From assembly GCF_003315205.1 (NCBI RefSeq), contig NZ_QNRR01000002.1, positions 1,094,857-1,158,856 of the forward strand: a stretch of DNA of 64,000 bases, in the 5' to 3' direction. The DNA comes from Roseimicrobium gellanilyticum. GTDB lineage: Bacteria > Verrucomicrobiota > Verrucomicrobiia > Verrucomicrobiales > Verrucomicrobiaceae. The position numbers and the translations under genes are program-made. Each line of letters opens with the position of its first letter. Positions within the stretch are counted from its first letter, which is position 1. Below the pieces are notes generated by a model that searched no databases, was not told where the DNA came from, and saw only the letters and a program-made list of their open reading frames with translations. Shown piece by piece: positions 1 to 64,000 of this stretch.

Positions 1-83
1 GAGGGCCATGAATCAACGGATATCTCATCGCACAACTTTTTGTCAACACCTATCCATTCTCCAACAACGAAAGGAACTCAGGC

Positions 84-557
84 ATGCATAATGTCAAGCC
101 AGGAACCCTCAGCGCGGCCATAGCAGGCATCTCCCTGCTCCTCTGTGGCGCACCTCTTTTCGCCGGCGAGCCCCCCACCCTCACGCGCGTCGCTCTTCCT
201 CCCAAGGAAACCCCGGCGGCGTCCGTATACTTCATGCTCACTGCGCCGCGCGATCGCGAGATCCATGTCATCGTCGATAAGGTGGCTGTGTCAGGCCCCT
301 CGAAGCTCAACGGCGTTCCCGTCCGGCTGCCGCATCACAAGGTGGCGGAGTTGAAAAATGGCCGTTGGAAGGAAATCCGTACGGCCCAATGCGCCTCGCC
401 AGACTACGTCCGGTTGAAACCCTCCCAAAAACTCGTGGTCAAGGTCGAGCCCCCGGAAAGCAAGTTGCCGTGGCGCATCGGCATTCCCGCCTATGCCGCG
501 GCACCCGGGCCCAACGTGGCCGTGGAAACGGTTTGGGGACCTTCTAGTGCGAAGTGA
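84..557 (+). CDS. Secreted hypothetical protein
   Basis: A 157-residue protein. Residues 1-27 form a typical signal peptide (hydrophobic AAIAGISLLLCGAPLFAG followed by a plausible cleavage site), so the product should be exported. The mature part contains no domain I recognise. It is basic and Pro-rich, with a conserved-looking stretch around residues 60-95 that could be a small beta-rich domain. An AAAGGAA Shine-Dalgarno-like sequence about 8 bases upstream supports the ATG at 84. It stands alone ahead of the zincin lipoprotein gene, on the same strand with a 77-base gap. Function unknown. Confidence 0.72.
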   Translation: MHNVKPGTLSAAIAGISLLLCGAPLFAGEPPTLTRVALPPKETPAASVYFMLTAPRDREIHVIVDKVAVSGPSKLNGVPVRLPHHKVAELKNGRWKEIRTAQCASPDYVRLKPSQKLVVKVEPPESKLPWRIGIPAYAAAPGPNVAVETVWGPSSAK

Positions 558-634
558 CTTCCCCAATTCGCCGTCACTGCACGCTGGAAAAAAAGAGTTT
601 TGACTTCCACGCGTGTAACCGCTAACAACACGGC

Positions 635-1900
635 ATGAAATCTATCCATGTCTTTGGACTTTTGGTTTCCTCATCCAGTCTGCTGGCACTTTCCGCCTGC
701 AACACCACGCCCTCCGGAAGTACAAGCCACGAGGTTGTCACTGACAACAACACCAAGGTCTACAGGTTCAAAATCGGGCGTGCTGGCAACGCCTCCCTCA
801 ATGACGGAACGGCCGCTGGCATTCTCCGGGATGCCACGGAAATTGTCGCCGGAAAGCATCGGGACGATGATTTCACCGCCAACATTCGCTTTGAGCAATC
901 CGGGCCAATCGACACAGTGTCCAGCAATGGCGTCGTCAACAGCGCCGAAGACTTCAGGGCGCTTTCGCGCCTGGGGCGCAACGTCGTCGTCGTTGACGCC
1001 ATCAACTACTGCGGAGGCTACATCCCGGGTGTTGTGGGTTGCGCGCCCGTGCCGGGGAGTTTCATGGCCGTGGTGCGGTATGGTTCGTTGGAGGGCATGA
1101 TCTGGGCCCATGAGTTCGGTCACAACTGCGGTCTCAATCACCGCGATCACTCGACAGCACTCATGCATCCTCAGATTGGGTCGGCCCACAAGAGTCTGAA
1201 TCAGCATGAGAGAGATAAATTCGAGCAGAAGGTCGCCTCAGGCCGGAGCCGGAGCGTACAGTCGGCCTCTGAATCCGAACGCGATGGTGCGCCTCCGAGT
1301 TCCGCACAAGAGTATCTGGACCGGGTGTATCTGCACGGCGTGCCCTATGCCCATGTTGAAGGCTTTGGCCCCCAACACATTCCGGCTCTCAAGGCTGCTC
1401 TGAATTCACCGAACCGCCTTCACAGTTGGTCCAATGCCGTGGTCGGGCTGGCAGCCATCGCCACACCGGAATCCGTCGAGGCCGTACTTTCGTTCGTGCG
1501 CGCAAACAACGTCTCCGTCTCTTCGGGCAGCTATCAGGTGAAACGGACGGCCGTCATGGCACTGGGATATGCCGTGCAAAAAGCCAGCACCTCCCAGGAT
1601 CCCGTCTATCGCGAAGCAAGGGCCAAAGCCCTTGCCCAGCTACAGCAAGCGGCATCCGGCAGCTATTGGAGGTCCCGTGTAGGCGGCACGGCCCGAAGCG
1701 TTTCGGGCGCAGATCCCACGGAAGGTCTCGTGACCTCTGCGCTCGCGGGTCTGGCACTTTCTGGTGCGCCTGAAGCGGCAGCATTCTTCGAGAATGCATC
1801 GCGCGGCACGGGCCGAAGCGTGGGCGACGACCCAATCGCGGAAGCCCGGAAAGAATATGCCAAGGTAAAGGCTCAGGGGGTGCGCTCCTATACGGACTGA
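635..1900 (+). CDS. Zincin-type metalloprotease lipoprotein with C-terminal HEAT-like repeats
   Basis: A 421-residue protein. The N-terminus is a lipoprotein signal with lipobox ending at the Cys of LALSAC (residue 22). Residues 159-169 read HEFGHNCGLNH, a complete HExxHxxGxxH metzincin zinc motif with Glu160 as the expected general base. A Met at residue 177 (TALMHP) sits where the metzincin Met-turn should be. From about residue 240 to 400 the sequence becomes helical and Ala/Leu-rich with periodic pairs of helices (for example SNAVVGLAAIATPESVEAVL), consistent with HEAT-type repeats. The expected role is zinc-dependent proteolysis at the cell envelope, with the repeats binding a partner. 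The combination of a metzincin core with HEAT repeats is unusual. Substrate unknown. Confidence 0.8.
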   Translation: MKSIHVFGLLVSSSSLLALSACNTTPSGSTSHEVVTDNNTKVYRFKIGRAGNASLNDGTAAGILRDATEIVAGKHRDDDFTANIRFEQSGPIDTVSSNGVVNSAEDFRALSRLGRNVVVVDAINYCGGYIPGVVGCAPVPGSFMAVVRYGSLEGMIWAHEFGHNCGLNHRDHSTALMHPQIGSAHKSLNQHERDKFEQKVASGRSRSVQSASESERDGAPPSSAQEYLDRVYLHGVPYAHVEGFGPQHIPALKAALNSPNRLHSWSNAVVGLAAIATPESVEAVLSFVRANNVSVSSGSYQVKRTAVMALGYAVQKASTSQDPVYREARAKALAQLQQAASGSYWRSRVGGTARSVSGADPTEGLVTSALAGLALSGAPEAAAFFENASRGTGRSVGDDPIAEARKEYAKVKAQGVRSYTD

Positions 1901-1964
1901 TCTGGGTACCGCTCACTCACCCCAAAACAAGACCCCCTTCATACTTGGGCGCGGTCAGGGAGTC

Positions 1965-2828
1965 CTACCCCTCCCTCCGCGCCATCCACAACCCCGCGAG
2001 CAGGATCACTCCGCCGGCTAATTGTGCCGGTGCGAGCGCTTCACCGAGAATCATCCATGCTGCCATCGCCGCGGTAGCCGGTTGGATGAGCAGGCCCAAA
2101 GATGCAGGCGCGGCAGAAAGCCGGGCCAGCGCATAGGTGATCAGTGTCTGACCTCCGAATTGGGATACCAAGGCCAAACCCACCACGGCCAGCCAGCCCT
2201 TCAGGGTGTTGGGCACGATCGTCTCCCCAGACAGCCAGGCCGCAGGCAGGAGCAGCGCTGCCGTCAGCACCCCGCTCAGAATCATGATGGTCACGGTGCT
2301 CAGCCCACGGTCCCGGGCGGACTTCACACTCAGGATGTATCCTGCATAGAACACCCCGGAAAGCACGCCGAGAGCATCCCCCTTCAGCGTATCCGGCGTG
2401 ATGTATGCGTTCTTGCCCACCAGCAGGGCAGTGCCAGCCAAGGCCACCGCCATCGCACCCAAGAATTTCCGGCTCACCCTGGTCCCGAAAAAGAGCCACC
2501 CCATGAGCACCACAAAGATGGAGGCCAGATTCGCCTCCAGCGTCGCATTCGCCACGGAGGTGTACTTGATGGACCAATGCCAGATGGCGAGGTCTGTCGC
2601 AAAACAGGCGCCAACGAGCGCCAGTACGGACCAGTCCCTGCCGCCGGGACGCGTAACTCCCCCACCCGAGGCAGCAGCCCAAAGCCCCATCATGGGCAGG
2701 GCCAGCGTGATCCGCCAGAACGCTGTGGCACTCGGCCCGACCTCGCTAAACCTCACAAAGATGGGGGCAAAGCCAATACCAATGGCCCCGGCAATGAGGG
2801 CGAGAAGGCTGCGAGTATGCAAAGTCAC
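1965..2828 (-). CDS. EamA/DMT-family transporter
   Basis: A 287-residue integral membrane protein with about ten hydrophobic segments arranged as two five-helix halves, as in the EamA (drug/metabolite transporter) family. Each half carries family-like features: the N-terminal half contains GIGFAPIFVRFSEVGPSATA and FWRITLALP, and the C-terminal half contains SQFGGQTLITYALARLSAAP followed by a P-x-x-A-x-x-x-W-x-x-L-G-E motif (ILGEALAPAQLAGG). The length is normal for the family. The substrate cannot be predicted. Its 3' end converges with the zincin gene, and the start faces a 303-base intergenic region downstream of parC. Confidence 0.88.
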   Translation of the reverse strand: MTLHTRSLLALIAGAIGIGFAPIFVRFSEVGPSATAFWRITLALPMMGLWAAASGGGVTRPGGRDWSVLALVGACFATDLAIWHWSIKYTSVANATLEANLASIFVVLMGWLFFGTRVSRKFLGAMAVALAGTALLVGKNAYITPDTLKGDALGVLSGVFYAGYILSVKSARDRGLSTVTIMILSGVLTAALLLPAAWLSGETIVPNTLKGWLAVVGLALVSQFGGQTLITYALARLSAAPASLGLLIQPATAAMAAWMILGEALAPAQLAGGVILLAGLWMARREG

Positions 2829-3131
2829 AAGGTGAGGCAGGAAGTCAGACGGCGAAAGGGCGAGCAGAAGAGTTCGTCTGCCGATGGAGAAGGGATGGCA
2901 TAAATCGCACTCTCACTTGTGATAGCAGTGACAAACACGTCCACCTGCCATGGGTGAACAAGGCAGGTTCACTAAACCAATTCCCATTGAAGAGTTAGCA
3001 TTTAAATCGTGCTGATTTTTGTGCTACCTGGCAGACAGATTACTGATCAAGAACGATTTAGCAGGCTTATTTTATCGACACCGATCCATGTAAAAGCCAG
3101 AAAACACGCACTTGGATAAGTCCCGCCGTTA
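2829..3131. other. Intergenic region upstream of the EamA gene
   Basis: About 300 bases between two minus-strand genes (3' end of parC and 5' end of the EamA gene). The middle part (about 2990-3080) is clearly more AT-rich than the flanking coding DNA, as expected for a promoter region. I see no convincing open frame, terminator with T tract, or known RNA element in it. Confidence 0.5.
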
Positions 3132-5135
3132 TCAGGATTGCTTCTCACCTCTGTCGTGAGTGATCTTCTCCACCGACTTCTCAGTCACGATGTTCCCCTT
3201 GCTCTCGCGTCCCTTGATGGCCAGTTCGCCGAAGGGATAGGAGAACTCATCCACACGCATGCGCAGTTCGTGCTTCAGTTTGATAAGCAGCTTCTGGGCG
3301 TTGCTGTCGTCCTCGGACTCGTGCCGGGCGAAGTAGAGCACCCGGGTGCCGGCTTCCTCGGAAGTGAGCTGATATTCCTTGTCACGGGTAATGCCCCCGA
3401 CGCGGAAGCGCTTGGCATAGACTTTCCCAGCCTTGCCATCGCGGTAGATCATCGAGTACACCGCCTGCTCGTCGCGCTTGAACACGGCGACATAACACGG
3501 GTTTTTCCCAACGTGGAACTTCGGCGCAGCCTTCACCACACTCATGGAGCCCTCACGGGTGATGTAGAGCACCTCATCCAGCGCTGAGCACTTGCCGATG
3601 GCCTCTCCTTCCTTCTTCAGGCCATAGCCGGCAAAGCCTTCCTTGGAGTCGAGGTAGAGCGTTTCGTTCGCAATCGCCACTTCGGAGGCAGCCACACGCT
3701 CGAAGCCCATGATCTGCGTACGACGCTCACGGTCCTTGCCGTAGTCCTTCTTCAAACGCTCAAAGTGAGCCACCGCGTACCGGGTGAGCTGCTTCAGATG
3801 CTTCTGCGTCACCTCGATCTCGCGCTCAAGCGCCACGATGGCCTCGTCCGCCTCGAAGGAGTTGAACTTGGAGATGCGCTTGATGCGGATTTCGGTGAGG
3901 CGGTTGATATCCTCCTCTGTCACCTCGCGCTTCAGCAGGCGGAGGTAGGGCTTGAGCCCCTTCCAGATGGCGCCGATGACAGCATCCCAGCTCGTGGCCT
4001 CTTCGATGTCGCGGTAGATGCGCTTCTCGATGAAGATCTTCTCGAGCGAGGAGAAGTGCCACTTCTCCTCCAGTTCATTGAGCTCAACCTCAAGCTCCTG
4101 CTTCAGAATCTGCCTGGTGTGCTCCGCGCTGTCCCGCAAGAGTTCGGTCACGCTGATGAAGCGAGGCTTGTCATCCTGAATGACCACGGCATTCACCGAG
4201 ATGCTGACTTCACAATCGGTGAAGGCATACAGGGCCTGGATGGCCTGGTCCGGATCCGTGCCGCTGGGCAGGTGCACGAGGATCTCCACGAACTCAGCCG
4301 TGTTGTCCTCCACCTTCTGGACCTTGATCTTGCCCTTCTCATTCGCAGCGACAATCGACTCCTGGATGCTGGTGGCCGTGGTGCCGAAGGGAATCTGGAC
4401 AATGCGGACCATGTTGCGCTTCGGCACCGTCTCAATCTTGGCTCTCACCCGGATGCGTCCACCCCGCTGACCATCGTTGTAGTCACTGGCATCCATGATG
4501 CCGCCCTGTGGAAAATCTGGATACAGGACGAAGACTTCATTCCGCAGCGCCTTGATGGAGGCATCGCAAAGTTCCAGGAAGTTGTGCGGAAGAATGCGGC
4601 AGGACAGACCTACGGCAATGCCCTCCACCCCTGAAGCCAGCAGCATGGGGAACTTCACCGGCAGGGTCACGGGCTCCTTGTTGCGACCGTCGTAGCTCTG
4701 TGCCCAGTTGGTGACCTTCGGGCTGTACACCACATCCAGTGCAAACTTGCTCAGGCGGGCCTCAATATATCGTGGCGCCGCTGCACCGTCGCCGGTAAGG
4801 ATGTTCCCCCAGTTTCCCTGGGTGTCGATGAGCAGTTCCTTCTGCCCAATCTGGGTCATGGCATCGCCGATGGAAGCGTCCCCGTGGGGATGGTACTTCA
4901 TCGTGTTGCCCACCACGTTCGCCACTTTGTTGTAACGACCATCCTCCAGTTCCTTCAGCGAATGCATGATGCGCCGCTGCACGGGTTTGAATCCGTCATT
5001 GATGTGCGGCACGGCGCGCTCGAGGATCACATAGCTCGCGTAGTCCAGGAACCAGTCGCCGTAGAGTTCATCCACGTGCTTGGTGTGCTGCTCAGGAGCG
5101 GGAGATGAGGAAGAGTCGGGGGAAGCGGGGGCCAC
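3132..5135 (-). CDS. parC: DNA topoisomerase IV subunit A (ParC-type)
   Basis: A 667-residue type IIA topoisomerase A subunit. The winged-helix and tower regions are recognisable from residue 20 on. The active-site Tyr is residue 123 in AAAPRYIEAR, preceded by Arg122, and the QGNWGN motif lies at about 106-111. The quinolone-determining segment reads HPHGDASIGDAM, with Ala at the position of the usual Ser. The protein ends soon after a single short C-terminal region rather than a full six-bladed GyrA pinwheel, which fits a ParC-like short form. It should nick, pass and religate duplex DNA together with the ParE-type subunit encoded at 13712-15673. The two genes are on the same strand but are separated by about 8.6 kb. 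Confidence 0.92.
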   Translation of the reverse strand: MAPASPDSSSSPAPEQHTKHVDELYGDWFLDYASYVILERAVPHINDGFKPVQRRIMHSLKELEDGRYNKVANVVGNTMKYHPHGDASIGDAMTQIGQKELLIDTQGNWGNILTGDGAAAPRYIEARLSKFALDVVYSPKVTNWAQSYDGRNKEPVTLPVKFPMLLASGVEGIAVGLSCRILPHNFLELCDASIKALRNEVFVLYPDFPQGGIMDASDYNDGQRGGRIRVRAKIETVPKRNMVRIVQIPFGTTATSIQESIVAANEKGKIKVQKVEDNTAEFVEILVHLPSGTDPDQAIQALYAFTDCEVSISVNAVVIQDDKPRFISVTELLRDSAEHTRQILKQELEVELNELEEKWHFSSLEKIFIEKRIYRDIEEATSWDAVIGAIWKGLKPYLRLLKREVTEEDINRLTEIRIKRISKFNSFEADEAIVALEREIEVTQKHLKQLTRYAVAHFERLKKDYGKDRERRTQIMGFERVAASEVAIANETLYLDSKEGFAGYGLKKEGEAIGKCSALDEVLYITREGSMSVVKAAPKFHVGKNPCYVAVFKRDEQAVYSMIYRDGKAGKVYAKRFRVGGITRDKEYQLTSEEAGTRVLYFARHESEDDSNAQKLLIKLKHELRMRVDEFSYPFGELAIKGRESKGNIVTEKSVEKITHDRGEKQS

Positions 5136-5471
5136 AGCGCGGAAGCGGGTAGGAAACTACGGAAGGGTTAGGTATCGGCAGGTTTGCCCGGTTTTCAAGC
5201 ATCAATGCAAAAGCCCACGCCACGCCGCGTGCATCCTGCAAAGTCCCCACGCAATCGGCACGGCCCAGACCTTGTGCATTGCCTCGACAGACCCGCGAAA
5301 GTCGCGTCACAAGCCCTTCTGTTCGTGCAGAATACCCATCCCAAGGGAATATGATGGTCTTCCGGCGCAATTTATGCGTAAATTTTGAAGAAACGAAGCA
5401 TCTATCCGTCCAAAGAAACCCCACTTTGGCGTCCCCTTTTGTAAAGGAATAGAAACAAACCCCACCCAGCC
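5136..5471. other. Divergent intergenic region, parC / glycine-zipper lipoprotein
   Basis: About 336 bases between the parC start (minus strand) and the glycine-zipper gene (plus strand), so it should carry both promoters. The plus-strand-proximal third is AT-rich and includes a short palindrome TTTATGCGTAAA near 5371-5382. Open frames here are short, overlap the parC start, and resemble no protein I know. I see no gene. Confidence 0.45.
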
Positions 5472-5807
5472 ATGAAGAACATCAAGCGACTCACCCTCGC
5501 TCTACTCGCAACACTTTCCATCAGCTCCATGTCGTGCACGAGCGGGCCAAATGCGCGCACCGGCACGGTGCTGGGCGCGCTCGGCGGCGCTGGCCTTGGC
5601 GGCATCATCGGCCACCAGAGTGGTCGTGGTCTGGAAGGCGCAGCCATCGGTGCCGGTCTCGGCGCCCTCGGCGGCAATCTGATCGGCGGCGCGCAGGACG
5701 AGCGGAACTACTACAATCGCGGCGGCTACTACGGCGGCCAGGGTAATGGCTACTACCGCTCCTACGGTCCCCCGCCCCCTCCTCCCCGCGGCGGCTACTA
5801 CTATTGA
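5472..5807 (+). CDS. Glycine-zipper lipoprotein
   Basis: A 111-residue protein. A lipoprotein signal peptide ends in the lipobox SSMSC (Cys about residue 22). Residues 32-75 are a glycine zipper: repeating GxxxG units such as LGALGGAGLGGIIG and AIGAGLGALGGNLIGG, a pattern that forms tightly packed membrane helix hairpins in the Gly-zipper/17-kDa-antigen-like families. The tail is Gly/Tyr/Pro-rich (YYNRGGYYGGQGNGYYRSYG, then a Pro run and GGYYY). It is expected in the outer membrane or envelope. It is followed at once by a strong intrinsic terminator, so it is probably monocistronic. Confidence 0.82.
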   Translation: MKNIKRLTLALLATLSISSMSCTSGPNARTGTVLGALGGAGLGGIIGHQSGRGLEGAAIGAGLGALGGNLIGGAQDERNYYNRGGYYGGQGNGYYRSYGPPPPPPRGGYYY

Positions 5808-5894
5808 TTGGGTAGGCCAGAGACATCCGCATCGTTCCTGACTCGTCAGGAAGGGATGGATGATGAAAGCTCGCAGGTCTACCTGTGGCACCCG

Positions 5895-5932
5895 ACCGCG
5901 CTACGCCACTTGGTGAAGCGCGGTTTTTCTTT
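5895..5932. terminator. Intrinsic terminator between convergent genes
   Basis: A perfect 8-bp stem (ACCGCGCT at 5895-5902 paired with AGCGCGGT at 5917-5924) is followed by TTTTCTTT. It is downstream of the glycine-zipper gene and ahead of the convergent minus-strand gene ending at 5963. A second perfect hairpin (TTCCTGA, loop CTCG, TCAGGAA; 5835-5852) lies upstream but lacks a T tract. Confidence 0.8.
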
Positions 5933-5962
5933 CGACCTGACAACACAGAAGACGCAGTCCGC

Positions 5963-7039
5963 CTACTGGTTCCCACCCTTCGTCTGCACGACCCATTGCA
6001 TGGCATTGAACTCACCTTCCACCGCAATGCGTCGAAGGTACTGCTTCATTTCGGTATCACTCAGGGTTGGAAGAAGGCGTCGGTGTTCCTTGATGAGTGC
6101 CGATGTCGCCGCACGCTCGGTGCTGTTTCTCTCCTGAAGCTCTGCGGCCGTCATGTCCAGCCCGGGCATCTCCTCATACCACTCACTCGAATTGACGATG
6201 GTCCTTTCGATGGATGAAGAGATGAGCTTTTCCACCAACCCGGCGCGTTCTGTCGGTTTTTTGAGCGATTGTGTCAGGGCAAGGAGACTTTCTATGGCCG
6301 GCCCTTTCGCTTCCGCCGGCCCCGTCTTCATATGCTGTGCCAGTTCCATCAAGACAGATATCTGACCGATGGGAAGGTGGGCCATGCCAAGCGTCTCCGC
6401 ATAGAGCGAATCGAAGCCTGCGCTTTTGCAGGCTTTGGTAACTTCACTCGAGATCTCCTGCGGGTACATGTGCGGACGTCCCCGGCTGGCCGCGCCTTCA
6501 AGGGCATCCAGCCCGCTCTCCACATCTCCAGCCTTGAAAGCATCCAAGGCCGCATTGCACCAGCCGAGGGAGTTCTTGGGGTCATTCTCCTGCATCCGCC
6601 GGACCCATTCGTCTGTGGGCTGTTTCAGCCCGCGAGCCACCATGAGCATCATGGCTGACACGCGCGGATCGTCCGGATGGCGTTCTGCAGCTTCTTCTAG
6701 CCATGGAACCGTTTCGGTGGAGAGCATGAAGCCTGCGATGAGGCTGCCCGCAGTGCGGCCTTCCTGCTCGATGTACGCTTCAAGCTGCGCACGCGTGGGA
6801 AGAGGGTACTTTTTGCCCTCCGCCATATCTGCCAGGAAAGCAGCGACGGAGCGTTTCTGAACAGTATCCTGAGCACCTTTCCCATCCCCGACCCGATGCC
6901 GAGCAACTGCCTTGGCGTCGGTGGAAGACGACAAAAGATCGTGGCCCCAGAAAAACCAAAGTCCACCAACCACGCCCGCGAGAGCGAAAGCCGCACTGCT
7001 GACAAAAGCGAACCGACGGGATGCTGGAGACAAGGCCAT
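5963..7039 (-). CDS. Membrane-anchored hypothetical protein, paralogue of the 7115-8146 gene
   Basis: A 358-residue protein from the ATG at 7039; a TTG two codons upstream is also possible. One N-terminal membrane anchor (FAFVSSAAFALAGVVGGLWFFWG) is followed by a long, mostly helical extracytoplasmic region. The middle part (about 100-200) looks like degenerate helical repeats with a DDPRVSAMMLM stretch and a possible TPR-like LGWCNAALDAFKAGD. The C-terminus, LPTLSDTEMKQYLRR followed by EGEFNAMQWVVQTKG, is nearly the same as the C-terminus of the next gene, so the two are tandem paralogues. Function unknown. Confidence 0.7.
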   Translation of the reverse strand: MALSPASRRFAFVSSAAFALAGVVGGLWFFWGHDLLSSSTDAKAVARHRVGDGKGAQDTVQKRSVAAFLADMAEGKKYPLPTRAQLEAYIEQEGRTAGSLIAGFMLSTETVPWLEEAAERHPDDPRVSAMMLMVARGLKQPTDEWVRRMQENDPKNSLGWCNAALDAFKAGDVESGLDALEGAASRGRPHMYPQEISSEVTKACKSAGFDSLYAETLGMAHLPIGQISVLMELAQHMKTGPAEAKGPAIESLLALTQSLKKPTERAGLVEKLISSSIERTIVNSSEWYEEMPGLDMTAAELQERNSTERAATSALIKEHRRLLPTLSDTEMKQYLRRIAVEGEFNAMQWVVQTKGGNQ

Positions 7040-7114
7040 GCTCAAACTGGGTTTTCCACCGAAAGACGGCTACAGCACACCATTTTGTCTAACGCATGGC
7101 GATAGAAAAAGCAC

Positions 7115-8146
7115 TCAACGTCTTCCTTTCGTCCGCACCACCCACTGCATGGCGGCAACCTTCCCTTCGCTCTCCACACGGCGCAGGTACTCTCTCATCT
7201 CCGCCTCGCTCAAGTCAGGAAGCAGGCGTCGATATTCCTCCACGAGCGCGGTAGCCGCAGCGACCTCGGATGAATCCACACCAACGCCACCTGCCACTGC
7301 TGGCGAGCCCACCGGAGGCGTCATGTAGTTACCCATGAACGGAGTGCCGCCGACTGAGCCATAGCCGGAACCACCAAGGGCATTCGCCACGATATCGCCC
7401 ACGGCTCTCCTGGTACCGCTGGAGAGATTGAGTCCACTTCCATTTCTCAAACCGAGAATATTCCCCAGCGAACCACCACTGCCCTGCTCCAGTCTGCGTT
7501 GGACGTCCTCTTGCAAATTCATGAGTGCGGACACCTGGCCGAGCGTCATGTCTGCGGCAGCCCTCGCATCGGCGCGCAAGGGAGCATAGGCAGGGCTGTT
7601 GAATGCCTGAGCGGCCTCTCGCAGCACCTCTTGAGGATAGCCTCCAAGACGCTGACTTCCGCTCCCATAGAAGCCGGGAACCAGCACATCCTCAGCCACA
7701 CCGCCCCGCATCGCATTGGGCTTGTTGATGAGCTCCTCGACCAGAGGATGATCCTGCATTCGTTCATTCGTAGTTTGGTTGAGCTTCGGAAGTCCCTCCT
7801 TGGAAAGAATGTAAGAAGTCAGCGCCTCACTGGCGGCCTTTTGCTTTTCCTGCTCCAAGATGGCAGCAAATTCCTCGCGCGTGGGCTGCCGTTCCTGACT
7901 CGCGAGCGTCCCCTGAGTCAGGCTGGGCAACGCCTCGGCAGAGGCGGATGACACCGGGCTGCCACCGGAATGCCCACCACCTGCCGCTACAGTGGCGGTA
8001 CCCGCTTGCGCCGAGGCACTTTCGCTTCGGAAGGGCTTCAAGAAATCCATGTCCCTGAAGTGCCACGAGCCGAACGCGAGGGCTACCCCCACTCCGACGG
8101 CACAGGGGGCGGCAATGACCCAGCGGAGAGTTTTGGGCGAGGACAT
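7115..8146 (-). CDS. Membrane-anchored hypothetical protein, paralogue of the 5963-7039 gene
   Basis: A 343-residue protein with an N-terminal membrane anchor (VIAAPCAVGVGVALAFGSWHF) and a low-complexity Gly/Ser/Ala linker (about 42-70). The helical domain is similar in plan to its neighbour. The C-terminal LPDLSEAEMREYLRR and EGKVAAMQWVVRTKG match the neighbour closely. The central region carries a Gly-rich segment (about 235-290: GSGGSLGNILGLRNGSG and onward) absent from the paralogue. The start at 8146 has a fair Shine-Dalgarno (AAGGA, about 8 bases away). The 75-base gap to the downstream paralogue suggests one transcript. Function unknown. Confidence 0.7.
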   Translation of the reverse strand: MSSPKTLRWVIAAPCAVGVGVALAFGSWHFRDMDFLKPFRSESASAQAGTATVAAGGGHSGGSPVSSASAEALPSLTQGTLASQERQPTREEFAAILEQEKQKAASEALTSYILSKEGLPKLNQTTNERMQDHPLVEELINKPNAMRGGVAEDVLVPGFYGSGSQRLGGYPQEVLREAAQAFNSPAYAPLRADARAAADMTLGQVSALMNLQEDVQRRLEQGSGGSLGNILGLRNGSGLNLSSGTRRAVGDIVANALGGSGYGSVGGTPFMGNYMTPPVGSPAVAGGVGVDSSEVAAATALVEEYRRLLPDLSEAEMREYLRRVESEGKVAAMQWVVRTKGRR

Positions 8147-8265
8147 GACCAGAATCCTTGGCTACAACCGTGCAACAGTCACCATTTCAGCAGCACTTTC
8201 GCAAGCTGGCGATGGAAAATTCACCATTCGACAGACTACGCATCAAAGAGTAAAGCCACACACCC

Positions 8266-8670
8266 ATGAGAAACGGAATGCGAGCACCGGCGTTTCTGGT
8301 CACGCTGGCTGTTCTGGCAGCTGGCATGCTGGTTCTGTTGTCGATTTCAGACTCGCTGCTCGGAGCCCTCTTCTTTTTGCCGTTTTCCCTGGGGCCGCTC
8401 TTCGTGTCACTAATCCTCGCTGCAAAATCGCCGGGCAGGCTTTCTCAGAGGCTGCTCCTCGCAAGTTCCATTCTCTATGCGGTGTGGTTCGGATACATCT
8501 ATTTGGAGGCGTTTCACTGGCATGTAGACCCACAGAGTGCGGTGGCCATGGTTTTCATCGGGCTGCTTTCGCTGCCTGTGATGATCCCCGTCTGGATTGT
8601 CTCCCTCCTGCAGATAGGTCGGAGTACCGCCCCTGGCGCTCCCATCGGGACAGATCGTCCATCCGCATAG
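8266..8670 (+). CDS. Small four-helix membrane protein
   Basis: A 134-residue protein with four predicted transmembrane helices: about 8-25, 30-52, 63-82 and 91-112. It has a short polar tail and no soluble domain or catalytic motif. It is divergent from the tandem paralogue pair to its left, with a 119-base shared upstream region. I do not recognise the family. Confidence 0.6.
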   Translation: MRNGMRAPAFLVTLAVLAAGMLVLLSISDSLLGALFFLPFSLGPLFVSLILAAKSPGRLSQRLLLASSILYAVWFGYIYLEAFHWHVDPQSAVAMVFIGLLSLPVMIPVWIVSLLQIGRSTAPGAPIGTDRPSA

Positions 8671-8904
8671 ACCAATAACACTCCCGTTGGACCGGCCCTT
8701 TTTCCGGGGCCCCCATCAGGCAGTTTGGGCTGGCCACCTTCCGGATCAGCATCCTTTTCCTGACGCGCGGCCTCATTCAAACTTCTGATGGGGTCCATCA
8801 GGAAGTGCAATTGGGCAATCAGCGGTCGCAGAGGCATCCTGGGACGTAATCCTTTCCCAAGAGAACACCCCACCGCCCCTTCTCAACCATACCACCCTGT
8901 CGCC

Positions 8905-9876
8905 ATGGAACTCTACCAACTCCGCACCTTTCTTACCGTCGCAGAGGAGGGTCATCTGACTCGGGCTGCGGAGAAGCTTTTCACCAGCCAGCCGGCGGTG
9001 AGCGGGCAAATTCGAGCTCTGGAGGATGAGTTGGGCATGAAGCTCTTCGAGCGCAGCTCACGCGGCATGCAGCTCACCCAGGCGGGCAAGGCCCTGTGCG
9101 AACAAGCACGGCGCGTGGTGAATGCGGCACGCGACTTCAAACACAGCGCCGATGGCCTGCGCGGAGCCGTCTCCGGTGAACTCGTTCTGGGCCTGAACAA
9201 CCGTCCGGAGATCCTGCGACTCATGGAGGTGCTGCAGGAGCTCACGCTGCGGCATGCGGATCTCCGCTACGAGCTGGTCAATGGAAGCAGCGGCGTGATC
9301 ATTCAGGGTTTGGAGGAAGGCAGCATCTCGATTGGTTTCTTCGAGGGGCAATGTGAAAGCCCGAAGATCACCCACCATGAGCTGGACACCATCGAGCTAT
9401 GCCTCGCTGCTCCCGCCGAGTGGGCGGAGGAACTGTCCACGCCCGATTGGAAGGCGCTGGAAAGCAAGCCGTGGATCTTTGTCTCACCCATGTGCTCCTA
9501 CTTCCGGACCATCCAGCACATCTGCCGCGAACAAGGTCTGCAGATCGCCCCACGCTTCCGGGTGAATGAAGAGCTGACGGTACTCAATCTCGTGGCGGAA
9601 GGACTCGGTGTCACCCTCTTGGCCAAACGCCAGATTGAATTGCACCAGTTTGAGGGACGCGTGGTTCCCCTGCCCCACTTCCGTGCCGTGGTGCCACTCA
9701 GTCTGGGCTACCTCACCGAGCGCGCCAATGACCCGGCCATCATGGCCGTGCGCGACACGGTGCTGGATGTGTGGGGCAAGCCCATGGGCACAAACGCGCC
9801 TCTGGTCCCACCATCCCGCCGCGGCGCCCAAACGACGACGTCCACGACCAATTCTTCCAACCTTCGCAGGCAATGA
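8905..9876 (+). CDS. LysR-family transcriptional regulator
   Basis: A 323-residue protein. Residues 1-60 form the LysR winged helix-turn-helix (MELYQLRTFLTVAEEGHLTR, AAEKLFTSQPAVSGQIRALE, LGMKLFERSSRGMQLTQAG). Residues 90-295 form the periplasmic-binding-like effector domain. I chose the ATG at 8905 because the LysR domain starts exactly there; the frame stays open for 39 codons upstream, but that stretch matches nothing. The stop overlaps the start of the DUF2917 gene (ATGA), so the two are translationally coupled. LysR proteins usually regulate a divergently placed target gene; none is apparent here, so the target is unknown. The C-terminal 30 residues are Thr/Ser-rich and probably disordered. 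Confidence 0.93.
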   Translation: MELYQLRTFLTVAEEGHLTRAAEKLFTSQPAVSGQIRALEDELGMKLFERSSRGMQLTQAGKALCEQARRVVNAARDFKHSADGLRGAVSGELVLGLNNRPEILRLMEVLQELTLRHADLRYELVNGSSGVIIQGLEEGSISIGFFEGQCESPKITHHELDTIELCLAAPAEWAEELSTPDWKALESKPWIFVSPMCSYFRTIQHICREQGLQIAPRFRVNEELTVLNLVAEGLGVTLLAKRQIELHQFEGRVVPLPHFRAVVPLSLGYLTERANDPAIMAVRDTVLDVWGKPMGTNAPLVPPSRRGAQTTTSTTNSSNLRRQ

Positions 9877-10214
9877 CCATGAGAGCTTCACTTTGGTTTG
9901 ATGAGGCGACACTGGATCGCGGAGCCGCAGATTCTGCAAGTAGCCGTACTCGTCCCGCAGAATCATCCAGGCGACCGGCACCTCGGACGCCTGCGGTGCA
10001 ACTGGAGCGCGGCTGCATCTTTAGCAGGCCGTTGGAAGAAGGAGAATGCGTGTCTGTGATGGTCACCACCGGCCATGCATGGATTACCATGGAATGCGAT
10101 GTGAGGGATCACGTTCTCGCTGCCAATGACGAACGCGTGTTCGCCGGGCCAGGACTGCTTGTGATCGAAGGTCTGGAGCAGGGAGCGCGGCTTCAATTGA
10201 AGAGCGCTTCCTAG
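9873..10214 (+). CDS. DUF2917-family protein
   Basis: A 113-residue protein. The first 35 residues are variable and Ser/Arg/Pro-rich. The rest has the DUF2917 pattern of a small cupin-like beta barrel: an initial L-x-x-G segment (VQLERGCIFSRPL), a V-T-x-G-x-A-W-I-T segment (VMVTTGHAWITME), then DVRDHVLAANDERVFAGPGL and LLVIEGLE. Pairing of DUF2917 genes with regulators is familiar to me from proteobacteria, but no biochemical function is established. I chose the ATG that overlaps the LysR stop; ATG 9879 is an alternative. Confidence 0.8.
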   Translation: MTMRASLWFDEATLDRGAADSASSRTRPAESSRRPAPRTPAVQLERGCIFSRPLEEGECVSVMVTTGHAWITMECDVRDHVLAANDERVFAGPGLLVIEGLEQGARLQLKSAS

Positions 10215-10255
10215 ACACCTCGGAGACTGGGGAGGCGAACACCCTTCACGCATTC

Positions 10256-10810
10256 CTACAAAGCCGGGCGCGCTGTTTCTGGCAATATGTGAAGAGGTTC
10301 ATTCTCCCGCCTCGCCCGGATCTCGGGAATGGCATGTGCGCATTTGTCGGGCAGGCGGCTTTTCACAGCTGGCAAAAAGGTCCTGGCAAACCAGGCCTCG
10401 CGAACCGGCGCCCAGAAGTAGCGCATTTCTGTTTCCGCATTCCGGGCCGTTGCCATGGCCTTACCACTCATCTCTTTCTCATGCGCGTAGGTCCCACCCG
10501 GTGGAATGACCACGCCGTTCCCCGTAGTTCCCTTTAACTGGCAGAAGTACGACACCGGCTTGTTCGCCGCGTGCAAGGTGCCACCGTAGTAGACCACGGG
10601 ATACTTCGAGATATTCTCCACGCGGAGTTCCACAGGCGATTGCTTCCTGGCAATCTCGTCCGGTGACGGGCGGTCCATGTGAAAGCGCAGGGGATTCCTC
10701 TCCCGCCACGGTAGATATTCAAGGATACCCCATGACCCCACGCAGAGGAGCAGCGCAAGAAGCGGGATCCACCTGTGGCCGTACGTCATGGAGCCGAGGA
10801 CCTTCAACAT
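10256..10810 (-). CDS. Membrane-anchored hypothetical protein
   Basis: A 184-residue protein with a single N-terminal anchor (about 14-32: IPLLALLLCVGSWGILEYL). The extracytoplasmic domain may be immunoglobulin-like: residues 60-110 include SPVELRVENISKYPVVYYGG and VVIPPGGTYAHEKE, the layout seen in small beta-sandwich domains that follow a membrane anchor. A decayed second copy of this gene lies directly upstream (10892-11306). ATG 10789 is an alternative start. Function unknown. It converges with the DUF2917 gene. Confidence 0.68.
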   Translation of the reverse strand: MLKVLGSMTYGHRWIPLLALLLCVGSWGILEYLPWRERNPLRFHMDRPSPDEIARKQSPVELRVENISKYPVVYYGGTLHAANKPVSYFCQLKGTTGNGVVIPPGGTYAHEKEMSGKAMATARNAETEMRYFWAPVREAWFARTFLPAVKSRLPDKCAHAIPEIRARRENEPLHILPETARPAL

Positions 10811-10891
10811 GCCAGATATCTCACACGGTACGCAGCCTGATCAGTGAACTTTCACGCGCACAGCGGCCCGCAAGCCACATGCTGCGGGACA

Positions 10892-11306
10892 TCACGAGGG
10901 TTCTCGCCTTTCATGGACTGGCGCCTGAAGGGACTGATACTCCCGTCTCCACCGGATGTCGGGCAGCTCATTCACCCTAGTCTGGGCCAGGCACCGTCCC
11001 ATCGTGGGGAGAAAGGTCCTTGCGCACCATCTCACCTTTCGGCGCCCACTGATAGCATGTCCACATCCTCGAATCACGAACCAGTCCCAGAAAACCGTTC
11101 CTCAACCCTTCACGACGCACGTATGCTCCACCAAGCTTGATGATAACGCCAGCGCCGTTGCTTCTCGCATCGAATAGTACCATGAGGATTCATGTCCTGC
11201 CTGCCCTGCAAGTGGATGGAGGTATTAAAGCAGGCAGATACTCAAGGACCCCCAGCAGAGCGGTGCACAGGAGCAGGACAAGGAGTGAAATGCACTTGAT
11301 GGTCCG
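10892..11306 (-). pseudogene. Decayed copy of the 10256-10810 gene
   Basis: Three minus-strand pieces in different frames line up in order with the neighbouring protein. (a) About 11306-11225: a membrane segment reading LLVLLLCTALLGVLEYLP, matching LLALLLCVGSWGILEYLP. (b) 11183-about 11020: NGAGVIIKLGGAYVRREG and CYQWAP, matching NGVVIPPGGTYAHEKE and RYFWAP. (c) About 11050-10892: CARTFLP and VNELPDIRWRREYQSL, matching FARTFLP and HAIPEIRARRENEPL. The frame changes twice, an in-frame TGA precedes piece (a), and about 60 codons present in the intact gene are missing between (a) and (b). This is a frameshifted, internally deleted duplicate. Confidence 0.75.
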
Positions 11307-11539
11307 TGTTCATGGGATTGCGAGCCAATCTTCTCACTTCACGAGGGCAAAGAAGCGCCTCCGCGACGCCCTGCTTACGCCATGCGTTTTTACCTTACAG
11401 TCAGATAATTTTTTACGACAAATTGTAAAAAATCGTTGCATTTCCTTTCAGGAAATGTTTCTCCTTGCACTACTAGGTGCAGACAACTCGCCAGGTTCAT
11501 CTCACGCGGAGTGTGCTGACACCTTGACTCACCATCATC
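11307..11539. promoter_or_regulatory. Upstream region of the beta-barrel gene with a perfect inverted repeat
   Basis: AT-rich region ahead of the secreted barrel-like protein gene. It contains a perfect inverted repeat, ATTTTTTAC at 11408-11416 and GTAAAAAAT at 11425-11433 with 8 bases between, which looks like an operator for a dimeric regulator. A smaller hairpin (TTTCC, loop, GGAAA) lies at about 11441-11455. No gene is seen here. Confidence 0.5.
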
Positions 11540-12949
11540 ATGAGAACTACGCTCCAACTTTGTGCGTCGGTCCTGCTCACTCTCGGACTCAGTGGAATTC
11601 CCACCAGTCTCTCCGCAGAGGAACAGGTGAAAATCACCATCGAGAAGGATGGCACCAAAACAACCTATGAGGTGCCCAAGTGGAAGGCCGATGCCATCAT
11701 CCACGGCTACAGTCTCAAAGCTTCCGACAGCGCACCAGCCGCGAGAAGTCGAGCAACGGGGAGAGCCGCACCTACGGCTGAGGCTTCCGCGATGAGAGCG
11801 GGCCCGTCTACTGGCGGCCAACCCACCGCTGAGCCATCACTCCTGGGAATACCGTTGGATGCGGCGCCTCTGAGGACAGGGCGCTCCATCACAGCTGGTG
11901 CTGCGGCAATGGAAGACAGTTCGGCTGCCATGGCCCGCTTCCAACCTGGCTTCCGCGCTCAAGTCATCGAGCCCCCGCTCGATGCTGCCCTCGTAGCGAA
12001 TCCGAGGGGCGGACCGGACTCGCCAATGATGCCCTACCCTGCGCCCAATGAGCCGGCGCGTGAGCAGCAAGGATTCCTTGGAGCTCTGCGGCTTCGGGCG
12101 GCATGGGACCCCCAGAAGATTTTCCAGTGGAACGCGGAAGAACTCCAATGGTACGAAGATGAATCCGCCCTCGACTCCAACGGGGCGGAATTTGGATGGA
12201 CCCAGAACAGGCTGACCGACGATGAAAGCTGGACAGCCAAGGGCGTGCTCTTTTACCCGATGCTGTTCAACTCAAAACCGACCAGACAATTTGTGCTGGT
12301 GCCAAGCATTGAGTTCAACCGGGACACTTCCACCGATGGCACGCCGAATGAGGTCAACTCGCTGTATGGGCGGCTGGGGATCGACATCAATTTCCTGGAC
12401 ATTAGGGAAGCAGACGTCCAGGGCTTCATCATGCGTGCCGCCATTGGCTATCAAACAGACTTTGATTTTGAAAGCGGCCAGTGGATTCTCGAAGTACACC
12501 CCATCGAGATGGTCAATGAGAAATACGGTATTGGCACTTTTGCCTCACGCGATGACCGCAGTGGATGGGTGATGCCGGGCGCACTGCGTCAAAAAGTCGT
12601 GATCACTCCCATTGTCTCTCTGGCCTCCGTTGAAGACATCGGGAACAAGATCCTGCTAGGAGAACTGGACGACACATACGGCACCGTGGGTGTCAAAGCC
12701 AGCTTGGATTTCGAACTGGCGTTCCTTCCGAAACCCTTCAACACCACCAAGATTGGAGCGGAGGGACGCTGGTGGACCACCCTCGGAGGCAACGAAGAGA
12801 GCTACAGTTACATTGATGCCCACATCGAAATCCCCTTCTTTGGTTCATCAGATCAGCTTACTTTGAAGGCATTCTATCGCGAGGGTGATACTCCCGACAC
12901 GCTTGAGGAAGTCGATTTGTTCGGAGCCGTCATCACCGCAAAATTCTAG
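11540..12949 (+). CDS. Secreted outer-membrane beta-barrel-like protein
   Basis: A 469-residue protein with a clear signal peptide (MRTTLQLCASVLLTLGLSGI, cleaved near SLSA-EE). Residues 27-50 may form a short helical or beta domain (EEQVKITIEKDGTKTTYEVP). Residues 60-150 are a low-complexity Ala/Pro/Arg/Ser linker. The C-terminal 300 residues alternate amphipathic beta strands and turns (for example QFVLVPSIEFNRD, QGFIMRAAIGYQTDFDF, IGAEGRWWTTLGGN) and the protein ends in Phe, the usual terminal residue of Gram-negative outer-membrane barrels. I infer an outer-membrane protein. The ligand is unknown. Confidence 0.7.
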   Translation: MRTTLQLCASVLLTLGLSGIPTSLSAEEQVKITIEKDGTKTTYEVPKWKADAIIHGYSLKASDSAPAARSRATGRAAPTAEASAMRAGPSTGGQPTAEPSLLGIPLDAAPLRTGRSITAGAAAMEDSSAAMARFQPGFRAQVIEPPLDAALVANPRGGPDSPMMPYPAPNEPAREQQGFLGALRLRAAWDPQKIFQWNAEELQWYEDESALDSNGAEFGWTQNRLTDDESWTAKGVLFYPMLFNSKPTRQFVLVPSIEFNRDTSTDGTPNEVNSLYGRLGIDINFLDIREADVQGFIMRAAIGYQTDFDFESGQWILEVHPIEMVNEKYGIGTFASRDDRSGWVMPGALRQKVVITPIVSLASVEDIGNKILLGELDDTYGTVGVKASLDFELAFLPKPFNTTKIGAEGRWWTTLGGNEESYSYIDAHIEIPFFGSSDQLTLKAFYREGDTPDTLEEVDLFGAVITAKF

Positions 12950-12959
12950 GATGAAGATC

Positions 12960-12982
12960 GGGGGCATTCTTAGAATGTCCCC
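12960..12982. terminator. Weak hairpin terminator after the barrel gene
   Basis: An 11-bp stem with one mismatch (GGGGGCATTCT paired with AGAATGTCCCC) about 10 bases after the stop codon. It is followed by a moderately T-rich ATTCATTTCC rather than a clean T run. Confidence 0.45.
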
Positions 12983-13029
12983 GGATTCATTTCCACACAC
13001 TACGCGACCGCCGTCGAACAAAAAGCCTT

Positions 13030-13674
13030 ATGAACGGACGAGCTCAACGATTGAAATGGTCGGCCATTTGCCAAGCAACCATCGTGGTCGTGGCGAGCGT
13101 CACACTAGCTGCGTGCAAGTCTCCTGGCGTGAATAGGGTTTCCGCGCCTGGAGGATGGGGGAAGTATGTCGGAACCATCCGAACGGAATGGCAGCCAGAC
13201 GGTCGGGACATGCGTCTGCTGGAAGATGTGCACTACATTGCGGGGGATGGACGAAACTGGCCCGCGTTGAAAGGCAGCACCATCAATGGAGCCTCCATTC
13301 CCAAGGCCTTCTGGTGCACCGTGGGAGGACCGTACGAGGGAGCATATCGGGAAGCATCAGTCTTCCATGACATCGCGTGCGACGAGAAGAAGGCACGGTG
13401 GCAGGACGTCCATCGCATGTTCTACACAGGCATGCGATGCTCCGGTGTCTCCGAATCAAAGTCGAAGGTGATGTACACCGCCGTCTATCGCTTTGGCCCA
13501 CGCTGGCCGGAACCTGGAACCGCGAGATCCTCAGCAAGAATGGCTGCTTTCTTGCCTGCTCGCCAGCCCACGGAAGCAGAGGCGCATGCTGTGGAGGAAT
13601 GGGTGGAGCGACGGAATCCAAGTCTCGAGGAGATCGAAAGAACGACGGCTATTCCCGGAGCGCCCGGTCCTTGA
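13030..13674 (+). CDS. DUF1353-domain lipoprotein
   Basis: A 214-residue protein. A hydrophobic segment (ATIVVVASVTLAAC) ending in a lipobox Cys (about 29) marks a lipoprotein. Residues 80-150 carry the DUF1353 signature: GASIPKAFWCTVGGPYEGAY, then a His-Asp pair in SVFHDIACD, then a helical DVHRMFYTGMRCSGV. DUF1353 proteins are found in phage and bacterial accessory regions and have no proven activity. The conserved His-Asp suggests an enzymatic or metal-binding site (inference). The C-terminal 50 residues are charged and probably helical. It converges with parE. Confidence 0.75.
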   Translation: MNGRAQRLKWSAICQATIVVVASVTLAACKSPGVNRVSAPGGWGKYVGTIRTEWQPDGRDMRLLEDVHYIAGDGRNWPALKGSTINGASIPKAFWCTVGGPYEGAYREASVFHDIACDEKKARWQDVHRMFYTGMRCSGVSESKSKVMYTAVYRFGPRWPEPGTARSSARMAAFLPARQPTEAEAHAVEEWVERRNPSLEEIERTTAIPGAPGP

Positions 13675-13711
13675 TCGCGGCCCCAGCACCCAGGCAGGCG
13701 AACACAAGCCT

Positions 13712-15673
13712 TCAAAACGGCGCCATGAGGGAGGGATCCGTGGCGGCGTCCTTGGCTTTCTTCTTCTGCTTGGCGGCGAAGGCGGCGTCGCTGGTGGGGT
13801 CGAGATTTTCCTCCTCCTTCTCGGCCTCGTCTTCGACCATATCGAGCTCCACGCGGAGGTTTTGGACGATGTACTCCTGGCGCTCGGGCGTGTTCTTGCC
13901 CATGTAGAAGGAGAGCAGCTCTTTGATATTCTTGTGCTCGGGCATGAGCACGGGCTCAAGACGCATCTTGGGTCCGATGAAGTGCTTGAACTCATCGGGT
14001 GAGATTTCACCCAGACCTTTGAAGCGGGTAATTTCCGGATTACGGCCGAGTTTCGCGATGGCCTTTTTCTTCTCTTCCTCGCTGTAGCAGTAGATGGTTT
14101 CCTTCTTGTTGCGCACGCGGAAGAGCGGCGTGGTGAGGACGTGCACGTGCCCGCGGCGGATGACTTCCGGGAAGAACTGCAGGAAGAACGTGATCATCAG
14201 CAGACGGATGTGCATGCCGTCCACATCCGCATCGGTCGCGAGGATGATGTGGTTGTAGCGCAGTTCTTCGAGGTCCTCCTCGATATTCAGCGCGTGCTGG
14301 AGCAGGTTGAACTCCTCGTTCTCATAGCACACCTTGCGCGTGAGGCCGAAGCAGTTGAGCGGCTTTCCACGAAGACTGAAGACCGCCTGGGTATTCACAT
14401 CGCGGCTCTTGGTGATGCTGCCGCTGGCGCTGTCACCTTCCGTGATGAACAGGGTGCTGGACTCGCGCTGCTTGTCCTTCGTGTCAAAGTGCACACGGCA
14501 GTCGCGCAACTTCTTATTGTGCAGCTTGGCCCGGCGGGCGTTCTCACGCGCCACCTTCTGGATGCCGCTGATCTCCTTGCGCTCCTTTTCGTTCGCCTGG
14601 ATTTTCTCCAGCCACGCCTTCGCCACAGCAGCGTTCTTGTGGAGGAAGTTGTCCAGCTCCTTGGTGATGGTGTTGACGATGTGCGTGCGCAGATTGCGCC
14701 CGTTCGGCTCCATCACGTTGCTGCCGAGCTTGGTCTTGGTCTGCGACTCGAAGACGGGCTCCTGCACCTTCACACTCACGGCGCCGACGACGCTGTTACG
14801 CACGTCCGCGGGGTCGAACTGCTTGTTGAAGAAGGTGCGAGCCTCCTGCACCAGCGCTTCACGGAAGGCCGCGAGGTGTGTGCCCCCCTGCGTGGTGTAC
14901 TGGCCATTTACGAAGCTGTACACTTCCTCGCCGTAGCTGGTGGCGTGGGTGAAGGCGCACTCGATATCCTTGCCTTCCAGATGGATGACGGGATAGAGCG
15001 GCTCTTCGGTGAGCTTTGCCGCCACGAGGTCCATGAGACCGTCCTTGCTGCGGAACTTTTCACCGTTCAGCGTGAGCGTAAGACCCGGGTTCAGCCAGGA
15101 GTAGTAGCGCAGCATCTCCCGCACAAAGTCCAGGCGGAAGGCGTAGTCCGACTCGAAGCAGGTATTGTCCGCGTGGAAGGTCACTCGTGTGCCGCTGTTC
15201 TCGGAAGAATCCTTGGGATTCTTCATGTCCTTGACCACCTCGCCCTTGGAGAAGGTGATCTCGCGCATCTTGCCTTCGCGGAAGGCAGCAATGTCAAAGC
15301 GATCGCTCAGGGCGTTCACCGCCTTGATACCCACGCCATTCAAGCCCACGCTGCGCTGGAAGGCATCGCTGTCGTACTTGGCCCCCGTGTTGATCTGGGA
15401 GGCGCACTCCATGAGCTTGCCCAGCGGGATGCCACGGCCGTAGTCGCGCACGGTGACGAGGTTGTCCTCAATGGTGATCTCAATCTCCTTGCCGAAGCCC
15501 ATGGCGTGCTCGTCGATGCAGTTATCGAGCACTTCCTTGAGCAGCACGTAGATGCCATCCTCCGGTGCCGAGCCATCGCCCAGCTTGCCGATGTACATCC
15601 CCGGGCGCAGGCGGATGTGCTGGCGCCAATCGAGGGACTTGATGGAATCTTCGGTGTAGTTGTGCTCGGCCAT
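13712..15673 (-). CDS. parE: DNA topoisomerase IV subunit B (ParE-type)
   Basis: A 653-residue GHKL-ATPase topoisomerase subunit. The ATPase site is seen in [10 protein letters not shown] (Glu/Asn for Mg-ATP), the VRDYGRGIP segment and [14 protein letters not shown]. The transducer domain follows. The TOPRIM domain has the acidic EGDSASGS and the DADVDGMHI metal motif, with a [11 protein letters not shown] segment downstream. The length matches ParE/GyrB without the Gram-negative insert. The C-terminal 50 residues are acidic and Lys-rich. It pairs with ParC (3132-5135). I call it ParE because the partner is ParC-type, but a distinction from GyrB on sequence alone is not absolute. Confidence 0.9.
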
Positions 15674-15889
15674 GGGGGGGCGGAAGAGTGAAAAGGGATA
15701 AGTGAAAAGAGAAAAGGGGGCTGCGGTGAGCAGGGGGCTTAATTAGGGAGTCTTAAGCTTCCGGAAGGAATACTTGGGAATGGTACCCGGGTCAACCTTG
15801 GAGGGCGGCAGCGGTGCCATCCAGACCTTGATCTCTGGACCTAAACAGGCTTCCCTATCGACTTGTTGGCCAACGTTTTTCGGGCAAAT

Positions 15890-16942
15890 ATGGAGTCTCG
15901 CACAGATCATCTTTCGTCCGAACAGAAAAGAAAGTACGCCGACGCTGTTCGCGAGTTCCGCCGAATCTTTTCTGAGAAGGTATGCATGGCCAAAGGCACC
16001 GACTGTTCCGGCACTATGGTCCGCTCACACACCGTGTCCCGCGCACGCTACCTCTCGATCGTAGCCGAAGAGAACCATGTACTTCAATGGCAGCATTCGC
16101 CATGGGCAAAGACCAAAGAGGAGGTGATCACCCTTCAACCTACAGGGATAAACGTTGCCTCCACGTTCAACGGTTTTTGCAGTCATCATGACACACAACT
16201 ATTTCAAGAAATTGACAATGCTCCGTTCTGCGCCACCTACTCGCAGATCTTTGCTCAAGTATTTAGGGCACATGCTAGAGAACTCTACTGTAAGCAAGCG
16301 CAGATCCTCTCGTATCCCGACCCCGCGGACATCGCCGACTTCCACGGCCTAGAGAATCCTGAAAACTATGCACGGGGACCCTTAGCTGAGCTTGAATCCA
16401 CAAGCATGGACGTCGGTCTTAGGGACACCATTTTGCATCATGAACGCTTGCAAGCCATTCAAAACGCCAAGGAATACCACCGGCTTCGCTCGTGTGTTAT
16501 TCCACTCTCTGGAACACCCGTCATTTCGACGGCTGGAGCATTCTTTCCGGATTTCAATGCAACGGGGAAACAACTTCAAGATTTCACTGACCTCCAATCA
16601 GTCTTGAATTCGGTTCACTTTAGTATACTTCCCACGGAAACCGGCGCATACGCAGTGTTCTCGTTTCTGGATACCGAAGCCATAGGTCCTGAAAATTTTG
16701 TATTCAGCGTCATCGAGCACAAAAACTTGACCGACATGTTGTTGTGGGTTGCTTTTACTTACATCGAGAACACTCATGTAAGACCTTCATGGTGGAACGC
16801 ACTCGGGAAAGTACAGCAAGACGCCATCAAAACGGCAATGGGTTACAATATGGATATCCGCGACCCTCGCCTTATGACCATCGCCGAGTACCCAAACCTC
16901 GGTTTCACCAATCAAATGGCAGGCAAACCATTTTGGCTTTGA
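15890..16942 (+). CDS. Lower-GC accessory protein with a Cys/His zinc-binding-like signature
   Basis: A 350-residue protein I do not recognise by name. The N-terminal 120 residues hold an ordered set of likely metal ligands: CMAKGTDC (C-x6-C), then SHTVSR and an ENHV segment, then GFCSHHD (C-x2-H). This is reminiscent of a treble-clef or HNH-like zinc fold. The remaining 230 residues are alpha/beta with no motif I can place. Base composition is clearly lower than the neighbours: two 60-base stretches counted gave 42% and 45% GC, against about 60% nearby. I chose the ATG at 15890; a TTG nine codons upstream is open too. The gene sits alone between parE and a secreted protein. Acquisition by transfer, perhaps as a defence gene, is inference. 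Confidence 0.7.
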   Translation: MESRTDHLSSEQKRKYADAVREFRRIFSEKVCMAKGTDCSGTMVRSHTVSRARYLSIVAEENHVLQWQHSPWAKTKEEVITLQPTGINVASTFNGFCSHHDTQLFQEIDNAPFCATYSQIFAQVFRAHARELYCKQAQILSYPDPADIADFHGLENPENYARGPLAELESTSMDVGLRDTILHHERLQAIQNAKEYHRLRSCVIPLSGTPVISTAGAFFPDFNATGKQLQDFTDLQSVLNSVHFSILPTETGAYAVFSFLDTEAIGPENFVFSVIEHKNLTDMLLWVAFTYIENTHVRPSWWNALGKVQQDAIKTAMGYNMDIRDPRLMTIAEYPNLGFTNQMAGKPFWL

Positions 16943-17090
16943 CCTCCTTTGGAAACTGAAGTCCTACGGCTCTACGTCGAGCGCCCTTCGCGAAACCTCT
17001 TTCAGAGCATTTCATCTGTTGCTCATCAACACCTCTGTTTCCCTTGAGCAAGCGTACCCCAAGCGTCACCAAACTCTCAACCAATTACCT

Positions 17091-17654
17091 ATGAAGCTGC
17101 TTTGCCCTCGTATCGTTCATGTCGCCACGGTGGCGTTCGTTTGTGTCCTTTCCGTCACACACGCGTGCGCCCAAGGGGAGCCCACCGGTGGCCGCCCGGA
17201 TCTGCTGACGAATGCAGGTTTTGAGAATGGGATGGATGGATGGACTTTCGGCTGCCACCAGAAAAAGGGCGAGGCTGCGTTGGACACAGAGGTGAAGCGC
17301 AACGGCAATGCGAGCCTCCGCATCACCAATGCGGGCGGTGATGACAGCTTCCTGAAGCAGGCCGTGAAGATCAAGCCCAAGACGCGCTATCGTCTCTCCG
17401 GCTACATCAAGACGAAGGATGTGGTGGTGAAAGGTGGCCAGGCGGCGACGCTTGCTCTTGAGGGTGGCTTTGAGTCCAGTGACTCGGTGAAGGGCACCAA
17501 CTCGTGGAAGAAGTTCGACTTCGAGTTCGACTCTGCCGCGCTGGAAACCGCAAAGGTGGGCCCCCGGCTCGGAGGTCACTCCAGCATGGCTGTGGGCACG
17601 GCGTGGTATGATGACCTGAAGTTGATTGAGCTGGGGCCTTCGAGGAATCGGTAA
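17091..17654 (+). CDS. Secreted CBM-like (galactose-binding-fold) protein
   Basis: A 187-residue protein from the ATG at 17091. A signal peptide is followed by the typical start of a carbohydrate-binding module family 4/9-like jelly roll: LLTNAGFENGMDGWTF, then RNGNASLRITNAGGDD, a YRLSGYIKTKDV strand pair, NSWKKFDFEFDSAA, and the closing WYDDLKLIEL. The N-x-G-F-E-x-G-x-x-x-W pattern and closing W-x-D-D-x-x-L are characteristic of that fold. There is no catalytic domain. It may bind polysaccharide at the cell surface, but the ligand is unknown. The frame upstream of the ATG lacks a plausible signal peptide start. Confidence 0.8.
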   Translation: MKLLCPRIVHVATVAFVCVLSVTHACAQGEPTGGRPDLLTNAGFENGMDGWTFGCHQKKGEAALDTEVKRNGNASLRITNAGGDDSFLKQAVKIKPKTRYRLSGYIKTKDVVVKGGQAATLALEGGFESSDSVKGTNSWKKFDFEFDSAALETAKVGPRLGGHSSMAVGTAWYDDLKLIELGPSRNR

Positions 17655-17708
17655 TCGCGCCTCACAATCACTCATCCCAGGTTATCCTTCCATCCCACAG
17701 ACACTTTT

Positions 17709-18206
17709 ATGAGACGCCTCGAATGTCTGCTCGCCCTTCTCTCTCTTGTAGCATTTCTACAGCTGGGATTCTCCCAGACTCCGCAACAAAGCACTCAAGT
17801 TACCGCAAAGAAAACACTCGAAAACTACCGGGACGTTCTGGAGTATCTACCCCCGGACATGAGCAGGAACAAGGCGGCCAAATGGACCTTTGCCCAACGT
17901 GAGACCGTCAATGCCGCCTTGAAGAAGGCCCTGGTGGAGGCAGGCCTCAACGGCAAATTCCGACTGAAGGTGACCCAGATCGCAGACTGGAAAGGGATGA
18001 CCATCTACGCCGAAGTCCCCAACAACGAAGGCTACAAGATCCGCGCATTCGGAAAATTCTCCGACGAATGGAAGCCCAAACTTGCAGACCTGAAAAAGGG
18101 GGACAGCATCACCCTTGAGGGCAACTTCAGCCATGTCGCATATGAAGATTTGTGGAATGCCTTCAGCCTCTCCATCTCCATGAAGGACTGCAAGTTCACC
18201 AAGTGA
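17709..18206 (+). CDS. Secreted OB-fold-like hypothetical protein
   Basis: A 165-residue protein with an N-terminal signal peptide (LECLLALLSLVAFLQLGFSQ). The first part of the mature protein is helical (TLENYRDVLEYLPPD). Residues 85-165 alternate strands and end in KKGDSITLEGNFSHVAYED, the layout of small tRNA-anti-like OB folds found in exported proteins of unknown function. It follows the CBM-like gene by 54 bases on the same strand, so the two may be co-transcribed. A palindromic repeat element follows. Function unknown. Confidence 0.65.
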   Translation: MRRLECLLALLSLVAFLQLGFSQTPQQSTQVTAKKTLENYRDVLEYLPPDMSRNKAAKWTFAQRETVNAALKKALVEAGLNGKFRLKVTQIADWKGMTIYAEVPNNEGYKIRAFGKFSDEWKPKLADLKKGDSITLEGNFSHVAYEDLWNAFSLSISMKDCKFTK

Positions 18207-18255
18207 AGAGATCCAAATGACACGGACGGAGGGTTGCCGAGTCCGGCACTCTCAT

Positions 18256-18383
18256 TTAGGGCGGTTTAAACAATATCGTGGCCTTCGATCAGGGGTGACT
18301 TGCCGCACTGCGACCGCTGGTCGCGGTTGGGGTGGCGCGCCCCACTACGAAAATGGCTACACTGTAACTCAAACCGCTCTAAC
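18256..18383. repeat. Imperfect palindromic repeat element between convergent genes
   Basis: A 128-base palindromic unit. Its ends match 11 of 12 bases (TTAGGGCGGTTT at 18256 against the complement of AAACCGCTCTAA ending at 18382). The arms continue with weaker pairing through GTGGCC/GGCTAC, and the GGGGTG and GCCCCACTACG segments pair near the centre. The right end overlaps the amidase stop codon. It has no coding capacity. A MITE- or REP-like element, or a strong bidirectional transcription barrier, is the likely identity. Confidence 0.5.
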
Positions 18384-19689
18384 TCCTTTTCTCCGCCAGC
18401 CGCCCGATGTTCAACAGTGCCGCCTCGCTGTTGGCGGGACCGACGAACTGCACACTGGTAACGGGGAATGCCCCACTCTTGTGCAGCGGCACCGGAATGG
18501 CGACGGCGGGGACGCCAGCGTAGTTCACCGCGACGGTGTTTTGGATTTTGATGAACTTGGCCTCGAAGATGGCGGTGAAGGCGACGTTGCGGTGGTAGGG
18601 CGCGCGCTGGAGCACTGGAAGCGCAATGGCATCCACCCGTTTGAAGGTCTGGCGCAAGACGTCGCGCCAATGGTCGCGGCGGGCGATGGCGGCTTCGCGT
18701 TTGGCTTCGTCGTCGTATTTGCGGGAGAAGACAAGGTCCCCAAAAAGAATGGCCTTGCTGGCGCGGTTGCCCACGCCCTTGTGTTTGCGGATTTGATCGT
18801 TGTTGTAGTAAGAGGCGGCGGCGGCCACGAGATTGCCATCGTGCTGGGCCTTGGCCCACTCCTCGTGAAACTCGGCACTGAGTGGGATGACGGTGAAGCC
18901 AGCTGCAGCGAGTTGCCGGTCGATGGCATCATCGATGGCGGGATCTGTGCCGGGGACGCGAAGGCGGCCGATGCGGATGGTCTTTGCCAGGGGGTTGGCA
19001 GCTTTGGCACGGGCGTATTCATTCTGGAACCCGGGCTCCAGCAGTTCCATGCCATTCACGAGTCCATCCACATCACGCGCGAGAGGCCCCACCGTATCGA
19101 GGTACTTGGGGGAAATGGGATACACACCTTTGGTCGAGATACGTCCAAAGGTGGTCTTCAAGCCCGCGATGCCACAACAACAGGCAGGCACGCGAATGGA
19201 ACCTGCGGTGTCCGTGCCAAGCGCTACATCCGCAAGGTTCATGGCCACAGCCACGGCAGAGCCGCTGGATGAGCCACCGGGCACGCGGGACTTGTCCACG
19301 GGATTTACCGGTGTGCCAAAGTAGTCATTCGAACCGGACACTCCGATGGCGAACTCGCTCAGGTTCGCCTTGCCCACGATGGTCACGTCCCTGCGACCGC
19401 GGATGTATTTCATGCACTCCGCGTCCTTCGTGGCAGGCGGCGCATTCTTGTAGAGGTACTCGGACCCAGCGCTGGTCACCTCCCCTTTCATGTCGATGAG
19501 GTCCTTCACGGCAAGGCGGAGGTTGGTATCGCCAGGCGCAGGCGCCTTGTAGGAGATGAAGGCATGCGGTTCCGGCGTGGCCGGCTTGCGCAGCCCGGAG
19601 AAGGAACAGCTGGTGAGGAGGAGCGCGGTGAGCGTGAGTGCGCCTGCGGCGGCACGAGGGACCGGGATGCGATGGGCGAGGGTCTTCAT
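18379..19689 (-). CDS. Amidase-signature family lipoprotein
   Basis: A 436-residue amidase. The Ser-cisSer-Lys triad is visible: Lys62 in LAVKDLIDMKG, the cis-Ser in GGSSSGSAVAVA (about Ser140) and the nucleophile Ser164 in GTDTAGSIRVPA, spaced 24 residues apart as usual. The oxyanion-loop Gly is replaced by Ala (TAGS instead of TGGS). The N-terminus has a lipobox (LLLTSC), so the enzyme should be outside the cytoplasm, unlike GatA. It hydrolyses an amide bond in an unknown substrate. I chose the ATG at 19689; the frame is open 35 codons further, but those codons belong to a duplicated intergenic segment. Confidence 0.88.
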   Translation of the reverse strand: MKTLAHRIPVPRAAAGALTLTALLLTSCSFSGLRKPATPEPHAFISYKAPAPGDTNLRLAVKDLIDMKGEVTSAGSEYLYKNAPPATKDAECMKYIRGRRDVTIVGKANLSEFAIGVSGSNDYFGTPVNPVDKSRVPGGSSSGSAVAVAMNLADVALGTDTAGSIRVPACCCGIAGLKTTFGRISTKGVYPISPKYLDTVGPLARDVDGLVNGMELLEPGFQNEYARAKAANPLAKTIRIGRLRVPGTDPAIDDAIDRQLAAAGFTVIPLSAEFHEEWAKAQHDGNLVAAAASYYNNDQIRKHKGVGNRASKAILFGDLVFSRKYDDEAKREAAIARRDHWRDVLRQTFKRVDAIALPVLQRAPYHRNVAFTAIFEAKFIKIQNTVAVNYAGVPAVAIPVPLHKSGAFPVTSVQFVGPANSEAALLNIGRLAEKRS

Positions 19690-19810
19690 CTTGGGGGACC
19701 TGTGGTCTGAAGATTGTCTCAAAGGTGACGGAGACATCAAAGCGGGTTCGCTTGGTGATTGCAACCATCCGGTAATTGGAAAGAGTGGGACCAATGTCTG
19801 ATAGTCCGGA
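19684..19810. repeat. Duplicated divergent-promoter segment, copy 1
   Basis: About 127 bases covering the amidase start, the intergenic region and the first codons of the plus-strand gene at 19794. It is repeated at 21272-21401 with roughly three quarters identity by eye. Shared blocks include AGATTGTCTC, CAAAGCGGGTT and ACCAATGTCTGATAGTCCGG. A further shared 17-base block (CGGTGCATGACAACGAA) is at 19837-19853 here and at 21611-21627 in the other copy. Confidence 0.7.
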
Positions 19811-20264
19811 TGCTACCGCCCCAACCTCGAAGCTCTCGGTGCATGACAACGAACTCTACCGATACGAATTCGATTCACGCACCTCCACCTTGGTACTGCA
19901 CACCCTCTTCGATGCCTTAGTTCCGATCGAATACACGGATGTGTGGTTTCTCGGAGTCTGGTACCACCATCTGGAAGAAGTTCTCGGGAAAGATATCATC
20001 CTGGATGTGGAGGAATCCAGCGTGGATTGGACAATGAAGGCGTTCTCGACCCTCTTCAGCCAACTGCAAAAAGATGGCTGGCCAAGGCTCGACTGGCGAA
20101 CAGAAACTCTTCAAGAGGCAGTGGCGAAGCTGAAGCTCCGCGTCTGGAACATCAGTTCGAGCTATGGTCTCTCCGGGTTTGTCATCGCAAAGGAAATGAG
20201 AATGGTCAGCAAGAGTGGTCAGTCTCCCCCGCTCACTTTCCCTTTGGAACAATCTCACATCTGA
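19794..20264 (+). CDS. Hypothetical protein, first of a small two-gene unit
   Basis: A 156-residue acidic, soluble protein with no signal peptide or membrane segment. It has a Trp/Tyr-rich centre (VWFLGVWYHHLEEVLG), a helix with DWTMKAFSTLFSQLQKDGW and a C-terminal part of mixed strands. It is not recognised. The next gene starts 19 bases after the stop, which suggests an operon. The start and upstream region are duplicated at 21272-21401. The size and pairing would suit an immunity- or toxin-linked module, but no motif supports that. Confidence 0.6.
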   Translation: MSDSPDATAPTSKLSVHDNELYRYEFDSRTSTLVLHTLFDALVPIEYTDVWFLGVWYHHLEEVLGKDIILDVEESSVDWTMKAFSTLFSQLQKDGWPRLDWRTETLQEAVAKLKLRVWNISSSYGLSGFVIAKEMRMVSKSGQSPPLTFPLEQSHI

Positions 20265-20283
20265 ATAGACTGGCTCTGTTCCA

Positions 20284-20661
20284 ATGCCCGGCTTGCACAT
20301 CACGGTCTACAAACAGAAGGATGGCGGTGCCACGCCGGCGTCCTTTGGCGAACCCACGGGGGCAAAGCTGGCTGTATGGAAGGCGAGACTTGAGGTTCTA
20401 CGTTGGATCGATGATCTCGTGAAGGAAGGAAAGATCATCGCTCTGGGCGGGAATGGGTATCCGTTTGAATACACCACGCAGATCCATCTGGTGAAAGATA
20501 CGCTGCCGCAGGGTCCTCCTCACGAGAGAAAGAACTGGAACCATGAGGAGGGAGACATCTTGGGCGAAGGATGGCTGGGCAAGACGACCATCGACATGGA
20601 GGCGATCGCTCAATGCCCTCCGGAAGAATGGGTCCTTATCCGGGTGTGGGATGAGTCGTGA
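20284..20661 (+). CDS. Hypothetical protein, second of a small two-gene unit
   Basis: A 125-residue soluble protein. The sequence begins as a small alpha/beta domain (MPGLHITVYKQKDGG), followed by an amphipathic helix (LAVWKARLEVLRWIDDLVKE) and a hydrophilic loop rich in Trp, Glu and His (about 80-105). No family recognised. It sits 19 bases after the previous gene and likely shares its promoter. Confidence 0.55.
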   Translation: MPGLHITVYKQKDGGATPASFGEPTGAKLAVWKARLEVLRWIDDLVKEGKIIALGGNGYPFEYTTQIHLVKDTLPQGPPHERKNWNHEEGDILGEGWLGKTTIDMEAIAQCPPEEWVLIRVWDES

Positions 20662-20720
20662 TGTGAGCTGAGCATATGGTGTTCTGGCGTCAGGTCGATG
20701 CACCGTGTGCCTGAGGAACG

Positions 20721-20759
20721 AATGACTCGCGAAGGGACTCGCGAGCTACGTTGGGACTT
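20721..20759 (+). repeat. REP-like hairpin repeat, copy 1
   Basis: A 39-base unit containing CTCGCGAAGGGACTCGCGAG (6-bp stem CTCGCG/CGCGAG) followed by CTACGTTGG. It differs at two positions from the copy at 23421-23459, and a partial copy occurs near 63252. It lies between convergent genes. Confidence 0.65.
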
Positions 20760-20779
20760 GGCCAGAGCGGCATCTGCTC

Positions 20780-21277
20780 TCATGCGCGCTTTTGCCTTTC
20801 GAGAAGCAACGCATCAATGACCTGATGCACTTTCACAAAGCGCCCGATCAGCGCCTCCACGTCCTGCTGAAACGTGACCTCATCCAGCGGCATCCAACCC
20901 TGCATGAGGGTCTGGCGGCCGTAGTCCGTGCTGAGATTGGGCCAGTTTGATTTCGCGCCACTGGCCTCGAACTTCTCGCGAAACGCGGTAGCGAATTCAC
21001 GTGGCTTCACCGCATGCCCCGGCAGGTCACCTGTCTTGAGAGCGTGAATGTTGTAGTTGAACCTGCCCGCCTGCAGGTCCTTCTCGCCAAGCCACACGGA
21101 GAAGAAAATCCCCTGCCCCGTTCCCTCGGAAGTCCAGGTGTCCTTCTGGAGCTTCAGGACGGCGCTGTCCATCCAATCGCAGGCACTGCAACGCAACTGG
21201 TGCCGTCGCATCAAGTCCGCGGACATTACATCCCGGATGCTCTGAAGGATGACAAGATGGGACGCGTAGGACTTCAT
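20780..21277 (-). CDS. Hypothetical protein, paralogue A of 22897-23394
   Basis: A 165-residue soluble protein, about three quarters identical by eye to the product of 22897-23394. It is not membrane bound. Conserved blocks are CDWMDSAVLKLQKD, QGIFFSVWLGEKDL, RFNYNIHALK and MQGWMPLDEVTF, ending with a helix DALLLERQKRA. The start ATG at 21277 was chosen because the paralogue starts at the same residue (MKSY). The frame upstream runs into the duplicated segment. I cannot assign a function. It is uncoupled from the neighbours by strand changes. Confidence 0.68.
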   Translation of the reverse strand: MKSYASHLVILQSIRDVMSADLMRRHQLRCSACDWMDSAVLKLQKDTWTSEGTGQGIFFSVWLGEKDLQAGRFNYNIHALKTGDLPGHAVKPREFATAFREKFEASGAKSNWPNLSTDYGRQTLMQGWMPLDEVTFQQDVEALIGRFVKVHQVIDALLLERQKRA

Positions 21278-21401
21278 CCTGGGGGGGAACCTTTCTTCCA
21301 AAGATTGTCTCGATGGCAACGCGAACACCAAAGCGGGTTCCTTTGCTGATTGCAATAGGACGGTGATTCGAAGGAGTAGGACCAATGTCTGATAGTCCGG
21401 A
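21272..21401. repeat. Duplicated divergent-promoter segment, copy 2
   Basis: About 130 bases homologous to 19684-19810. Here the minus-strand start belongs to paralogue A rather than to the amidase. The plus-strand start codon and the first five codons (MSDSP) are conserved, but the frame then diverges and no gene follows. A 17-base block matching the interior of the 19794 gene recurs at 21611-21627 after about 210 unrelated bases. Confidence 0.7.
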
Positions 21402-21788
21402 AGCCGTCACTGGGATTCCCGTTGGAGAAGTCTGCCGGCTGAATATGCTGACTGCCCTGCCATCCTACACTCGCTGGCAATCTCGGCGTGGGTGTGGCGG
21501 GCTGCATTGGATTCAACGCAGAGACACAGAGACGCAGAGGAACTTCGGAGACTGAGATGTCTCGCTGCCATGGCGTTGGCATGTCCATTGTGTATTGGAA
21601 TGAAAGACCCCGGTGCATGACAACGAATCATCGCATTCCCGCCCCGCTGACACACGAAGGTGCGCTCAATGGGACCATGCCTGCGCCTAAAGTGCTCCCA
21701 ATGGTGTCGGGGCTTGTCATGAGAGAGCATCCATCCATCATGCGACACAGGCTTCCATCTGGCCGTATCACGCTCCCCCACCCTTCCC
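21402..21788. other. Gene-free region upstream of the beta-lactamase-fold gene
   Basis: About 390 bases with no convincing gene. It holds the diverged tail of duplicated segment 2, a low-complexity purine-rich stretch near 21520-21545 (repeated AGAGAC/ACGCAGAGG units), and the 17-base fragment shared with the 19794 gene. The promoter of the downstream hydrolase should be here. Confidence 0.45.
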
Positions 21789-22889
21789 ATGAACCGACGC
21801 AACACGTTTGCCGTACTGCTGGCTGGGCTCAGTTCCCGGGGTCTTCTGCACGCACAATCCGCCTCACTCAACATGGATGCCATGAAAGCCGCCGCCTCCC
21901 TTTTGCAAACACAGGCCGAGAAGGGCGTCATTGAAAGTGCAGTACTGCATGTGCAGCGAGGATCCCAAGTGTTTCAACAAGCGTTTGGCAAGGCCCGCTC
22001 CACAGAGGCGATTTTTCTTCTGGGATCAATCACCAAGCCCATGACAGCCATCGCGGTGATGGTGCTCGCGGACCGTGGCAAGTTGCGTCTTTCCGACCCG
22101 GTAATGAAGTTCATTCCCGAGTTCTCTGAGGGCGCACGGAGGAAGATCACCCTCGAACAGGTGTTGATCCACACGTCGGGCCTGCCGGACCAGCTGCCGG
22201 AGAACAACGAACTGCGTCGGCGTCATGCGCCGCTGTCAGAGTTTGTCCAGGCCACGGTGCGTACGCCGCTGCTCTTTGAACCGGGCACGCAATACCACTA
22301 CCAGAGCATGGGCATCCTGCTCGCCGCGGAGGTGGTGGAACGCGTCGCCAAAATGTCACTGCCGGATTTCCTTTCGAAGGAGGTGTTCGCCCCGCTCGGC
22401 ATGAAGCACAGCGCACTCGGCCTGGGAGCGTTCAAGATGGAAGAGACCATGCGGGTGCAGACAGAACACGCTGCGCCGGAATCCGGCGCTGGATCGGCAG
22501 ATGCGAAGAACTGGGACTGGAACAGTCCGTACTGGCGCAAACTGGCCGCGCCATGGGGCGGCGCCTTGTGCAGCGCTGGCGATGTGGCCCTGTTCCTGCG
22601 CAGCTTTCTGCATCCGGCCGGCAAGGTGCTGCGCCCGGAAACCGCGCAACTCATGATTCAAGATCACACACAAGGGCTCAGCGCGCGTCGGGGAATCGGC
22701 TTCGCGCTCGGCCCAGCCGGATTCGGCAAGAGTTGTTCCGACCAATCCTTCGGCCACAGCGGATCGACCGGCATGCTGGCGTGGGCCGATCCCAAGACCG
22801 ACCTCTCGTGCGTGATTCTCACCTCTCTGCCGGGTTCGGTGTCACGCCCGCTGGTGTTGCAGCCGGTGTCGGATGTGGTTTCCGGATAG
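21789..22889 (+). CDS. Serine hydrolase of the beta-lactamase / penicillin-binding fold
   Basis: A 366-residue exported protein with an N-terminal signal (FAVLLAGLSSRGLLHAQ). The class C-type signature is present: SxxK at Ser80-Lys83 (LLGSITKPM), a Tyr motif at 171 (HYQSMG) that is Y-x-S rather than the usual Y-x-N, and a third element GHSGSTG (H-S-G in place of K-T-G) about residue 318. The family includes esterases, D-aminopeptidases and beta-lactamases, so true beta-lactamase activity should not be assumed. It is flanked on both sides by minus-strand paralogues of unknown function. Confidence 0.85.
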   Translation: MNRRNTFAVLLAGLSSRGLLHAQSASLNMDAMKAAASLLQTQAEKGVIESAVLHVQRGSQVFQQAFGKARSTEAIFLLGSITKPMTAIAVMVLADRGKLRLSDPVMKFIPEFSEGARRKITLEQVLIHTSGLPDQLPENNELRRRHAPLSEFVQATVRTPLLFEPGTQYHYQSMGILLAAEVVERVAKMSLPDFLSKEVFAPLGMKHSALGLGAFKMEETMRVQTEHAAPESGAGSADAKNWDWNSPYWRKLAAPWGGALCSAGDVALFLRSFLHPAGKVLRPETAQLMIQDHTQGLSARRGIGFALGPAGFGKSCSDQSFGHSGSTGMLAWADPKTDLSCVILTSLPGSVSRPLVLQPVSDVVSG

Positions 22890-22896
22890 TGAACTG

Positions 22897-23394
22897 TCAG
22901 GCTCTGTTTTTCCGTTCCAGCAGCAAGGCATCAATCACCTGAAGCATTCCCACAAAACGCTCGATCAATGCCTCCACGTCCTGGCGAAAGGTGACCTCAT
23001 CGAGTGGCATCCAGCCTTGCATCAGAGTCTGGGGACCATAGTCGGTGCTCAAGTTGGGCCAGCCTGAGTTGAGGTCATCGGCTTCGAGTTTTTCTCGAAA
23101 TGCCGCGGCGAATTCGCGTGGTTTTACGAAGTGCCCAGGCAGGTCACTCATCTTGAGGGCATGGATGTTGTAGTTGAACCTGCGCGCCTTGAGTTCCTTT
23201 TCGCCCAACCAGATGGAGAAGAAAATTCCCTGCGCTGTGCCGCCGGATGTCCACGAGTCCTTCTGGAGCTTGAGGACGGCGCTGTCCATCCAGTCGCCGA
23301 CTTCGCAGCGCAGTTGATGCTGATGCATCAGGTCGCTGGAGATGGTGTCCCGAACGCTTTCAAGGATGGCGAGATAAGCGTCGTAGGATTTCAT
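22897..23394 (-). CDS. Hypothetical protein, paralogue B of 20780-21277
   Basis: A 165-residue paralogue of the 20780-21277 gene. The conserved blocks are GDWMDSAVLKLQKD, QGIFFSIWLGEKEL, RFNYNIHALK, PNLSTDYG and MQGWMPLDEVTF. An ATG two codons upstream (23400) is also open. Its stop lies only 7 bases from the stop of the beta-lactamase-fold gene. Two diverged copies bracketing a hydrolase gene suggest segmental duplication. Function unknown. Confidence 0.68.
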   Translation of the reverse strand: MKSYDAYLAILESVRDTISSDLMHQHQLRCEVGDWMDSAVLKLQKDSWTSGGTAQGIFFSIWLGEKELKARRFNYNIHALKMSDLPGHFVKPREFAAAFREKLEADDLNSGWPNLSTDYGPQTLMQGWMPLDEVTFRQDVEALIERFVGMLQVIDALLLERKNRA

Positions 23395-23420
23395 CTCCAT
23401 CGGTCGTGCTTGCATAGAGG

Positions 23421-23459
23421 AATGCCTCGCGAAGGGACTCGCGAGCTACGTTGGAACTT
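23421..23459 (+). repeat. REP-like hairpin repeat, copy 2
   Basis: Same 39-base unit as 20721-20759 (two differences) in the same orientation. It lies between the phosphofructokinase 3' end and paralogue B. Confidence 0.65.
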
Positions 23460-23465
23460 CGGAGC

Positions 23466-24893
23466 TTACGTCCCCACCCCAAACGCCGGCTGGCCGGTGC
23501 TGAGCACGATCTGTTTCCAGAACATGCCGCTGGTGGTCAGGCGTTTTTGTCCCTGGGCGATGAGGGCGAGGGGCACGAGGACGAACTCGGAGAGCCAGTA
23601 GGAGATGACGCAGCGGGTGTAGCCTGCGAGACCTGCCTCCACGGCGAGGGCGCCGAGGCGGTCACAGTAGGTCTGGTCGAAGGCGTTCGGCGGGATGGCG
23701 CGGATGTGGTGGCGCGGGCGGTTCACAAAGGTGCCCACGCTGCGGCCGCGACCGTCCTTGAGACGGTTCTTGAGCCAGCGCTCGACTTGGTAGGAGAAGC
23801 GATCGTGAATGGGTTCTTCATCACCGATTTTCACCTTGCGCTGCCACATCAGTTCCCCCACCCCTTCGGCGACGACGATGACGCCCTCTCCTCGCGGCAT
23901 GGAGCCGACCTTCGCCACCACGTGCTCCAGACACTGCATAAGAGCAGCTTCGATTTCCTCAGCAGTCTGGTAGCCGGCGAACATTTCCGGAATGAGCACC
24001 AGCGTGCATTTGCCAAAGGCGTGAGCGGCATTCGCCGCGACGAATCCAGATTCCGCACCGAAGAGTTCCACGATGCCCACACGCCGGGTGGAGCTGGCTT
24101 CTGTTTCCATCTGGCGGATCACGTCCGTGGCCTTGTCCACCGTGGTACTGAATCCGAAGGACTGCGCCACCCAGAGGATGTCGTTGTCCATCGTCTTGGG
24201 CACTCCGATCACCGCCATGTCCGGCACGAGCTTGGCGATGTGATTGGCGGCACGCAGGGAGCCGTCACCGCCGATGACGTAGAGGATGTTGATCCGCTGC
24301 TTGCGGAGATTCGCCACGATCTTGTCCGTCTGCTCCACGAGGACATCCTTGTTCACACGGCGCAGGCCCAGCTTGGAGCCGCCTTCCGCGAGGTGCTCGC
24401 GGGTGAACTCGGGCGAGAGCAGACCAATGTCCATCTCATCCCCCAGCAGGCCGGTGATCCCATCATACACACCGAAGACGGCACCGCCCTCGGTGATGTC
24501 GCAGCCGTAAGTAGCATAGTGGCGCTGCACGATGGCGTGCGTCACGCGGTTCAATCCAGGAGCCACCCCGCCGGAGGTGACGATCGCCGCACGGACGGTC
24601 TTGGGATTGAAGAAGAGCTTCCGGCGCGGACCCGCCTCGGGGAATCCCGGCACGCCCTTCCCTGCGGCGATGAAGGTCTCGATGTAATCCATGTCCGCCA
24701 GCACGGCACGTCGGGAATCCTCGGGCCGGAAAAGGCCCAGCAATTCTTCCGACTGCGGGTTCTCAAACTCGGGCGTGCCCAGGCGCTCCACCGTAGTCTG
24801 CAGGGAGTCTCGCGCCTCATAGGCCACCCTCCGCTCACTTATGAGCGCGGCGGCACCATCGATGACGGACTTCTGACGGGTGAGGTTTTCCAT
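23466..24893 (-). CDS. 6-phosphofructokinase family (ATP- or PPi-dependent)
   Basis: A 475-residue PfkA-type kinase, longer than the 320-residue bacterial ATP form. The phosphate-donor loop reads GGDGS and the catalytic segment reads PKTMDND. In the family, GGDG plus PGTIDND marks the classical ATP enzyme, while GGDD plus PKTIDND marks the pyrophosphate enzyme. This protein has Gly at the first position and Lys at the second, a mix seen in long plant and trypanosomatid ATP enzymes. ATP use is likely but not certain. The sugar-phosphate site is visible in FGAESGFVA and GEGVIVVAEGVG. An N-terminal extension of about 100 residues precedes the first Rossmann segment (AAIVTSGGVAPGLN). Confidence 0.9.
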   Translation of the reverse strand: MENLTRQKSVIDGAAALISERRVAYEARDSLQTTVERLGTPEFENPQSEELLGLFRPEDSRRAVLADMDYIETFIAAGKGVPGFPEAGPRRKLFFNPKTVRAAIVTSGGVAPGLNRVTHAIVQRHYATYGCDITEGGAVFGVYDGITGLLGDEMDIGLLSPEFTREHLAEGGSKLGLRRVNKDVLVEQTDKIVANLRKQRINILYVIGGDGSLRAANHIAKLVPDMAVIGVPKTMDNDILWVAQSFGFSTTVDKATDVIRQMETEASSTRRVGIVELFGAESGFVAANAAHAFGKCTLVLIPEMFAGYQTAEEIEAALMQCLEHVVAKVGSMPRGEGVIVVAEGVGELMWQRKVKIGDEEPIHDRFSYQVERWLKNRLKDGRGRSVGTFVNRPRHHIRAIPPNAFDQTYCDRLGALAVEAGLAGYTRCVISYWLSEFVLVPLALIAQGQKRLTTSGMFWKQIVLSTGQPAFGVGT

Positions 24894-24983
24894 TCCAAAG
24901 AAATGGCGAGATCAGGGACTTTGTCACGCTTGGATAGCGTCACAATTTCCCAGATAAGCGCAAAATCCACGCCAGCTCATGCC

Positions 24984-25124
24984 TCAGCCGCCCTTATCCA
25001 CAGATGCGGCAGGAGGTTCGGGCTCGATGCGGGAAAAGCGCAGGTCCTGTGTGAGCAGCCAGAACCAGCCCACCGACGCGGCAGCAAGCATGAGGGTGAG
25101 CCACAGAAACCAGGAGCGGAACAT
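24984..25124 (-). CDS. Possible small membrane protein
   Basis: A 46-residue frame (start at ATG 25124) with one membrane helix (FLWLTLMLAAASVGWFWLL) and a short polar tail rich in Pro and Glu. It lies between the zinc-ribbon gene and phosphofructokinase on the same strand, where a short downstream gene would fit. There is no good Shine-Dalgarno site and no homologue I recognise, so coding is uncertain. Confidence 0.35.
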   Translation of the reverse strand: MFRSWFLWLTLMLAAASVGWFWLLTQDLRFSRIEPEPPAASVDKGG

Positions 25125-25174
25125 GAGGAAGCGGGAGAGATGCGATGGTGCAATACACGCGTGCGTGCCAGACA

Positions 25175-26527
25175 TCAACGTCCGCGAGCCAGCCAACCTT
25201 CCGCGACCAGTTCATCCACCAGCACCTGATTTGCCTCGCCACCAGCCACGTCCTCCCTGTACTTCAGAGTGACGGTGATGGGCTGTGGTTCACTTGATCC
25301 CTTGCGCAGGATGAACTCCAGCGCCATGCCCAGAGGCGTGCCTTCCGTCGCATAGCCGTAGATGGGCGGCGCGTCCTTGGAGCGGGGATCCGTGAGTTTC
25401 AGGCAAATGAGGTTGGCCGCCTTGGGAAAGACGTCGTTAAAATGCTCGCCGGGCTCCGCCAGCACACGCATCAGGGTGGGAGTCACGGGGCGCACGTCCA
25501 TGAATTCCTTCCACCCCATGTCCCCATAGAGAACGAAGCTGGCCCAGTCGATGAAGTACTTGCCGGTGCGTGACTTCATGGTGATCACGCGGCGATGCTC
25601 GCCATCAGGCAGGATGACCTCAAACGCGAAGGTCAGCATGCCGGCGGGGTTCGCCTCCTTCGCCACGATCTTCTGGTACGCGATGCGTCCGGGTTCGTGG
25701 GATTCGTAGTATTTGACCATCTTGTCCACCATCAGGTGGTCATCGCGCACGAGCTTGACGCGGTCCTTCAGCGTGGTCGCTTCGAGGAAGCTCTGCACCG
25801 CCCTCATGGCCATCTCCTGCTCACTCATGACGCCGGGTGTGGTGGCTGGCGCAGAATCCACCTCTTCGGGCAGCTTCATCTCAGGCGCCTGTACCGGGGT
25901 GCTCAGCACCTCCTTTGCAGAGGGCAGCGCCGGATCGACCTCGACTTTCCTGCTCTCTCCCAGAGGCTCCACCTTGGGAGGGGAAAGGACCGTCATCATG
26001 CCGGAAAAGCCATTCCCAAGAGCTCTCCACCAGTGGAAGCGGTCTGCGGCAATCACCAGGGCGATCAAAGCCACCACCACGCCGACACCCCACAGGATCG
26101 TATTGCCTTTGCGCTTGATGTCCGAGTCATGCAGGAGGCGCTCTCCTGAGGAGCCCTCCAGTGTCTGCGCTACGACAGGCATGGGGGCGAGGCTGCCGCC
26201 TGCGAGGGGTTTCGAGCCTGCGACCGGGGCCACCCGCGGACTGGGCGCAGGCATGGTGCGGGGCGTGTCACGTCCCGTCACTACGGAGGTGCCTTGTGGA
26301 CGTGCCACGACGTTGGAGCGGGCTCCGCCTGCGGCGGCGGCGGCCTCTCCTCCCAGCTGGACAGTGGGGGTCAGCAGGGCCTTGCGCTTCATGCGCGTGG
26401 CCTTGGTCGTGAACTGCAAAATGATGTACTTCCCGCAGCGAGGGCAGTCCCGGGACCGGGTGACATCGGTGACGTTGAGCTCCACCTCCTGTTCACAGTG
26501 CGGGCAGGTCAAACGGGTCTGGGGCAT
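25175..26527 (-). CDS. Zinc-ribbon membrane protein with a large extracytoplasmic domain
   Basis: A 450-residue protein from the ATG at 26527; a GTG 13 codons upstream is possible. Residues 8-31 form a C-x2-C / C-x2-C zinc ribbon (CPHC at 8-11, CPRC at 28-31). A Pro/Ala/Thr-rich linker (about 40-130) and one membrane helix (about 150-172, WGVGVVVALIALVIAADRF) follow. The large C-terminal region (about 230-450) contains a helical part and then a beta-rich domain. This is a known verrucomicrobial-style architecture of an N-terminal ribbon, a membrane anchor and an external domain, but the function is not established. It is divergent from the NadD-NadK gene. Confidence 0.72.
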   Translation of the reverse strand: MPQTRLTCPHCEQEVELNVTDVTRSRDCPRCGKYIILQFTTKATRMKRKALLTPTVQLGGEAAAAAGGARSNVVARPQGTSVVTGRDTPRTMPAPSPRVAPVAGSKPLAGGSLAPMPVVAQTLEGSSGERLLHDSDIKRKGNTILWGVGVVVALIALVIAADRFHWWRALGNGFSGMMTVLSPPKVEPLGESRKVEVDPALPSAKEVLSTPVQAPEMKLPEEVDSAPATTPGVMSEQEMAMRAVQSFLEATTLKDRVKLVRDDHLMVDKMVKYYESHEPGRIAYQKIVAKEANPAGMLTFAFEVILPDGEHRRVITMKSRTGKYFIDWASFVLYGDMGWKEFMDVRPVTPTLMRVLAEPGEHFNDVFPKAANLICLKLTDPRSKDAPPIYGYATEGTPLGMALEFILRKGSSEPQPITVTLKYREDVAGGEANQVLVDELVAEGWLARGR

Positions 26528-26683
26528 CGGGGGGCGGGCGGTGCGGTTCAGTTCAGGTGGAGTCACAAGCTACCGCGCAAAACCCGGCGCGCAACCATGC
26601 GGAATATGGCGGCACCATCTGAGGGAAAAGCAGTTGTGAGGGAGCGGGGTTGAGCCTGTCCGACTTTGCGCCTAGAGTCGCCC

Positions 26684-28063
26684 ATGGCACGCCGCATGGC
26701 CCTCTTTGGGGGCAGCTTCAATCCACCGGGTTTGCATCACCTCCGCATCGCGGAAGTGCTCGCGCGTGAGTTTGATGAGGTGCGCATCGTGCCCTGTGGC
26801 CCCCGGCCGGACAAGCCCGAGGTGAACTCCGTGCCCTCTGCCTTCCGCGCGGCGCTGTGTGACCTGACCTTCGGCTGCCTGAAAGGGGCCGTGGTGGATC
26901 TCTTTGACCTGGAGCAGGACACCTTCACGCGAAATCATGCGCTTGAGGAACGCTACCAGGCGGAAGCGGAGGTCTGGCATGTCGTCGGCGCTGACTGGAT
27001 CGAAGGTGGAGCACAGCATCGTTCAGCCATCCACACTGGTTGGGAAAAGGGACCGGAGCTGTGGCAGCGCAGCCGCTTTGCCATCCTCACGCGGCCGGGC
27101 CATACCATGGACGCTGCGGATCTCCCGCCGAACCACGTGCTCATTCCCCTGGAGATTCCGGGTTCCAGCACCCTCATCCGCGACTCGCTGCTCCACCGCC
27201 GGGCGGCAGATCACCTGCTCACGAAGAAAGCTCACCGCTACATCAATCGCTACGGACTCTACCGCGGCACAAACCCCGCCACCTGGTCACGCGGGACGCT
27301 GGAGGATCTGAAATGCATGATCCAGACAGACCCGCGCAATGGGAAATCTGTGAATTGGCGGGACAAATTCCAACCGCACGTGAACGAGGACGCGCCCGAC
27401 TTCATCCTCACCCTGGGAGGAGACGGCGCCATGCTGCGGTGCATTCGTGAGTACTGGCGGAAGAGGCTGCCCTTTTTTGGCGTGAATGCCGGGCACGTGG
27501 GATTCCTGATGAATGCGCCGGATCAGGTGTTTGAGCAGAGCTTTCCTCCCACGGAGGTCATCTTCCGGCAGCTCCCCCAGATCTATATCGAGATGGAAAC
27601 GGAAACGGGTGAAATCATCCAGGACTACGCCTTCAATGACGCCTGGGTGGAGCGCTCCACCAGTCAGAGTGCCTGGCTGGAGGTGAAGGTGAACGGCATC
27701 TCCCGCCTGCCGAAGCTCGTGAGCGACGGAGCCCTCGTCTCCACGGCAGCCGGTAGCACCGCCTACGCACGCGCCATGGGTGCCTCCCCTCTCCTGGCGG
27801 ACACACCCGCGTGGCTGCTGGTGGGCTCCAATGTCCTGGAGCCCGCCCACTGGAAGAGCGCCCTGCTCTCCAGCGACACCTCGGTGGAGATCCTCAATCT
27901 GGAGTGCGACAAGCGCCCGACGACCGCCTATGTGGACGGCGTGAGCCAGGGGGCCGTGCGCAGCATCCGTGCGCGCCTGAGCCGGGCAGCCGCCGTAGAG
28001 CTGGTCTTTCTGGCGAACCGTGACATGGCGGAGAAAATCGCCGGGATTCAGTTCATGCGTTGA
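26684..28063 (+). CDS. Fused nicotinate-nucleotide adenylyltransferase and NAD kinase
   Basis: A 459-residue fusion. The N-terminal part is NadD-like: GGSFNPPGLHHLRIAE, a variant of the GSFDPxHxGH nucleotide-binding motif, and SSTLIRDSLL (ISSTxIR-type) followed by YINRYGLY about residue 190. The C-terminal part is NAD kinase-like: LGGDGAML (Gly-Gly-Asp at about 245-247), NAGHVGFL, AFNDAWVERS and GSTAYARAMGASPLL. Fusion of the adenylation step with NAD phosphorylation would let one protein turn nicotinate mononucleotide into the dinucleotide and then phosphorylate the NAD form after amidation. It is upstream of argS on the same strand with a 47-base gap. Confidence 0.88.
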   Translation: MARRMALFGGSFNPPGLHHLRIAEVLAREFDEVRIVPCGPRPDKPEVNSVPSAFRAALCDLTFGCLKGAVVDLFDLEQDTFTRNHALEERYQAEAEVWHVVGADWIEGGAQHRSAIHTGWEKGPELWQRSRFAILTRPGHTMDAADLPPNHVLIPLEIPGSSTLIRDSLLHRRAADHLLTKKAHRYINRYGLYRGTNPATWSRGTLEDLKCMIQTDPRNGKSVNWRDKFQPHVNEDAPDFILTLGGDGAMLRCIREYWRKRLPFFGVNAGHVGFLMNAPDQVFEQSFPPTEVIFRQLPQIYIEMETETGEIIQDYAFNDAWVERSTSQSAWLEVKVNGISRLPKLVSDGALVSTAAGSTAYARAMGASPLLADTPAWLLVGSNVLEPAHWKSALLSSDTSVEILNLECDKRPTTAYVDGVSQGAVRSIRARLSRAAAVELVFLANRDMAEKIAGIQFMR

Positions 28064-28110
28064 TGCACGAGGCGGGATCTGTGCTTGAGTGCCAGCCCCT
28101 TTTATTTCGC

Positions 28111-29865
28111 ATGTCCACGTTTCGCAAGTTGCTGTCCCAGCGTCTCCAGGCCGCCTTCGCCGCGGCAAATATCACCCTGCCTGAGGGTGCAGTCATTGAT
28201 GTGACGAATGCCAGCGACTCCCGATTTGGCGACTACCAGAGCAATGCGGCCATGACCGTGGCCAAGCTCCTGAAAACGAATCCCCGCCAGCTCGCCACGA
28301 CCATCGCGGATACCTTCGATGGCACCGGCCTCTGCCAGAAGCCGGAGGTGGCCGGTCCCGGCTTCCTGAACTTCCGCCTCACGAATGAGACACTCGCCTC
28401 CACGCTGAATGCCCATGTGGCGGATGCGCATCTCGGTGTGCCTCGCGCGGAGCAGGCGAAGACCATTGTCGTGGACTTCTCTGCGCCGAACGTGGCCAAG
28501 CCCATGCACGTGGGCCACATCCGCAGCACGTTCATCGGCGACAGCCTCGCGCGGCTTGCGCGCTATGTGGGCCACCACGTCATCACGGACAATCACATCG
28601 GCGACTGGGGCACGCAGTTCGGCATGATCATCCACGGCTGGAAGACGCGGATGGACAAGGAGGCGCTCAAGAAGGATCCCATCCATGAACTCGTGCGCGT
28701 CTACAAGGATGTGAACGCCGAGGGCAAGGTGAACGAGGCTGTGCGCGAGATGTGCAAGACCGAACTGGTGAAACTCCAGCAGGGCGACGCGGAGAACCTC
28801 GAGATCTGGAAGGAGTGTGTGAAGCTCACTCTCGACCAACTGCACGATGTCTACGGCAAGCTCGATATCAGCTTTGACCACTACCTCGGCGAGAGTTTCT
28901 ACAACGATGCACTTGGTCCGCTCGTGGAGGACATGCTCGCGCAGAAACAGGCGCAGGTCAGTGAGGGCGCGGTGTGTGTGTTCTCGGATGGCACCAAGAA
29001 GCCAGAGCAGGACCCTTTCCTCATCTTCAAGGATGGCGAGTGGACCGCCCTTCCTCTCATCATTCGCAAGGCGGACGGCGGATTCCTTTACGGCACCACG
29101 GACCTCGCCACGGTGGACTATCGCGTCAACGAATGGAAGGCAGAAGAGGTCTGGTACGTCGTGGGCGCGCCGCAGCAGTTGCATTTCCGGCAGCTCTTCG
29201 ATGCCTCACGGCGTCGTGGTCACCAGACGCGCATGGAGCACATCGCCTTCGGCTCCATCTTGGGGCCTGATGGCAAAATGTTCAAGACGCGCTCAGGCGA
29301 AAGCGTGGGCCTGCTCGAAGTGATCGAGGAAGCCGTGGAACGCGCTGCCACCGTGGTGGCCGAGCGTGAAGGTTTCACTGATGAGGAGAAGTCCGAGGTC
29401 GCCGAGATCATCGGCATCGCTGCCGTGAAGTATGCGGAGCTCAGCCAGCACCGCATGACGGACTACAAGTTCTCCTGGGACAAGATGCTCTCTCTCCAGG
29501 GGAATACGGCCCCGTATCTCATCAATGCCTATGTGCGTACGCGCTCCATCTTCCGGAAACTGGATGGTGCGGTCACGCTCACCGACGACGTCGTACTGAC
29601 CGAAGATGCGGAACGAGCCCTTGCAATGAAGCTTCTGCAGTTCGGCGAAGCGGTGCATGACGTGCTGGAGGACTTCCGTCCGAACCTGCTTGCGCAGTAT
29701 TTGTATGATCTTGCGAGTGCCTTCCACGGCTTCTTTGAAGCATGCCCTGTGCTGCGTTCCGAAGGCGTCACCCGCAACACCCGTCTTGTGCTCTGCGATG
29801 CCACCTCCCGCGTGCTGAAGGAAGGTTTGGGGCTGCTGGGGATCAAGACGACGGAGAGGATGTAG
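28111..29865 (+). CDS. argS: Arginyl-tRNA synthetase
   Basis: A 584-residue class I synthetase. The N-terminal additional domain that binds tRNA is followed by APNVAKPMHVGHIRSTF, the HIGH motif (HVGH at 133-136), and the DNHIGDWGTQFGM segment typical of ArgRS. A KMSKS-like loop reads GKMFKTRSG. The C-terminal anticodon-binding DALR domain includes the AYVRTRSIFRKL stretch and ends in RVLKEGLGLLGIKTTERM, the usual ArgRS C-terminus. The ATG at 28111 was chosen because the first domain begins there; an upstream ATG (28060) would overlap the NAD kinase stop. A long inverted repeat follows the stop. Confidence 0.96.
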   Translation: MSTFRKLLSQRLQAAFAAANITLPEGAVIDVTNASDSRFGDYQSNAAMTVAKLLKTNPRQLATTIADTFDGTGLCQKPEVAGPGFLNFRLTNETLASTLNAHVADAHLGVPRAEQAKTIVVDFSAPNVAKPMHVGHIRSTFIGDSLARLARYVGHHVITDNHIGDWGTQFGMIIHGWKTRMDKEALKKDPIHELVRVYKDVNAEGKVNEAVREMCKTELVKLQQGDAENLEIWKECVKLTLDQLHDVYGKLDISFDHYLGESFYNDALGPLVEDMLAQKQAQVSEGAVCVFSDGTKKPEQDPFLIFKDGEWTALPLIIRKADGGFLYGTTDLATVDYRVNEWKAEEVWYVVGAPQQLHFRQLFDASRRRGHQTRMEHIAFGSILGPDGKMFKTRSGESVGLLEVIEEAVERAATVVAEREGFTDEEKSEVAEIIGIAAVKYAELSQHRMTDYKFSWDKMLSLQGNTAPYLINAYVRTRSIFRKLDGAVTLTDDVVLTEDAERALAMKLLQFGEAVHDVLEDFRPNLLAQYLYDLASAFHGFFEACPVLRSEGVTRNTRLVLCDATSRVLKEGLGLLGIKTTERM

Positions 29866-30163
29866 TCCTCTCTGGGCAAGGTGCTGGCCGAGTTCCCCTC
29901 TGGTCTGTAATCTCAAACTACCAAGAAAGGCCCGGTGGGAAGGTGGCGCAGCACCTCCCCACCGGAACTTTTCGAGTAGTTTCAAATGATAGACCAGAGG
30001 GATCACTCTCCATACTTTCTCGCGGGAAGAGGGGGGACGTTTCATTTTTTCAACCCGGGTGCTCTCGGACGGAGGCTCGACTTCAATGCCCTCTTCGAAA
30101 ACTCATCCATTTCCTAAGCCCGCCCCCTTGCGCCCGTTTGCCATGATCTGGTAAAAACCAATC
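29866..30163. other. Intergenic region between argS and the first giant TPR gene
   Basis: About 300 bases holding the 106-base inverted repeat (annotated separately) and, downstream, the expected promoter of the TPR gene. The last 160 bases are non-coding, moderately AT-rich near 30040-30050 and near 30150 (GGTAAAAACC just before the start). Confidence 0.5.
29896..30001. repeat. Long imperfect inverted repeat
   Basis: Two arms of about 50 bases pair around a short centre. The outer CCCTCTGGTCT (29896-29906) is matched perfectly by AGACCAGAGGG (29991-30001). Internal blocks AAACTAC, AAG and CCGGTGGG also pair with their partners. The loop is only about 5-8 bases. In RNA this would be a very stable hairpin. 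It may be a terminator of argS, an RNA regulatory hairpin, or a non-autonomous mobile element; no flanking target duplication is obvious. Confidence 0.65.
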
Positions 30164-33100
30164 ATGCGGCGAAATCCCCCGGGCGGTTCTGTCATTCCTC
30201 GAATCCGGCAGCAGTTGGTTTTCCTTCTGCTCGTGCTGGCTCTGGATTCATCGGAGGCTTTACGAGCTCAAGATCCGCAACAACAACCGCCCGCAGCACC
30301 CACCGCTCCCTCCGCCGAAGCGCTCAAGTATCACGAGATGTTGCGCCGGCGGCCACAGACCGGGGTTATCTTTGATCGCTTCACCTCGGCATGGCTGGCC
30401 ACAGGGAGCCGGGATTCCCTCAAGGACTTCCTGAAAAAGAAAACCGAACTCGCGGACGCCACGGCAGCAGATCACCTCATCCTGGCACTCGTCTATTCCG
30501 CCACCGGAGAAGATACGGAGGCTCTGAAGGCAAGTGAGAGGGCCACGACAAAAGCGCCGGACGACGCCCTGCTGCATCTGCGCACGGCGGAAATTGCCAG
30601 CCGTCTGCGGCAGTGGGACACCGCACTCGCGGCGCTCACGCGAGCGGCCCAGATTGGCCTCACGGAGGAGAGTGACATCCGCGCCACAAGACTGCATGCA
30701 GACATACTCTGGCGGCTCGGACGGCCCGGGGAAGCGAAGCAAATCTTCCGCAAACTCATCGACCGCCACCCAGAGGAACACAGCTTGAGGGAAGAGCTGG
30801 TGGACATGCTGGTGGAGAATGGCCTGAAGCCGGAGGCGGCTGAAGAAAGCCGTACACTCGTAGACCTCACCAAGGATCCCTTCGACAAGGCAATGCGCCG
30901 CCTGCGTCTCGCGGACTTGCTGGTGGATCTCCGGAAAACTCCCCTCGCCCGCACCGAGCTGGATCTCAGCCTCGCGCAGAGTGGCATGGACTCCTGGCTG
31001 GAAGGAGAATCACTCGACCGCATGGAGCGCCTCTTCCGCCGTGGAGGCGACCTGAATGGCTTTGCCTCGAAGCTCAGGGAACTCGCCATGCAGCATCCCA
31101 CTCGCGTGAGTATCGTGCGCCGGCAGATGCGCATCCTTACCGAGCTGGCGCGCCCCGTAGATGCCGCCGCACTCGCGGTCGATCTGCTGAAGCGCACGCC
31201 CGGGAGACGGGACATCCGGGAGGATTACATCACGCTGCTCGAGGCTCAGGGGAAGATTCCCGATGCCATCCAGCAGATGGAAGAACTCCTCCGCCAGGAG
31301 CCAAAGGATGGCGAAATCATGTTGCGACTCGCAGGACTGCACGGGCGCAACAACGCTCCGGAACGCACACGCGAGTTGCTCGACGCCTTCCTAAAGCAGT
31401 CGCCCAATGACGAAGGCGCACTCATGCAAGCCGGCCGGTTGCTGGAGCGGCTCTCGCTCGATACGGCGGCTCGCGATGTGTATGAGAAATGGACGTTCGA
31501 GCATCCCCTGGATCCGCTGGCCGGCCTCTCACTCGCCGCGCTTCTCCATCGTCAGGGAGATACGGAAGGTGCCATCAAGCTGTGGCGTCTCCAAGGCGGA
31601 CAGGGCGACATCACCACTGCGAGCCAGGTGGCCACGGCGGCATCGAGTCGTGGCGAGGTGGTCGTGGCGTTCGAGATCTTGAAGGCTCGTGAGAAGGAAT
31701 TGCAGGATGACCCCAGGCTGCTCATGCAGGTGTGCCTGCTCGCGATGCAGGCACGCCGTGAAGCGGATTGTGTGCACTGGCTCCGCAGGTATGCGCAGTT
31801 GGTGAAACAGACCGGCGAGTTACAGCACCTTTCCACGCTGGCTTCCTCCGTACTCAACCGCAAGTCGACCCGTCAGCAGTTGCTGGAGGACTTCGCAAAG
31901 AGTCCTCCGGCAGGGACGGGGGAAAGTATCCTGTTGGCCCTTACCAACGAATACACCACGCCTGAGAACACCTATGACGAGCAACTGGCTGGCCGACGCA
32001 AGGCCGATGAACTTCTCACCCTGGCATGGGCTGCCCTTCCTCATCCTGCAGGCACTCCTCTGAATGAGGATGAAAACATGGTGGAGGCGGCACGATTGCA
32101 GGTACTGAGTCGTCGCCGGGATTGGACCGCGATGCTGCAAGTGCTGAAGGAAACCATCGCACGCCCCAATGCCAAAACCTCCACACGCCTCCAGGCCCTC
32201 GCAGACGCCAGCGCCTCCGCGCTGAACTACGAAGAGGCACTCCGCTGGGTTGCAGAATGGAAGGCGGTGGCGCCGACCAGCCACATCCCGTGGCGCGTGC
32301 ATGCGGGACTCCTGCGCAGCACGGGAAAGACCGAAGAGATGATCGCGGTACTGCGTGAGGCAGCCCAGCGATTCCAGGATCAGGACGAGATGTCCTTTGA
32401 TCTGGCCGCCGCCCTCCAAGGCGCCGGTCAGGGAACCGAAGCACTCGCGGTGTACCGGCGGCTCTTCGAGCAAAAAGAAGACGCAAATGTACGGCTGCGC
32501 ATCGGCTCCCAGATGATCCGCACCGCCAAGGGCAGTGCCCAGCTCGAAGACCTCATCACGGAATGGAAGCGCTACCAACGCGAGCAGCCGGACTCACCGG
32601 AGCCCTGGCGCCTGCTGGCCATGGCTCATCGCGAGAAGCCGGACGTGGAGGCTCATTGCAATGCCCTTGGAGAGGCGTTGCGTCTCGCGCCAAATGACAT
32701 CGCCCTGATGCGTGATCTGGCCCAGAGCGAAGACGCGCGCGGCAATGCCGAAAAGGCCGGGGAACTCTACCGGCAGGCTGCGCGCAAGGAGTCCACCCCC
32801 CAGGCGCAACGCGCCTACGCGGAATTTCTCCTGAAGCGTGGGGAATCGCAGGAGGCGCTGCAGATCATGCAGGAGATCGTGGCCGCACAAGCCACCACCC
32901 TTACCGAGATCGAGGAACTGGCAGACAACCTCATGGCCATGCGCCTCTGGCGCGAAGCCGCCGTGCTGCTGGATGTCCCCTCAAAGAGTCACGCCCAAAA
33001 CGTGCGACTCCAATACCAGCGTGGCGTGGCACTGGAGGAGTCCGGCAAACTCGACGAAGCGACGCAACACTTCATCCGCATCCTGCAATGCCAGGAGGAA

Positions 33101-36100
33101 CTGGTGGATGCCATCCCACTGCCGCCCCTGCAGGAAGAGATTGCAGTGCCAGAAGCTCCCGGAGCCCTCTGGTGGCATCGGCTGCTTGAGCACGGGCGGA
33201 CGGCCTATCACTACAATGGCATGGAGCAGCGAGGTGTGCACCTGCCCATGGGCGCACGGCCCGGGCCTGTGCGGACGATCTTCCTGCCCCAATGCCTGGA
33301 AGAAGCGCAGGTGTTTGCACTGAGACACCTTGTGAGACTGGCCGAAGTTGGCCGCGCGCAATCTCCGCCCCTTCCTCCGATTCTTCTTCCGGAGAGCCTG
33401 CCCATGGCGAAGATCTGGCCCAATGTGATTATGCGCAACGTCTGGGGGCGAGGCCAGATGATCGTCACAGCCGAACAGATGCGCGCGCATCCGCTCCTGC
33501 AGGTGGGGTGGATGCATGGGACCGTGAGAATTCTCGACCTGGCGGAGAGCGACGCCGCCGCTCTTTTGCTTCACGTAGAGAAAACCTTTGCTTCAACGCA
33601 TCCTGAGCTGGCGGCAGAAGCTGCCATACTCCAGGCGCACTCAGATACGTCCGATGCTGCGAATGCGCCACTGGATCGCGCACTGGCCCATGCAAAACTT
33701 TCCACCCACAGCAAAGAGCGTCTCGCGGAAAGCATCGCCTCATGGATCGTCGACGATCCGGTGCTCATCAACGTGGGAATCCGCCAGCGTACGAAGCTCT
33801 CGGAGCAAGGTGAGGAAAAGTTGCTTGCCGCTCTCACCGCGTGGGCAAAGGAGGCCGCCACCGAGGCAAAGCCGGCAGGCATCTTGACGCAAGCCACCAG
33901 AAGTTTGTCAGCACGCGGTCGCTGGGAGGCCTGGAGAGACTTGCTTGATGAAGTGGTACCACGCATTCGGGAGAACTCTGCCGCGCTCGCTGAACAGGCA
34001 AAAGTGCGGGAGGTTGGTTCCTACTTCCAGCTGCTTGCGTTTCCACCTTACATTCACTCTGGGTACGGCATCAGCCCCCTCCTATGCCTGCACCAGGGTA
34101 TGGGCTGGCGGGGGCGCACCACCCCCGATCGCGCCCCTGCCGCCCTCGCCGCGGAAGCCAGGGATCCCCTGACGAAACTGCTGTGCCTCCAAGCCGCGGG
34201 ACTTCCGGCGGAACTCAAGCAGGAAGCCATCCGCCTGGCCGCAGCGCATCCTACGCGCGACGATGTGCTCTTCCTGAAAGCCAGCGTCCTTGCGAAGGAT
34301 GGCGAGTCTGAAGAGCTCACCAATGCCCTGAGGGAATGGGTCACGCTGCCCGTGAGTGCGGAGGTGAGCCGCAGCCGGGCCCGGTATGTTGTGGAGTTTG
34401 CCGTCGAAGGAAACCTGACGGCAGATGATGCAACGCAAACCGCCGTGCTCAATGCCGCGAAGCATCTGGTCACACTCGGCATCGTGGAAGAACGCCGCTC
34501 GCGGAGCCTCGTTGAAGATCTGAAAGCCGCGGGTTTTGACGCCCCCTCCCAAATGCTCGCAGGCGTGCTCACCAAAGGCAACCGTCCCTCACCCACCGCG
34601 TCGAATCCATTGCTGGGCGCCTTCACCATACGCACCGCCCAGGACCTCATGAAGCGCGTGGATGGCACTTCCGACGGCGGAATGGCGCTGCGACTGATCA
34701 CCGAGACACTCGCCAAATTTGCCAGTGACGAAATCGGCGCAGCGCGGGGTTACATGCAGGCAAGCAGCGACGATGGCTGGCAGTGGCTGATGCAGGCCCT
34801 GCACAAAAAGGACACCTTCCGCGAATCCGTGCTCAGCCATCTCCTTTCCGAAGCCGGCACCCCTCGGCTGGACTACGCGGAAGCCGCCTTCATCATCGAT
34901 CGATTGGGTTACTCCTCCAAACATGCGAAGGAGAACTACCTGAAGGCACTGGAAGAGAATCCCGCCGACACCCGCGTGCGGCTGAAGTTGGTGTGCCTGC
35001 TCGTCGATGACCAACCCGCGGAGGCACAAAAAATCTATCAGGCCGCGCCTGCGGACGACCGCCTCTTCATCGGAACGGTTCTCTGCGACTATACAAACCG
35101 GAACAATCTCATGCTGACGCAGCTCGTCTCGAAATTTGCTTCAGGCGTGCTTCAGGACACGGCTTCCCGGAAGGTTGCGCCACTCGACCTGGATTGGTTG
35201 AATTTTCTCACCAGCAATCTCACGTGGACCAACCTGACAAGCTCCTGGTCAGGAATCAGTGACCTGCTGCGAGCAGAGCCGGCTGGCGCGGATGCCGGGT
35301 TTGGCTCTGCTCCGGCGCATGAGCTGGCGGATTCCCTCAACACCTATGAACTTACCGGAGAACTGGAAGCCCTGTGCGAGGCGGCCATGGAACTACCGGA
35401 TCTGGCCACCTCGGCCTTCGCCTGCTATGCAGGACTGAAACTCAAGAAGGGTGCCAGCGTGGACCTGCTCGTACCAAAGGCACGGGATGCCATGCGGACC
35501 AGTGCTGCGGCTGAACGATGGCTCTCGCGCACAGAGCTGTCCCACAATATGGTCTTTGAGCCCGCCCATATCTGGCAGCCATCTCCCCTCGCGCTGCTGG
35601 CGCTCCACGCATCCAGACAGCCCGACACGAAGGAGGCGTTCAAGGAACTCACGACACTCGCACAGAGCTGCAAGGTCCCGGATGGAGACCGCATCGTGGC
35701 GCTTCTGGAACGGCTCTACACTTGTCCCGAGAATGAGTTCCCCGCAGCAGCGCGTGAGCTGTCCACCCTGCCCCCCACGGCAGCCCAGCAACTGGACTAC
35801 GTGCCCGCGGCCACCGTCGCACGCGTGTGGAAGGAAAGAGGATTGTCTCTCGATCCCTTCGTGCTGCTTTCTACCGAGTCAGATGCCGCCATCACGTATC
35901 CACCCTACGCGAGCGGACACTGCATGGCATTGCAAACGCTTTCCCGTCGCGGCCATCGGGAGGAAGCCAAGGCGTTTCTGGCGAAGGTGATGGAGGAGTA
36001 TCTTGGACCACGCGCGGGATGGAAAGAGCGCGTCAAGGACATCGGAGACGACTTCCGGGATCCCCGCCTGTCATCGCTCAATTTCATTCATGGTGTGATG

Positions 36101-39100
36101 CAGAATATCAGCCAGTCTGATCCTGCACTTTCGTTCGTGTCGCTCGAACTCGCCGAGGAGGCGGGCCTGCGCCTGCACCGGAGCTTTCGGACAGAGTATT
36201 TCGTCCCAGCATGGATGACGCGGGCAAATGACTCCGGGATGCCCGGTCCCCGGACCGCAGCCATAGTGCTGAACTTCCTGGCAGGCAGCCCCTGGCTGAA
36301 GCCCGACGCTCCTCTGTGGGACTGCGCCATGCGCTCGAAGGAAGAAGGAACGCTGCTCACGATGACAGCTGCCGCGATCAAGGGCCTGTCCAAAGAACAA
36401 CAGGCGCACGTTCGCGCCACCCTGGAGCACGCAGCCTTGAAGAACCCGGGTGCCGCCATCCTCGATGCGCTGGTACAAACCGATCAGCAGAAGCTGGTGG
36501 ATGCGATTGTGCTGGCGAATGGAAGCATCAAGAATGCGCCGGCTCACAGCCTCGAAGCACTCGGAGTCGTGATGGAGAACGAACTGGCTCCCATCCAGCG
36601 TTCCACGGCCAAGGCCCGCGCTCCTGAGATTCACTCCCTCCTGCAAAAGCTGGAGGACACGGAAGCCGCGCGCAATGCCGAAGCCTTCTTCACCGCGAGC
36701 AGCATCGAATCGCTCCATCTCTCGGACTCGCAGTTCGAAGAAACCATGCGACGCGCAGCCACCCAACTCGCTGCCACCGATCACGCCAAGGCGGTGAAGC
36801 TGCTGGATCGCGCCTGCGAACTGATCGTGCAAAAGCAACAGCGCGGCGCATGGAATGGCAGCGGGGGCTCCAACGGATGGACCGCCTGCGGCCAGGCGCT
36901 GAATCTGTGGTGTGACAAAACACAGAGCCTCGACGTAGTCACGGTGGCTTGTGACCTCTTCCACCAACCTGACGAGTTCAATGCCGTGAGCGCAGGCTGG
37001 TGGCATTGTCCCTCCTGGGGCAATGCCCTGCTGGCCACGTGGAAAGATGAAGGTGGACTGGGAGATGCCGCAGCAGGTCTGCGGGGCCTGCTGCAAAGTC
37101 TGCATTCCAAACTGGCCATCAAGAAAGCTCCCCTGCTGATTCCCGCGTTCATGGATTTCCATCTCAAGCTGGATGTCTGGCAGCGGCAGGAGGTTCTGCG
37201 GGCGGCCGATGCTCTGGCGATGAAGAATTCCGATATCTCTGGCTACGCTGCCTGGGTGGGTCTCGCCTTCCGCCTCAATGATCTGGCTGATGGCGCCTTG
37301 TGGCTGCCAGGTTCGCAAGATCCAGAGCGCATCAAGAACCTCATGGAGGGCTTCCGCGCAGTCATCAAAGACCAGTCGGTCAATCCCCTGGTGCGTCTCG
37401 CTGCCGCACACGTGCTGATGAACAAGGCAGGCAAGCATGCGGATCCGGAAACCATCTGGGCGGCCATGGACCTGGCCACGCTGGTGCTGGAGAAGGAATG
37501 GCCCGCACACGGTTACCTGATGCTGTACATCCTCAATACCGTGAACCGCCTGCCGGTGGACGACCGCTTCAAGACGGCCGCGGCACGCTGGCTGCCTGCG
37601 TGGCTGCGCCGGAACCAGTACACGGGGACATCCTCGAGCCAGGGCCTGAGCTATGACCCCGTGGATGAGTATCAGTCGGCAGTACTCACGCTCGCCGCAC
37701 GTGGTCTGGATGACATGGGAGTGCGTCAGACGCTCCAGAGTCTCTCCGGTCTGCAGCAACGCTCCGCGACCAACCTCCTGACCTTGATCCGCAATGACCG
37801 GCACGAGGTGGCGAAGGAGTTCTTCATGCGGAACAAAGACCAGCTTCTTCGCGCCTCACACAACAACGTGCAGCCCGAAGACAAGGACATGCCCAAGCTG
37901 CGCGCCTTCGCCGAGATGCTGCCGCATCCGGATCAGAAGCTGCAGGTGATGGTGTATTGCAGTTCATTCTACGGATTTGGCATGCTGCGGGATCAATGGG
38001 CGGACTCCCGGGCTCTGCCATGGAATCGCCGCATGGCGGAGCAGGCACGCGAGGTCATGCAACACGTCTTCAAGGATCCAACTCTGAAAGAGAAACTGAT
38101 GATCGAGCTCGCCGATGCCCCTGGCGCCGTCGCGGAGATGGCCCAGGAGTTGAGGGAAAAGGATCTCCGCGACATGGTGCGCACATCATCCTTTGGCTCC
38201 GGTTCCGTCCCCATTTCGGACAGTCTGCGCTACCCCATGGAACTGGCCCTGCTCTCACTCGCAGAGCGCATCCGTCAGACGTCGCCCGCAGACTTCGCGA
38301 TCGCTGGAACGGTGTTCCCTGGCCCGTTGCCGCAGCCCGCGAATGGAGCACAACTGGAGTTCCAGACGCTGCTGGAGCGCGTGGACAGCGGACGCGACAG
38401 CCAGTCCAAGGCCGAGTGCATGCGACAGATTGAAGGCAATCTCTTTGAAGCCACCATGCTCGCCGCCCCTTCCATGGAAGGCACCCTGCTTGCGGGGTTC
38501 ATTCCCGCGTGGAGCAAAATTCTGCGTGCTTATTCCGATGAGAAGGAACGCTTCGATGAGGAGGCCCTTGGAGTTGCCACCCAAATCGTCCTCGCGGGGC
38601 TCTCAGGGAAAGGCGGCGAACTCGCGGCCTGGCGTGAGGACGTGCCGCACTACCGCCGGGACTCACTGAAGGCGCAGTTCCTGGCGAAGCGACACCTCAT
38701 GCCTGTGGCCCAGCAACTCTGCCGCACGCACGACGGCAAATGGCGCAACTTTGAGGAGCGCTGGAAGTTGGTGCAGTCTTTCGCCGCCGACCCCTGGGTG
38801 CAGGAGTACCTGAAATCCTCGCGCGACACCATTTCGCAACTGGTGCGCAATCGCGTGCTGACCATTGAAGAAGCCATCGAGCGCGCCGATGAACTCGCGA
38901 AGTTGTTCCCCAAGGATGGCCGGGCGGCCGCAGAGCTAGCAGCCATCATGAAGGCACACGGTCGGGATGATGTCATTCCCGGACTGCTGGCACTCGCCAT
39001 GGAACAGGCCAAGGGCAGCGATGCGTGGTATGCCGAGTGGGGCTTCCGCCTGGTCCAGTGGCGGGCAGAGCACCAGCAACGAAGCGACGCCGTGAAGCTC

Positions 39101-39175
39101 TGGGAGGAAATCAAAGGCCGGGCAAAACAACCGGCGTTGAAAAAAGCTGTGGAAGCAGGACGACCAGAGGCGTGA
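30164..39175 (+). CDS. Giant secreted TPR protein, first copy
   Basis: A 3,003-residue protein. A signal peptide (about 14-35: QQLVFLLLVLALDSSEALRA) is followed by a Gln/Pro/Ala linker. Nearly all the rest is helical and built from degenerate TPR-type helix pairs, for example ALVYSATGEDTEALKASERA, LAGLHGRNNAPERTRELLDA and LAQSEDARGNAEKAGELYRQ. A conserved YHEMLRRRPQTGVIFDRF element lies close to the N-terminus. Around residue 1050 a different, possibly globular, segment occurs (GVHLPMGARPGPVRTIF). The last third contains a Trp-rich stretch near residue 2230 (WNGSGGSNGW) shared with the next gene. It is expected to be periplasmic or surface exposed. It could act as a scaffold (inference). The next gene is a homologue 78 bases downstream. 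Confidence 0.8.
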   Translation: MRRNPPGGSVIPRIRQQLVFLLLVLALDSSEALRAQDPQQQPPAAPTAPSAEALKYHEMLRRRPQTGVIFDRFTSAWLATGSRDSLKDFLKKKTELADATAADHLILALVYSATGEDTEALKASERATTKAPDDALLHLRTAEIASRLRQWDTALAALTRAAQIGLTEESDIRATRLHADILWRLGRPGEAKQIFRKLIDRHPEEHSLREELVDMLVENGLKPEAAEESRTLVDLTKDPFDKAMRRLRLADLLVDLRKTPLARTELDLSLAQSGMDSWLEGESLDRMERLFRRGGDLNGFASKLRELAMQHPTRVSIVRRQMRILTELARPVDAAALAVDLLKRTPGRRDIREDYITLLEAQGKIPDAIQQMEELLRQEPKDGEIMLRLAGLHGRNNAPERTRELLDAFLKQSPNDEGALMQAGRLLERLSLDTAARDVYEKWTFEHPLDPLAGLSLAALLHRQGDTEGAIKLWRLQGGQGDITTASQVATAASSRGEVVVAFEILKAREKELQDDPRLLMQVCLLAMQARREADCVHWLRRYAQLVKQTGELQHLSTLASSVLNRKSTRQQLLEDFAKSPPAGTGESILLALTNEYTTPENTYDEQLAGRRKADELLTLAWAALPHPAGTPLNEDENMVEAARLQVLSRRRDWTAMLQVLKETIARPNAKTSTRLQALADASASALNYEEALRWVAEWKAVAPTSHIPWRVHAGLLRSTGKTEEMIAVLREAAQRFQDQDEMSFDLAAALQGAGQGTEALAVYRRLFEQKEDANVRLRIGSQMIRTAKGSAQLEDLITEWKRYQREQPDSPEPWRLLAMAHREKPDVEAHCNALGEALRLAPNDIALMRDLAQSEDARGNAEKAGELYRQAARKESTPQAQRAYAEFLLKRGESQEALQIMQEIVAAQATTLTEIEELADNLMAMRLWREAAVLLDVPSKSHAQNVRLQYQRGVALEESGKLDEATQHFIRILQCQEELVDAIPLPPLQEEIAVPEAPGALWWHRLLEHGRTAYHYNGMEQRGVHLPMGARPGPVRTIFLPQCLEEAQVFALRHLVRLAEVGRAQSPPLPPILLPESLPMAKIWPNVIMRNVWGRGQMIVTAEQMRAHPLLQVGWMHGTVRILDLAESDAAALLLHVEKTFASTHPELAAEAAILQAHSDTSDAANAPLDRALAHAKLSTHSKERLAESIASWIVDDPVLINVGIRQRTKLSEQGEEKLLAALTAWAKEAATEAKPAGILTQATRSLSARGRWEAWRDLLDEVVPRIRENSAALAEQAKVREVGSYFQLLAFPPYIHSGYGISPLLCLHQGMGWRGRTTPDRAPAALAAEARDPLTKLLCLQAAGLPAELKQEAIRLAAAHPTRDDVLFLKASVLAKDGESEELTNALREWVTLPVSAEVSRSRARYVVEFAVEGNLTADDATQTAVLNAAKHLVTLGIVEERRSRSLVEDLKAAGFDAPSQMLAGVLTKGNRPSPTASNPLLGAFTIRTAQDLMKRVDGTSDGGMALRLITETLAKFASDEIGAARGYMQASSDDGWQWLMQALHKKDTFRESVLSHLLSEAGTPRLDYAEAAFIIDRLGYSSKHAKENYLKALEENPADTRVRLKLVCLLVDDQPAEAQKIYQAAPADDRLFIGTVLCDYTNRNNLMLTQLVSKFASGVLQDTASRKVAPLDLDWLNFLTSNLTWTNLTSSWSGISDLLRAEPAGADAGFGSAPAHELADSLNTYELTGELEALCEAAMELPDLATSAFACYAGLKLKKGASVDLLVPKARDAMRTSAAAERWLSRTELSHNMVFEPAHIWQPSPLALLALHASRQPDTKEAFKELTTLAQSCKVPDGDRIVALLERLYTCPENEFPAAARELSTLPPTAAQQLDYVPAATVARVWKERGLSLDPFVLLSTESDAAITYPPYASGHCMALQTLSRRGHREEAKAFLAKVMEEYLGPRAGWKERVKDIGDDFRDPRLSSLNFIHGVMQNISQSDPALSFVSLELAEEAGLRLHRSFRTEYFVPAWMTRANDSGMPGPRTAAIVLNFLAGSPWLKPDAPLWDCAMRSKEEGTLLTMTAAAIKGLSKEQQAHVRATLEHAALKNPGAAILDALVQTDQQKLVDAIVLANGSIKNAPAHSLEALGVVMENELAPIQRSTAKARAPEIHSLLQKLEDTEAARNAEAFFTASSIESLHLSDSQFEETMRRAATQLAATDHAKAVKLLDRACELIVQKQQRGAWNGSGGSNGWTACGQALNLWCDKTQSLDVVTVACDLFHQPDEFNAVSAGWWHCPSWGNALLATWKDEGGLGDAAAGLRGLLQSLHSKLAIKKAPLLIPAFMDFHLKLDVWQRQEVLRAADALAMKNSDISGYAAWVGLAFRLNDLADGALWLPGSQDPERIKNLMEGFRAVIKDQSVNPLVRLAAAHVLMNKAGKHADPETIWAAMDLATLVLEKEWPAHGYLMLYILNTVNRLPVDDRFKTAAARWLPAWLRRNQYTGTSSSQGLSYDPVDEYQSAVLTLAARGLDDMGVRQTLQSLSGLQQRSATNLLTLIRNDRHEVAKEFFMRNKDQLLRASHNNVQPEDKDMPKLRAFAEMLPHPDQKLQVMVYCSSFYGFGMLRDQWADSRALPWNRRMAEQAREVMQHVFKDPTLKEKLMIELADAPGAVAEMAQELREKDLRDMVRTSSFGSGSVPISDSLRYPMELALLSLAERIRQTSPADFAIAGTVFPGPLPQPANGAQLEFQTLLERVDSGRDSQSKAECMRQIEGNLFEATMLAAPSMEGTLLAGFIPAWSKILRAYSDEKERFDEEALGVATQIVLAGLSGKGGELAAWREDVPHYRRDSLKAQFLAKRHLMPVAQQLCRTHDGKWRNFEERWKLVQSFAADPWVQEYLKSSRDTISQLVRNRVLTIEEAIERADELAKLFPKDGRAAAELAAIMKAHGRDDVIPGLLALAMEQAKGSDAWYAEWGFRLVQWRAEHQQRSDAVKLWEEIKGRAKQPALKKAVEAGRPEA

Positions 39176-39253
39176 TGCATGGAGAAAAACTGGAACGGAT
39201 CTCCAGTGAGTCCGTTCTTGCATTCACGCGTCCGGCGTAGGTTAATTCGGACC

Positions 39254-42200
39254 ATGCGCGCCACGGTTCCTCCTCGTTCTGGCTCATGGTTTGGTTCGAA
39301 ATGTTTTTCTCGAACAGTTCCGGCGGCGCTGGCACTGGTCCTGCCCTTGACGGCTGAGCTATCGGCACAGGCGCCGGCTCCCACTCCGGCCAAGGAGCCT
39401 GCAGTACCAGCACCGGCCCCAGCCAAGACTGTCAGCATGCCCACGGAGGTGGTGCGTTATCACGAGATGCTGCTGCGTCGCCCGCAGACGGGTGTGGTGT
39501 TTGATCGCTTCTACGACACCTGGCTGGGACTCGGAAGCGCGGACGAGATGAAGGCCTTCCTCGAAAAGCGTGCTGGGGATCCTGCCGCAAAAGCTGCGGA
39601 CCATCTCGTACTGGCGTTGTATTTCTCCCGCCGCGGCCAGGATGCACCTGCCCTGAAAGCCTATGAACGCGCCCTGGAGCTGGAACCCAAAAACGCCTTT
39701 GCATGGGCGGACCGCGCGAAGCTCGAGGCACGGATGCAGGATATCGAAGGCGCACTGAAGAGCCTCGACCAAGGCATCGCCGCCAAGCCGGAGGCGACGT
39801 TGCTTCAGGAACTCTCCAAGCAACGCGCCCGTCATCTGCTGCGCCTCGGACGGAATGAAGAAGCGCTGAAGGCGTTTCGCGATATGGTGGCCGCCCAGCC
39901 GGACGATGTGGATCTCGCGGAGGAAGTGGTCTACATCCAGATGGAGGAAGGCCTGCCCGAGGAAGCGGCGAAAGGCGTCGAAGCCCTCATCACCAGGACC
40001 AAGGATGCCTATCAGAAAGTCGTGCGGCTGCTGCTGCTGGGGGACATCCGCCAAAAGCTGGGACATCGCGACGACGCGGTGAACGCGTATGAGGACGCTC
40101 TGGAACTCGCTGGCAAGGACACCTGGGTGGAGGGCGAGGTGCTGGCACGCATCGAGCAGAGCTTCCGCCGTGAAGATGACCTGGATGGGCTGGCGAAGAA
40201 GCTGGAGGAACTGGCCAAGGCGGATCCCGCGCGGGTGCGCCTCAGCCAGCGGCATGCGCAGGTGCTGGCAGACCTCGGCAAAGCGGATGATGCCATCAAG
40301 GTGTATCAGGATCTATTGGCCCGCACTCCGGGGCAGCAGTCCGTGCGTGAGGGTTTCCTGAACCTGCTGGAAAGCGCCGACAAGCTGCCGGAGGCCATTG
40401 AGCAGGCAAAGGCCCTGCGTGCACAATTGTCCGGAGACAAGGAGTGGATCATCCGCCTGGCCGTGCTGCAGCATCGCGCCAAGGATGACACCGCAGCGCA
40501 GAGCACCTTGAACGAATACCTCGCCGTGAATGGTACCGGCGAGTCGGATCGCCTTCGTGTGGCACGCCTGCTGGAAACCTGGGATCTGATCGATCCGGCA
40601 AAGGCTGCGTATGAAGCGCTGGTGAAGGCCCATGCGGACAGCGTCTCTGCCCGCGAGGCCCAAGCGCAATTCCTGCACCGCATTGATGAGCGGGACGCCG
40701 CCCTGGCCATCTGGCGGGATATTGCTGCGAAGGGAACCCTGGAAGACGCCCTCCAGGTGGGTCAGGCTCTGGGCGCACGCATGGAGCACAATGTGGCGCT
40801 GGAGGTGCTGTCGGCGCGGATCGCGACTTCTCCCGGTGAACCACGTCTGCTGGCGGCCCTGTGCACCGCTGCAGCGGGAGCGAAGGAATTTGCCAAGGCC
40901 ATTCCCTGGGCACGTGAGCGTGTGAAGCTGGCCCGTGACGTCACCGAGGTGGAGGAGAGCGTGAAGGCTGCCTCGATGATCATCCGGAATGCCGGCACGC
41001 ATGAAGCACTGGCGAAGGAGATTGCCGCACTCCCCTCTCCCACTGCCGCAGAGCGCTGCCTGCTGGCAGAGCTTCGAGAATCCATGAAGGATCATGCCGG
41101 TGCTGATGCCGCACTGACGGCCCTTACCGGGCCGGATGAGGCCCTGGGTCTGCAACAACAGGTACGTCTTTTTCAGGGGCGGCAGGAATGGATCCGAGCC
41201 GCTGCGACGATGGCGAAATTGATTGGTCTTCCCGATGGCCGCACCTCTGCCAATGTGCAGAAGCTGGTGGATCTGCACCAGCGCGCAGGGCAGACGAATG
41301 AAGCCCTGAACTGGATCGCTGAATGGAAGAAGCTCTCGCCCGGCGCTGTCACCCCGTGGACCACGGAATCCCGCCTGCTCTCCGATGCCGGACGCGCGGA
41401 TGATGCCATCAAGGTCCTGCGCGAGGCGTACCGGAAGTTCTCGGACAATCCCGACCTCGCGGCCAGCTTCGGCGATCAGCTCATCGCAGCCGGACAGACG
41501 AATGAGGCCATGGACATCTTCGAAGCATGGTATGAGAAGACCGAGGACGTCCCCGGAAAGATGCGCTGGGCAGGCAGCCTGGCGCGTGCCGCTGCGAGCG
41601 GCGGCAACACCTCGCAGCTCGTGGATCGTTTCCGCGAGCGGCAGAAGAAGAACCGCCAGTCCGTGGTGCCGTGGATTGCACTGGCGGAGATTCATCGCGC
41701 CACTGGAAATACCGAAGGCAGACGCGCCGCCATCATGGAAGCTGCCAATTTGCGTCCGCAGGATCTCGAGCTGCTGCTGGAGCTTGCCCGGCTACAGGAG
41801 GAAGATGGTCTGTGGAAGGAAGCGCTGGCCACGCTGGAAACCGCGCGCCCCCTGGACAAGGCCAGCAAAGTGCGGGAGCGGCAGGCGGCAATCCACCTCC
41901 GCTACGGAGACGAGAATCTGGGTTATCGCATCCTCTTTGAACTCGCCGGTGGTGATCAGATGGACGCGCGCGGCATCGAGCGCATGGCGGATGGCATTGC
42001 TGCACGTGGCGAATGGGAACGCGTCATTGAGTTCCTGGAGCCTCTGGCAACGAAGCATCCCAAAGACTACCGTCTCCGCTTCCTGCAGGCCGTGGCGCTG
42101 GAGGAAGCTGGCCGCGAGAAGGACGCCACGCAGATCTTCATCACTCTTTTGCAGCCGATGGAGGAACTTCCCGGCGTGGTCGTGCCACCGGGCGGAGTGA

Positions 42201-45200
42201 GCGGCACGGGACGCAATCCTTATCAGGACCAGATGCTAAATGCCATGCCTCCCGGTTTGACCGGCTTCATCGAGATGAACCAGACCTGGCACATGGCCTA
42301 CCGCTACCGCCAGTCGCGCAACAGCGGCAGCTACATCAGCTACGCCTTCCCGGGCATGCCGACCTCCTCAGGATTCGTCACCCTTCCGCCCTTTGCGCTG
42401 ACCGCCCCCTCCTATGCGGCCGTGCATCTCATCAGCCTGGCGCAGAACCTCAAGGATGCAGAGAAGACGGAGCTCGCCACGCGCCTGAAGCGCATGGACA
42501 TGAGCGAGGCGGAAATGTTTGTCCATCTGCAATGGGATCCGCAGCGCGGCGGTGTGGTGGTGGATGAAGATTGGCTGAAGGCACATCCGGATGAAGATGC
42601 AGCGCTGGCCTGGTGGGTGATGAACAGCATGTCGCGCATGACCAGCATGGGTAGCGCAGACTCCGAGGCCCTGCTGCGCAAGGCCTTCGACCGCTTCCAG
42701 AAGCGCTATCCCGGTCTGGCTGCACAGTCCGCCTTCGCCTCGCGCGGCAGCAGCACCAACGAAGGCAAGGCGCTCTACACAGAGGGGCTGAAGTACGTGA
42801 ATTCGCTGGAGAAGATGGATCTCGTCTGTGTGCAGTCGGTGTTCAACCAGCTCCAACTCCAGCTGCAGCGGGGCGGAGAACTCTCCCCTCTCTCAGACGA
42901 AGAAGAAGCCTCCCTCATTGCGCTCGTGAAAAAGCACATCCGTGCCTCGACCGACAAGAATGACGTGATGCGGCCGTGGATGATGTCTTCGCTGGGACGC
43001 ATGCTCGCGGAGAAGGGGAAGTGGGACGATGCCGTGGAACTTGCGCAGGCGGACCAGGATGCCTTTGAGCAGAGCGCCGGTGGTGGACCCAACCAGCAGT
43101 TCCAGCAAATCCAACGCATGTACTATGGCCAGGGTGGCGCCGTGGTCACCGCCATGCAATTCCCCGCGAAGCACCTGAAGGTTTCGCAAACGGCGCTGGG
43201 AGTCATGGCCCCGTCCCTGGGAGGTTATATGTTTTCACCTCAGGGAGACAGCTCCATTGGCGAGGAGACTCCGCGCAACGAGCCCATGCTGAAGTCCGCG
43301 GTGAAGCTGACGAACGATGCGTTGCGCAATATTGCGCTGCTCGCGGGCGGGGACCGGGATTCATTCTCCAAGTTTGTGGAGGCGAAGGCGAAGGCGGAAC
43401 CGGAGAATCCGGGGCCTATCCTGCTCGCGGCCTGGTATGCCCAGCAGTCGCAGGATTACCCGAAGGCCATTCAGTGGATGCAGAAGGCACTGGCGCTCAC
43501 CCTGGACGCCGACGATCGACTGATGGTGGAAAATGCCCTGCTGCACAACGCTGCAGCGAGCCAGACCAACAAAGGCGGCAAGCCGGATCCCGCCATGACA
43601 GCCGAGCTGCTGGATGCTGCCAAGGAACTCGCCAAACGACAGTCGCGGAACACGAGCCTGTCGATGAATCAGAAACAAAATCTGGCGCGGGCGATGGACA
43701 GCCTGGGCCTCAGCAAAGAGGCGGCGCAACTTCGTACCGTGCCCAAGGTCGCAGGCAGCAGTGGCAGCAGTAGTCGCTCCAGCTATACCAGCAGCAACAT
43801 CAGCAGCACGCAATCCACCCCCTCCACGGTGGAGCAACTCGCCAACAAGAACCAGCGCGACGCTGCCGCCCGTGAAGCCGTGAAACTCCTGCGCACCGTA
43901 GTGCCAGAACTCTTCACCACCAACGCCGAGTATGCAGCCTCCCGTGCGGACGAACTCCTCAAGATCGTGAAGAAGCTTGAACTGGCGCCTGACATCCTGA
44001 AAAGCGCCGATCCCGGAGACTCCGCCAGCATGCGCAGAAAACTGGAGTTTGCCGGCCTCAACGAGCTCCTGGGAAGGGAGAAGGAGGCGAGGGATCTCTA
44101 TGAGGCCGTCCTCGTTGCAGCACCACGCACCACCGAAGCACAGGTGCGCATGATCAGCCTGCTCTCCACCAGTGATTCGGACGCGGCGGCGCAGCGCATC
44201 CTTGAGCTGAAGCAGGGCACGCCACTCGCGACGGTGCTGCAGAATCTGGTGCAGACAATGCAGAACAGCAGTGGGCGCGGCGGGCTTTCACGCCGCATCG
44301 CCGCCGCACGCACGTTCACTGCCGTGTTGGAGAAGCTCGCCAGCGGCGGAACCAAGTTCCCCCCGGATGTCTCCCTGCCCTACATGGCTGGGGCGTCACG
44401 GAGCATCGGCCAGGCCCACTACGGCAACAACTCGGATGACGGCACGGAGCGGGATCCGCGCCTGCCGGATCTGTATTCCGCCACGCTGTACGACGGCACC
44501 CATCGCTCGAAGGAAGAAGTCGCCGGGATGAACAGTGCCAAGGGGAAAGAACGTCGCGAGGCTCACGATGCGCTCTGCCGCGCGATGATGAAGGTGCCGG
44601 AACTCGCCGAAGATGGTTTCTCTGCTCTCGCCAGCCTGACCATCGCGGAGAAGCAGGACTTTGCCCAGCTGAAGGAATCCGCCACGGCGTGCCTGAAGCT
44701 CACCAACGATCCCGCCAATCGCCGGCGCATCGAGAACGCGCGCAGCCAATATGGCTACAGCTACAGTTCCGGTGGTTCCGAGCGCCTGTGGCAGCCGAAG
44801 CCTGCCGAGTTTCTCATCTACGCCGCGTGGAAGGAGGGTGCGGAAGAGCGCCTGGAAAAGGAGATCTATCCGCTGGTGGCGGGAAATGCGGACACTTCCA
44901 AACAGACACCGCAGCTTGTCTCTGCAAAGGCGTTTGCGAAACTCTGGTTTGGCAAGCCAGAGGAATTCACCACGGCAGCAGATGACTGGGCCAAGGTCGG
45001 CAGCTCGAGGAACTCGATGAACCAGATGACCTGGCTCTGGTTCTCCGACGGCGGGTATATGGAGAACTTGCTGCGCTTCGCTGTGGAACGGAAGCTGGAA
45101 GTCAATCTGGACGACTGGATGATTGCCAAGATCAAAGGCAGCTTCCGCGAAAACAACCACCTGGATCTCGATTGCATCCAACCCTGGCTGCGCCTGGAAG

Positions 45201-48200
45201 CCGGAAAGAAGGGCACGCCCGTAGTGGTGGCGTTCATTGAAAAACTGGGAGACAACCTCTTCGGCGACGCGGAAGGAAGGCGCAAGGCAACCCAGGACTT
45301 TGTAAGCCAGCGCTATGGCGGCACGAGTTCACAAAGGCAGAATGCCAAGGCTTATAGCTACGGGCAGTTCATTGACGGCCTGCTCCAGGAGGACGGTGTG
45401 CCCGGCGCGGCCCTGACTGTAATGATCACCGAGAAGTGGCTCGAAACACCGGCCGCGGCCCAGCAGATCAAATACCGTCTCGATGACGATGGCGTGCTGA
45501 ATGATTCCAAGGCGCTCTCCCTGGTGCTCAGCCTGCCACCCTTTGGCGCGGAGGCGGCGGAGTTCCGCGCATACACGACGAAGGATCGCTATGTGCCAAC
45601 CGTGCTGGGCGGACTGCTTTCAGAAATCCGCAAGCGTGACAAGCTGCGCACGGAAATCCTTGAACATCTCAAGCAATCCCCCACCCGCACCTTCGGCACG
45701 CAGTTGTCCATCGCCTCACTGGAGCAGAAGCATGATGCAGAGCTGATTGCCTTTGTCACGGCCCGCAGGGACGAGCTCACCAAGCTGAGCACCCCCGCGC
45801 AGGATGAACTTCGCGAAGTGCTGAAGCAGGTGTGGCCTGCGCTACAGCGGCCGGAGAACATGCCCCAGGAGCGCCAGGAAGTCCTGCGGCCGCTCTTTGC
45901 CGCGGAGATGAAATCCCTCGCGGAACGTCGTGCCATGGTCCTTACCGCGAACACCCTTGAGGAACTGAAGATGGAGGACAGACCCTTCTTCGACTTCCTC
46001 CGCGGCGAGTTTGTGAAGCTCGCACAAGAAGGGAAGGACGACGACGCGGTGCAGCTCTTCGAAAAGGGATGCACGCTCATCGAAAAGAAGATGGCTGCCA
46101 AAGGCTGGGACGATGGGCAGAACTGGAACGGCTGGACGCCTCGCAGCCAGCTCGCGGATGCGATCATGGACTGGCGCACCGGCTGGGATCTTGTGCGACT
46201 GGGCGTGCGTCTCTACAACACGGACACCACCGGCAAACTGCAGCACCCCGGTCACCCGAACTCCAATCAGTGGAACAAGACGGTGCAGGACTCCTGGAAA
46301 CGCGAGGGCGGCTACTGGAGGCCCGAGACGGCCCTGCATGTGACACTCAGCCGCATCAACGGGAACCTCAAGGGGCAGAACTCCGCCATCCTCATGCCAA
46401 TGCTGGCCAACCTGGTGGCGCAGATGCCTCTGCGGCTCCGTGGTGGTGTGGTCACCTGGGCGGAAGGTGAGGGAGCCAAGAAACCCTACGCCGCGCTCTC
46501 CAAACACCTGGCAGTTGCAGCGCGTTTCCAGAACTTCACCTCCCCGGGCAAGAAGGTGGTGCTCGGAGCGGATGGCAAACGCCCCGAAGACCCCGCCATG
46601 CCCTCCATGCGGCAGGAAGATTGGGACTACCTGCTGGGCGTGATGGAAGACGCCTCGCTGAATCCCCGCGTACGCCTCGCCCTTGCCAACTGGATCTGCC
46701 ACTACGGCCGCGAGGAGGTGGACAGCCGCATGGTGTACGCGACGGTGAGACTCTCCGTGGAAGGTCTGCGCAACTCGTGGGCGCACAGTGCCTATCACCT
46801 CGCCTCGGCGGTGCGTTGTTTCAATCAAGAGCCCGCCAATGAGGCGTGGAAGGCGCTGGCCAAGGACGTGTGGGATGCCTGGGTGGTGCGCAATGCGCGC
46901 AATCAGGAGTCCTCACGCATGGGCCGGGCTTATGATCCCGCGGAGACTGCTGTCTTCGCCATGTGGGAACTGGCGGTGCGCGCCCGTGAGAAGTCGTGGC
47001 AGTCGCGCCTGCGCACGGAATTCCGCACCACGCTGGATGACAGCTACCTCACCTTCGCGGCAATGGCGCGGCAGGAGGACTTTGAGGGTGCTACGGAATT
47101 CCTCCGCGCGCAGTGGAAGGATCTCACCCAGTGGATTCCGTTCTACGATTCGCTGGACACGGCCAGCAACGACAACAATCAGGCTGAGGGCGTTGCTACG
47201 ATGCTGAATACGACGGCGCGGGACAAGTTCCTCGTGGCCTGCAAGGATCCTGAACTGGCCGAGTTGGGCCGCATTTTCATGGATGTGGGAAATGATCCAC
47301 CGCAGGGCTATCGTGAGCGCTTCAGTGGTCCGCCAGACTACCGTGCCCGCAGAGATCTGGCTGCGGAAGCTTTCCGTCCGGAGGTCATCAAGGATGATGC
47401 CATGCGCGCCCGCGCCACCGGCTGGCTCTTTGGCGCCTCCGCCGCGAATGACAAGACAGCTCCCGTGGTGGCAGCACTTGCTTCCAAGGTCGACGTGAAA
47501 GCACTGCCCTCCCAGAATGAATCCCAGAAAATGCGCTGGCAAATCCTGATGCCTCTGCTGGACAGCCACAACAAGGCGCTCACGGGTGACTGCAAGGCCT
47601 TCGATACCTTCTACGAGACCGTGCACCAGCACTCGGGGTGGGACGAGTGGCTGCGGGATAACATCAAGGAATACTCCGGACGCATGGTGCTCTCCCGTAC
47701 CCGCCTTTTCTGGAGAAGCCAGCCACCCGCCAAGGCTTCTGACATGCTGCCCCTGACAGATACCATCCTCAAAAGCTATGCGAGCAACGATGACACCCAG
47801 ATAGGTGATGCCATCGGTGTGCGCACCGCCATCTACCTGTATGACGGTGATCTGGAAGGACTCGCGAACTGGCGCAAATCGCTTTCCAAGGAACACGCCG
47901 CTCAATTCGTAGACCGGTACCGCACGCAAAGCTCGCTCTTCATCACCCTGGGTGACCTGTGCGGGCGCAATCCGAAGGTGCGGCTGCCGCTGGAGCGCCG
48001 CCTCGCGCTGGTCGAGGCTGCGGTGAAGGACGAGTGGACCCAGAAGATTGCCAGGACAAATCCGGGTGCTTCCTTCAAAATGCCCATCCTGACCGGGAAA
48101 ACGAACCTGCTCAGCAAGCCCGAACTCATCGAACACGGGATGAAGATCGCCCGCCTCATCCCCCGGGAGGGCCGCTCCTTCTATGAGATGGCAGACTGGT

Positions 48201-48460
48201 TTGAGGAGGAGGGACTGGCAGAGCAGACCCTGGCCGCACTCGATGCCGTGCTCGCCGAAGTAGGTGGCAACCAATCCCTGCGCAATCCGGCGCTCATCCG
48301 CAAAGCCGAGACGCTGGACAACATGGGGAGGAATGCCGAGGCCATGAAGGTGCTGGAAGGAATGGACATCGCGAAACTCCCTGTGGGTCTGCGCCTCCAA
48401 GTCGAACGGCTTCAGCGAAAAGAGCAGGAAGCTGCCAAGAAAGCGGCGGCTAAGCAGTAA
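39254..48460 (+). CDS. Giant secreted TPR protein, second copy
   Basis: A 3,068-residue homologue of the preceding protein, with the same order of parts: signal peptide, Pro/Ala linker, the element YHEMLLRRPQTGVVFDRF, then a very long series of TPR-like helix pairs (for example LALYFSRRGQDAPALKAYER and VEVNPLEEQAKALRA-like units), the central atypical segment and a Trp-rich stretch (NWNGWTPRSQL) about residue 2290. It differs in a Ser/Thr-rich low-complexity loop around residue 1500. Sequence identity is modest, so this is an old duplication. Start: ATG 39254 precedes the signal peptide; ATG 39179 is in frame 25 codons upstream and cannot be excluded. A hairpin follows the stop. Confidence 0.8.
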   Translation: MRATVPPRSGSWFGSKCFSRTVPAALALVLPLTAELSAQAPAPTPAKEPAVPAPAPAKTVSMPTEVVRYHEMLLRRPQTGVVFDRFYDTWLGLGSADEMKAFLEKRAGDPAAKAADHLVLALYFSRRGQDAPALKAYERALELEPKNAFAWADRAKLEARMQDIEGALKSLDQGIAAKPEATLLQELSKQRARHLLRLGRNEEALKAFRDMVAAQPDDVDLAEEVVYIQMEEGLPEEAAKGVEALITRTKDAYQKVVRLLLLGDIRQKLGHRDDAVNAYEDALELAGKDTWVEGEVLARIEQSFRREDDLDGLAKKLEELAKADPARVRLSQRHAQVLADLGKADDAIKVYQDLLARTPGQQSVREGFLNLLESADKLPEAIEQAKALRAQLSGDKEWIIRLAVLQHRAKDDTAAQSTLNEYLAVNGTGESDRLRVARLLETWDLIDPAKAAYEALVKAHADSVSAREAQAQFLHRIDERDAALAIWRDIAAKGTLEDALQVGQALGARMEHNVALEVLSARIATSPGEPRLLAALCTAAAGAKEFAKAIPWARERVKLARDVTEVEESVKAASMIIRNAGTHEALAKEIAALPSPTAAERCLLAELRESMKDHAGADAALTALTGPDEALGLQQQVRLFQGRQEWIRAAATMAKLIGLPDGRTSANVQKLVDLHQRAGQTNEALNWIAEWKKLSPGAVTPWTTESRLLSDAGRADDAIKVLREAYRKFSDNPDLAASFGDQLIAAGQTNEAMDIFEAWYEKTEDVPGKMRWAGSLARAAASGGNTSQLVDRFRERQKKNRQSVVPWIALAEIHRATGNTEGRRAAIMEAANLRPQDLELLLELARLQEEDGLWKEALATLETARPLDKASKVRERQAAIHLRYGDENLGYRILFELAGGDQMDARGIERMADGIAARGEWERVIEFLEPLATKHPKDYRLRFLQAVALEEAGREKDATQIFITLLQPMEELPGVVVPPGGVSGTGRNPYQDQMLNAMPPGLTGFIEMNQTWHMAYRYRQSRNSGSYISYAFPGMPTSSGFVTLPPFALTAPSYAAVHLISLAQNLKDAEKTELATRLKRMDMSEAEMFVHLQWDPQRGGVVVDEDWLKAHPDEDAALAWWVMNSMSRMTSMGSADSEALLRKAFDRFQKRYPGLAAQSAFASRGSSTNEGKALYTEGLKYVNSLEKMDLVCVQSVFNQLQLQLQRGGELSPLSDEEEASLIALVKKHIRASTDKNDVMRPWMMSSLGRMLAEKGKWDDAVELAQADQDAFEQSAGGGPNQQFQQIQRMYYGQGGAVVTAMQFPAKHLKVSQTALGVMAPSLGGYMFSPQGDSSIGEETPRNEPMLKSAVKLTNDALRNIALLAGGDRDSFSKFVEAKAKAEPENPGPILLAAWYAQQSQDYPKAIQWMQKALALTLDADDRLMVENALLHNAAASQTNKGGKPDPAMTAELLDAAKELAKRQSRNTSLSMNQKQNLARAMDSLGLSKEAAQLRTVPKVAGSSGSSSRSSYTSSNISSTQSTPSTVEQLANKNQRDAAAREAVKLLRTVVPELFTTNAEYAASRADELLKIVKKLELAPDILKSADPGDSASMRRKLEFAGLNELLGREKEARDLYEAVLVAAPRTTEAQVRMISLLSTSDSDAAAQRILELKQGTPLATVLQNLVQTMQNSSGRGGLSRRIAAARTFTAVLEKLASGGTKFPPDVSLPYMAGASRSIGQAHYGNNSDDGTERDPRLPDLYSATLYDGTHRSKEEVAGMNSAKGKERREAHDALCRAMMKVPELAEDGFSALASLTIAEKQDFAQLKESATACLKLTNDPANRRRIENARSQYGYSYSSGGSERLWQPKPAEFLIYAAWKEGAEERLEKEIYPLVAGNADTSKQTPQLVSAKAFAKLWFGKPEEFTTAADDWAKVGSSRNSMNQMTWLWFSDGGYMENLLRFAVERKLEVNLDDWMIAKIKGSFRENNHLDLDCIQPWLRLEAGKKGTPVVVAFIEKLGDNLFGDAEGRRKATQDFVSQRYGGTSSQRQNAKAYSYGQFIDGLLQEDGVPGAALTVMITEKWLETPAAAQQIKYRLDDDGVLNDSKALSLVLSLPPFGAEAAEFRAYTTKDRYVPTVLGGLLSEIRKRDKLRTEILEHLKQSPTRTFGTQLSIASLEQKHDAELIAFVTARRDELTKLSTPAQDELREVLKQVWPALQRPENMPQERQEVLRPLFAAEMKSLAERRAMVLTANTLEELKMEDRPFFDFLRGEFVKLAQEGKDDDAVQLFEKGCTLIEKKMAAKGWDDGQNWNGWTPRSQLADAIMDWRTGWDLVRLGVRLYNTDTTGKLQHPGHPNSNQWNKTVQDSWKREGGYWRPETALHVTLSRINGNLKGQNSAILMPMLANLVAQMPLRLRGGVVTWAEGEGAKKPYAALSKHLAVAARFQNFTSPGKKVVLGADGKRPEDPAMPSMRQEDWDYLLGVMEDASLNPRVRLALANWICHYGREEVDSRMVYATVRLSVEGLRNSWAHSAYHLASAVRCFNQEPANEAWKALAKDVWDAWVVRNARNQESSRMGRAYDPAETAVFAMWELAVRAREKSWQSRLRTEFRTTLDDSYLTFAAMARQEDFEGATEFLRAQWKDLTQWIPFYDSLDTASNDNNQAEGVATMLNTTARDKFLVACKDPELAELGRIFMDVGNDPPQGYRERFSGPPDYRARRDLAAEAFRPEVIKDDAMRARATGWLFGASAANDKTAPVVAALASKVDVKALPSQNESQKMRWQILMPLLDSHNKALTGDCKAFDTFYETVHQHSGWDEWLRDNIKEYSGRMVLSRTRLFWRSQPPAKASDMLPLTDTILKSYASNDDTQIGDAIGVRTAIYLYDGDLEGLANWRKSLSKEHAAQFVDRYRTQSSLFITLGDLCGRNPKVRLPLERRLALVEAAVKDEWTQKIARTNPGASFKMPILTGKTNLLSKPELIEHGMKIARLIPREGRSFYEMADWFEEEGLAEQTLAALDAVLAEVGGNQSLRNPALIRKAETLDNMGRNAEAMKVLEGMDIAKLPVGLRLQVERLQRKEQEAAKKAAAKQ

Positions 48461-48490
48461 TGCGTAAGTGAAGAAAAAAATGTGAATGAA

Positions 48491-48529
48491 CCAGCCCCAA
48501 GGTCCGTCGAAGCAGGACGTTGGGGCTGG
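48491..48529. terminator. Hairpin after the giant TPR genes
   Basis: A 15-bp stem with one mismatch (CCAGCCCCAAGGTCC, 48491-48505, against GGACGTTGGGGCTGG, 48515-48529), 30 bases after the stop codon. There is an A-rich stretch upstream but no T run downstream on the plus strand, so this could be a weak or factor-assisted terminator. It separates the TPR pair from the following cluster. Confidence 0.55.
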
Positions 48530-48662
48530 TGAGCCCCACCTGAAGCCCGGATTGTAAAATTTCCGCAAAAGTACCGCGAGTCGTTTCCCGCCTTGCCGCC
48601 GTGAGGTTCATCTGGTATTTCTAACCATCTCGTAATAAAAACCGAGCAATCCAAAGAACGCC

Positions 48663-50327
48663 ATGGCAGCCCACGATCGCATTGCCTTGTTCATTGCCAC
48701 AGTTCGCGCCCGGCTTGAGCAGGCGCGAGGTGTCCGGCTCTTCTCCATCATCCTCCTGGCGGTCCTGATCGCGCTCACGGGGTGGTGCCTGTTGTGGGTG
48801 TTGCAAGGGTATGCCGTGCCTCGCATGGGCTACCTGATCGCGACCCTGGCAGTGCCAGCGCTGGCCATTGCCGCCTGGATGATTCGCCGCACGACCGAGG
48901 CCAGAGCCGCACATGTGGCGGACGACCATTTCGGCCTGAAGGATTCGCTGACCTCCTACCTCGGCTTCAGCCGGGAGCACCGCGAGGGTGAGCTCTACGC
49001 CTTGCAGGCGGTGCAGACCGCCGAGCGCGTGCAGGCCCTGGATGCCCGCTCCATCTCGCTGGCCTGGCCACGCCGGCTGCTCTCCATCTCGGCCATCCTG
49101 CTGGTGGCCTGCGTCGCCATGGGTTTCCGGAAAGCCACGCCCTTCGTGATGGAGAAGCTGGCTCTCGAAGTGGAGACCACCAAGAAGACCGAGGAGATCA
49201 ACAAGGAGCTCGAAGAGGAAGTGGAAGAGCTCATCAAGAACGCGTCCGAAGATGAGAAGGAACTGCTGAAGCCCGACGAATGGCGTCAGTGGGTGAAGGA
49301 ACTCAAGGAGACCAAGGACCAGAAGGAAGCGATGCGGCAGTACGCGGAGCTGGAGCGCAAGCTGCAGGAGGCCGCCCAGAAGCTCAGCCAGCGTGAGCAG
49401 GAACACCTTCTCGCGAAAGCTGGTGAGGAACTGAAGCAGGAAGCCGAGCTGCGTGAAGTAGGCCGCAAGCTGGAGGAGAAGAACTACCGCGATGCCGCCG
49501 CCGACCTCCAGAAGATGGAGCTCAAGGCGGACGTGACAAAACCTGACGAGGCGCGCAAGGAACTCGCGAAGCTGAAGGCTGCCGCGCAACGCATGGCCGC
49601 GGCCGCACGCAACTTCCAACAGCGCACGGGCAAGCAGGGCAACGGCAACAAGAGCTCCCAGTCCCAAAGCAACCCGAACAACAACGGCCAGTCCGGGCAG
49701 CAGAGCCAGGCGGAAGGCCAGCAGGGCGAAAGCTCCCAATCCTCCATGGACCAGCAGATGGCCTCGCTAGACGAAGCCATGCAGCAGTATGAAAAGGCGC
49801 TGAGCCAGAAGCAGAGCGAGAGCCAGTGCAAGAGCGGTCAGAAGAACGCCAACCAGAAGCTGGGCCAGCTCTGCCAGAGCATGTGCAAGTCTGCCGGTCA
49901 GCGCGACCTGATGAAGAAGCTCATGAAGCTGGGTCAGTGCGCGGGCCAGTGCCAAGGCTACCTGGGCAACAAGGAATGCCAGTCACTCGCCCAGTGCATG
50001 GGCAACAAGCCCGGCGGCAAGAAGGCCGGCTGGGGCAGTGTGGAATCCCGCCGCGCCGAAAGCGAACCAACGATGGACAATGGCAACCGCGACCAGCTCG
50101 AGGGCATCAAGGGCAGTGGTCCGGCGAATACCAGCATCGAAGCCGCAGACAGCGGCACCGGCACGGCCACGCGTCAGGTGAAAGCCACGGAGCGCGAATG
50201 GAAACGCCAGCTTGAGTCCTTCATCCAACGCGAAGACGTTCCCGCCGAAGTGAAAGAAGGCGTGAAGGAATACTTCAAGGGCATCCAGGAGGTGGGCGCG
50301 GAGAAGAAGACTGAAGCCCAGAAGTAG
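48663..50327 (+). CDS. Coiled-coil membrane protein with a Cys-rich segment
   Basis: A 554-residue protein. Three hydrophobic segments lie near the N-terminus (about 25-47, 52-73 and 135-157), then a long charged coiled coil (about 165-320, Glu/Lys-rich, for example INKELEEEVEELIKNASEDE). A Gln/Asn/Ser/Gly-rich linker (about 325-365) follows. Residues 389-445 hold seven Cys with the pattern C...C-x3-C...C-x3-C...C...C. The C-terminus is charged. It resembles the large membrane proteins found next to MoxR genes in some Planctomycetes and Verrucomicrobia. It lies upstream of moxR on the same strand, separated by a repeat relic. I infer a role as an envelope partner in this cluster. Whether the Cys form disulfides or bind metal is unknown. 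Confidence 0.7.
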   Translation: MAAHDRIALFIATVRARLEQARGVRLFSIILLAVLIALTGWCLLWVLQGYAVPRMGYLIATLAVPALAIAAWMIRRTTEARAAHVADDHFGLKDSLTSYLGFSREHREGELYALQAVQTAERVQALDARSISLAWPRRLLSISAILLVACVAMGFRKATPFVMEKLALEVETTKKTEEINKELEEEVEELIKNASEDEKELLKPDEWRQWVKELKETKDQKEAMRQYAELERKLQEAAQKLSQREQEHLLAKAGEELKQEAELREVGRKLEEKNYRDAAADLQKMELKADVTKPDEARKELAKLKAAAQRMAAAARNFQQRTGKQGNGNKSSQSQSNPNNNGQSGQQSQAEGQQGESSQSSMDQQMASLDEAMQQYEKALSQKQSESQCKSGQKNANQKLGQLCQSMCKSAGQRDLMKKLMKLGQCAGQCQGYLGNKECQSLAQCMGNKPGGKKAGWGSVESRRAESEPTMDNGNRDQLEGIKGSGPANTSIEAADSGTGTATRQVKATEREWKRQLESFIQREDVPAEVKEGVKEYFKGIQEVGAEKKTEAQK

Positions 50328-50380
50328 GGCGGCTGGAGTGGGTGGAATGGGTTGTTGGAGCGCTTGGCCAGTTCGAGCCA

Positions 50381-50517
50381 AGTAATCAGTAGGTCAGTGT
50401 CCAGTAATCAGAAATGAAGTCCAACTCCATGACCCTCTGCCCCCTTCGAACACACCAACAGGCTCTGAAATCACTGCCTTCTGAACACTGATTACTGTTT
50501 ACTGAACACTGGTTACT
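50381..50517. repeat. Gene-less inverted-repeat element upstream of moxR
   Basis: A 137-base unit bounded by related inverted ends: AGTAATCAGTAGGTCAGTG (from 50381) on the left and, on the right, the complement of TTACTGAACACTGGTTACT, ending at 50517. The ends contain repeated CAGTAATCAG / CAGTGTTCAG blocks identical in kind to the terminal repeats of the 52781-53345 element. The 69-base interior has no coding capacity. It looks like a deletion derivative or non-autonomous relative. Confidence 0.65.
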
Positions 50518-50550
50518 TCTTGCCACTCCCACCACATCAAGTCTCCCGCA

Positions 50551-51546
50551 ATGTCTCTCCCCCACCCTCCCGATACCAAGGCTGCTGTTTCCCATTTCCA
50601 CGACTCGTTTAACAAGCTCCGAAGCGAAGTCTCGAAGTTCATCGTTGGGCAGAAGGACATCATCGACAGTGTGCTCACCGCCGTGGTGTGTGGAGGCCAC
50701 GTACTCCTGGAAGGTGTGCCAGGCCTGGGCAAGACGGCGCTGGTGAATACGCTGGCGCGTGCCCTGCACCTGAAGTTCCAGCGCATCCAGTTCACGCCTG
50801 ACCTGCTCCCTGCCGATATCGTGGGCACGCAGATCCTCGTGGAGAAGGATGGCAAGAAGGTCTTCGAATTCCAGCCCGGCCCCGTCTTCTGCAATGTGCT
50901 GCTGGCGGATGAAATCAACCGCGCCACGCCGAAGACACAGTCCGCGCTGCTGGAGACCATGCAGGAGAAGTCCGTCACCGTGGCGGGCTCCACGCACAAG
51001 CTCGACAAGCCTTTCTTCGTGCTGGCAACGCAGAACCCCATCGAGCAAGATGGCACCTATCCGCTGCCGGAAGCACAGCTCGACCGCTTCTTCTTCAAGC
51101 TCTTCGTCCCCGTGCCGAATCACGCGGACTTCGTGGAAATCCTCAATCGCACTGGCGGCGTGGAACTGCCCGCCATCAGCGCAGTGGCCAACGGTGACGA
51201 CGTGCTTAAGATGGGTCAACTCGTTCGTGAAGTGCCGGTGGAAGCCTCGGTGCAGGACTACCTGGTGCGGGTGGTGCGCGCCACGCATCCCTCGGATGCA
51301 CAGGCCACGGACCGCGTGAAGAAGTATGTGCGCCACGGGTCCTCCCCGCGCGGTGCGCAGACCATCCTCGCCGCAGCCCGTGTGCATGCCCTGCTGGATG
51401 ACCGCTATCACGTCGCGCGTGAGGACATCGCCAAGGCCGCCATCCCGGCCCTGCGCCACCGCATTCTCCTCTCCTTCGAAGGTGAAGCCGAGGGCGTGAA
51501 GACGGATGAAGTCATCGCCGACGTGCTGGCCAAGGTGAAGGAATAG
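50551..51546 (+). CDS. moxR: MoxR-family AAA+ ATPase
   Basis: A 331-residue AAA+ protein. The Walker A motif is GVPGLGKTAL, the Walker B motif is LLADEINRATP, sensor 1 is seen in FFVLATQNPIEQDGTYPLPE, the arginine-finger region is PLPEAQLDRF, and the C-terminal lid contains HGSSPRGAQTILAAAR. MoxR proteins are chaperone-like and pair with VWA proteins to insert metals or assemble complexes in the envelope. Its cluster partners (DUF58 and two VWA proteins downstream) fit this role. Length is normal. Confidence 0.95.
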   Translation: MSLPHPPDTKAAVSHFHDSFNKLRSEVSKFIVGQKDIIDSVLTAVVCGGHVLLEGVPGLGKTALVNTLARALHLKFQRIQFTPDLLPADIVGTQILVEKDGKKVFEFQPGPVFCNVLLADEINRATPKTQSALLETMQEKSVTVAGSTHKLDKPFFVLATQNPIEQDGTYPLPEAQLDRFFFKLFVPVPNHADFVEILNRTGGVELPAISAVANGDDVLKMGQLVREVPVEASVQDYLVRVVRATHPSDAQATDRVKKYVRHGSSPRGAQTILAAARVHALLDDRYHVAREDIAKAAIPALRHRILLSFEGEAEGVKTDEVIADVLAKVKE

Positions 51547-51564
51547 GCATCAGCGAGGGGCGGT

Positions 51565-51879
51565 ATGAACACCTACTTGCAGAAGCGCTGGAGTGGAAGC
51601 GTCACGAATCCGTCTGAGTCAGACATGCGAACTGCACTGGCTGAGCTCAGCACGCACGATCCTGAACATCCTGATTGCTGGCTGTCTGATGAGAATGGCT
51701 GGACCATTTCAACAAACGAAGCCGGTACGATCGTCCTCGAAAATGCCGAAACCGACGAGGGTCCATGGCACATTCCGAACTCCGATACAGACATGGTGCT
51801 GACTCTCTGGAAGCACCTCAGCGCTGGTGAAATGGAATTGGTGAGATCGCATCCCTGGAAAAGCGGTTATCAGCCCTAA
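51565..51879 (+). CDS. Small hypothetical protein, possibly Imm1-like
   Basis: A 104-residue acidic, soluble protein with no signal or membrane segment. The N-terminal pattern NPSESDMRTALAELSTHDPE and the following WLSDENGWTISTNEAG resemble the Imm1-type immunity protein layout (an N-terminal P-S-x-x-D-x-x-x-A-L-x-x-L helix, then a W-L-S-D strand). The match is by eye and tentative. It starts 18 bases after moxR and 35 bases before the DUF58 gene, with a reasonable GAGGGG site before its ATG. An immunity-like gene inside a MoxR cluster would be odd, so it may be an insertion. Confidence 0.6.
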   Translation: MNTYLQKRWSGSVTNPSESDMRTALAELSTHDPEHPDCWLSDENGWTISTNEAGTIVLENAETDEGPWHIPNSDTDMVLTLWKHLSAGEMELVRSHPWKSGYQP

Positions 51880-51914
51880 CGCATTGCCACCGGCCTCCTG
51901 CCCAAATCCTCCTC

Positions 51915-52778
51915 ATGCTTACAGACCCCGCCTTCATCCGCCGCCTAGAGTCGCTCTACCTTCTGGCACGGAAGATTCTTGGCGGCTCCCTGCAGGCGGA
52001 TCGTCGCAGCACGAAGAAGGGCGCCGGCATCACCTTCGCCGACTATGCGCAGTACTCGCTGGGCGATGACTACCGCTCCATCGACTGGCGCGTGTATGCA
52101 AAGTTCGAGTCACTGCTCATCAAGCTCTTCGAACTCGAAGAAGACGCCACCATCTACCTGCTGATTGATTGCAGTCCCTCGATGGCGAGCAAGCAGCAGT
52201 ATGCGAAGGAACTCACCGCAGCGCTCGGCTACATCGCACTGAATACGCTCGACCGTCTCGCGGTGTATGGGCTGGCGGACAAGCTGCGACCGCTCTTTGA
52301 CCCTACGCGTGGGCGCAATCAAGTCATCCCGTTCCTGCGCTCCCTCGATGCCGCGCCCTCATTTGGCGTAGACACGGACCTGACGGCCTGTGCGCGAGAG
52401 TTCGAGGCGAGGCATCGGCGCAAAGGTCTCGTGTGTGTCATCTCGGATTTTCTTTTCCCTGGCGGCTACGAAGAAGGCCTGAGCCGCTTGCAGTGGCACA
52501 AGCACGAGGTCTTCTGCTTGCAAACGCTGGACGACAACGACCTGAAGTGCGCATGGAAGGGCGATGTAACCCTGGAGTGTGTGGAAACGGGAGCCTCGCA
52601 GAAAGTCACCGTGTCTCCACGTGAAGCGAAGATGTACGAAGAAGCCGTCGCGGAATGGAATGCTGGATTGCAGCGCACGTGCGCGAAGCGGGGTCTTGGC
52701 TTTGTGAGCACCACGACGGAGCGGCCATTTGATGAAGTGATTCAGGATCTTCTGAGACGAGGGGGATTGGTCGGATAA
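51915..52778 (+). CDS. DUF58 (VWA-like) protein
   Basis: A 287-residue protein of the DUF58 family. The typical opening LESLYLLARKILGGSLQADRR is followed by ITFADYAQYSLGDDYRSIDW and the VWA-like DCSPSMASKQQYAKE (MIDAS motif D-x-S-x-S). DUF58 proteins stand downstream of moxR in nearly all MoxR operons and are thought to be ATPase partners. Downstream is the inserted element that separates it from the batA-like gene. Only two bases lie between its stop and the element. Confidence 0.92.
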   Translation: MLTDPAFIRRLESLYLLARKILGGSLQADRRSTKKGAGITFADYAQYSLGDDYRSIDWRVYAKFESLLIKLFELEEDATIYLLIDCSPSMASKQQYAKELTAALGYIALNTLDRLAVYGLADKLRPLFDPTRGRNQVIPFLRSLDAAPSFGVDTDLTACAREFEARHRRKGLVCVISDFLFPGGYEEGLSRLQWHKHEVFCLQTLDDNDLKCAWKGDVTLECVETGASQKVTVSPREAKMYEEAVAEWNAGLQRTCAKRGLGFVSTTTERPFDEVIQDLLRRGGLVG

Positions 52779-52780
52779 GG

Positions 52781-53345
52781 AGTAAACAGTAATCAGTGTT
52801 CAGTAATCAGAAGCATCTCTAAATTCTATGGAACTGGAATATGCGCGCAGCTTTCATGAACTGGTGGTCTACCAGAAGGCGCGATTGTTGCAGAAGGAGG
52901 TTTTGGACTTGTCTCGTGGGTTTCCAGATTTCGAGCGCTACGGCCTTACGGATCAAATACGGAGAGCTTCGCGTTCCATCGGAGGCCAGATTGCGGAAGG
53001 CTGGGCGAAGCGAGCCTACCCGCGCCACTTTGTCAGCAAGCTAACAGATGCCGACGGAGAACAGCTTGAAACGCAGCACTGGCTCATCACCTCAGTAGAT
53101 TCGCAATACGTCTCCCGGGAGACCGCTGCGCCATTTTATCAACTCTGTCTGGAGATTGGTCGCATGCTTGGCAAGATGATCCTGCGTCACAAGGATTTCT
53201 GCCAACCTAGTTCAGCCATCCTTCGGGAAGACTTCGAAGAATTTTTTGCACCCTACAATCCTAATCATCATCCCCTAAACGCAATCAATCTAGAGTTCTC
53301 CTCCACCATCTCATACTGATTACTGAACACTGGTTACTGCTTACT
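52781..53345. mobile_element. Inverted-repeat-bounded element carrying a four-helix-bundle gene
   Basis: A 565-base unit bounded by 30-base terminal inverted repeats (52781-52810 and 53316-53345) that match at 28 of 30 positions. Each end has repeated CAGTAATCAG/CAGTGTTCAG blocks. The only gene is the four-helix-bundle gene, whose stop codon lies inside the right end. The hexamer TCGGAT occurs just outside both ends (52771-52776 and 53347-53352), a possible target duplication, although 4 bases and 1 base separate it from the repeats. No transposase is present, so any movement would need enzymes in trans. Confidence 0.75.
52828..53319 (+). CDS. Four-helix-bundle protein (S23 / 23S rRNA intervening-sequence family)
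   Basis: A 163-residue protein of the four-helix-bundle family. The N-terminal FHELVVYQKARLLQKEVLDL and DLSRGFPDFERYGLTDQIRR, ASRSIGGQIAEGWAKR, and a C-terminal helical region all fit the family pattern. These proteins are named from open frames in intervening sequences of 23S rRNA, and related frames occur between genes elsewhere; their function is unclear. Here it is the cargo of the inverted-repeat element. The C-terminal 35 residues (SSAILREDFEEFFAPYNPNH onwards) look unusual and end within the terminal repeat. Confidence 0.85.
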   Translation: MELEYARSFHELVVYQKARLLQKEVLDLSRGFPDFERYGLTDQIRRASRSIGGQIAEGWAKRAYPRHFVSKLTDADGEQLETQHWLITSVDSQYVSRETAAPFYQLCLEIGRMLGKMILRHKDFCQPSSAILREDFEEFFAPYNPNHHPLNAINLEFSSTISY

Positions 53346-53350
53346 TTCGG

Positions 53351-55123
53351 ATGTCCCTCCTCGCTCCCGCCTTCCTCTGGACACTTGCGGCACTCGCGCC
53401 GCTGGCGGCGATTTATTTCCTCAAGGTCAGGCCACGGAAGAAGCCGGTGACGGCCTACTTCCTGTGGCAGAAGATTTTTACGGAGAAGAAGGCATCGGCG
53501 TTGTTCAATAGATTGCGGGATGTGCTTTCGCTCATTCTGATGGCGCTGGCGTTTGCGGCGGTGGCATTTGCGTTGGCAGAGCCCGACTTTGCTGGAGATG
53601 AACGCAAGGACCTGCTCATCGTCGTGGACCATTCAGCCTCCATGTCCGCAAAGGAAGGCACGAGCACGCGCTTGGAACAGGCGAAGGCCAAGGCGAAGGC
53701 GCTCATCACGGGACTCAACGGTACGCAGCGGGCGGCGGTGGCCACATTCGCCTCTGAGACGGAGATGCGCGCGCATCCCACGCGGCATCGCAAGTCGTTG
53801 CTGGATGCAGTGGATGCCATCGGACCGACGGAGCTTCCCTCGCGAGTGGAGGCGCTGCGCTCGCTCCAACCGGGGAATGAGTGGATGAAGAACACGCGTG
53901 TGCTGCTCATCACGGATGGATGCCTGGATGATGCGGCGCGGTTGCCGCAGGTGGAGGTCATCAAGATCGGCGGCGAGGTGACGAACGTGGGACTCGCGCG
54001 GGCGGACCTGCGGGCGGTGCCTGGAGGTGTGGAGCGGCTGGGGCTTTTCCTTCTTCCCGTTTCCTCTTCCAAAGAGCCGGTGAAGACGGACATCACGCTC
54101 ACCCACATGGACAGCAAGCGCATGGTGAAAGTCATCCCTGTGACGCTGAATGCCGGTGACAACGCCCCGGTGACACTGACGCTCGATGATGCGCCGAGTG
54201 GCCGATGGACGGCTTCTCTTGGCCTTGATGATGCGCTGACCACGGACAACACGGTGAACCTCTATGTGCCGCCGCGTGAACCGGTGCCTGTGGGTGTGCT
54301 CGCGGAGGACGGATTCTTCCTCCAGCATGTGGTGGCGGCCTTCGACCGCAGTGACCAGATGCTGACACTGGCGCAGGATGCGAAGAGTGCGCGCATCTTC
54401 CTCGCGCGTGGCAAGGCTCCGGAAACAGCGAGCGCCATTGTGTTCCAGCCACAGGGTGAGTCGCCCTTCTGGTCACAGGTCGGTGAAGAGATTCTCAACC
54501 CCGTGCCGAAGATTGTGGCGAAGGACCATCCGCTGCTGCGGTATCTCGATGCGGAGACCATCAACTTCGCCGGAGCTCGCAAGCTCACTGCGCCTGCCGG
54601 TGCCGTGGTGCTGGTGGCGGATGAAGGGGGCACGCCGCTCATCCACCTGATGCGTCAGGGTGAGCAGATGGTGTGCGTGGTGAATCTCGACCCCATCGTG
54701 GCGCAGTTCTACCTCTCAGCGTGGTTCCCTGTGATGGTGCACAATGGTACGGCACACCTGACCCATCGCGAGGGTGCACCTCCGGCCACAGTACCCACGG
54801 GCGGCAGTCTCCGCGTACCCGGACTCGCAGAAGGCGCGACGGCAACGATGAAGTCCCCCTCCGGCACGGAAACGACCATCACTGGACCTGATACGGGTGA
54901 GTTGCTGGAGAGCGGCTTCTACGAAATCGCGCACGCCGGCGGCGCCTGGAGCGCGGGATGCTCGCTGGTCTCGCCTGAAGAGTCCCAATTACAAAATGAT
55001 ACACTCAAGGACACCGCGAAGCCCATTGCCAGCGGACAATCCCCCTCCTACTGGCTCCTCGTGCTGGGCGTGCTGGTGGTGGCAGGCGAGTCGGTCCTTT
55101 ATCACCGGAGGAAGGTAGGCTAG
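53351..55123 (+). CDS. BatA-like VWA membrane protein
   Basis: A 590-residue protein. The N-terminal BatA domain has two membrane helices (FLWTLAALAPLAAIYFLKVR and VLSLILMALAFAAVAFALAE). A VWA domain follows with a metal-ion site DHSASMSA (D-x-S-x-S), and the rest includes an Ig-like or linker portion and a C-terminal membrane helix (SYWLLVLGVLVVAGESVLYH). It sits 5 bases after the right end of the inserted element, whose left end abuts DUF58, so the original spacing between DUF58 and this gene is broken. The next gene starts 6 bases after the stop. Likely an envelope component working with MoxR. Confidence 0.9.
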   Translation: MSLLAPAFLWTLAALAPLAAIYFLKVRPRKKPVTAYFLWQKIFTEKKASALFNRLRDVLSLILMALAFAAVAFALAEPDFAGDERKDLLIVVDHSASMSAKEGTSTRLEQAKAKAKALITGLNGTQRAAVATFASETEMRAHPTRHRKSLLDAVDAIGPTELPSRVEALRSLQPGNEWMKNTRVLLITDGCLDDAARLPQVEVIKIGGEVTNVGLARADLRAVPGGVERLGLFLLPVSSSKEPVKTDITLTHMDSKRMVKVIPVTLNAGDNAPVTLTLDDAPSGRWTASLGLDDALTTDNTVNLYVPPREPVPVGVLAEDGFFLQHVVAAFDRSDQMLTLAQDAKSARIFLARGKAPETASAIVFQPQGESPFWSQVGEEILNPVPKIVAKDHPLLRYLDAETINFAGARKLTAPAGAVVLVADEGGTPLIHLMRQGEQMVCVVNLDPIVAQFYLSAWFPVMVHNGTAHLTHREGAPPATVPTGGSLRVPGLAEGATATMKSPSGTETTITGPDTGELLESGFYEIAHAGGAWSAGCSLVSPEESQLQNDTLKDTAKPIASGQSPSYWLLVLGVLVVAGESVLYHRRKVG

Positions 55124-55129
55124 GCGCAC

Positions 55130-57637
55130 ATGGACTTCACCACCCTCTCACCTCTCTTCTGGCTGCTTGTTCTCGTCGGTGTTGGCGCAGGCTTCTACCA
55201 TTCGCTGGTGGACCGGCCCACCGGGCTGCGCACTGCATCCTTTGCACTACGCATCCTGGGCATCATTCTTCTGGTCCTTGCCCTTTGCCAGCCCTTCGCC
55301 GGAGACAAGACGGACGAAGCGCACGTGGTCTTCCTGGTGGATGTCTCGCAGTCCGCCGACCTGCCCTCGGCCAAGGAAGCGCTCAATCAGGTGGATGCCG
55401 GCATCAAGGCGCTGCGTCGGCATGACACCCACTCGCTCTTCGCCGTGGCGGATGGTCTGCGAGAGAAGCCACTGGAAGACTTCCGCACGATGCTGGACGC
55501 ATGGATGAAGGGTGTGGCGGATGACGCCTTCCGCGCGCATTCGCGCCTGGGTGACTCCATGCTCGCCGCGCGTCTTGCATTCCCTGCGGGCAAGGCGCGG
55601 CGTCTGGTGCTCTTCAGCGATGGGGTGGATACGGAGGACGGAGTGGACGCCGCCCTCACCCAACTCAAAGCGGAAGGCGTGGATGTGAAGTTTGTCCCGC
55701 TGAAAACGCTGAGCCAGCCGGAAGCGGTTCTGCTGGGTGTAGACAGCACTTCGCCCTTCGCCTTCCATGGCGAAGTGCTGCGTCTGACCGCGCGCGCCAT
55801 GGCCAATCAGCCCATGAATGCGAAGGTCCGCCTGCTGAACAAGGGCGTGGCCGTGCAGGAGAAGACCGTGGCGCTCAAGCCGGGTGAAGAGGCGAAGGTG
55901 TGGTTCGACACGGAGATGACCACGCCCGGTCCCAGTGTCTGGAGCACCGAGCTTATCCCGGACAAGGATCACTTCCCCATCAACAACCAGGCCACCACCA
56001 CTATCACCGTGCGCGGCAAGCCACGTGTGCTCATGCTGCACGAGGATGAGAAGAAGATGCGCGCCTTCACCCGCTCGCTGAAGGAGCAGGATTTCGATGT
56101 GGATCTGCGCGGCAAGCGAGGTCTGCCGGAGAGCATGGAGGAGCTTCTCGCGTTTGATGCCATCATCATCGCGAATCTCTCCGCCACGGACATGACGCCA
56201 CGCCAGATGACGCTGCTGCGCAGTTATGTGGCGGACTTTGGTGGCGGCCTGGTGATGCTGGGCAGTGAGAACAGCTTCGGTCTCGGGGGCTACTACAAGA
56301 CACCGGTGGAGGAAGTGCTACCGCTTGTCTCAAGGTTCGAGAAGGAGAAGGAGAAACCCTCGCTGGCCATGGTGCTCGTGATCGACAAATCCGGTTCCAT
56401 GGAAGGCACGCCGATCGCACTTGCGCGACAGGCCGCGAAGAGCGCCGCAGAACTGCTCGGCCCGCAGGACCAGATTGCAGTGATTGGCTTTGATAGCGAC
56501 GCGCAGGTCATCTGCGAAATGACACCGGCTTCGCAGCAAGGCACCATTCAGGCGTCCATTGATTCGCTCGCGGCTGGTGGTGGCACCTACATGTATCCCG
56601 GCATGGTGATGGGCAAGGAGATGCTGGAGCGTACGACGGCGAAGGTGAAGCACATGATCTGTCTCACGGATGGACAGACGAACGAGGCAGACCACCTCGG
56701 CCTCACACAGCAACTGGTGGATGGTGGTGTGACGGTCTCCACTGTGGGCCTCGGTGATGGCGCGGCGCGTGAACTGCTGCAGCAGATTGCCGAAGCGGGA
56801 CGTGGTCGTTATTACGAAAGCAATGACCCGGCCTCACTGCCGCAGATTTTCACCAAGGAAACGACGCAGGCTTCCAAGTCTGCCGTGCAGGAAGGCCTGT
56901 TCCAACCCATCGAGATCACCGAGCACCCCATGCTGGCAGGTTATGATGCCGACAGCCTGCCGGTGGCGCTGGGATATGTGATGACGGAAGCCAAGCCTGC
57001 CGCGCAGGTGCTGCTGGCTGCGGAGCATGGTGACCCACTGCTGGCGGTGGGACGTTTCGGTCTGGGCATCGGTCTCGCGTACACGTCTGACATCACGGAA
57101 GTGTGGGGCGGTGAGTGGCTCGCGTGGGATGGCTGCGGCCGCTTCTGGGCGCAGGTGTTGCGCGGTGCACTGCGCAAGACGGACGTCGAGGGCCTCGAAG
57201 CACGCGGTACCACACGTGATGGCGAATGGATTCTCGGCATCGAACGCCGTGGTCCGGACAACGCTCCCGTGAGCCTCATCAACTGGAATGCCCAGGTGTT
57301 GGATGAAAATGGCAACACGCAAGACGTGAAGATTCGCGAGACCGGTCTCGGCCGTTATGAAGCTCGCGTACCCATCGGAACGCGCAAGCACCTGAGCCTG
57401 CGGTTGCACGACAAAGATCACGACAAGCTGGAGGTGAAGCACTACCACGCGCCCTATCCTGCCGAGTATCGTCTGCAGTCGAAAGCACCAGAGTCGCTGC
57501 TTGCGCTTACAGGTTATCAGCCGGACCAGATTGTCGCCGGATTGAAGCCTGCGGAACAGCTCAAGCCCATCGGCCACTGGTTTGCGTGGACGGCGCTGCT
57601 GAGCTTGTTGCTCGGGGTGATGCTCAGGAGGGTGTGA
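55130..57637 (+). CDS. Large membrane VWA / glutamine-amidotransferase-like protein
   Basis: An 835-residue protein. Two membrane helices (about 7-25 and 38-58) are followed by a first VWA-like region (FLVDVSQSADLP, with a degenerate metal site). Next comes a class I glutamine-amidotransferase-like Rossmann region (about 303-400: RVLMLHEDEKKMRAFTRSL, IANLSATDMTPRQM, GGGLVMLGSENSFG), with no Cys nucleophile evident. A second VWA domain has an intact metal site (VLVIDKSGSMEGTP). The C-terminal part is beta-rich and ends in a membrane helix. This architecture is known from the Planctomycetes-Verrucomicrobia MoxR clusters. It acts in the envelope with BatA and MoxR (inference). Confidence 0.88.
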   Translation: MDFTTLSPLFWLLVLVGVGAGFYHSLVDRPTGLRTASFALRILGIILLVLALCQPFAGDKTDEAHVVFLVDVSQSADLPSAKEALNQVDAGIKALRRHDTHSLFAVADGLREKPLEDFRTMLDAWMKGVADDAFRAHSRLGDSMLAARLAFPAGKARRLVLFSDGVDTEDGVDAALTQLKAEGVDVKFVPLKTLSQPEAVLLGVDSTSPFAFHGEVLRLTARAMANQPMNAKVRLLNKGVAVQEKTVALKPGEEAKVWFDTEMTTPGPSVWSTELIPDKDHFPINNQATTTITVRGKPRVLMLHEDEKKMRAFTRSLKEQDFDVDLRGKRGLPESMEELLAFDAIIIANLSATDMTPRQMTLLRSYVADFGGGLVMLGSENSFGLGGYYKTPVEEVLPLVSRFEKEKEKPSLAMVLVIDKSGSMEGTPIALARQAAKSAAELLGPQDQIAVIGFDSDAQVICEMTPASQQGTIQASIDSLAAGGGTYMYPGMVMGKEMLERTTAKVKHMICLTDGQTNEADHLGLTQQLVDGGVTVSTVGLGDGAARELLQQIAEAGRGRYYESNDPASLPQIFTKETTQASKSAVQEGLFQPIEITEHPMLAGYDADSLPVALGYVMTEAKPAAQVLLAAEHGDPLLAVGRFGLGIGLAYTSDITEVWGGEWLAWDGCGRFWAQVLRGALRKTDVEGLEARGTTRDGEWILGIERRGPDNAPVSLINWNAQVLDENGNTQDVKIRETGLGRYEARVPIGTRKHLSLRLHDKDHDKLEVKHYHAPYPAEYRLQSKAPESLLALTGYQPDQIVAGLKPAEQLKPIGHWFAWTALLSLLLGVMLRRV

Positions 57638-57653
57638 TGGCGGACATCACACC
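57631..57653. terminator. Hairpin spanning two convergent stop codons
   Basis: A perfect 9-bp stem (GGTGTGATG at 57631-57639, CATCACACC at 57645-57653) with a 5-base loop. It overlaps the stop codons of both the VWA gene (57635-57637) and the phosphoesterase gene (57647-57649). There is no T run, so efficiency is uncertain, but the symmetry and location suggest a shared bidirectional terminator or mRNA-end structure. Confidence 0.5.
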
Positions 57654-58564
57654 TTCGCCAGCGCCCGTCTCAGCTCCGGACTGCGCAGCGTGATCTCCGT
57701 GACTTCCGGAGGACATTGCACGCGCAGGGGGACGCCCACGGTGCCGATGCCGCGATTCACGTAGAGGCGCACGGTGCCCACGTTGTAAGCACCGGCGAGG
57801 TACTTCTTCCCCCACTTCGCGCGGCGATGGATGGAAGGTTGCAGACCCATGAAGCGGACCTGGCCGCCATGCGTGTGGCCGGAAAGCTGGAGTGCATGCA
57901 CTTTGGCTTCCGCAAGATCATCCGCCACATCCGGCTCGTGCATCATCATGACGAGGGGCTGATTCTCCCGCCACGAGTCCAGCGTGGAGCGCAGGTGTGG
58001 GCTGGAGACATAGCGTGAATCCATGCCAGCGAGATGGAGCACGCCCTTGTCTGTGTGGATGGCGCGGCACACATTGCGCAGCACCGGCATGCCCTTCTGC
58101 TCCAGGGCGTATACCACGTTCTCATGCCCGGATTGGAAATCGTGATTCCCCAGGGAGGCATACACACCATGGGGCGCCTTCAACTCAGAGAGTATCTCAG
58201 CGAGCTTCCCAGCGGGTCGTGCGTTGTACGTGACGAAGTCACCGGTCATCGCGACCAGGTCAGGCTGCAGGGAATTGCAAAGCCTGACCACGCGCGCGAT
58301 CTGCCGGGCCGTGGTGTAGGGCTCCAGATGCAAGTCGCTGATTTGCGCGATGCGGAAGCCATCCATCTGAGGTGGGAGATTCGGCAACTCCACGGACACA
58401 CGCACGATGCGAGGACCGGTTTCCTTCACCTGCTGACCGGGGCGGAGGTCGATGCTACCGGACTCGAATTCACCATCCTCGGCGCTGGCGGTGGATGCCC
58501 AACCCACGGCAAGCGTGGCGGCGGATTGACCGAGGAAACGGCGTCGCGAAAGCCACTGCCTCAT
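57647..58564 (-). CDS. Tat-exported metallophosphoesterase
   Basis: A 305-residue protein. The N-terminus is a twin-arginine signal (SRRRFLGQSAATLAVGW). The calcineurin-like phosphoesterase core has all metal-site motifs: ISDLHLEPY (D-x-H), AMTGDFVTY (G-D), LGNHDF (G-N-H-D), MMHEPDVAD (H) and LSGHTHGGQV (G-H-T-H). It resembles YaeI-type enzymes. I chose the ATG at 58564; a TTG frame extends 21 codons upstream. It is expected to be exported folded with metals bound. Substrate unknown (phosphodiester, lipid or nucleotide). Confidence 0.9.
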   Translation of the reverse strand: MRQWLSRRRFLGQSAATLAVGWASTASAEDGEFESGSIDLRPGQQVKETGPRIVRVSVELPNLPPQMDGFRIAQISDLHLEPYTTARQIARVVRLCNSLQPDLVAMTGDFVTYNARPAGKLAEILSELKAPHGVYASLGNHDFQSGHENVVYALEQKGMPVLRNVCRAIHTDKGVLHLAGMDSRYVSSPHLRSTLDSWRENQPLVMMMHEPDVADDLAEAKVHALQLSGHTHGGQVRFMGLQPSIHRRAKWGKKYLAGAYNVGTVRLYVNRGIGTVGVPLRVQCPPEVTEITLRSPELRRALAKV

Positions 58565-58736
58565 GGGCAGGCCACTCTTGCGCGCCAGGGAACGTTCCGG
58601 CGTGGATTGGGGGGAGTTGGAGTGCAAAGTGCGATGTGGTCACCAAGCCACCCTGACGGTGGCAGAGGTACGGCAATGGAGACACTTTGACGAGCCGGAC
58701 GTTCAATCCAGCTCGTGACCATGATGTCACATGAGC

Positions 58737-59144
58737 TTACCTGCGATGACGCCAGTCCATGTCGCTGTCTGGCAGATCGCGGTCTCCCTGATCATCTTCT
58801 TCCTCTGCGTCATGGGGTGCACCGGCATCGATACCGCGCATCAGGAGAATGCCATCCAGCTCCCGGCCTGCTTTCAGCATGCAGTGAACCGTGGCGGCCC
58901 GCACTTCATGGTTGCCGGGCCAGCGAAGCACCAGGTTCCTGCCGAGTTCCGCGCCCTCATCCCACCAGTGGAAATGCAGGCAGAGATTCATGCACGTTGC
59001 CATGTAGGGAAAAGTGGTGCGCAACTCCTTGGGCACGGATCGCAATTCCTCCCGCGCTTCATCGAGCATGCCGAGGGTGATGTAACCTTCGCACCGTTCC
59101 AGTGCGGAGTTCATATCGATGATTTCATCGGGTCCAATTGTCAT
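58737..59144 (-). CDS. Small TPR-like protein
   Basis: A 135-residue soluble protein. The sequence MNSALERCEGYITLGMLDEA, then ELRSVPKELRTTFPYMATCM and LVLRWPGNHEVRAATVHCML, has the helix-pair layout of two to three TPR units, and the C-terminus is acidic (DAEEEDDQGD). The ATG at 59144 has a strong Shine-Dalgarno (AAGGAGG, about 6 bases upstream); a 19-codon upstream extension is open but less likely. Function unknown; a partner-binding adaptor is plausible. Confidence 0.75.
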   Translation of the reverse strand: MTIGPDEIIDMNSALERCEGYITLGMLDEAREELRSVPKELRTTFPYMATCMNLCLHFHWWDEGAELGRNLVLRWPGNHEVRAATVHCMLKAGRELDGILLMRGIDAGAPHDAEEEDDQGDRDLPDSDMDWRHRR

Positions 59145-59305
59145 CGCGACCTCCTTGGTTTTACTATTAGTTCGATCACGATACGGGTGATGGATGCTCA
59201 CGGGCGATATGCATCACCTATCACGGTGATACATTTCATGCATCCACACGGCTGAAGGGCAGTGAGAAGCGATTGGGCTTCGAAAATTGGACGCGGCCTT
59301 GCAGC

Positions 59306-60259
59306 CTACATCCCTGCCAGCATGGCCCTGCCTGCCTCCACATCTCTGGCGATTTGGGCCTTCAACGCATCCAGCCCGGAGAACTTCTGCTCGTCACGGA
59401 GTTTTTCGATAGAGGCAACTTCGAACTGTGCACCGTAGCAGTCGCCGGTGAAGTCCAGGAGATGCACTTCCAATGAGCGCTCGCCTTGCGATTCCACGGT
59501 AGGTCGCACGCCGAGGTTGGCGACTCCGGGCAGCACATCCTTGGGTGCGGCGATGCCACCACCGCTGAGCCAACGCACGGTCACGGCGTAGACACCATTG
59601 GGAGGGAGTTCTTCATTCTCCATGGCGACGTTTGCAGTGGGGAATCCAAGCTGATTACCAAGATGCCGGCCATGCACCACCTCGCCCATCACGGTGTAGT
59701 CACGGCCCAGAAGCTGGCGGGCGCGTTTGAAGTCGCCACCTCGCACCGCCTCACGCACGAGCGTGCTGCTCACCACGGTGCCCTGCGCCTTCACCTCAGG
59801 CACGCCATACACGCCGAATCCGTGAAGTTGTCCCAGCTCCATGAGGTGGTGGATGTTTCCTCCCCTGCCCTTGCCAAAGCTCCACGTGTAGCCCACGGAA
59901 ATGAATCCGAGTGGATTGCAGGCGCCGGTCAGGGCCTCGATGAATTGTTGCGCGTCCATCTTCGCGAAGTCCTCGTCAAAGGGACACACCAGCGTATGCG
60001 TGATGCCGAGGTCCTCGAGGATGCGCAGCTTGTGCCGGGTGCTGCACAGGAGACGTGGTGCGGCCTCAGGGCGCAGGACTTTGAGCGGATGCGGGTCGAA
60101 GGTCATCACCACCGCAGTGCCACCGTGTTTCTCCGTGTAGACCATGGCCTCGCGAATCACTTCCTGATGCCCGAGGTGTACGCCGTCAAACACACCGATG
60201 GCGAGTGCGAGTGGGCCGGGCAATTTGGCGAGGTCGTGAATGGAAGTGAGGTGATGCAC
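59306..60259 (-). CDS. ribF: Bifunctional riboflavin kinase / FAD synthetase
   Basis: A 317-residue enzyme with a GTG start. The N-terminal FAD synthetase half has GVFDGVHLGHQ (HxGH-type) and VVSSTLVREAV. The C-terminal riboflavin kinase half has GRHLGNQLGFPTANVAM, PPNGVYAVTV, GVANLGVRPT and LEVHLLDFTGD. Length is normal. It converts riboflavin to FMN and FAD. In many bacteria ribF follows truB; here both genes are on the minus strand, but plus-strand genes between about 60.7 and 63.1 kb separate them. Confidence 0.95.
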   Translation of the reverse strand: MHHLTSIHDLAKLPGPLALAIGVFDGVHLGHQEVIREAMVYTEKHGGTAVVMTFDPHPLKVLRPEAAPRLLCSTRHKLRILEDLGITHTLVCPFDEDFAKMDAQQFIEALTGACNPLGFISVGYTWSFGKGRGGNIHHLMELGQLHGFGVYGVPEVKAQGTVVSSTLVREAVRGGDFKRARQLLGRDYTVMGEVVHGRHLGNQLGFPTANVAMENEELPPNGVYAVTVRWLSGGGIAAPKDVLPGVANLGVRPTVESQGERSLEVHLLDFTGDCYGAQFEVASIEKLRDEQKFSGLDALKAQIARDVEAGRAMLAGM

Positions 60260-60379
60260 GGGAGGCGGTGATGCGGTGCGACAGTAAGCGGTACGACGGT
60301 GAGACGAGGAAGGCCGTTACGGGTGGTCAGTAGTCAGTAGTTAGTAGGAGGTTGGGAGAAAGTCCACATACCGGGTGCA

Positions 60380-60646
60380 CTATCTTGTGACGCACCAGGC
60401 CACGCCCGACCAACCGAGGATGGCCACGAGGCTCAGCCATACCAGGGAGAGGCGCGAGTAGAAGACGAGGAATGCGCATGTCGCCGCGAGGAAGCTTGAG
60501 GTCATGACCAGAAGCATGCTTGGCCCGAGGGTTTCCGGGTACTTCTCACCCACGGACTTCCAGAACTGGAACACGCCAAAGCCGACTCCAAAGAGGACAC
60601 CGAACACTGCGAGCAGGCGCATGGTGGGTTCGATGGTGGATTTCAT
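60380..60646 (-). CDS. Small membrane protein
   Basis: An 88-residue protein with three predicted membrane helices (about 9-28, 40-60 and 64-85) and no motif. It lies between ribF and the divergent plus-strand membrane protein. Function unknown. Confidence 0.55.
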   Translation of the reverse strand: MKSTIEPTMRLLAVFGVLFGVGFGVFQFWKSVGEKYPETLGPSMLLVMTSSFLAATCAFLVFYSRLSLVWLSLVAILGWSGVAWCVTR

Positions 60647-60734
60647 GCGGGATGGTTGCGGGAGAGGCTACGGCTTCTTAAAGCGGGAGTCCAATGAACT
60701 CACGAGGATGGGTGGCCAGGAGAGGACGCACTGA

Positions 60735-61370
60735 ATGATGACCAAATTCACTCCCATTTCACGCGAGCTTCATAAGGACTTCACAGCTTCTTGGGACACT
60801 GCGCTCATGACCAAGAAGAGCCTCCTTCCTGTCCTGCTCGTGCCTACGTGCATCTTATCGATTCCCGCAGCGGCGATGTTGTTCCGGGTGGAAGGGTGGG
60901 CTTGGGGTGTGGCCGATTTCATCGTGATGTGGGTGCTCATTGCCAGCGTGATCCTCACGTACAAGCTGGTGACAAGGAAGGCGGCGGGAGGAAGCTACCG
61001 GTCCGCCACGGGTGTGGCCCTGTTTGCGGGCCTTGCGCTTGTCTGGGTGAATGGGGCGGTGGGGCTCATCGGGAGTGGGGAGAATCCGGCGAACCTTCTC
61101 TATGCCGGTGTACTTGCCATTGGTGTGATTGGGGCGGTGAAGGCGCGGTTTGAACCTCTGGGTATGGGCTGGACGTTGTTCGTGATGACGTTTGCGCAGC
61201 TTCTCGTTCCCTTCGTGGCTCTGATGGTAAGGCCCGGCGATTTCAGCCCTGGGGTGCTGCCGGTGCTTGGACTGAACGGGGTCTTTGTGTTGCTGTTTGC
61301 GGGTTCCGCGTTGCTGTTCTGGAGGGCGGCAAGAAAGGGTGACTGTACCCGAACGAAAATGGTCGCATGA
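60735..61370 (+). CDS. Multi-pass membrane protein
   Basis: A 211-residue protein with six predicted membrane helices (about 30-48, 53-75, 86-108, 118-135, 145-165 and 175-197). It has a purine-rich ribosome site (AGGAGAGG) ahead of the ATG at 60735. No family-specific motif. The stop overlaps the start of the next gene (ATGA), suggesting translational coupling. Confidence 0.7.
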   Translation: MMTKFTPISRELHKDFTASWDTALMTKKSLLPVLLVPTCILSIPAAAMLFRVEGWAWGVADFIVMWVLIASVILTYKLVTRKAAGGSYRSATGVALFAGLALVWVNGAVGLIGSGENPANLLYAGVLAIGVIGAVKARFEPLGMGWTLFVMTFAQLLVPFVALMVRPGDFSPGVLPVLGLNGVFVLLFAGSALLFWRAARKGDCTRTKMVA

Positions 61371-61858
61371 GCTGTCCATACAGAACGAATGGATGCGAAA
61401 GGACAGGCCCTATGATGCTTGGTGATGCTGCCACTTCTATCTGCGTCGGCGACATCGTCTATGAGGCCACGATGAGAGCGAACCACAGCATCGAGAGTGC
61501 GCGAGATGAATTCAAACGCAGTGTAAATCCAGACGAGTTGCGTTCTTGGGTATTGGCGCAATTCAGGAAGCATCCCGGAGGCGGATGCATCGAAGAAGCC
61601 GTACACGACTGGCCCGAGACTTTTCCTCAACTACCAACGAGGCGCTTTCTTTTGAGCCTCTATCCCTCTAGCAAGCCACACGGCTTTGAGCCCCGACTGG
61701 AAGCACGTTTGAGATGGGGCTTTTTCGACCAGAACCTGACGGTGACGGTTCTACTGAAATCCGACGGTACGCCTGCGGATGTGGAGGATGAGGAGTGGCT
61801 ACCCACTGCTCAGAAGTGGGCCAAGGGAATTTCATTCCGCCAGCCCCACAACGATTGA
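61367..61858 (+). CDS. Hypothetical protein, paralogue of 61877-62329
   Basis: A 163-residue protein. The C-terminal 115 residues (from ARDEFKRSVNPDELRSWVL) are clearly related to the next gene, with shared ARDEFK..VNPDELR and RWGFFDQNLTVTV-like blocks. The first 45 residues are unlike the paralogue, which has a membrane anchor there. In another frame the same DNA encodes CLVMLPLLSASATSS, similar to the anchor of the paralogue, which suggests a frameshift near the start. The ATG overlaps the previous stop. Function unknown. Confidence 0.6.
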   Translation: MSCPYRTNGCERTGPMMLGDAATSICVGDIVYEATMRANHSIESARDEFKRSVNPDELRSWVLAQFRKHPGGGCIEEAVHDWPETFPQLPTRRFLLSLYPSSKPHGFEPRLEARLRWGFFDQNLTVTVLLKSDGTPADVEDEEWLPTAQKWAKGISFRQPHND

Positions 61859-61876
61859 GCACCTCAAAAGTATGCC

Positions 61877-62329
61877 GTGAACCACTCCCTGCACGCTCAT
61901 CAATACCTCCCACAGCTTGGAAACAGCAATGGCCCGGGCTCGAAAAGAAGCGGATTCGGCTGCCTGGTAGCAGTGTTGGTTTGTGCGGCACCAGTCATTT
62001 GGATGGCCTCTATGCTCATATGGCCATCTTACCAAGCGAACCGGGCTCGCGATGAATTTAAGAGCACCGTGAATCCCGATGAGCTGCGTGCGTGGGCGCT
62101 GTTCCAACTGAGCAGGCATCCCGAAAGTGATTACGTCAGAGATGCCGCAAAGGAGTGGCCGGCGAATTTCCCACATTTCCGCGCGGACAGCTTCCACCAG
62201 TTTCTACATCACGCGAATGAGAGTGAGGGACCCAACGGCAGGAGAGGCGTCATATTGGCGTGGAGCTTTCGCAACCAAGACCTGACGATCGCAGTTTGGC
62301 TCAATCCCGATGGACGGCCGCCGAGATAG
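61877..62329 (+). CDS. Membrane-anchored hypothetical protein, paralogue of 61367-61858
   Basis: A 150-residue protein starting with GTG. A single anchor (about 30-48, LVAVLVCAAPVIWMASML) is followed by RARDEFKSTVNPDELRAWAL and a domain with a helix and several strands (WSFRNQDLTIAVWLNPDG). It belongs to the same unnamed family as the preceding gene, forming a tandem pair. Function unknown. Confidence 0.65.
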   Translation: MNHSLHAHQYLPQLGNSNGPGSKRSGFGCLVAVLVCAAPVIWMASMLIWPSYQANRARDEFKSTVNPDELRAWALFQLSRHPESDYVRDAAKEWPANFPHFRADSFHQFLHHANESEGPNGRRGVILAWSFRNQDLTIAVWLNPDGRPPR

Positions 62330-62435
62330 GAGATGATCCAAGGCTGTGGTCAAAGGGAATCATCATCAGGCGGTCCATCTGGCAGTGAGCATTTCCAAGT
62401 TTTTACATAGAATCGAGTACGATACTGCAGTGAGA

Positions 62436-62481
62436 GGCGGGTAGGAAAACCCGCCAAACGCTGTCCGGTCAGGAGACCGAC
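62436..62481 (+). other. Tandem hairpins with a B12-box-like sequence
   Basis: Two adjacent stem-loops: GGCGGGT/ACCCGCC (62436-62455) and GTCCGGTC, loop AGGA, GACCGAC (62463-62481). The second contains CAGGAGACCGAC, similar to the conserved 3' part of cobalamin riboswitches. The rest of that riboswitch is not clearly present, and the downstream gene has no B12 link, so I leave this as a structured intergenic region. Confidence 0.3.
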
Positions 62482-62623
62482 TTCCTGTGCACGCTCCGCC
62501 TTCGACTGCCAGGCTTTTCAACCTTGTGCACCAATGTGTCTCCTGATATCCCTGTAGCCACCCGCACGTTTTTTAACCAGCATGCGGCATTCAGGAAGTC
62601 ACCTCATCTCACTCCCTCTGCAA

Positions 62624-63061
62624 ATGAAATTAAACGCCTGCGTGTCGTTCCTGTGCGGGTGCTTTGTCACCCTTGTCGCCTGGTTTGGTTTCATCCATCT
62701 GCCACTAGCGAAAAGAAATGCGGACATTTTCGGTCACTGGGAAGGTCCGGCTGGCGGAATTTGGTTTGACGCGTCGGGCCGGTACTTCCAGTTGGATATC
62801 ATGCATACGTTCTTTTATGGTCATTGGACGAGCAAGAGCAGCGACACGTGCCATCTACAATTCTACGACCTTCTAGGAGAGAAGCCTGTCACAGACCGCG
62901 TCGATATGCAGGGCACCGTCACCTTGGAGAGCAGCGGTTCGAATCCAGTAGCGGTGATTACCATACCTGATGGCACGACGCTCAGGTTCACCTATGCAGG
63001 TCCTCCGAGCGATGATATGAGCGGAATAGATACCTCCATGAAGGAACTTCAGGATCAATGA
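62624..63061 (+). CDS. Membrane-anchored hypothetical protein
   Basis: A 145-residue protein from the ATG at 62624 (ATG 62582 is in frame). An N-terminal signal or anchor (ACVSFLCGCFVTLVAWFGFI) is followed by a small beta-rich domain starting with FGHWEGPAGGIWFDASGRYF and ending with ITIPDGTTLRFTYAG. This looks like a lipocalin-like or other small sandwich domain, but I cannot name it. No operon partner. Confidence 0.58.
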   Translation: MKLNACVSFLCGCFVTLVAWFGFIHLPLAKRNADIFGHWEGPAGGIWFDASGRYFQLDIMHTFFYGHWTSKSSDTCHLQFYDLLGEKPVTDRVDMQGTVTLESSGSNPVAVITIPDGTTLRFTYAGPPSDDMSGIDTSMKELQDQ

Positions 63062-63361
63062 GGATGACCTGTGAGCAGCCGAAAATGTGATACTGCACCA
63101 AGGCCCGACGCATCGCCTTGGGATGGAGTGGACTCACATGTCTCACGTTTTGCTCCATGAGAGCAAAGCACATCAGGACAAGAGCACTCCCCTTTTTCGT
63201 TCTCTTGCGCCTATTCTCTCAAGCGGGCACCAAGCGATGCCGCAGACCCACTGACTCGCGAAGGGAATCCTCCTTCGTCGGGCTTCGCTAACGCGAGCCA
63301 TGTTGAATGCGGCACGACTCCACCACCGCACCACTTACCGCTCACCGCCGCACCGGACAAA
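63062..63361. other. Gene-free region downstream of truB
   Basis: About 300 bases with no supported gene. It holds a partial copy of the REP-like repeat (TGACTCGCGAAGGGA, 63252-63266, then divergent sequence) and a T-rich stretch near 63190-63205. Confidence 0.4.
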
Positions 63362-64000
63362 CTACACCCCGCGCAGCTTCGACACATCATACAGCGAGTA
63401 CATGCTGCTGATGACCTCTTCGCGGCGACCTTCCTTCAAAGCATCGAAGGTGGTGAACTTGCCGGGGACGAAGGTGAAGTGGCCGGAGCGGGTGCGGCGG
63501 AGGGCGCTCAGATGGGCGCCACAGCCGAGACGCTGGCCGAGGTCATGCGCGTAGGTGCGGACGTAGAAGCCTTTGCTGCAGGTGACCTTGAAATCGATCT
63601 CGGGCAGGGCGAAGCGGCTGATCTCGTAGTTGAACACATGCACGAGGCGCGGCTCGCGCTCCACTTCCTGACCTTTTCGGGCGAGCTTGTAGAGGGGCAC
63701 ACCGTCTTTCTTGATGGCGCTGACCATCGGAGGCGTTTGGTAGAAGTCCCCCATCTGCACATCAAACGCGGCGCGGACCTGGGCCTCCGTGAGGTCGGCA
63801 GGAACTTCCTTCGTTTCCAAGGGTTCGCCTTCCTTGTCCTGCGTGCTGGTGGTGGTGCCAAGCGTCGCGGTGCCGAGGTACTCCTTGTCCTCGCTCATGA
63901 GCAGGTCCTGGATGCGGGTGGCACTGCCGATCACGAGGATGAGCATGCCGGTGGCCATGGGGTCGAGAGTACCGCAGTGGCCAATCTTGCGTGTATTGAG
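63362..64000 (-). CDS. truB: tRNA pseudouridine synthase B (partial, 5' end beyond the window)
   Basis: The 3' 212 codons of TruB. The window edge cuts the gene just upstream of the catalytic segment, seen as KIGHCGTLDPMATGML (the Asp in LDP is the catalytic Asp). Further motifs are MGDFYQTPPMVSAIKKDGVPLYKLAR and CSKGFYVRTYAHDLGQRLG, both typical of TruB, and the normal end. It modifies U55 in the T-loop of tRNAs. The gene is intact as far as visible. Confidence 0.93.
   Translation of the reverse strand, partial: LNTRKIGHCGTLDPMATGMLILVIGSATRIQDLLMSEDKEYLGTATLGTTTSTQDKEGEPLETKEVPADLTEAQVRAAFDVQMGDFYQTPPMVSAIKKDGVPLYKLARKGQEVEREPRLVHVFNYEISRFALPEIDFKVTCSKGFYVRTYAHDLGQRLGCGAHLSALRRTRSGHFTFVPGKFTTFDALKEGRREEVISSMYSLYDVSKLRGV

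Follow-up and report, generated by a model that had tools for sequence, protein, structure and literature searches.

Between a DUF58 gene and a batA-like gene of Roseimicrobium gellanilyticum lies what is probably a transposase-free mobile element, akin to the intervening sequences (IVSs) of 23S rRNA but placed between genes, whose Avd-like four-helix-bundle protein would recognize the short words that make up its own ends. Its architecture and surroundings are described here in the window (the whole 64,000-nt stretch of DNA that was analyzed), followed by the occurrence of the same architecture around related genes, the correspondence between end words and protein, and the comparison of filled and empty sites.

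Architecture of the element and its junction

The element lies between two copies of TCGGAT (Table 1), and its two arms of 30 nt, 505 nt apart, are 93% complementary (28/30). As the preliminary description of this locus had stated, they enclose a single four-helix-bundle gene with its stop inside the right arm, and the element lies between the DUF58 stop (52776–52778) and the batA ATG (53351). The gene, with its TGA at 53317–53319, was identified as a member of PF05635; ORF and profile searches of the element found no transposase and no gene other than PF05635. What had been regarded as one fixed terminal repeat is instead a vocabulary of 7-bp words, the end arrays being inverted rows of degenerate words of the form CAGTNNT. 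The core word CAGTAATCAGTGTTCAG has five matches in the window (≤ 3 mismatches) vs. 0.08 expected, and three of these five form part of another inverted pair, one that encloses no gene; this pair also stands in G001, a genome of the same genus, where both arms carry an A-to-T change (read by eye).

Table 1 Features of the element and its surroundings, in window coordinates
Feature	Position	Strand	Basis or remark
Whole element	52777..53346	+	Limits inferred, spanning the interval that the TCGGAT copies bound; compared with junctions without the insert
Left word array, AGTAAAC-AGTAATC-AGTGTTC-AGTAATC-AG, period 7	52781..52810	+	Inverted-repeat and period analysis
Right word array, inverted copy, 28/30 vs. 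left	53316..53345	-	Inverted-repeat analysis
Four-helix-bundle gene, PF05635/TIGR02436, 163 aa	52828..53319	+	Profile matches, structure model, fold matches 2gsc, 2rld and Avd 4dwl
TCGGAT, at the 3' end of the DUF58 ORF	52771..52776	+	Sequence
TCGGAT, second copy, its last two letters open the batA start codon	53347..53352	+	Sequence
Upstream neighbor, DUF58 gene, TAA stop overlaps the element edge	51915..52778	+	ORF and profile
Downstream neighbor, batA-like gene	53351..55123	+	ORF and profile
Left word array of the gene-less inverted pair, same word type	50380..50411	+	Sequence
Right word array of the gene-less inverted pair	50488..50518	-	Pair also present in same-genus genome G001

The claim that the element interrupts a normally tight operon was borne out by its relatives. 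DUF58 orthologues were retrieved at E ≤ 1e−60 from 18 of 77 genomes (the own genome included), and a motif at the DUF58 end allowed 17 of the 18 junctions to be read (L080 was unmatched), i.e., 16 from relatives plus the own one, which were typed by eye from printed sequences. None of the 16 relatives' junctions carries the four-helix gene. In 10 of them the DUF58 stop overlaps the batA start (eight of the ATGA type, L065–L071 and L075, and two of the GTGA type, L078 and L079), while L072–L074 have a TAA followed by a short gap and L076 has a different sequence downstream; a single arm of GAGTTA-like words is present in L064 (G001), and L077 (G016) has TTGGAAATTG-like words as an inverted pair that encloses no gene. 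The DUF58 gene of the own genome ends in a TAA that arises at the element edge. An alignment of G000 and G001 was unusable for finding insertions, since its long pieces are diverged (~66–91% identity) and rearranged, so that intergenic insertions could not be read from it.

Other features of the window comprise a 104-aa ORF between the MoxR and DUF58 genes (51565–51879; no Pfam match at E ≤ 0.001), a 50-nt inverted repeat with 78% complementarity and a 6-nt loop (29896–30001), and palindrome-like repeats around TCGCGAAGGGACTCGCGAGCTACGTT (20716–20759, 23416–23459, and 63245–63269; also at G000:C2:804440), possibly a separate REP-like family.

The four-helix protein

The window protein matches PF05635 (23S_rRNA_IVP; E = 4.3e−29, 101.3 bits vs. 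a cut-off of 33.8) and TIGR02436 (92 vs. a cut-off of 24). PADLOC gave no match for it, and we know of no catalytic motif in PF05635. Its AlphaFold2 model (mean pLDDT 87.6) matched 2gsc_B with a TM-score of 0.92 by target, which assigns it the four-helix fold of XCC0516, and 2rld was matched as well; both structures have five chains, and PMC4990558 describes XCC0516 as a homopentamer of toroidal shape. Avd (4dwl) was matched below these two (TM 0.89 by target, E = 0.013), and the relationship to Avd was also found by profile (phrog_3206, E = 2.2e−7). The invariant or nearly invariant residues Q43, R46, S50, E57, and E81 fit the conserved motif GxxRxxxSxxxNxxE reported for the family (PMC3936711).

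Inverted arms around PF05635 genes

Arms were scored by aligning the 250 nt upstream of each gene with the reverse complement of the 350 nt downstream, in three samples: 96 loci from the own genome and its relatives (7 own-genome loci, 29 others, and the next 60 in the relatives' match list), the best 80 of 582 confirmed PF05635 loci from many phyla, and 35 loci from viral contigs. A score of at least 12 was reached in 89/96, 69/80 (of these best 80), and 27/35 loci, respectively (24/28 in the viral contigs when identical arm pairs were counted once), vs. 6.9–7.8% of mismatched loci and 4.5–7.8% of comparisons elsewhere in the same loci; 7/96, 11/80 (again among the best 80 of 582), and 8/35 fell below the cut. 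All seven PF05635 genes of the own genome have inverted arms (scores 12–35), with a different word at each as read by eye. The preliminary description knew of no element of this exact form; most PF05635 genes sampled share such a form, so the window element is not a lone case.

By record title, the hosts of armed loci include Bacteroidetes, Acidobacteria, Clostridia, Planctomycetes, Proteobacteria, and a Nostoc, and an archaeal MAG (L188) is found among the PF05635 loci with an arm score of 14.5. A same-family locus (L041) shares its arms with a Verrucomicrobiota MAG (L181), CAGT arrays stand on both sides of a gene near a contig edge (L058, score 21), and 13 of 15 cyanobacterial plasmid loci (some being copies of one another) score at least 19, the other two scoring 10. 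Element lengths have quartiles of 458–553 nt (151 loci). The best repeat lag, taken from arms of at least 18 nt in 171 loci with a score ≥ 14, was 7 in 247/336 arms and 8 in 51/336, and G exceeded C on the inward strand in 157 of these 171 loci. Of these loci, 158 have long ORFs on both sides, and in 106 of the 158 the upstream gene is co-directional; the median distance between its stop and the left arm is 2.5 nt, with 68/106 stops no more than 10 nt away, a proximity that compact genomes and selection could explain in part.

Among individual loci, the four-helix genes of two Flavobacterium genomes (L196 and L198) have the same flanking ORF on either side, apparently at a shared site, and PF05635 elements with inverted word arrays occupy the cas6–cas4 junctions of plasmid-borne CRISPR loci in Anabaena sp. 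90 and Pseudanabaena galeata (L379, L383).

End words follow the protein

Matches to the window protein numbered 40 in 77 genomes, 18 of them with E ≤ 2.1e−31 and 22 more distant. Words of the form C(A/G)GT-N3-4-C(A/G)GT stand on both sides in 16 of the 18 closer loci (the exceptions being L352 and L353; in L327, cut by a contig edge, the words were read by position), with the reservation that the E cut was picked after seeing the data and that sister-species members at one site are not independent; they stand on both sides in none of the 11 assessable more distant loci (12 of the 22 were examined as loci). A sister group (L056, L148, L160, and L125) has AGAC-type words, as judged by eye.

The correspondence was quantified in locus pairs without a homologous flanking ORF, using 500 permutations. 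At 60–90% protein identity (118 pairs), the 5-mer cosine of the arms was 0.224 vs. 0.062 when permuted (0/500), and at 52–60% (862 pairs) arm similarity likewise lay above all permutations (0/500), while the same test gave no word match at 45–52% identity or below.

The two arms of an element also change together: at 60–80% protein identity, the arms within one element were more similar than the corresponding arms of two loci in 134/144 pairs with shared flanks, an effect that is gone at 80–93% (12/24 pairs); a shared flank here means any flanking ORF match, so the same junction is not certain. At the ilvB/ilvN copies the word differs from genome to genome and is identical at both ends (by eye). 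One copy at this junction (L027, G000:C3:188723–189040) has a decayed four-helix gene with an internal TAA and has kept its inverted arms.

Concerted change of the arms fits a reading in which they are a selected RNA-processing or insulating structure, old and essentially immobile, with a stem that is cut by RNase III and so separates the messages of the neighboring genes; the flanking genes shared by many close relatives across genera, and the reported cleavage of 23S IVS stems by RNase III (PMC4990558), are in line with it. We nevertheless consider it quite improbable, as arm mismatches are not G-U-biased in sense RNA (141 sense-compatible vs. 169 antisense-compatible), a test that gives no support to RNA-pairing selection, as a match between words and protein would be unexpected, and as the presence/absence pattern and element-limited homology given below show insertion at different sites.

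Gene-less copies of the same words

The word pattern has 26 matches (≤ 3 mismatches) in the 7.93-Mb own genome, representing 12 distinct loci, all with an inverted partner 25–511 nt away and alignment scores of 10–31 (L019, with 10, being the weakest), vs. 5–9.5 for comparisons with a distant part of these loci. The window element is one of the 12; the other 11, among them the second pair of the window, coincide with none of the seven PF05635 genes. The preliminary description had named as counter-evidence a genome with no other copies of the ends and relatives that all carry the gene without repeats; what was found are these 11 further places, all without a four-helix gene, and the 16 relatives' junctions without it. 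At one of the 11 the inverted CAGT arrays enclose an unrelated 136-aa ORF with no Pfam match (L016/L400, G000:C19:1531–1938), and no arms were found around its homologues, which occur in 6 of the 76 other genomes searched.

Arrays also occur in genomes with no detected cognate gene (102 matches in G008, 48 in G013), and across the 77 genomes 12 of the 15 that have a cognate at E < 1e−30 contain arrays vs. 23 of 62 others, a weak, kinship-confounded difference counted by hand. In these array counts, the own genome gave 231 matches vs. 163 for a reversed control pattern. A de novo survey of inverted repeats in 400 kb each of G000 and G001 (ungapped, BLAST) gave few word-type pairs and was left out of the counts, and GGGAATC arrays searched in viral contigs gave three matches with no useful gene context.

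It is on these gene-less copies that another explanation draws, namely that the arrays are mobilized by an enzyme encoded elsewhere and that the four-helix gene is a passenger or accessory riding between them. They outnumber the gene-bearing copy in the own genome, arrays exist where no cognate was detected, and the 136-aa ORF is armed here and armless in other genomes; a mere passenger, however, would not be expected to have its protein tracked by the word type at unrelated sites, nor to be armed in most of the PF05635 genes sampled, and we regard this explanation as unlikely. Under the preferred reading of an element that recognizes its own end words, the gene-less pairs with the same word suggest movement in trans. 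The proposal of a discrete mobile unit moved in trans thus stands as far as the discrete unit is concerned, with its trans part suggested by these pairs.

Filled and empty sites

A search of plasmids revealed a Nostoc site that is filled in three records (L361, L362, and L387) and empty in five (L390–L394), two rearranged records (L388 and L389) being excluded from the counts. The left flanks of the five empty records are 89–94% identical to L361, and the left junction is identical in the three filled ones, which therefore count as a single insertion; on the right, the flank seen at the empty site recurs in L361 and L387 and is absent from L362. Five further records have the unit at other sites (L395–L399, of which L397 and L398 have one site in common), where the match to L361 or L387 is limited to the element, apart from one further match of 19 nt, and some alignments end inside the arrays. 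For example, the element of L387 (841–1311) aligns with that of L397 (1192–1660) over 842–1310 and 1192–1660, respectively, at 78% identity. Presence/absence and element-limited homology show insertion of the unit at more than one site; its past movement is well supported by these comparisons, and the PF05635 protein may be its cause. Few recent jumps are seen among the loci sampled, as most close relatives have their flanking genes in common.

The TCGGAT hexamer reported outside both ends is present in the window, and no target-site duplication common to the elements was found. Exact matches of at least 6 nt occur in the outer flanks of 13/170 elements (7.6%) vs. 5.0% of mismatched pairs, so the hexamer alone is weak evidence, and a scan of 146 elements with a score of at least 16 (lengths 3–10, offsets −6 to 12; each identical arm pair entered a single time) detected no duplication at fixed offsets. 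Sharing of 5-mers near the ends is slightly more frequent than expected (53/170 vs. 19.5%). By eye, L361 may have GTTGG twice, and L387 is without ~25 nt of the empty site.

Two four-helix proteins of one genome (G040; L130 and L131) are 99% identical and lie at paralogous sites, with left arrays that are very different in length, which we read as fast array growth or loss. A fresh jump was rejected for this pair, given that the flanks are partly homologous and gene conversion fits equally well. Such a length difference in near-identical copies would agree with 7-bp repeats that grew by slippage and became palindromic by template switching, the protein merely binding them (e.g., in DNA organization) and no mobile element being involved, and heptamer repeats untied to any gene are known (PMC4692102, PMC4679880); insert-free sites and homology confined to the unit make this very improbable.

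Proposed mechanism and comparison with known systems

The unit consists of an inverted array of 7-bp words, a PF05635 gene, and an inverted array of the same words, together ~450–550 bp, and is lodged between genes, often a few bases from a stop codon. Its protein is related to Avd and to XCC0516, which forms a pentameric ring. We propose that this protein would bind the words repeated at its own ends, with, as a guess, each subunit taking one word, and would bring the two ends together, thereby directing movement by a host nuclease or polymerase, in cis for its own unit and in trans for gene-less pairs with the same word.

REP sequences, which are short gene-less inverted units with few gene-bearing copies and are mobilized by RAYT transposases, resemble this system in having gene-less inverted units alongside few gene-bearing ones, whereas the element has no HUH tyrosine transposase and its ends are word arrays. 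It also differs from classical insertion sequences and MITEs in that it contains no transposase. Cyanobacterial STRRs are heptamer repeats and thus share the 7-bp unit with the arrays described here, as do two other families. The GGGNATC heptamers of Xanthomonas and Nostoc are in addition G-rich, occur as inverted pairs (70 cases in Xcc and 75 in Xac), lie close to stop codons, and are described as generally untied to mobile elements (PMC4692102), and for the TAACTGA repeats of Beggiatoaceae a repeat-binding protein has been suggested as the mobile part (PMC4679880). The passages on these two families name no gene partner, whereas here the partner is PF05635, and among the portions of the open-access (PMC) literature covered we found no paper tying PF05635 genes to heptamer arrays.

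With the Avd of diversity-generating retroelements (DGRs) the window protein shares fold and sequence signal, a likeness of PF05635 that is already in print (PMC10053308); it differs in scoring 27.2 bits, under the NF033474 cut-off of 80, and no reverse transcriptase or template/variable repeats were found inside the window element. The closest parallel in layout, inverted terminal repeats around an S23/IVP ORF, is the 23S rRNA IVS, reported as a 28-bp stem around an S23p ORF, 428 nt in length, with a scattered distribution and unclear function (PMC4990558); IVP ORFs are also reported from rRNA insertions of CPR bacteria (PMC11270868). The window element, in contrast, lies between DUF58 and batA, outside any 23S rRNA gene, and the elements here have ends of 7-bp word arrays that match the protein. 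Among 211 gene loci and 28 plasmid stretches, 23S motifs were found in none, a weak result, as the motif check had no positive control.

Implications for the PF05635 family

A wider reading, which we offer tentatively and rate at somewhat less than even, is that PF05635/TIGR02436 proteins, which are small and widespread, may drive the mobility of a distinct class of mobile DNA, as ring-shaped relatives of Avd that read 7-bp arrays, with one vocabulary per clade, and that move their own gene as well as gene-less pairs, have no transposase of their own, and target gene ends, 23S IVSs and several orphan heptamer families then being special cases. PF05635 genes in cas loci have been reported among CRISPR-Cas-associated functions (PMC3936711); since the two cas6–cas4 copies examined are enclosed by inverted arrays, caution is advised against taking PF05635 genes as functional neighbors of the genes beside them. 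Orphan heptamer repeats, too, would gain a candidate partner gene in PF05635. A part of the family's ORF in IVS mobility is a suggestion dating from 1993 (cited in PMC4990558), and the reading given here would provide a concrete, testable role for a family whose members go only by the names "four helix bundle protein" and "23S rRNA-intervening sequence protein".
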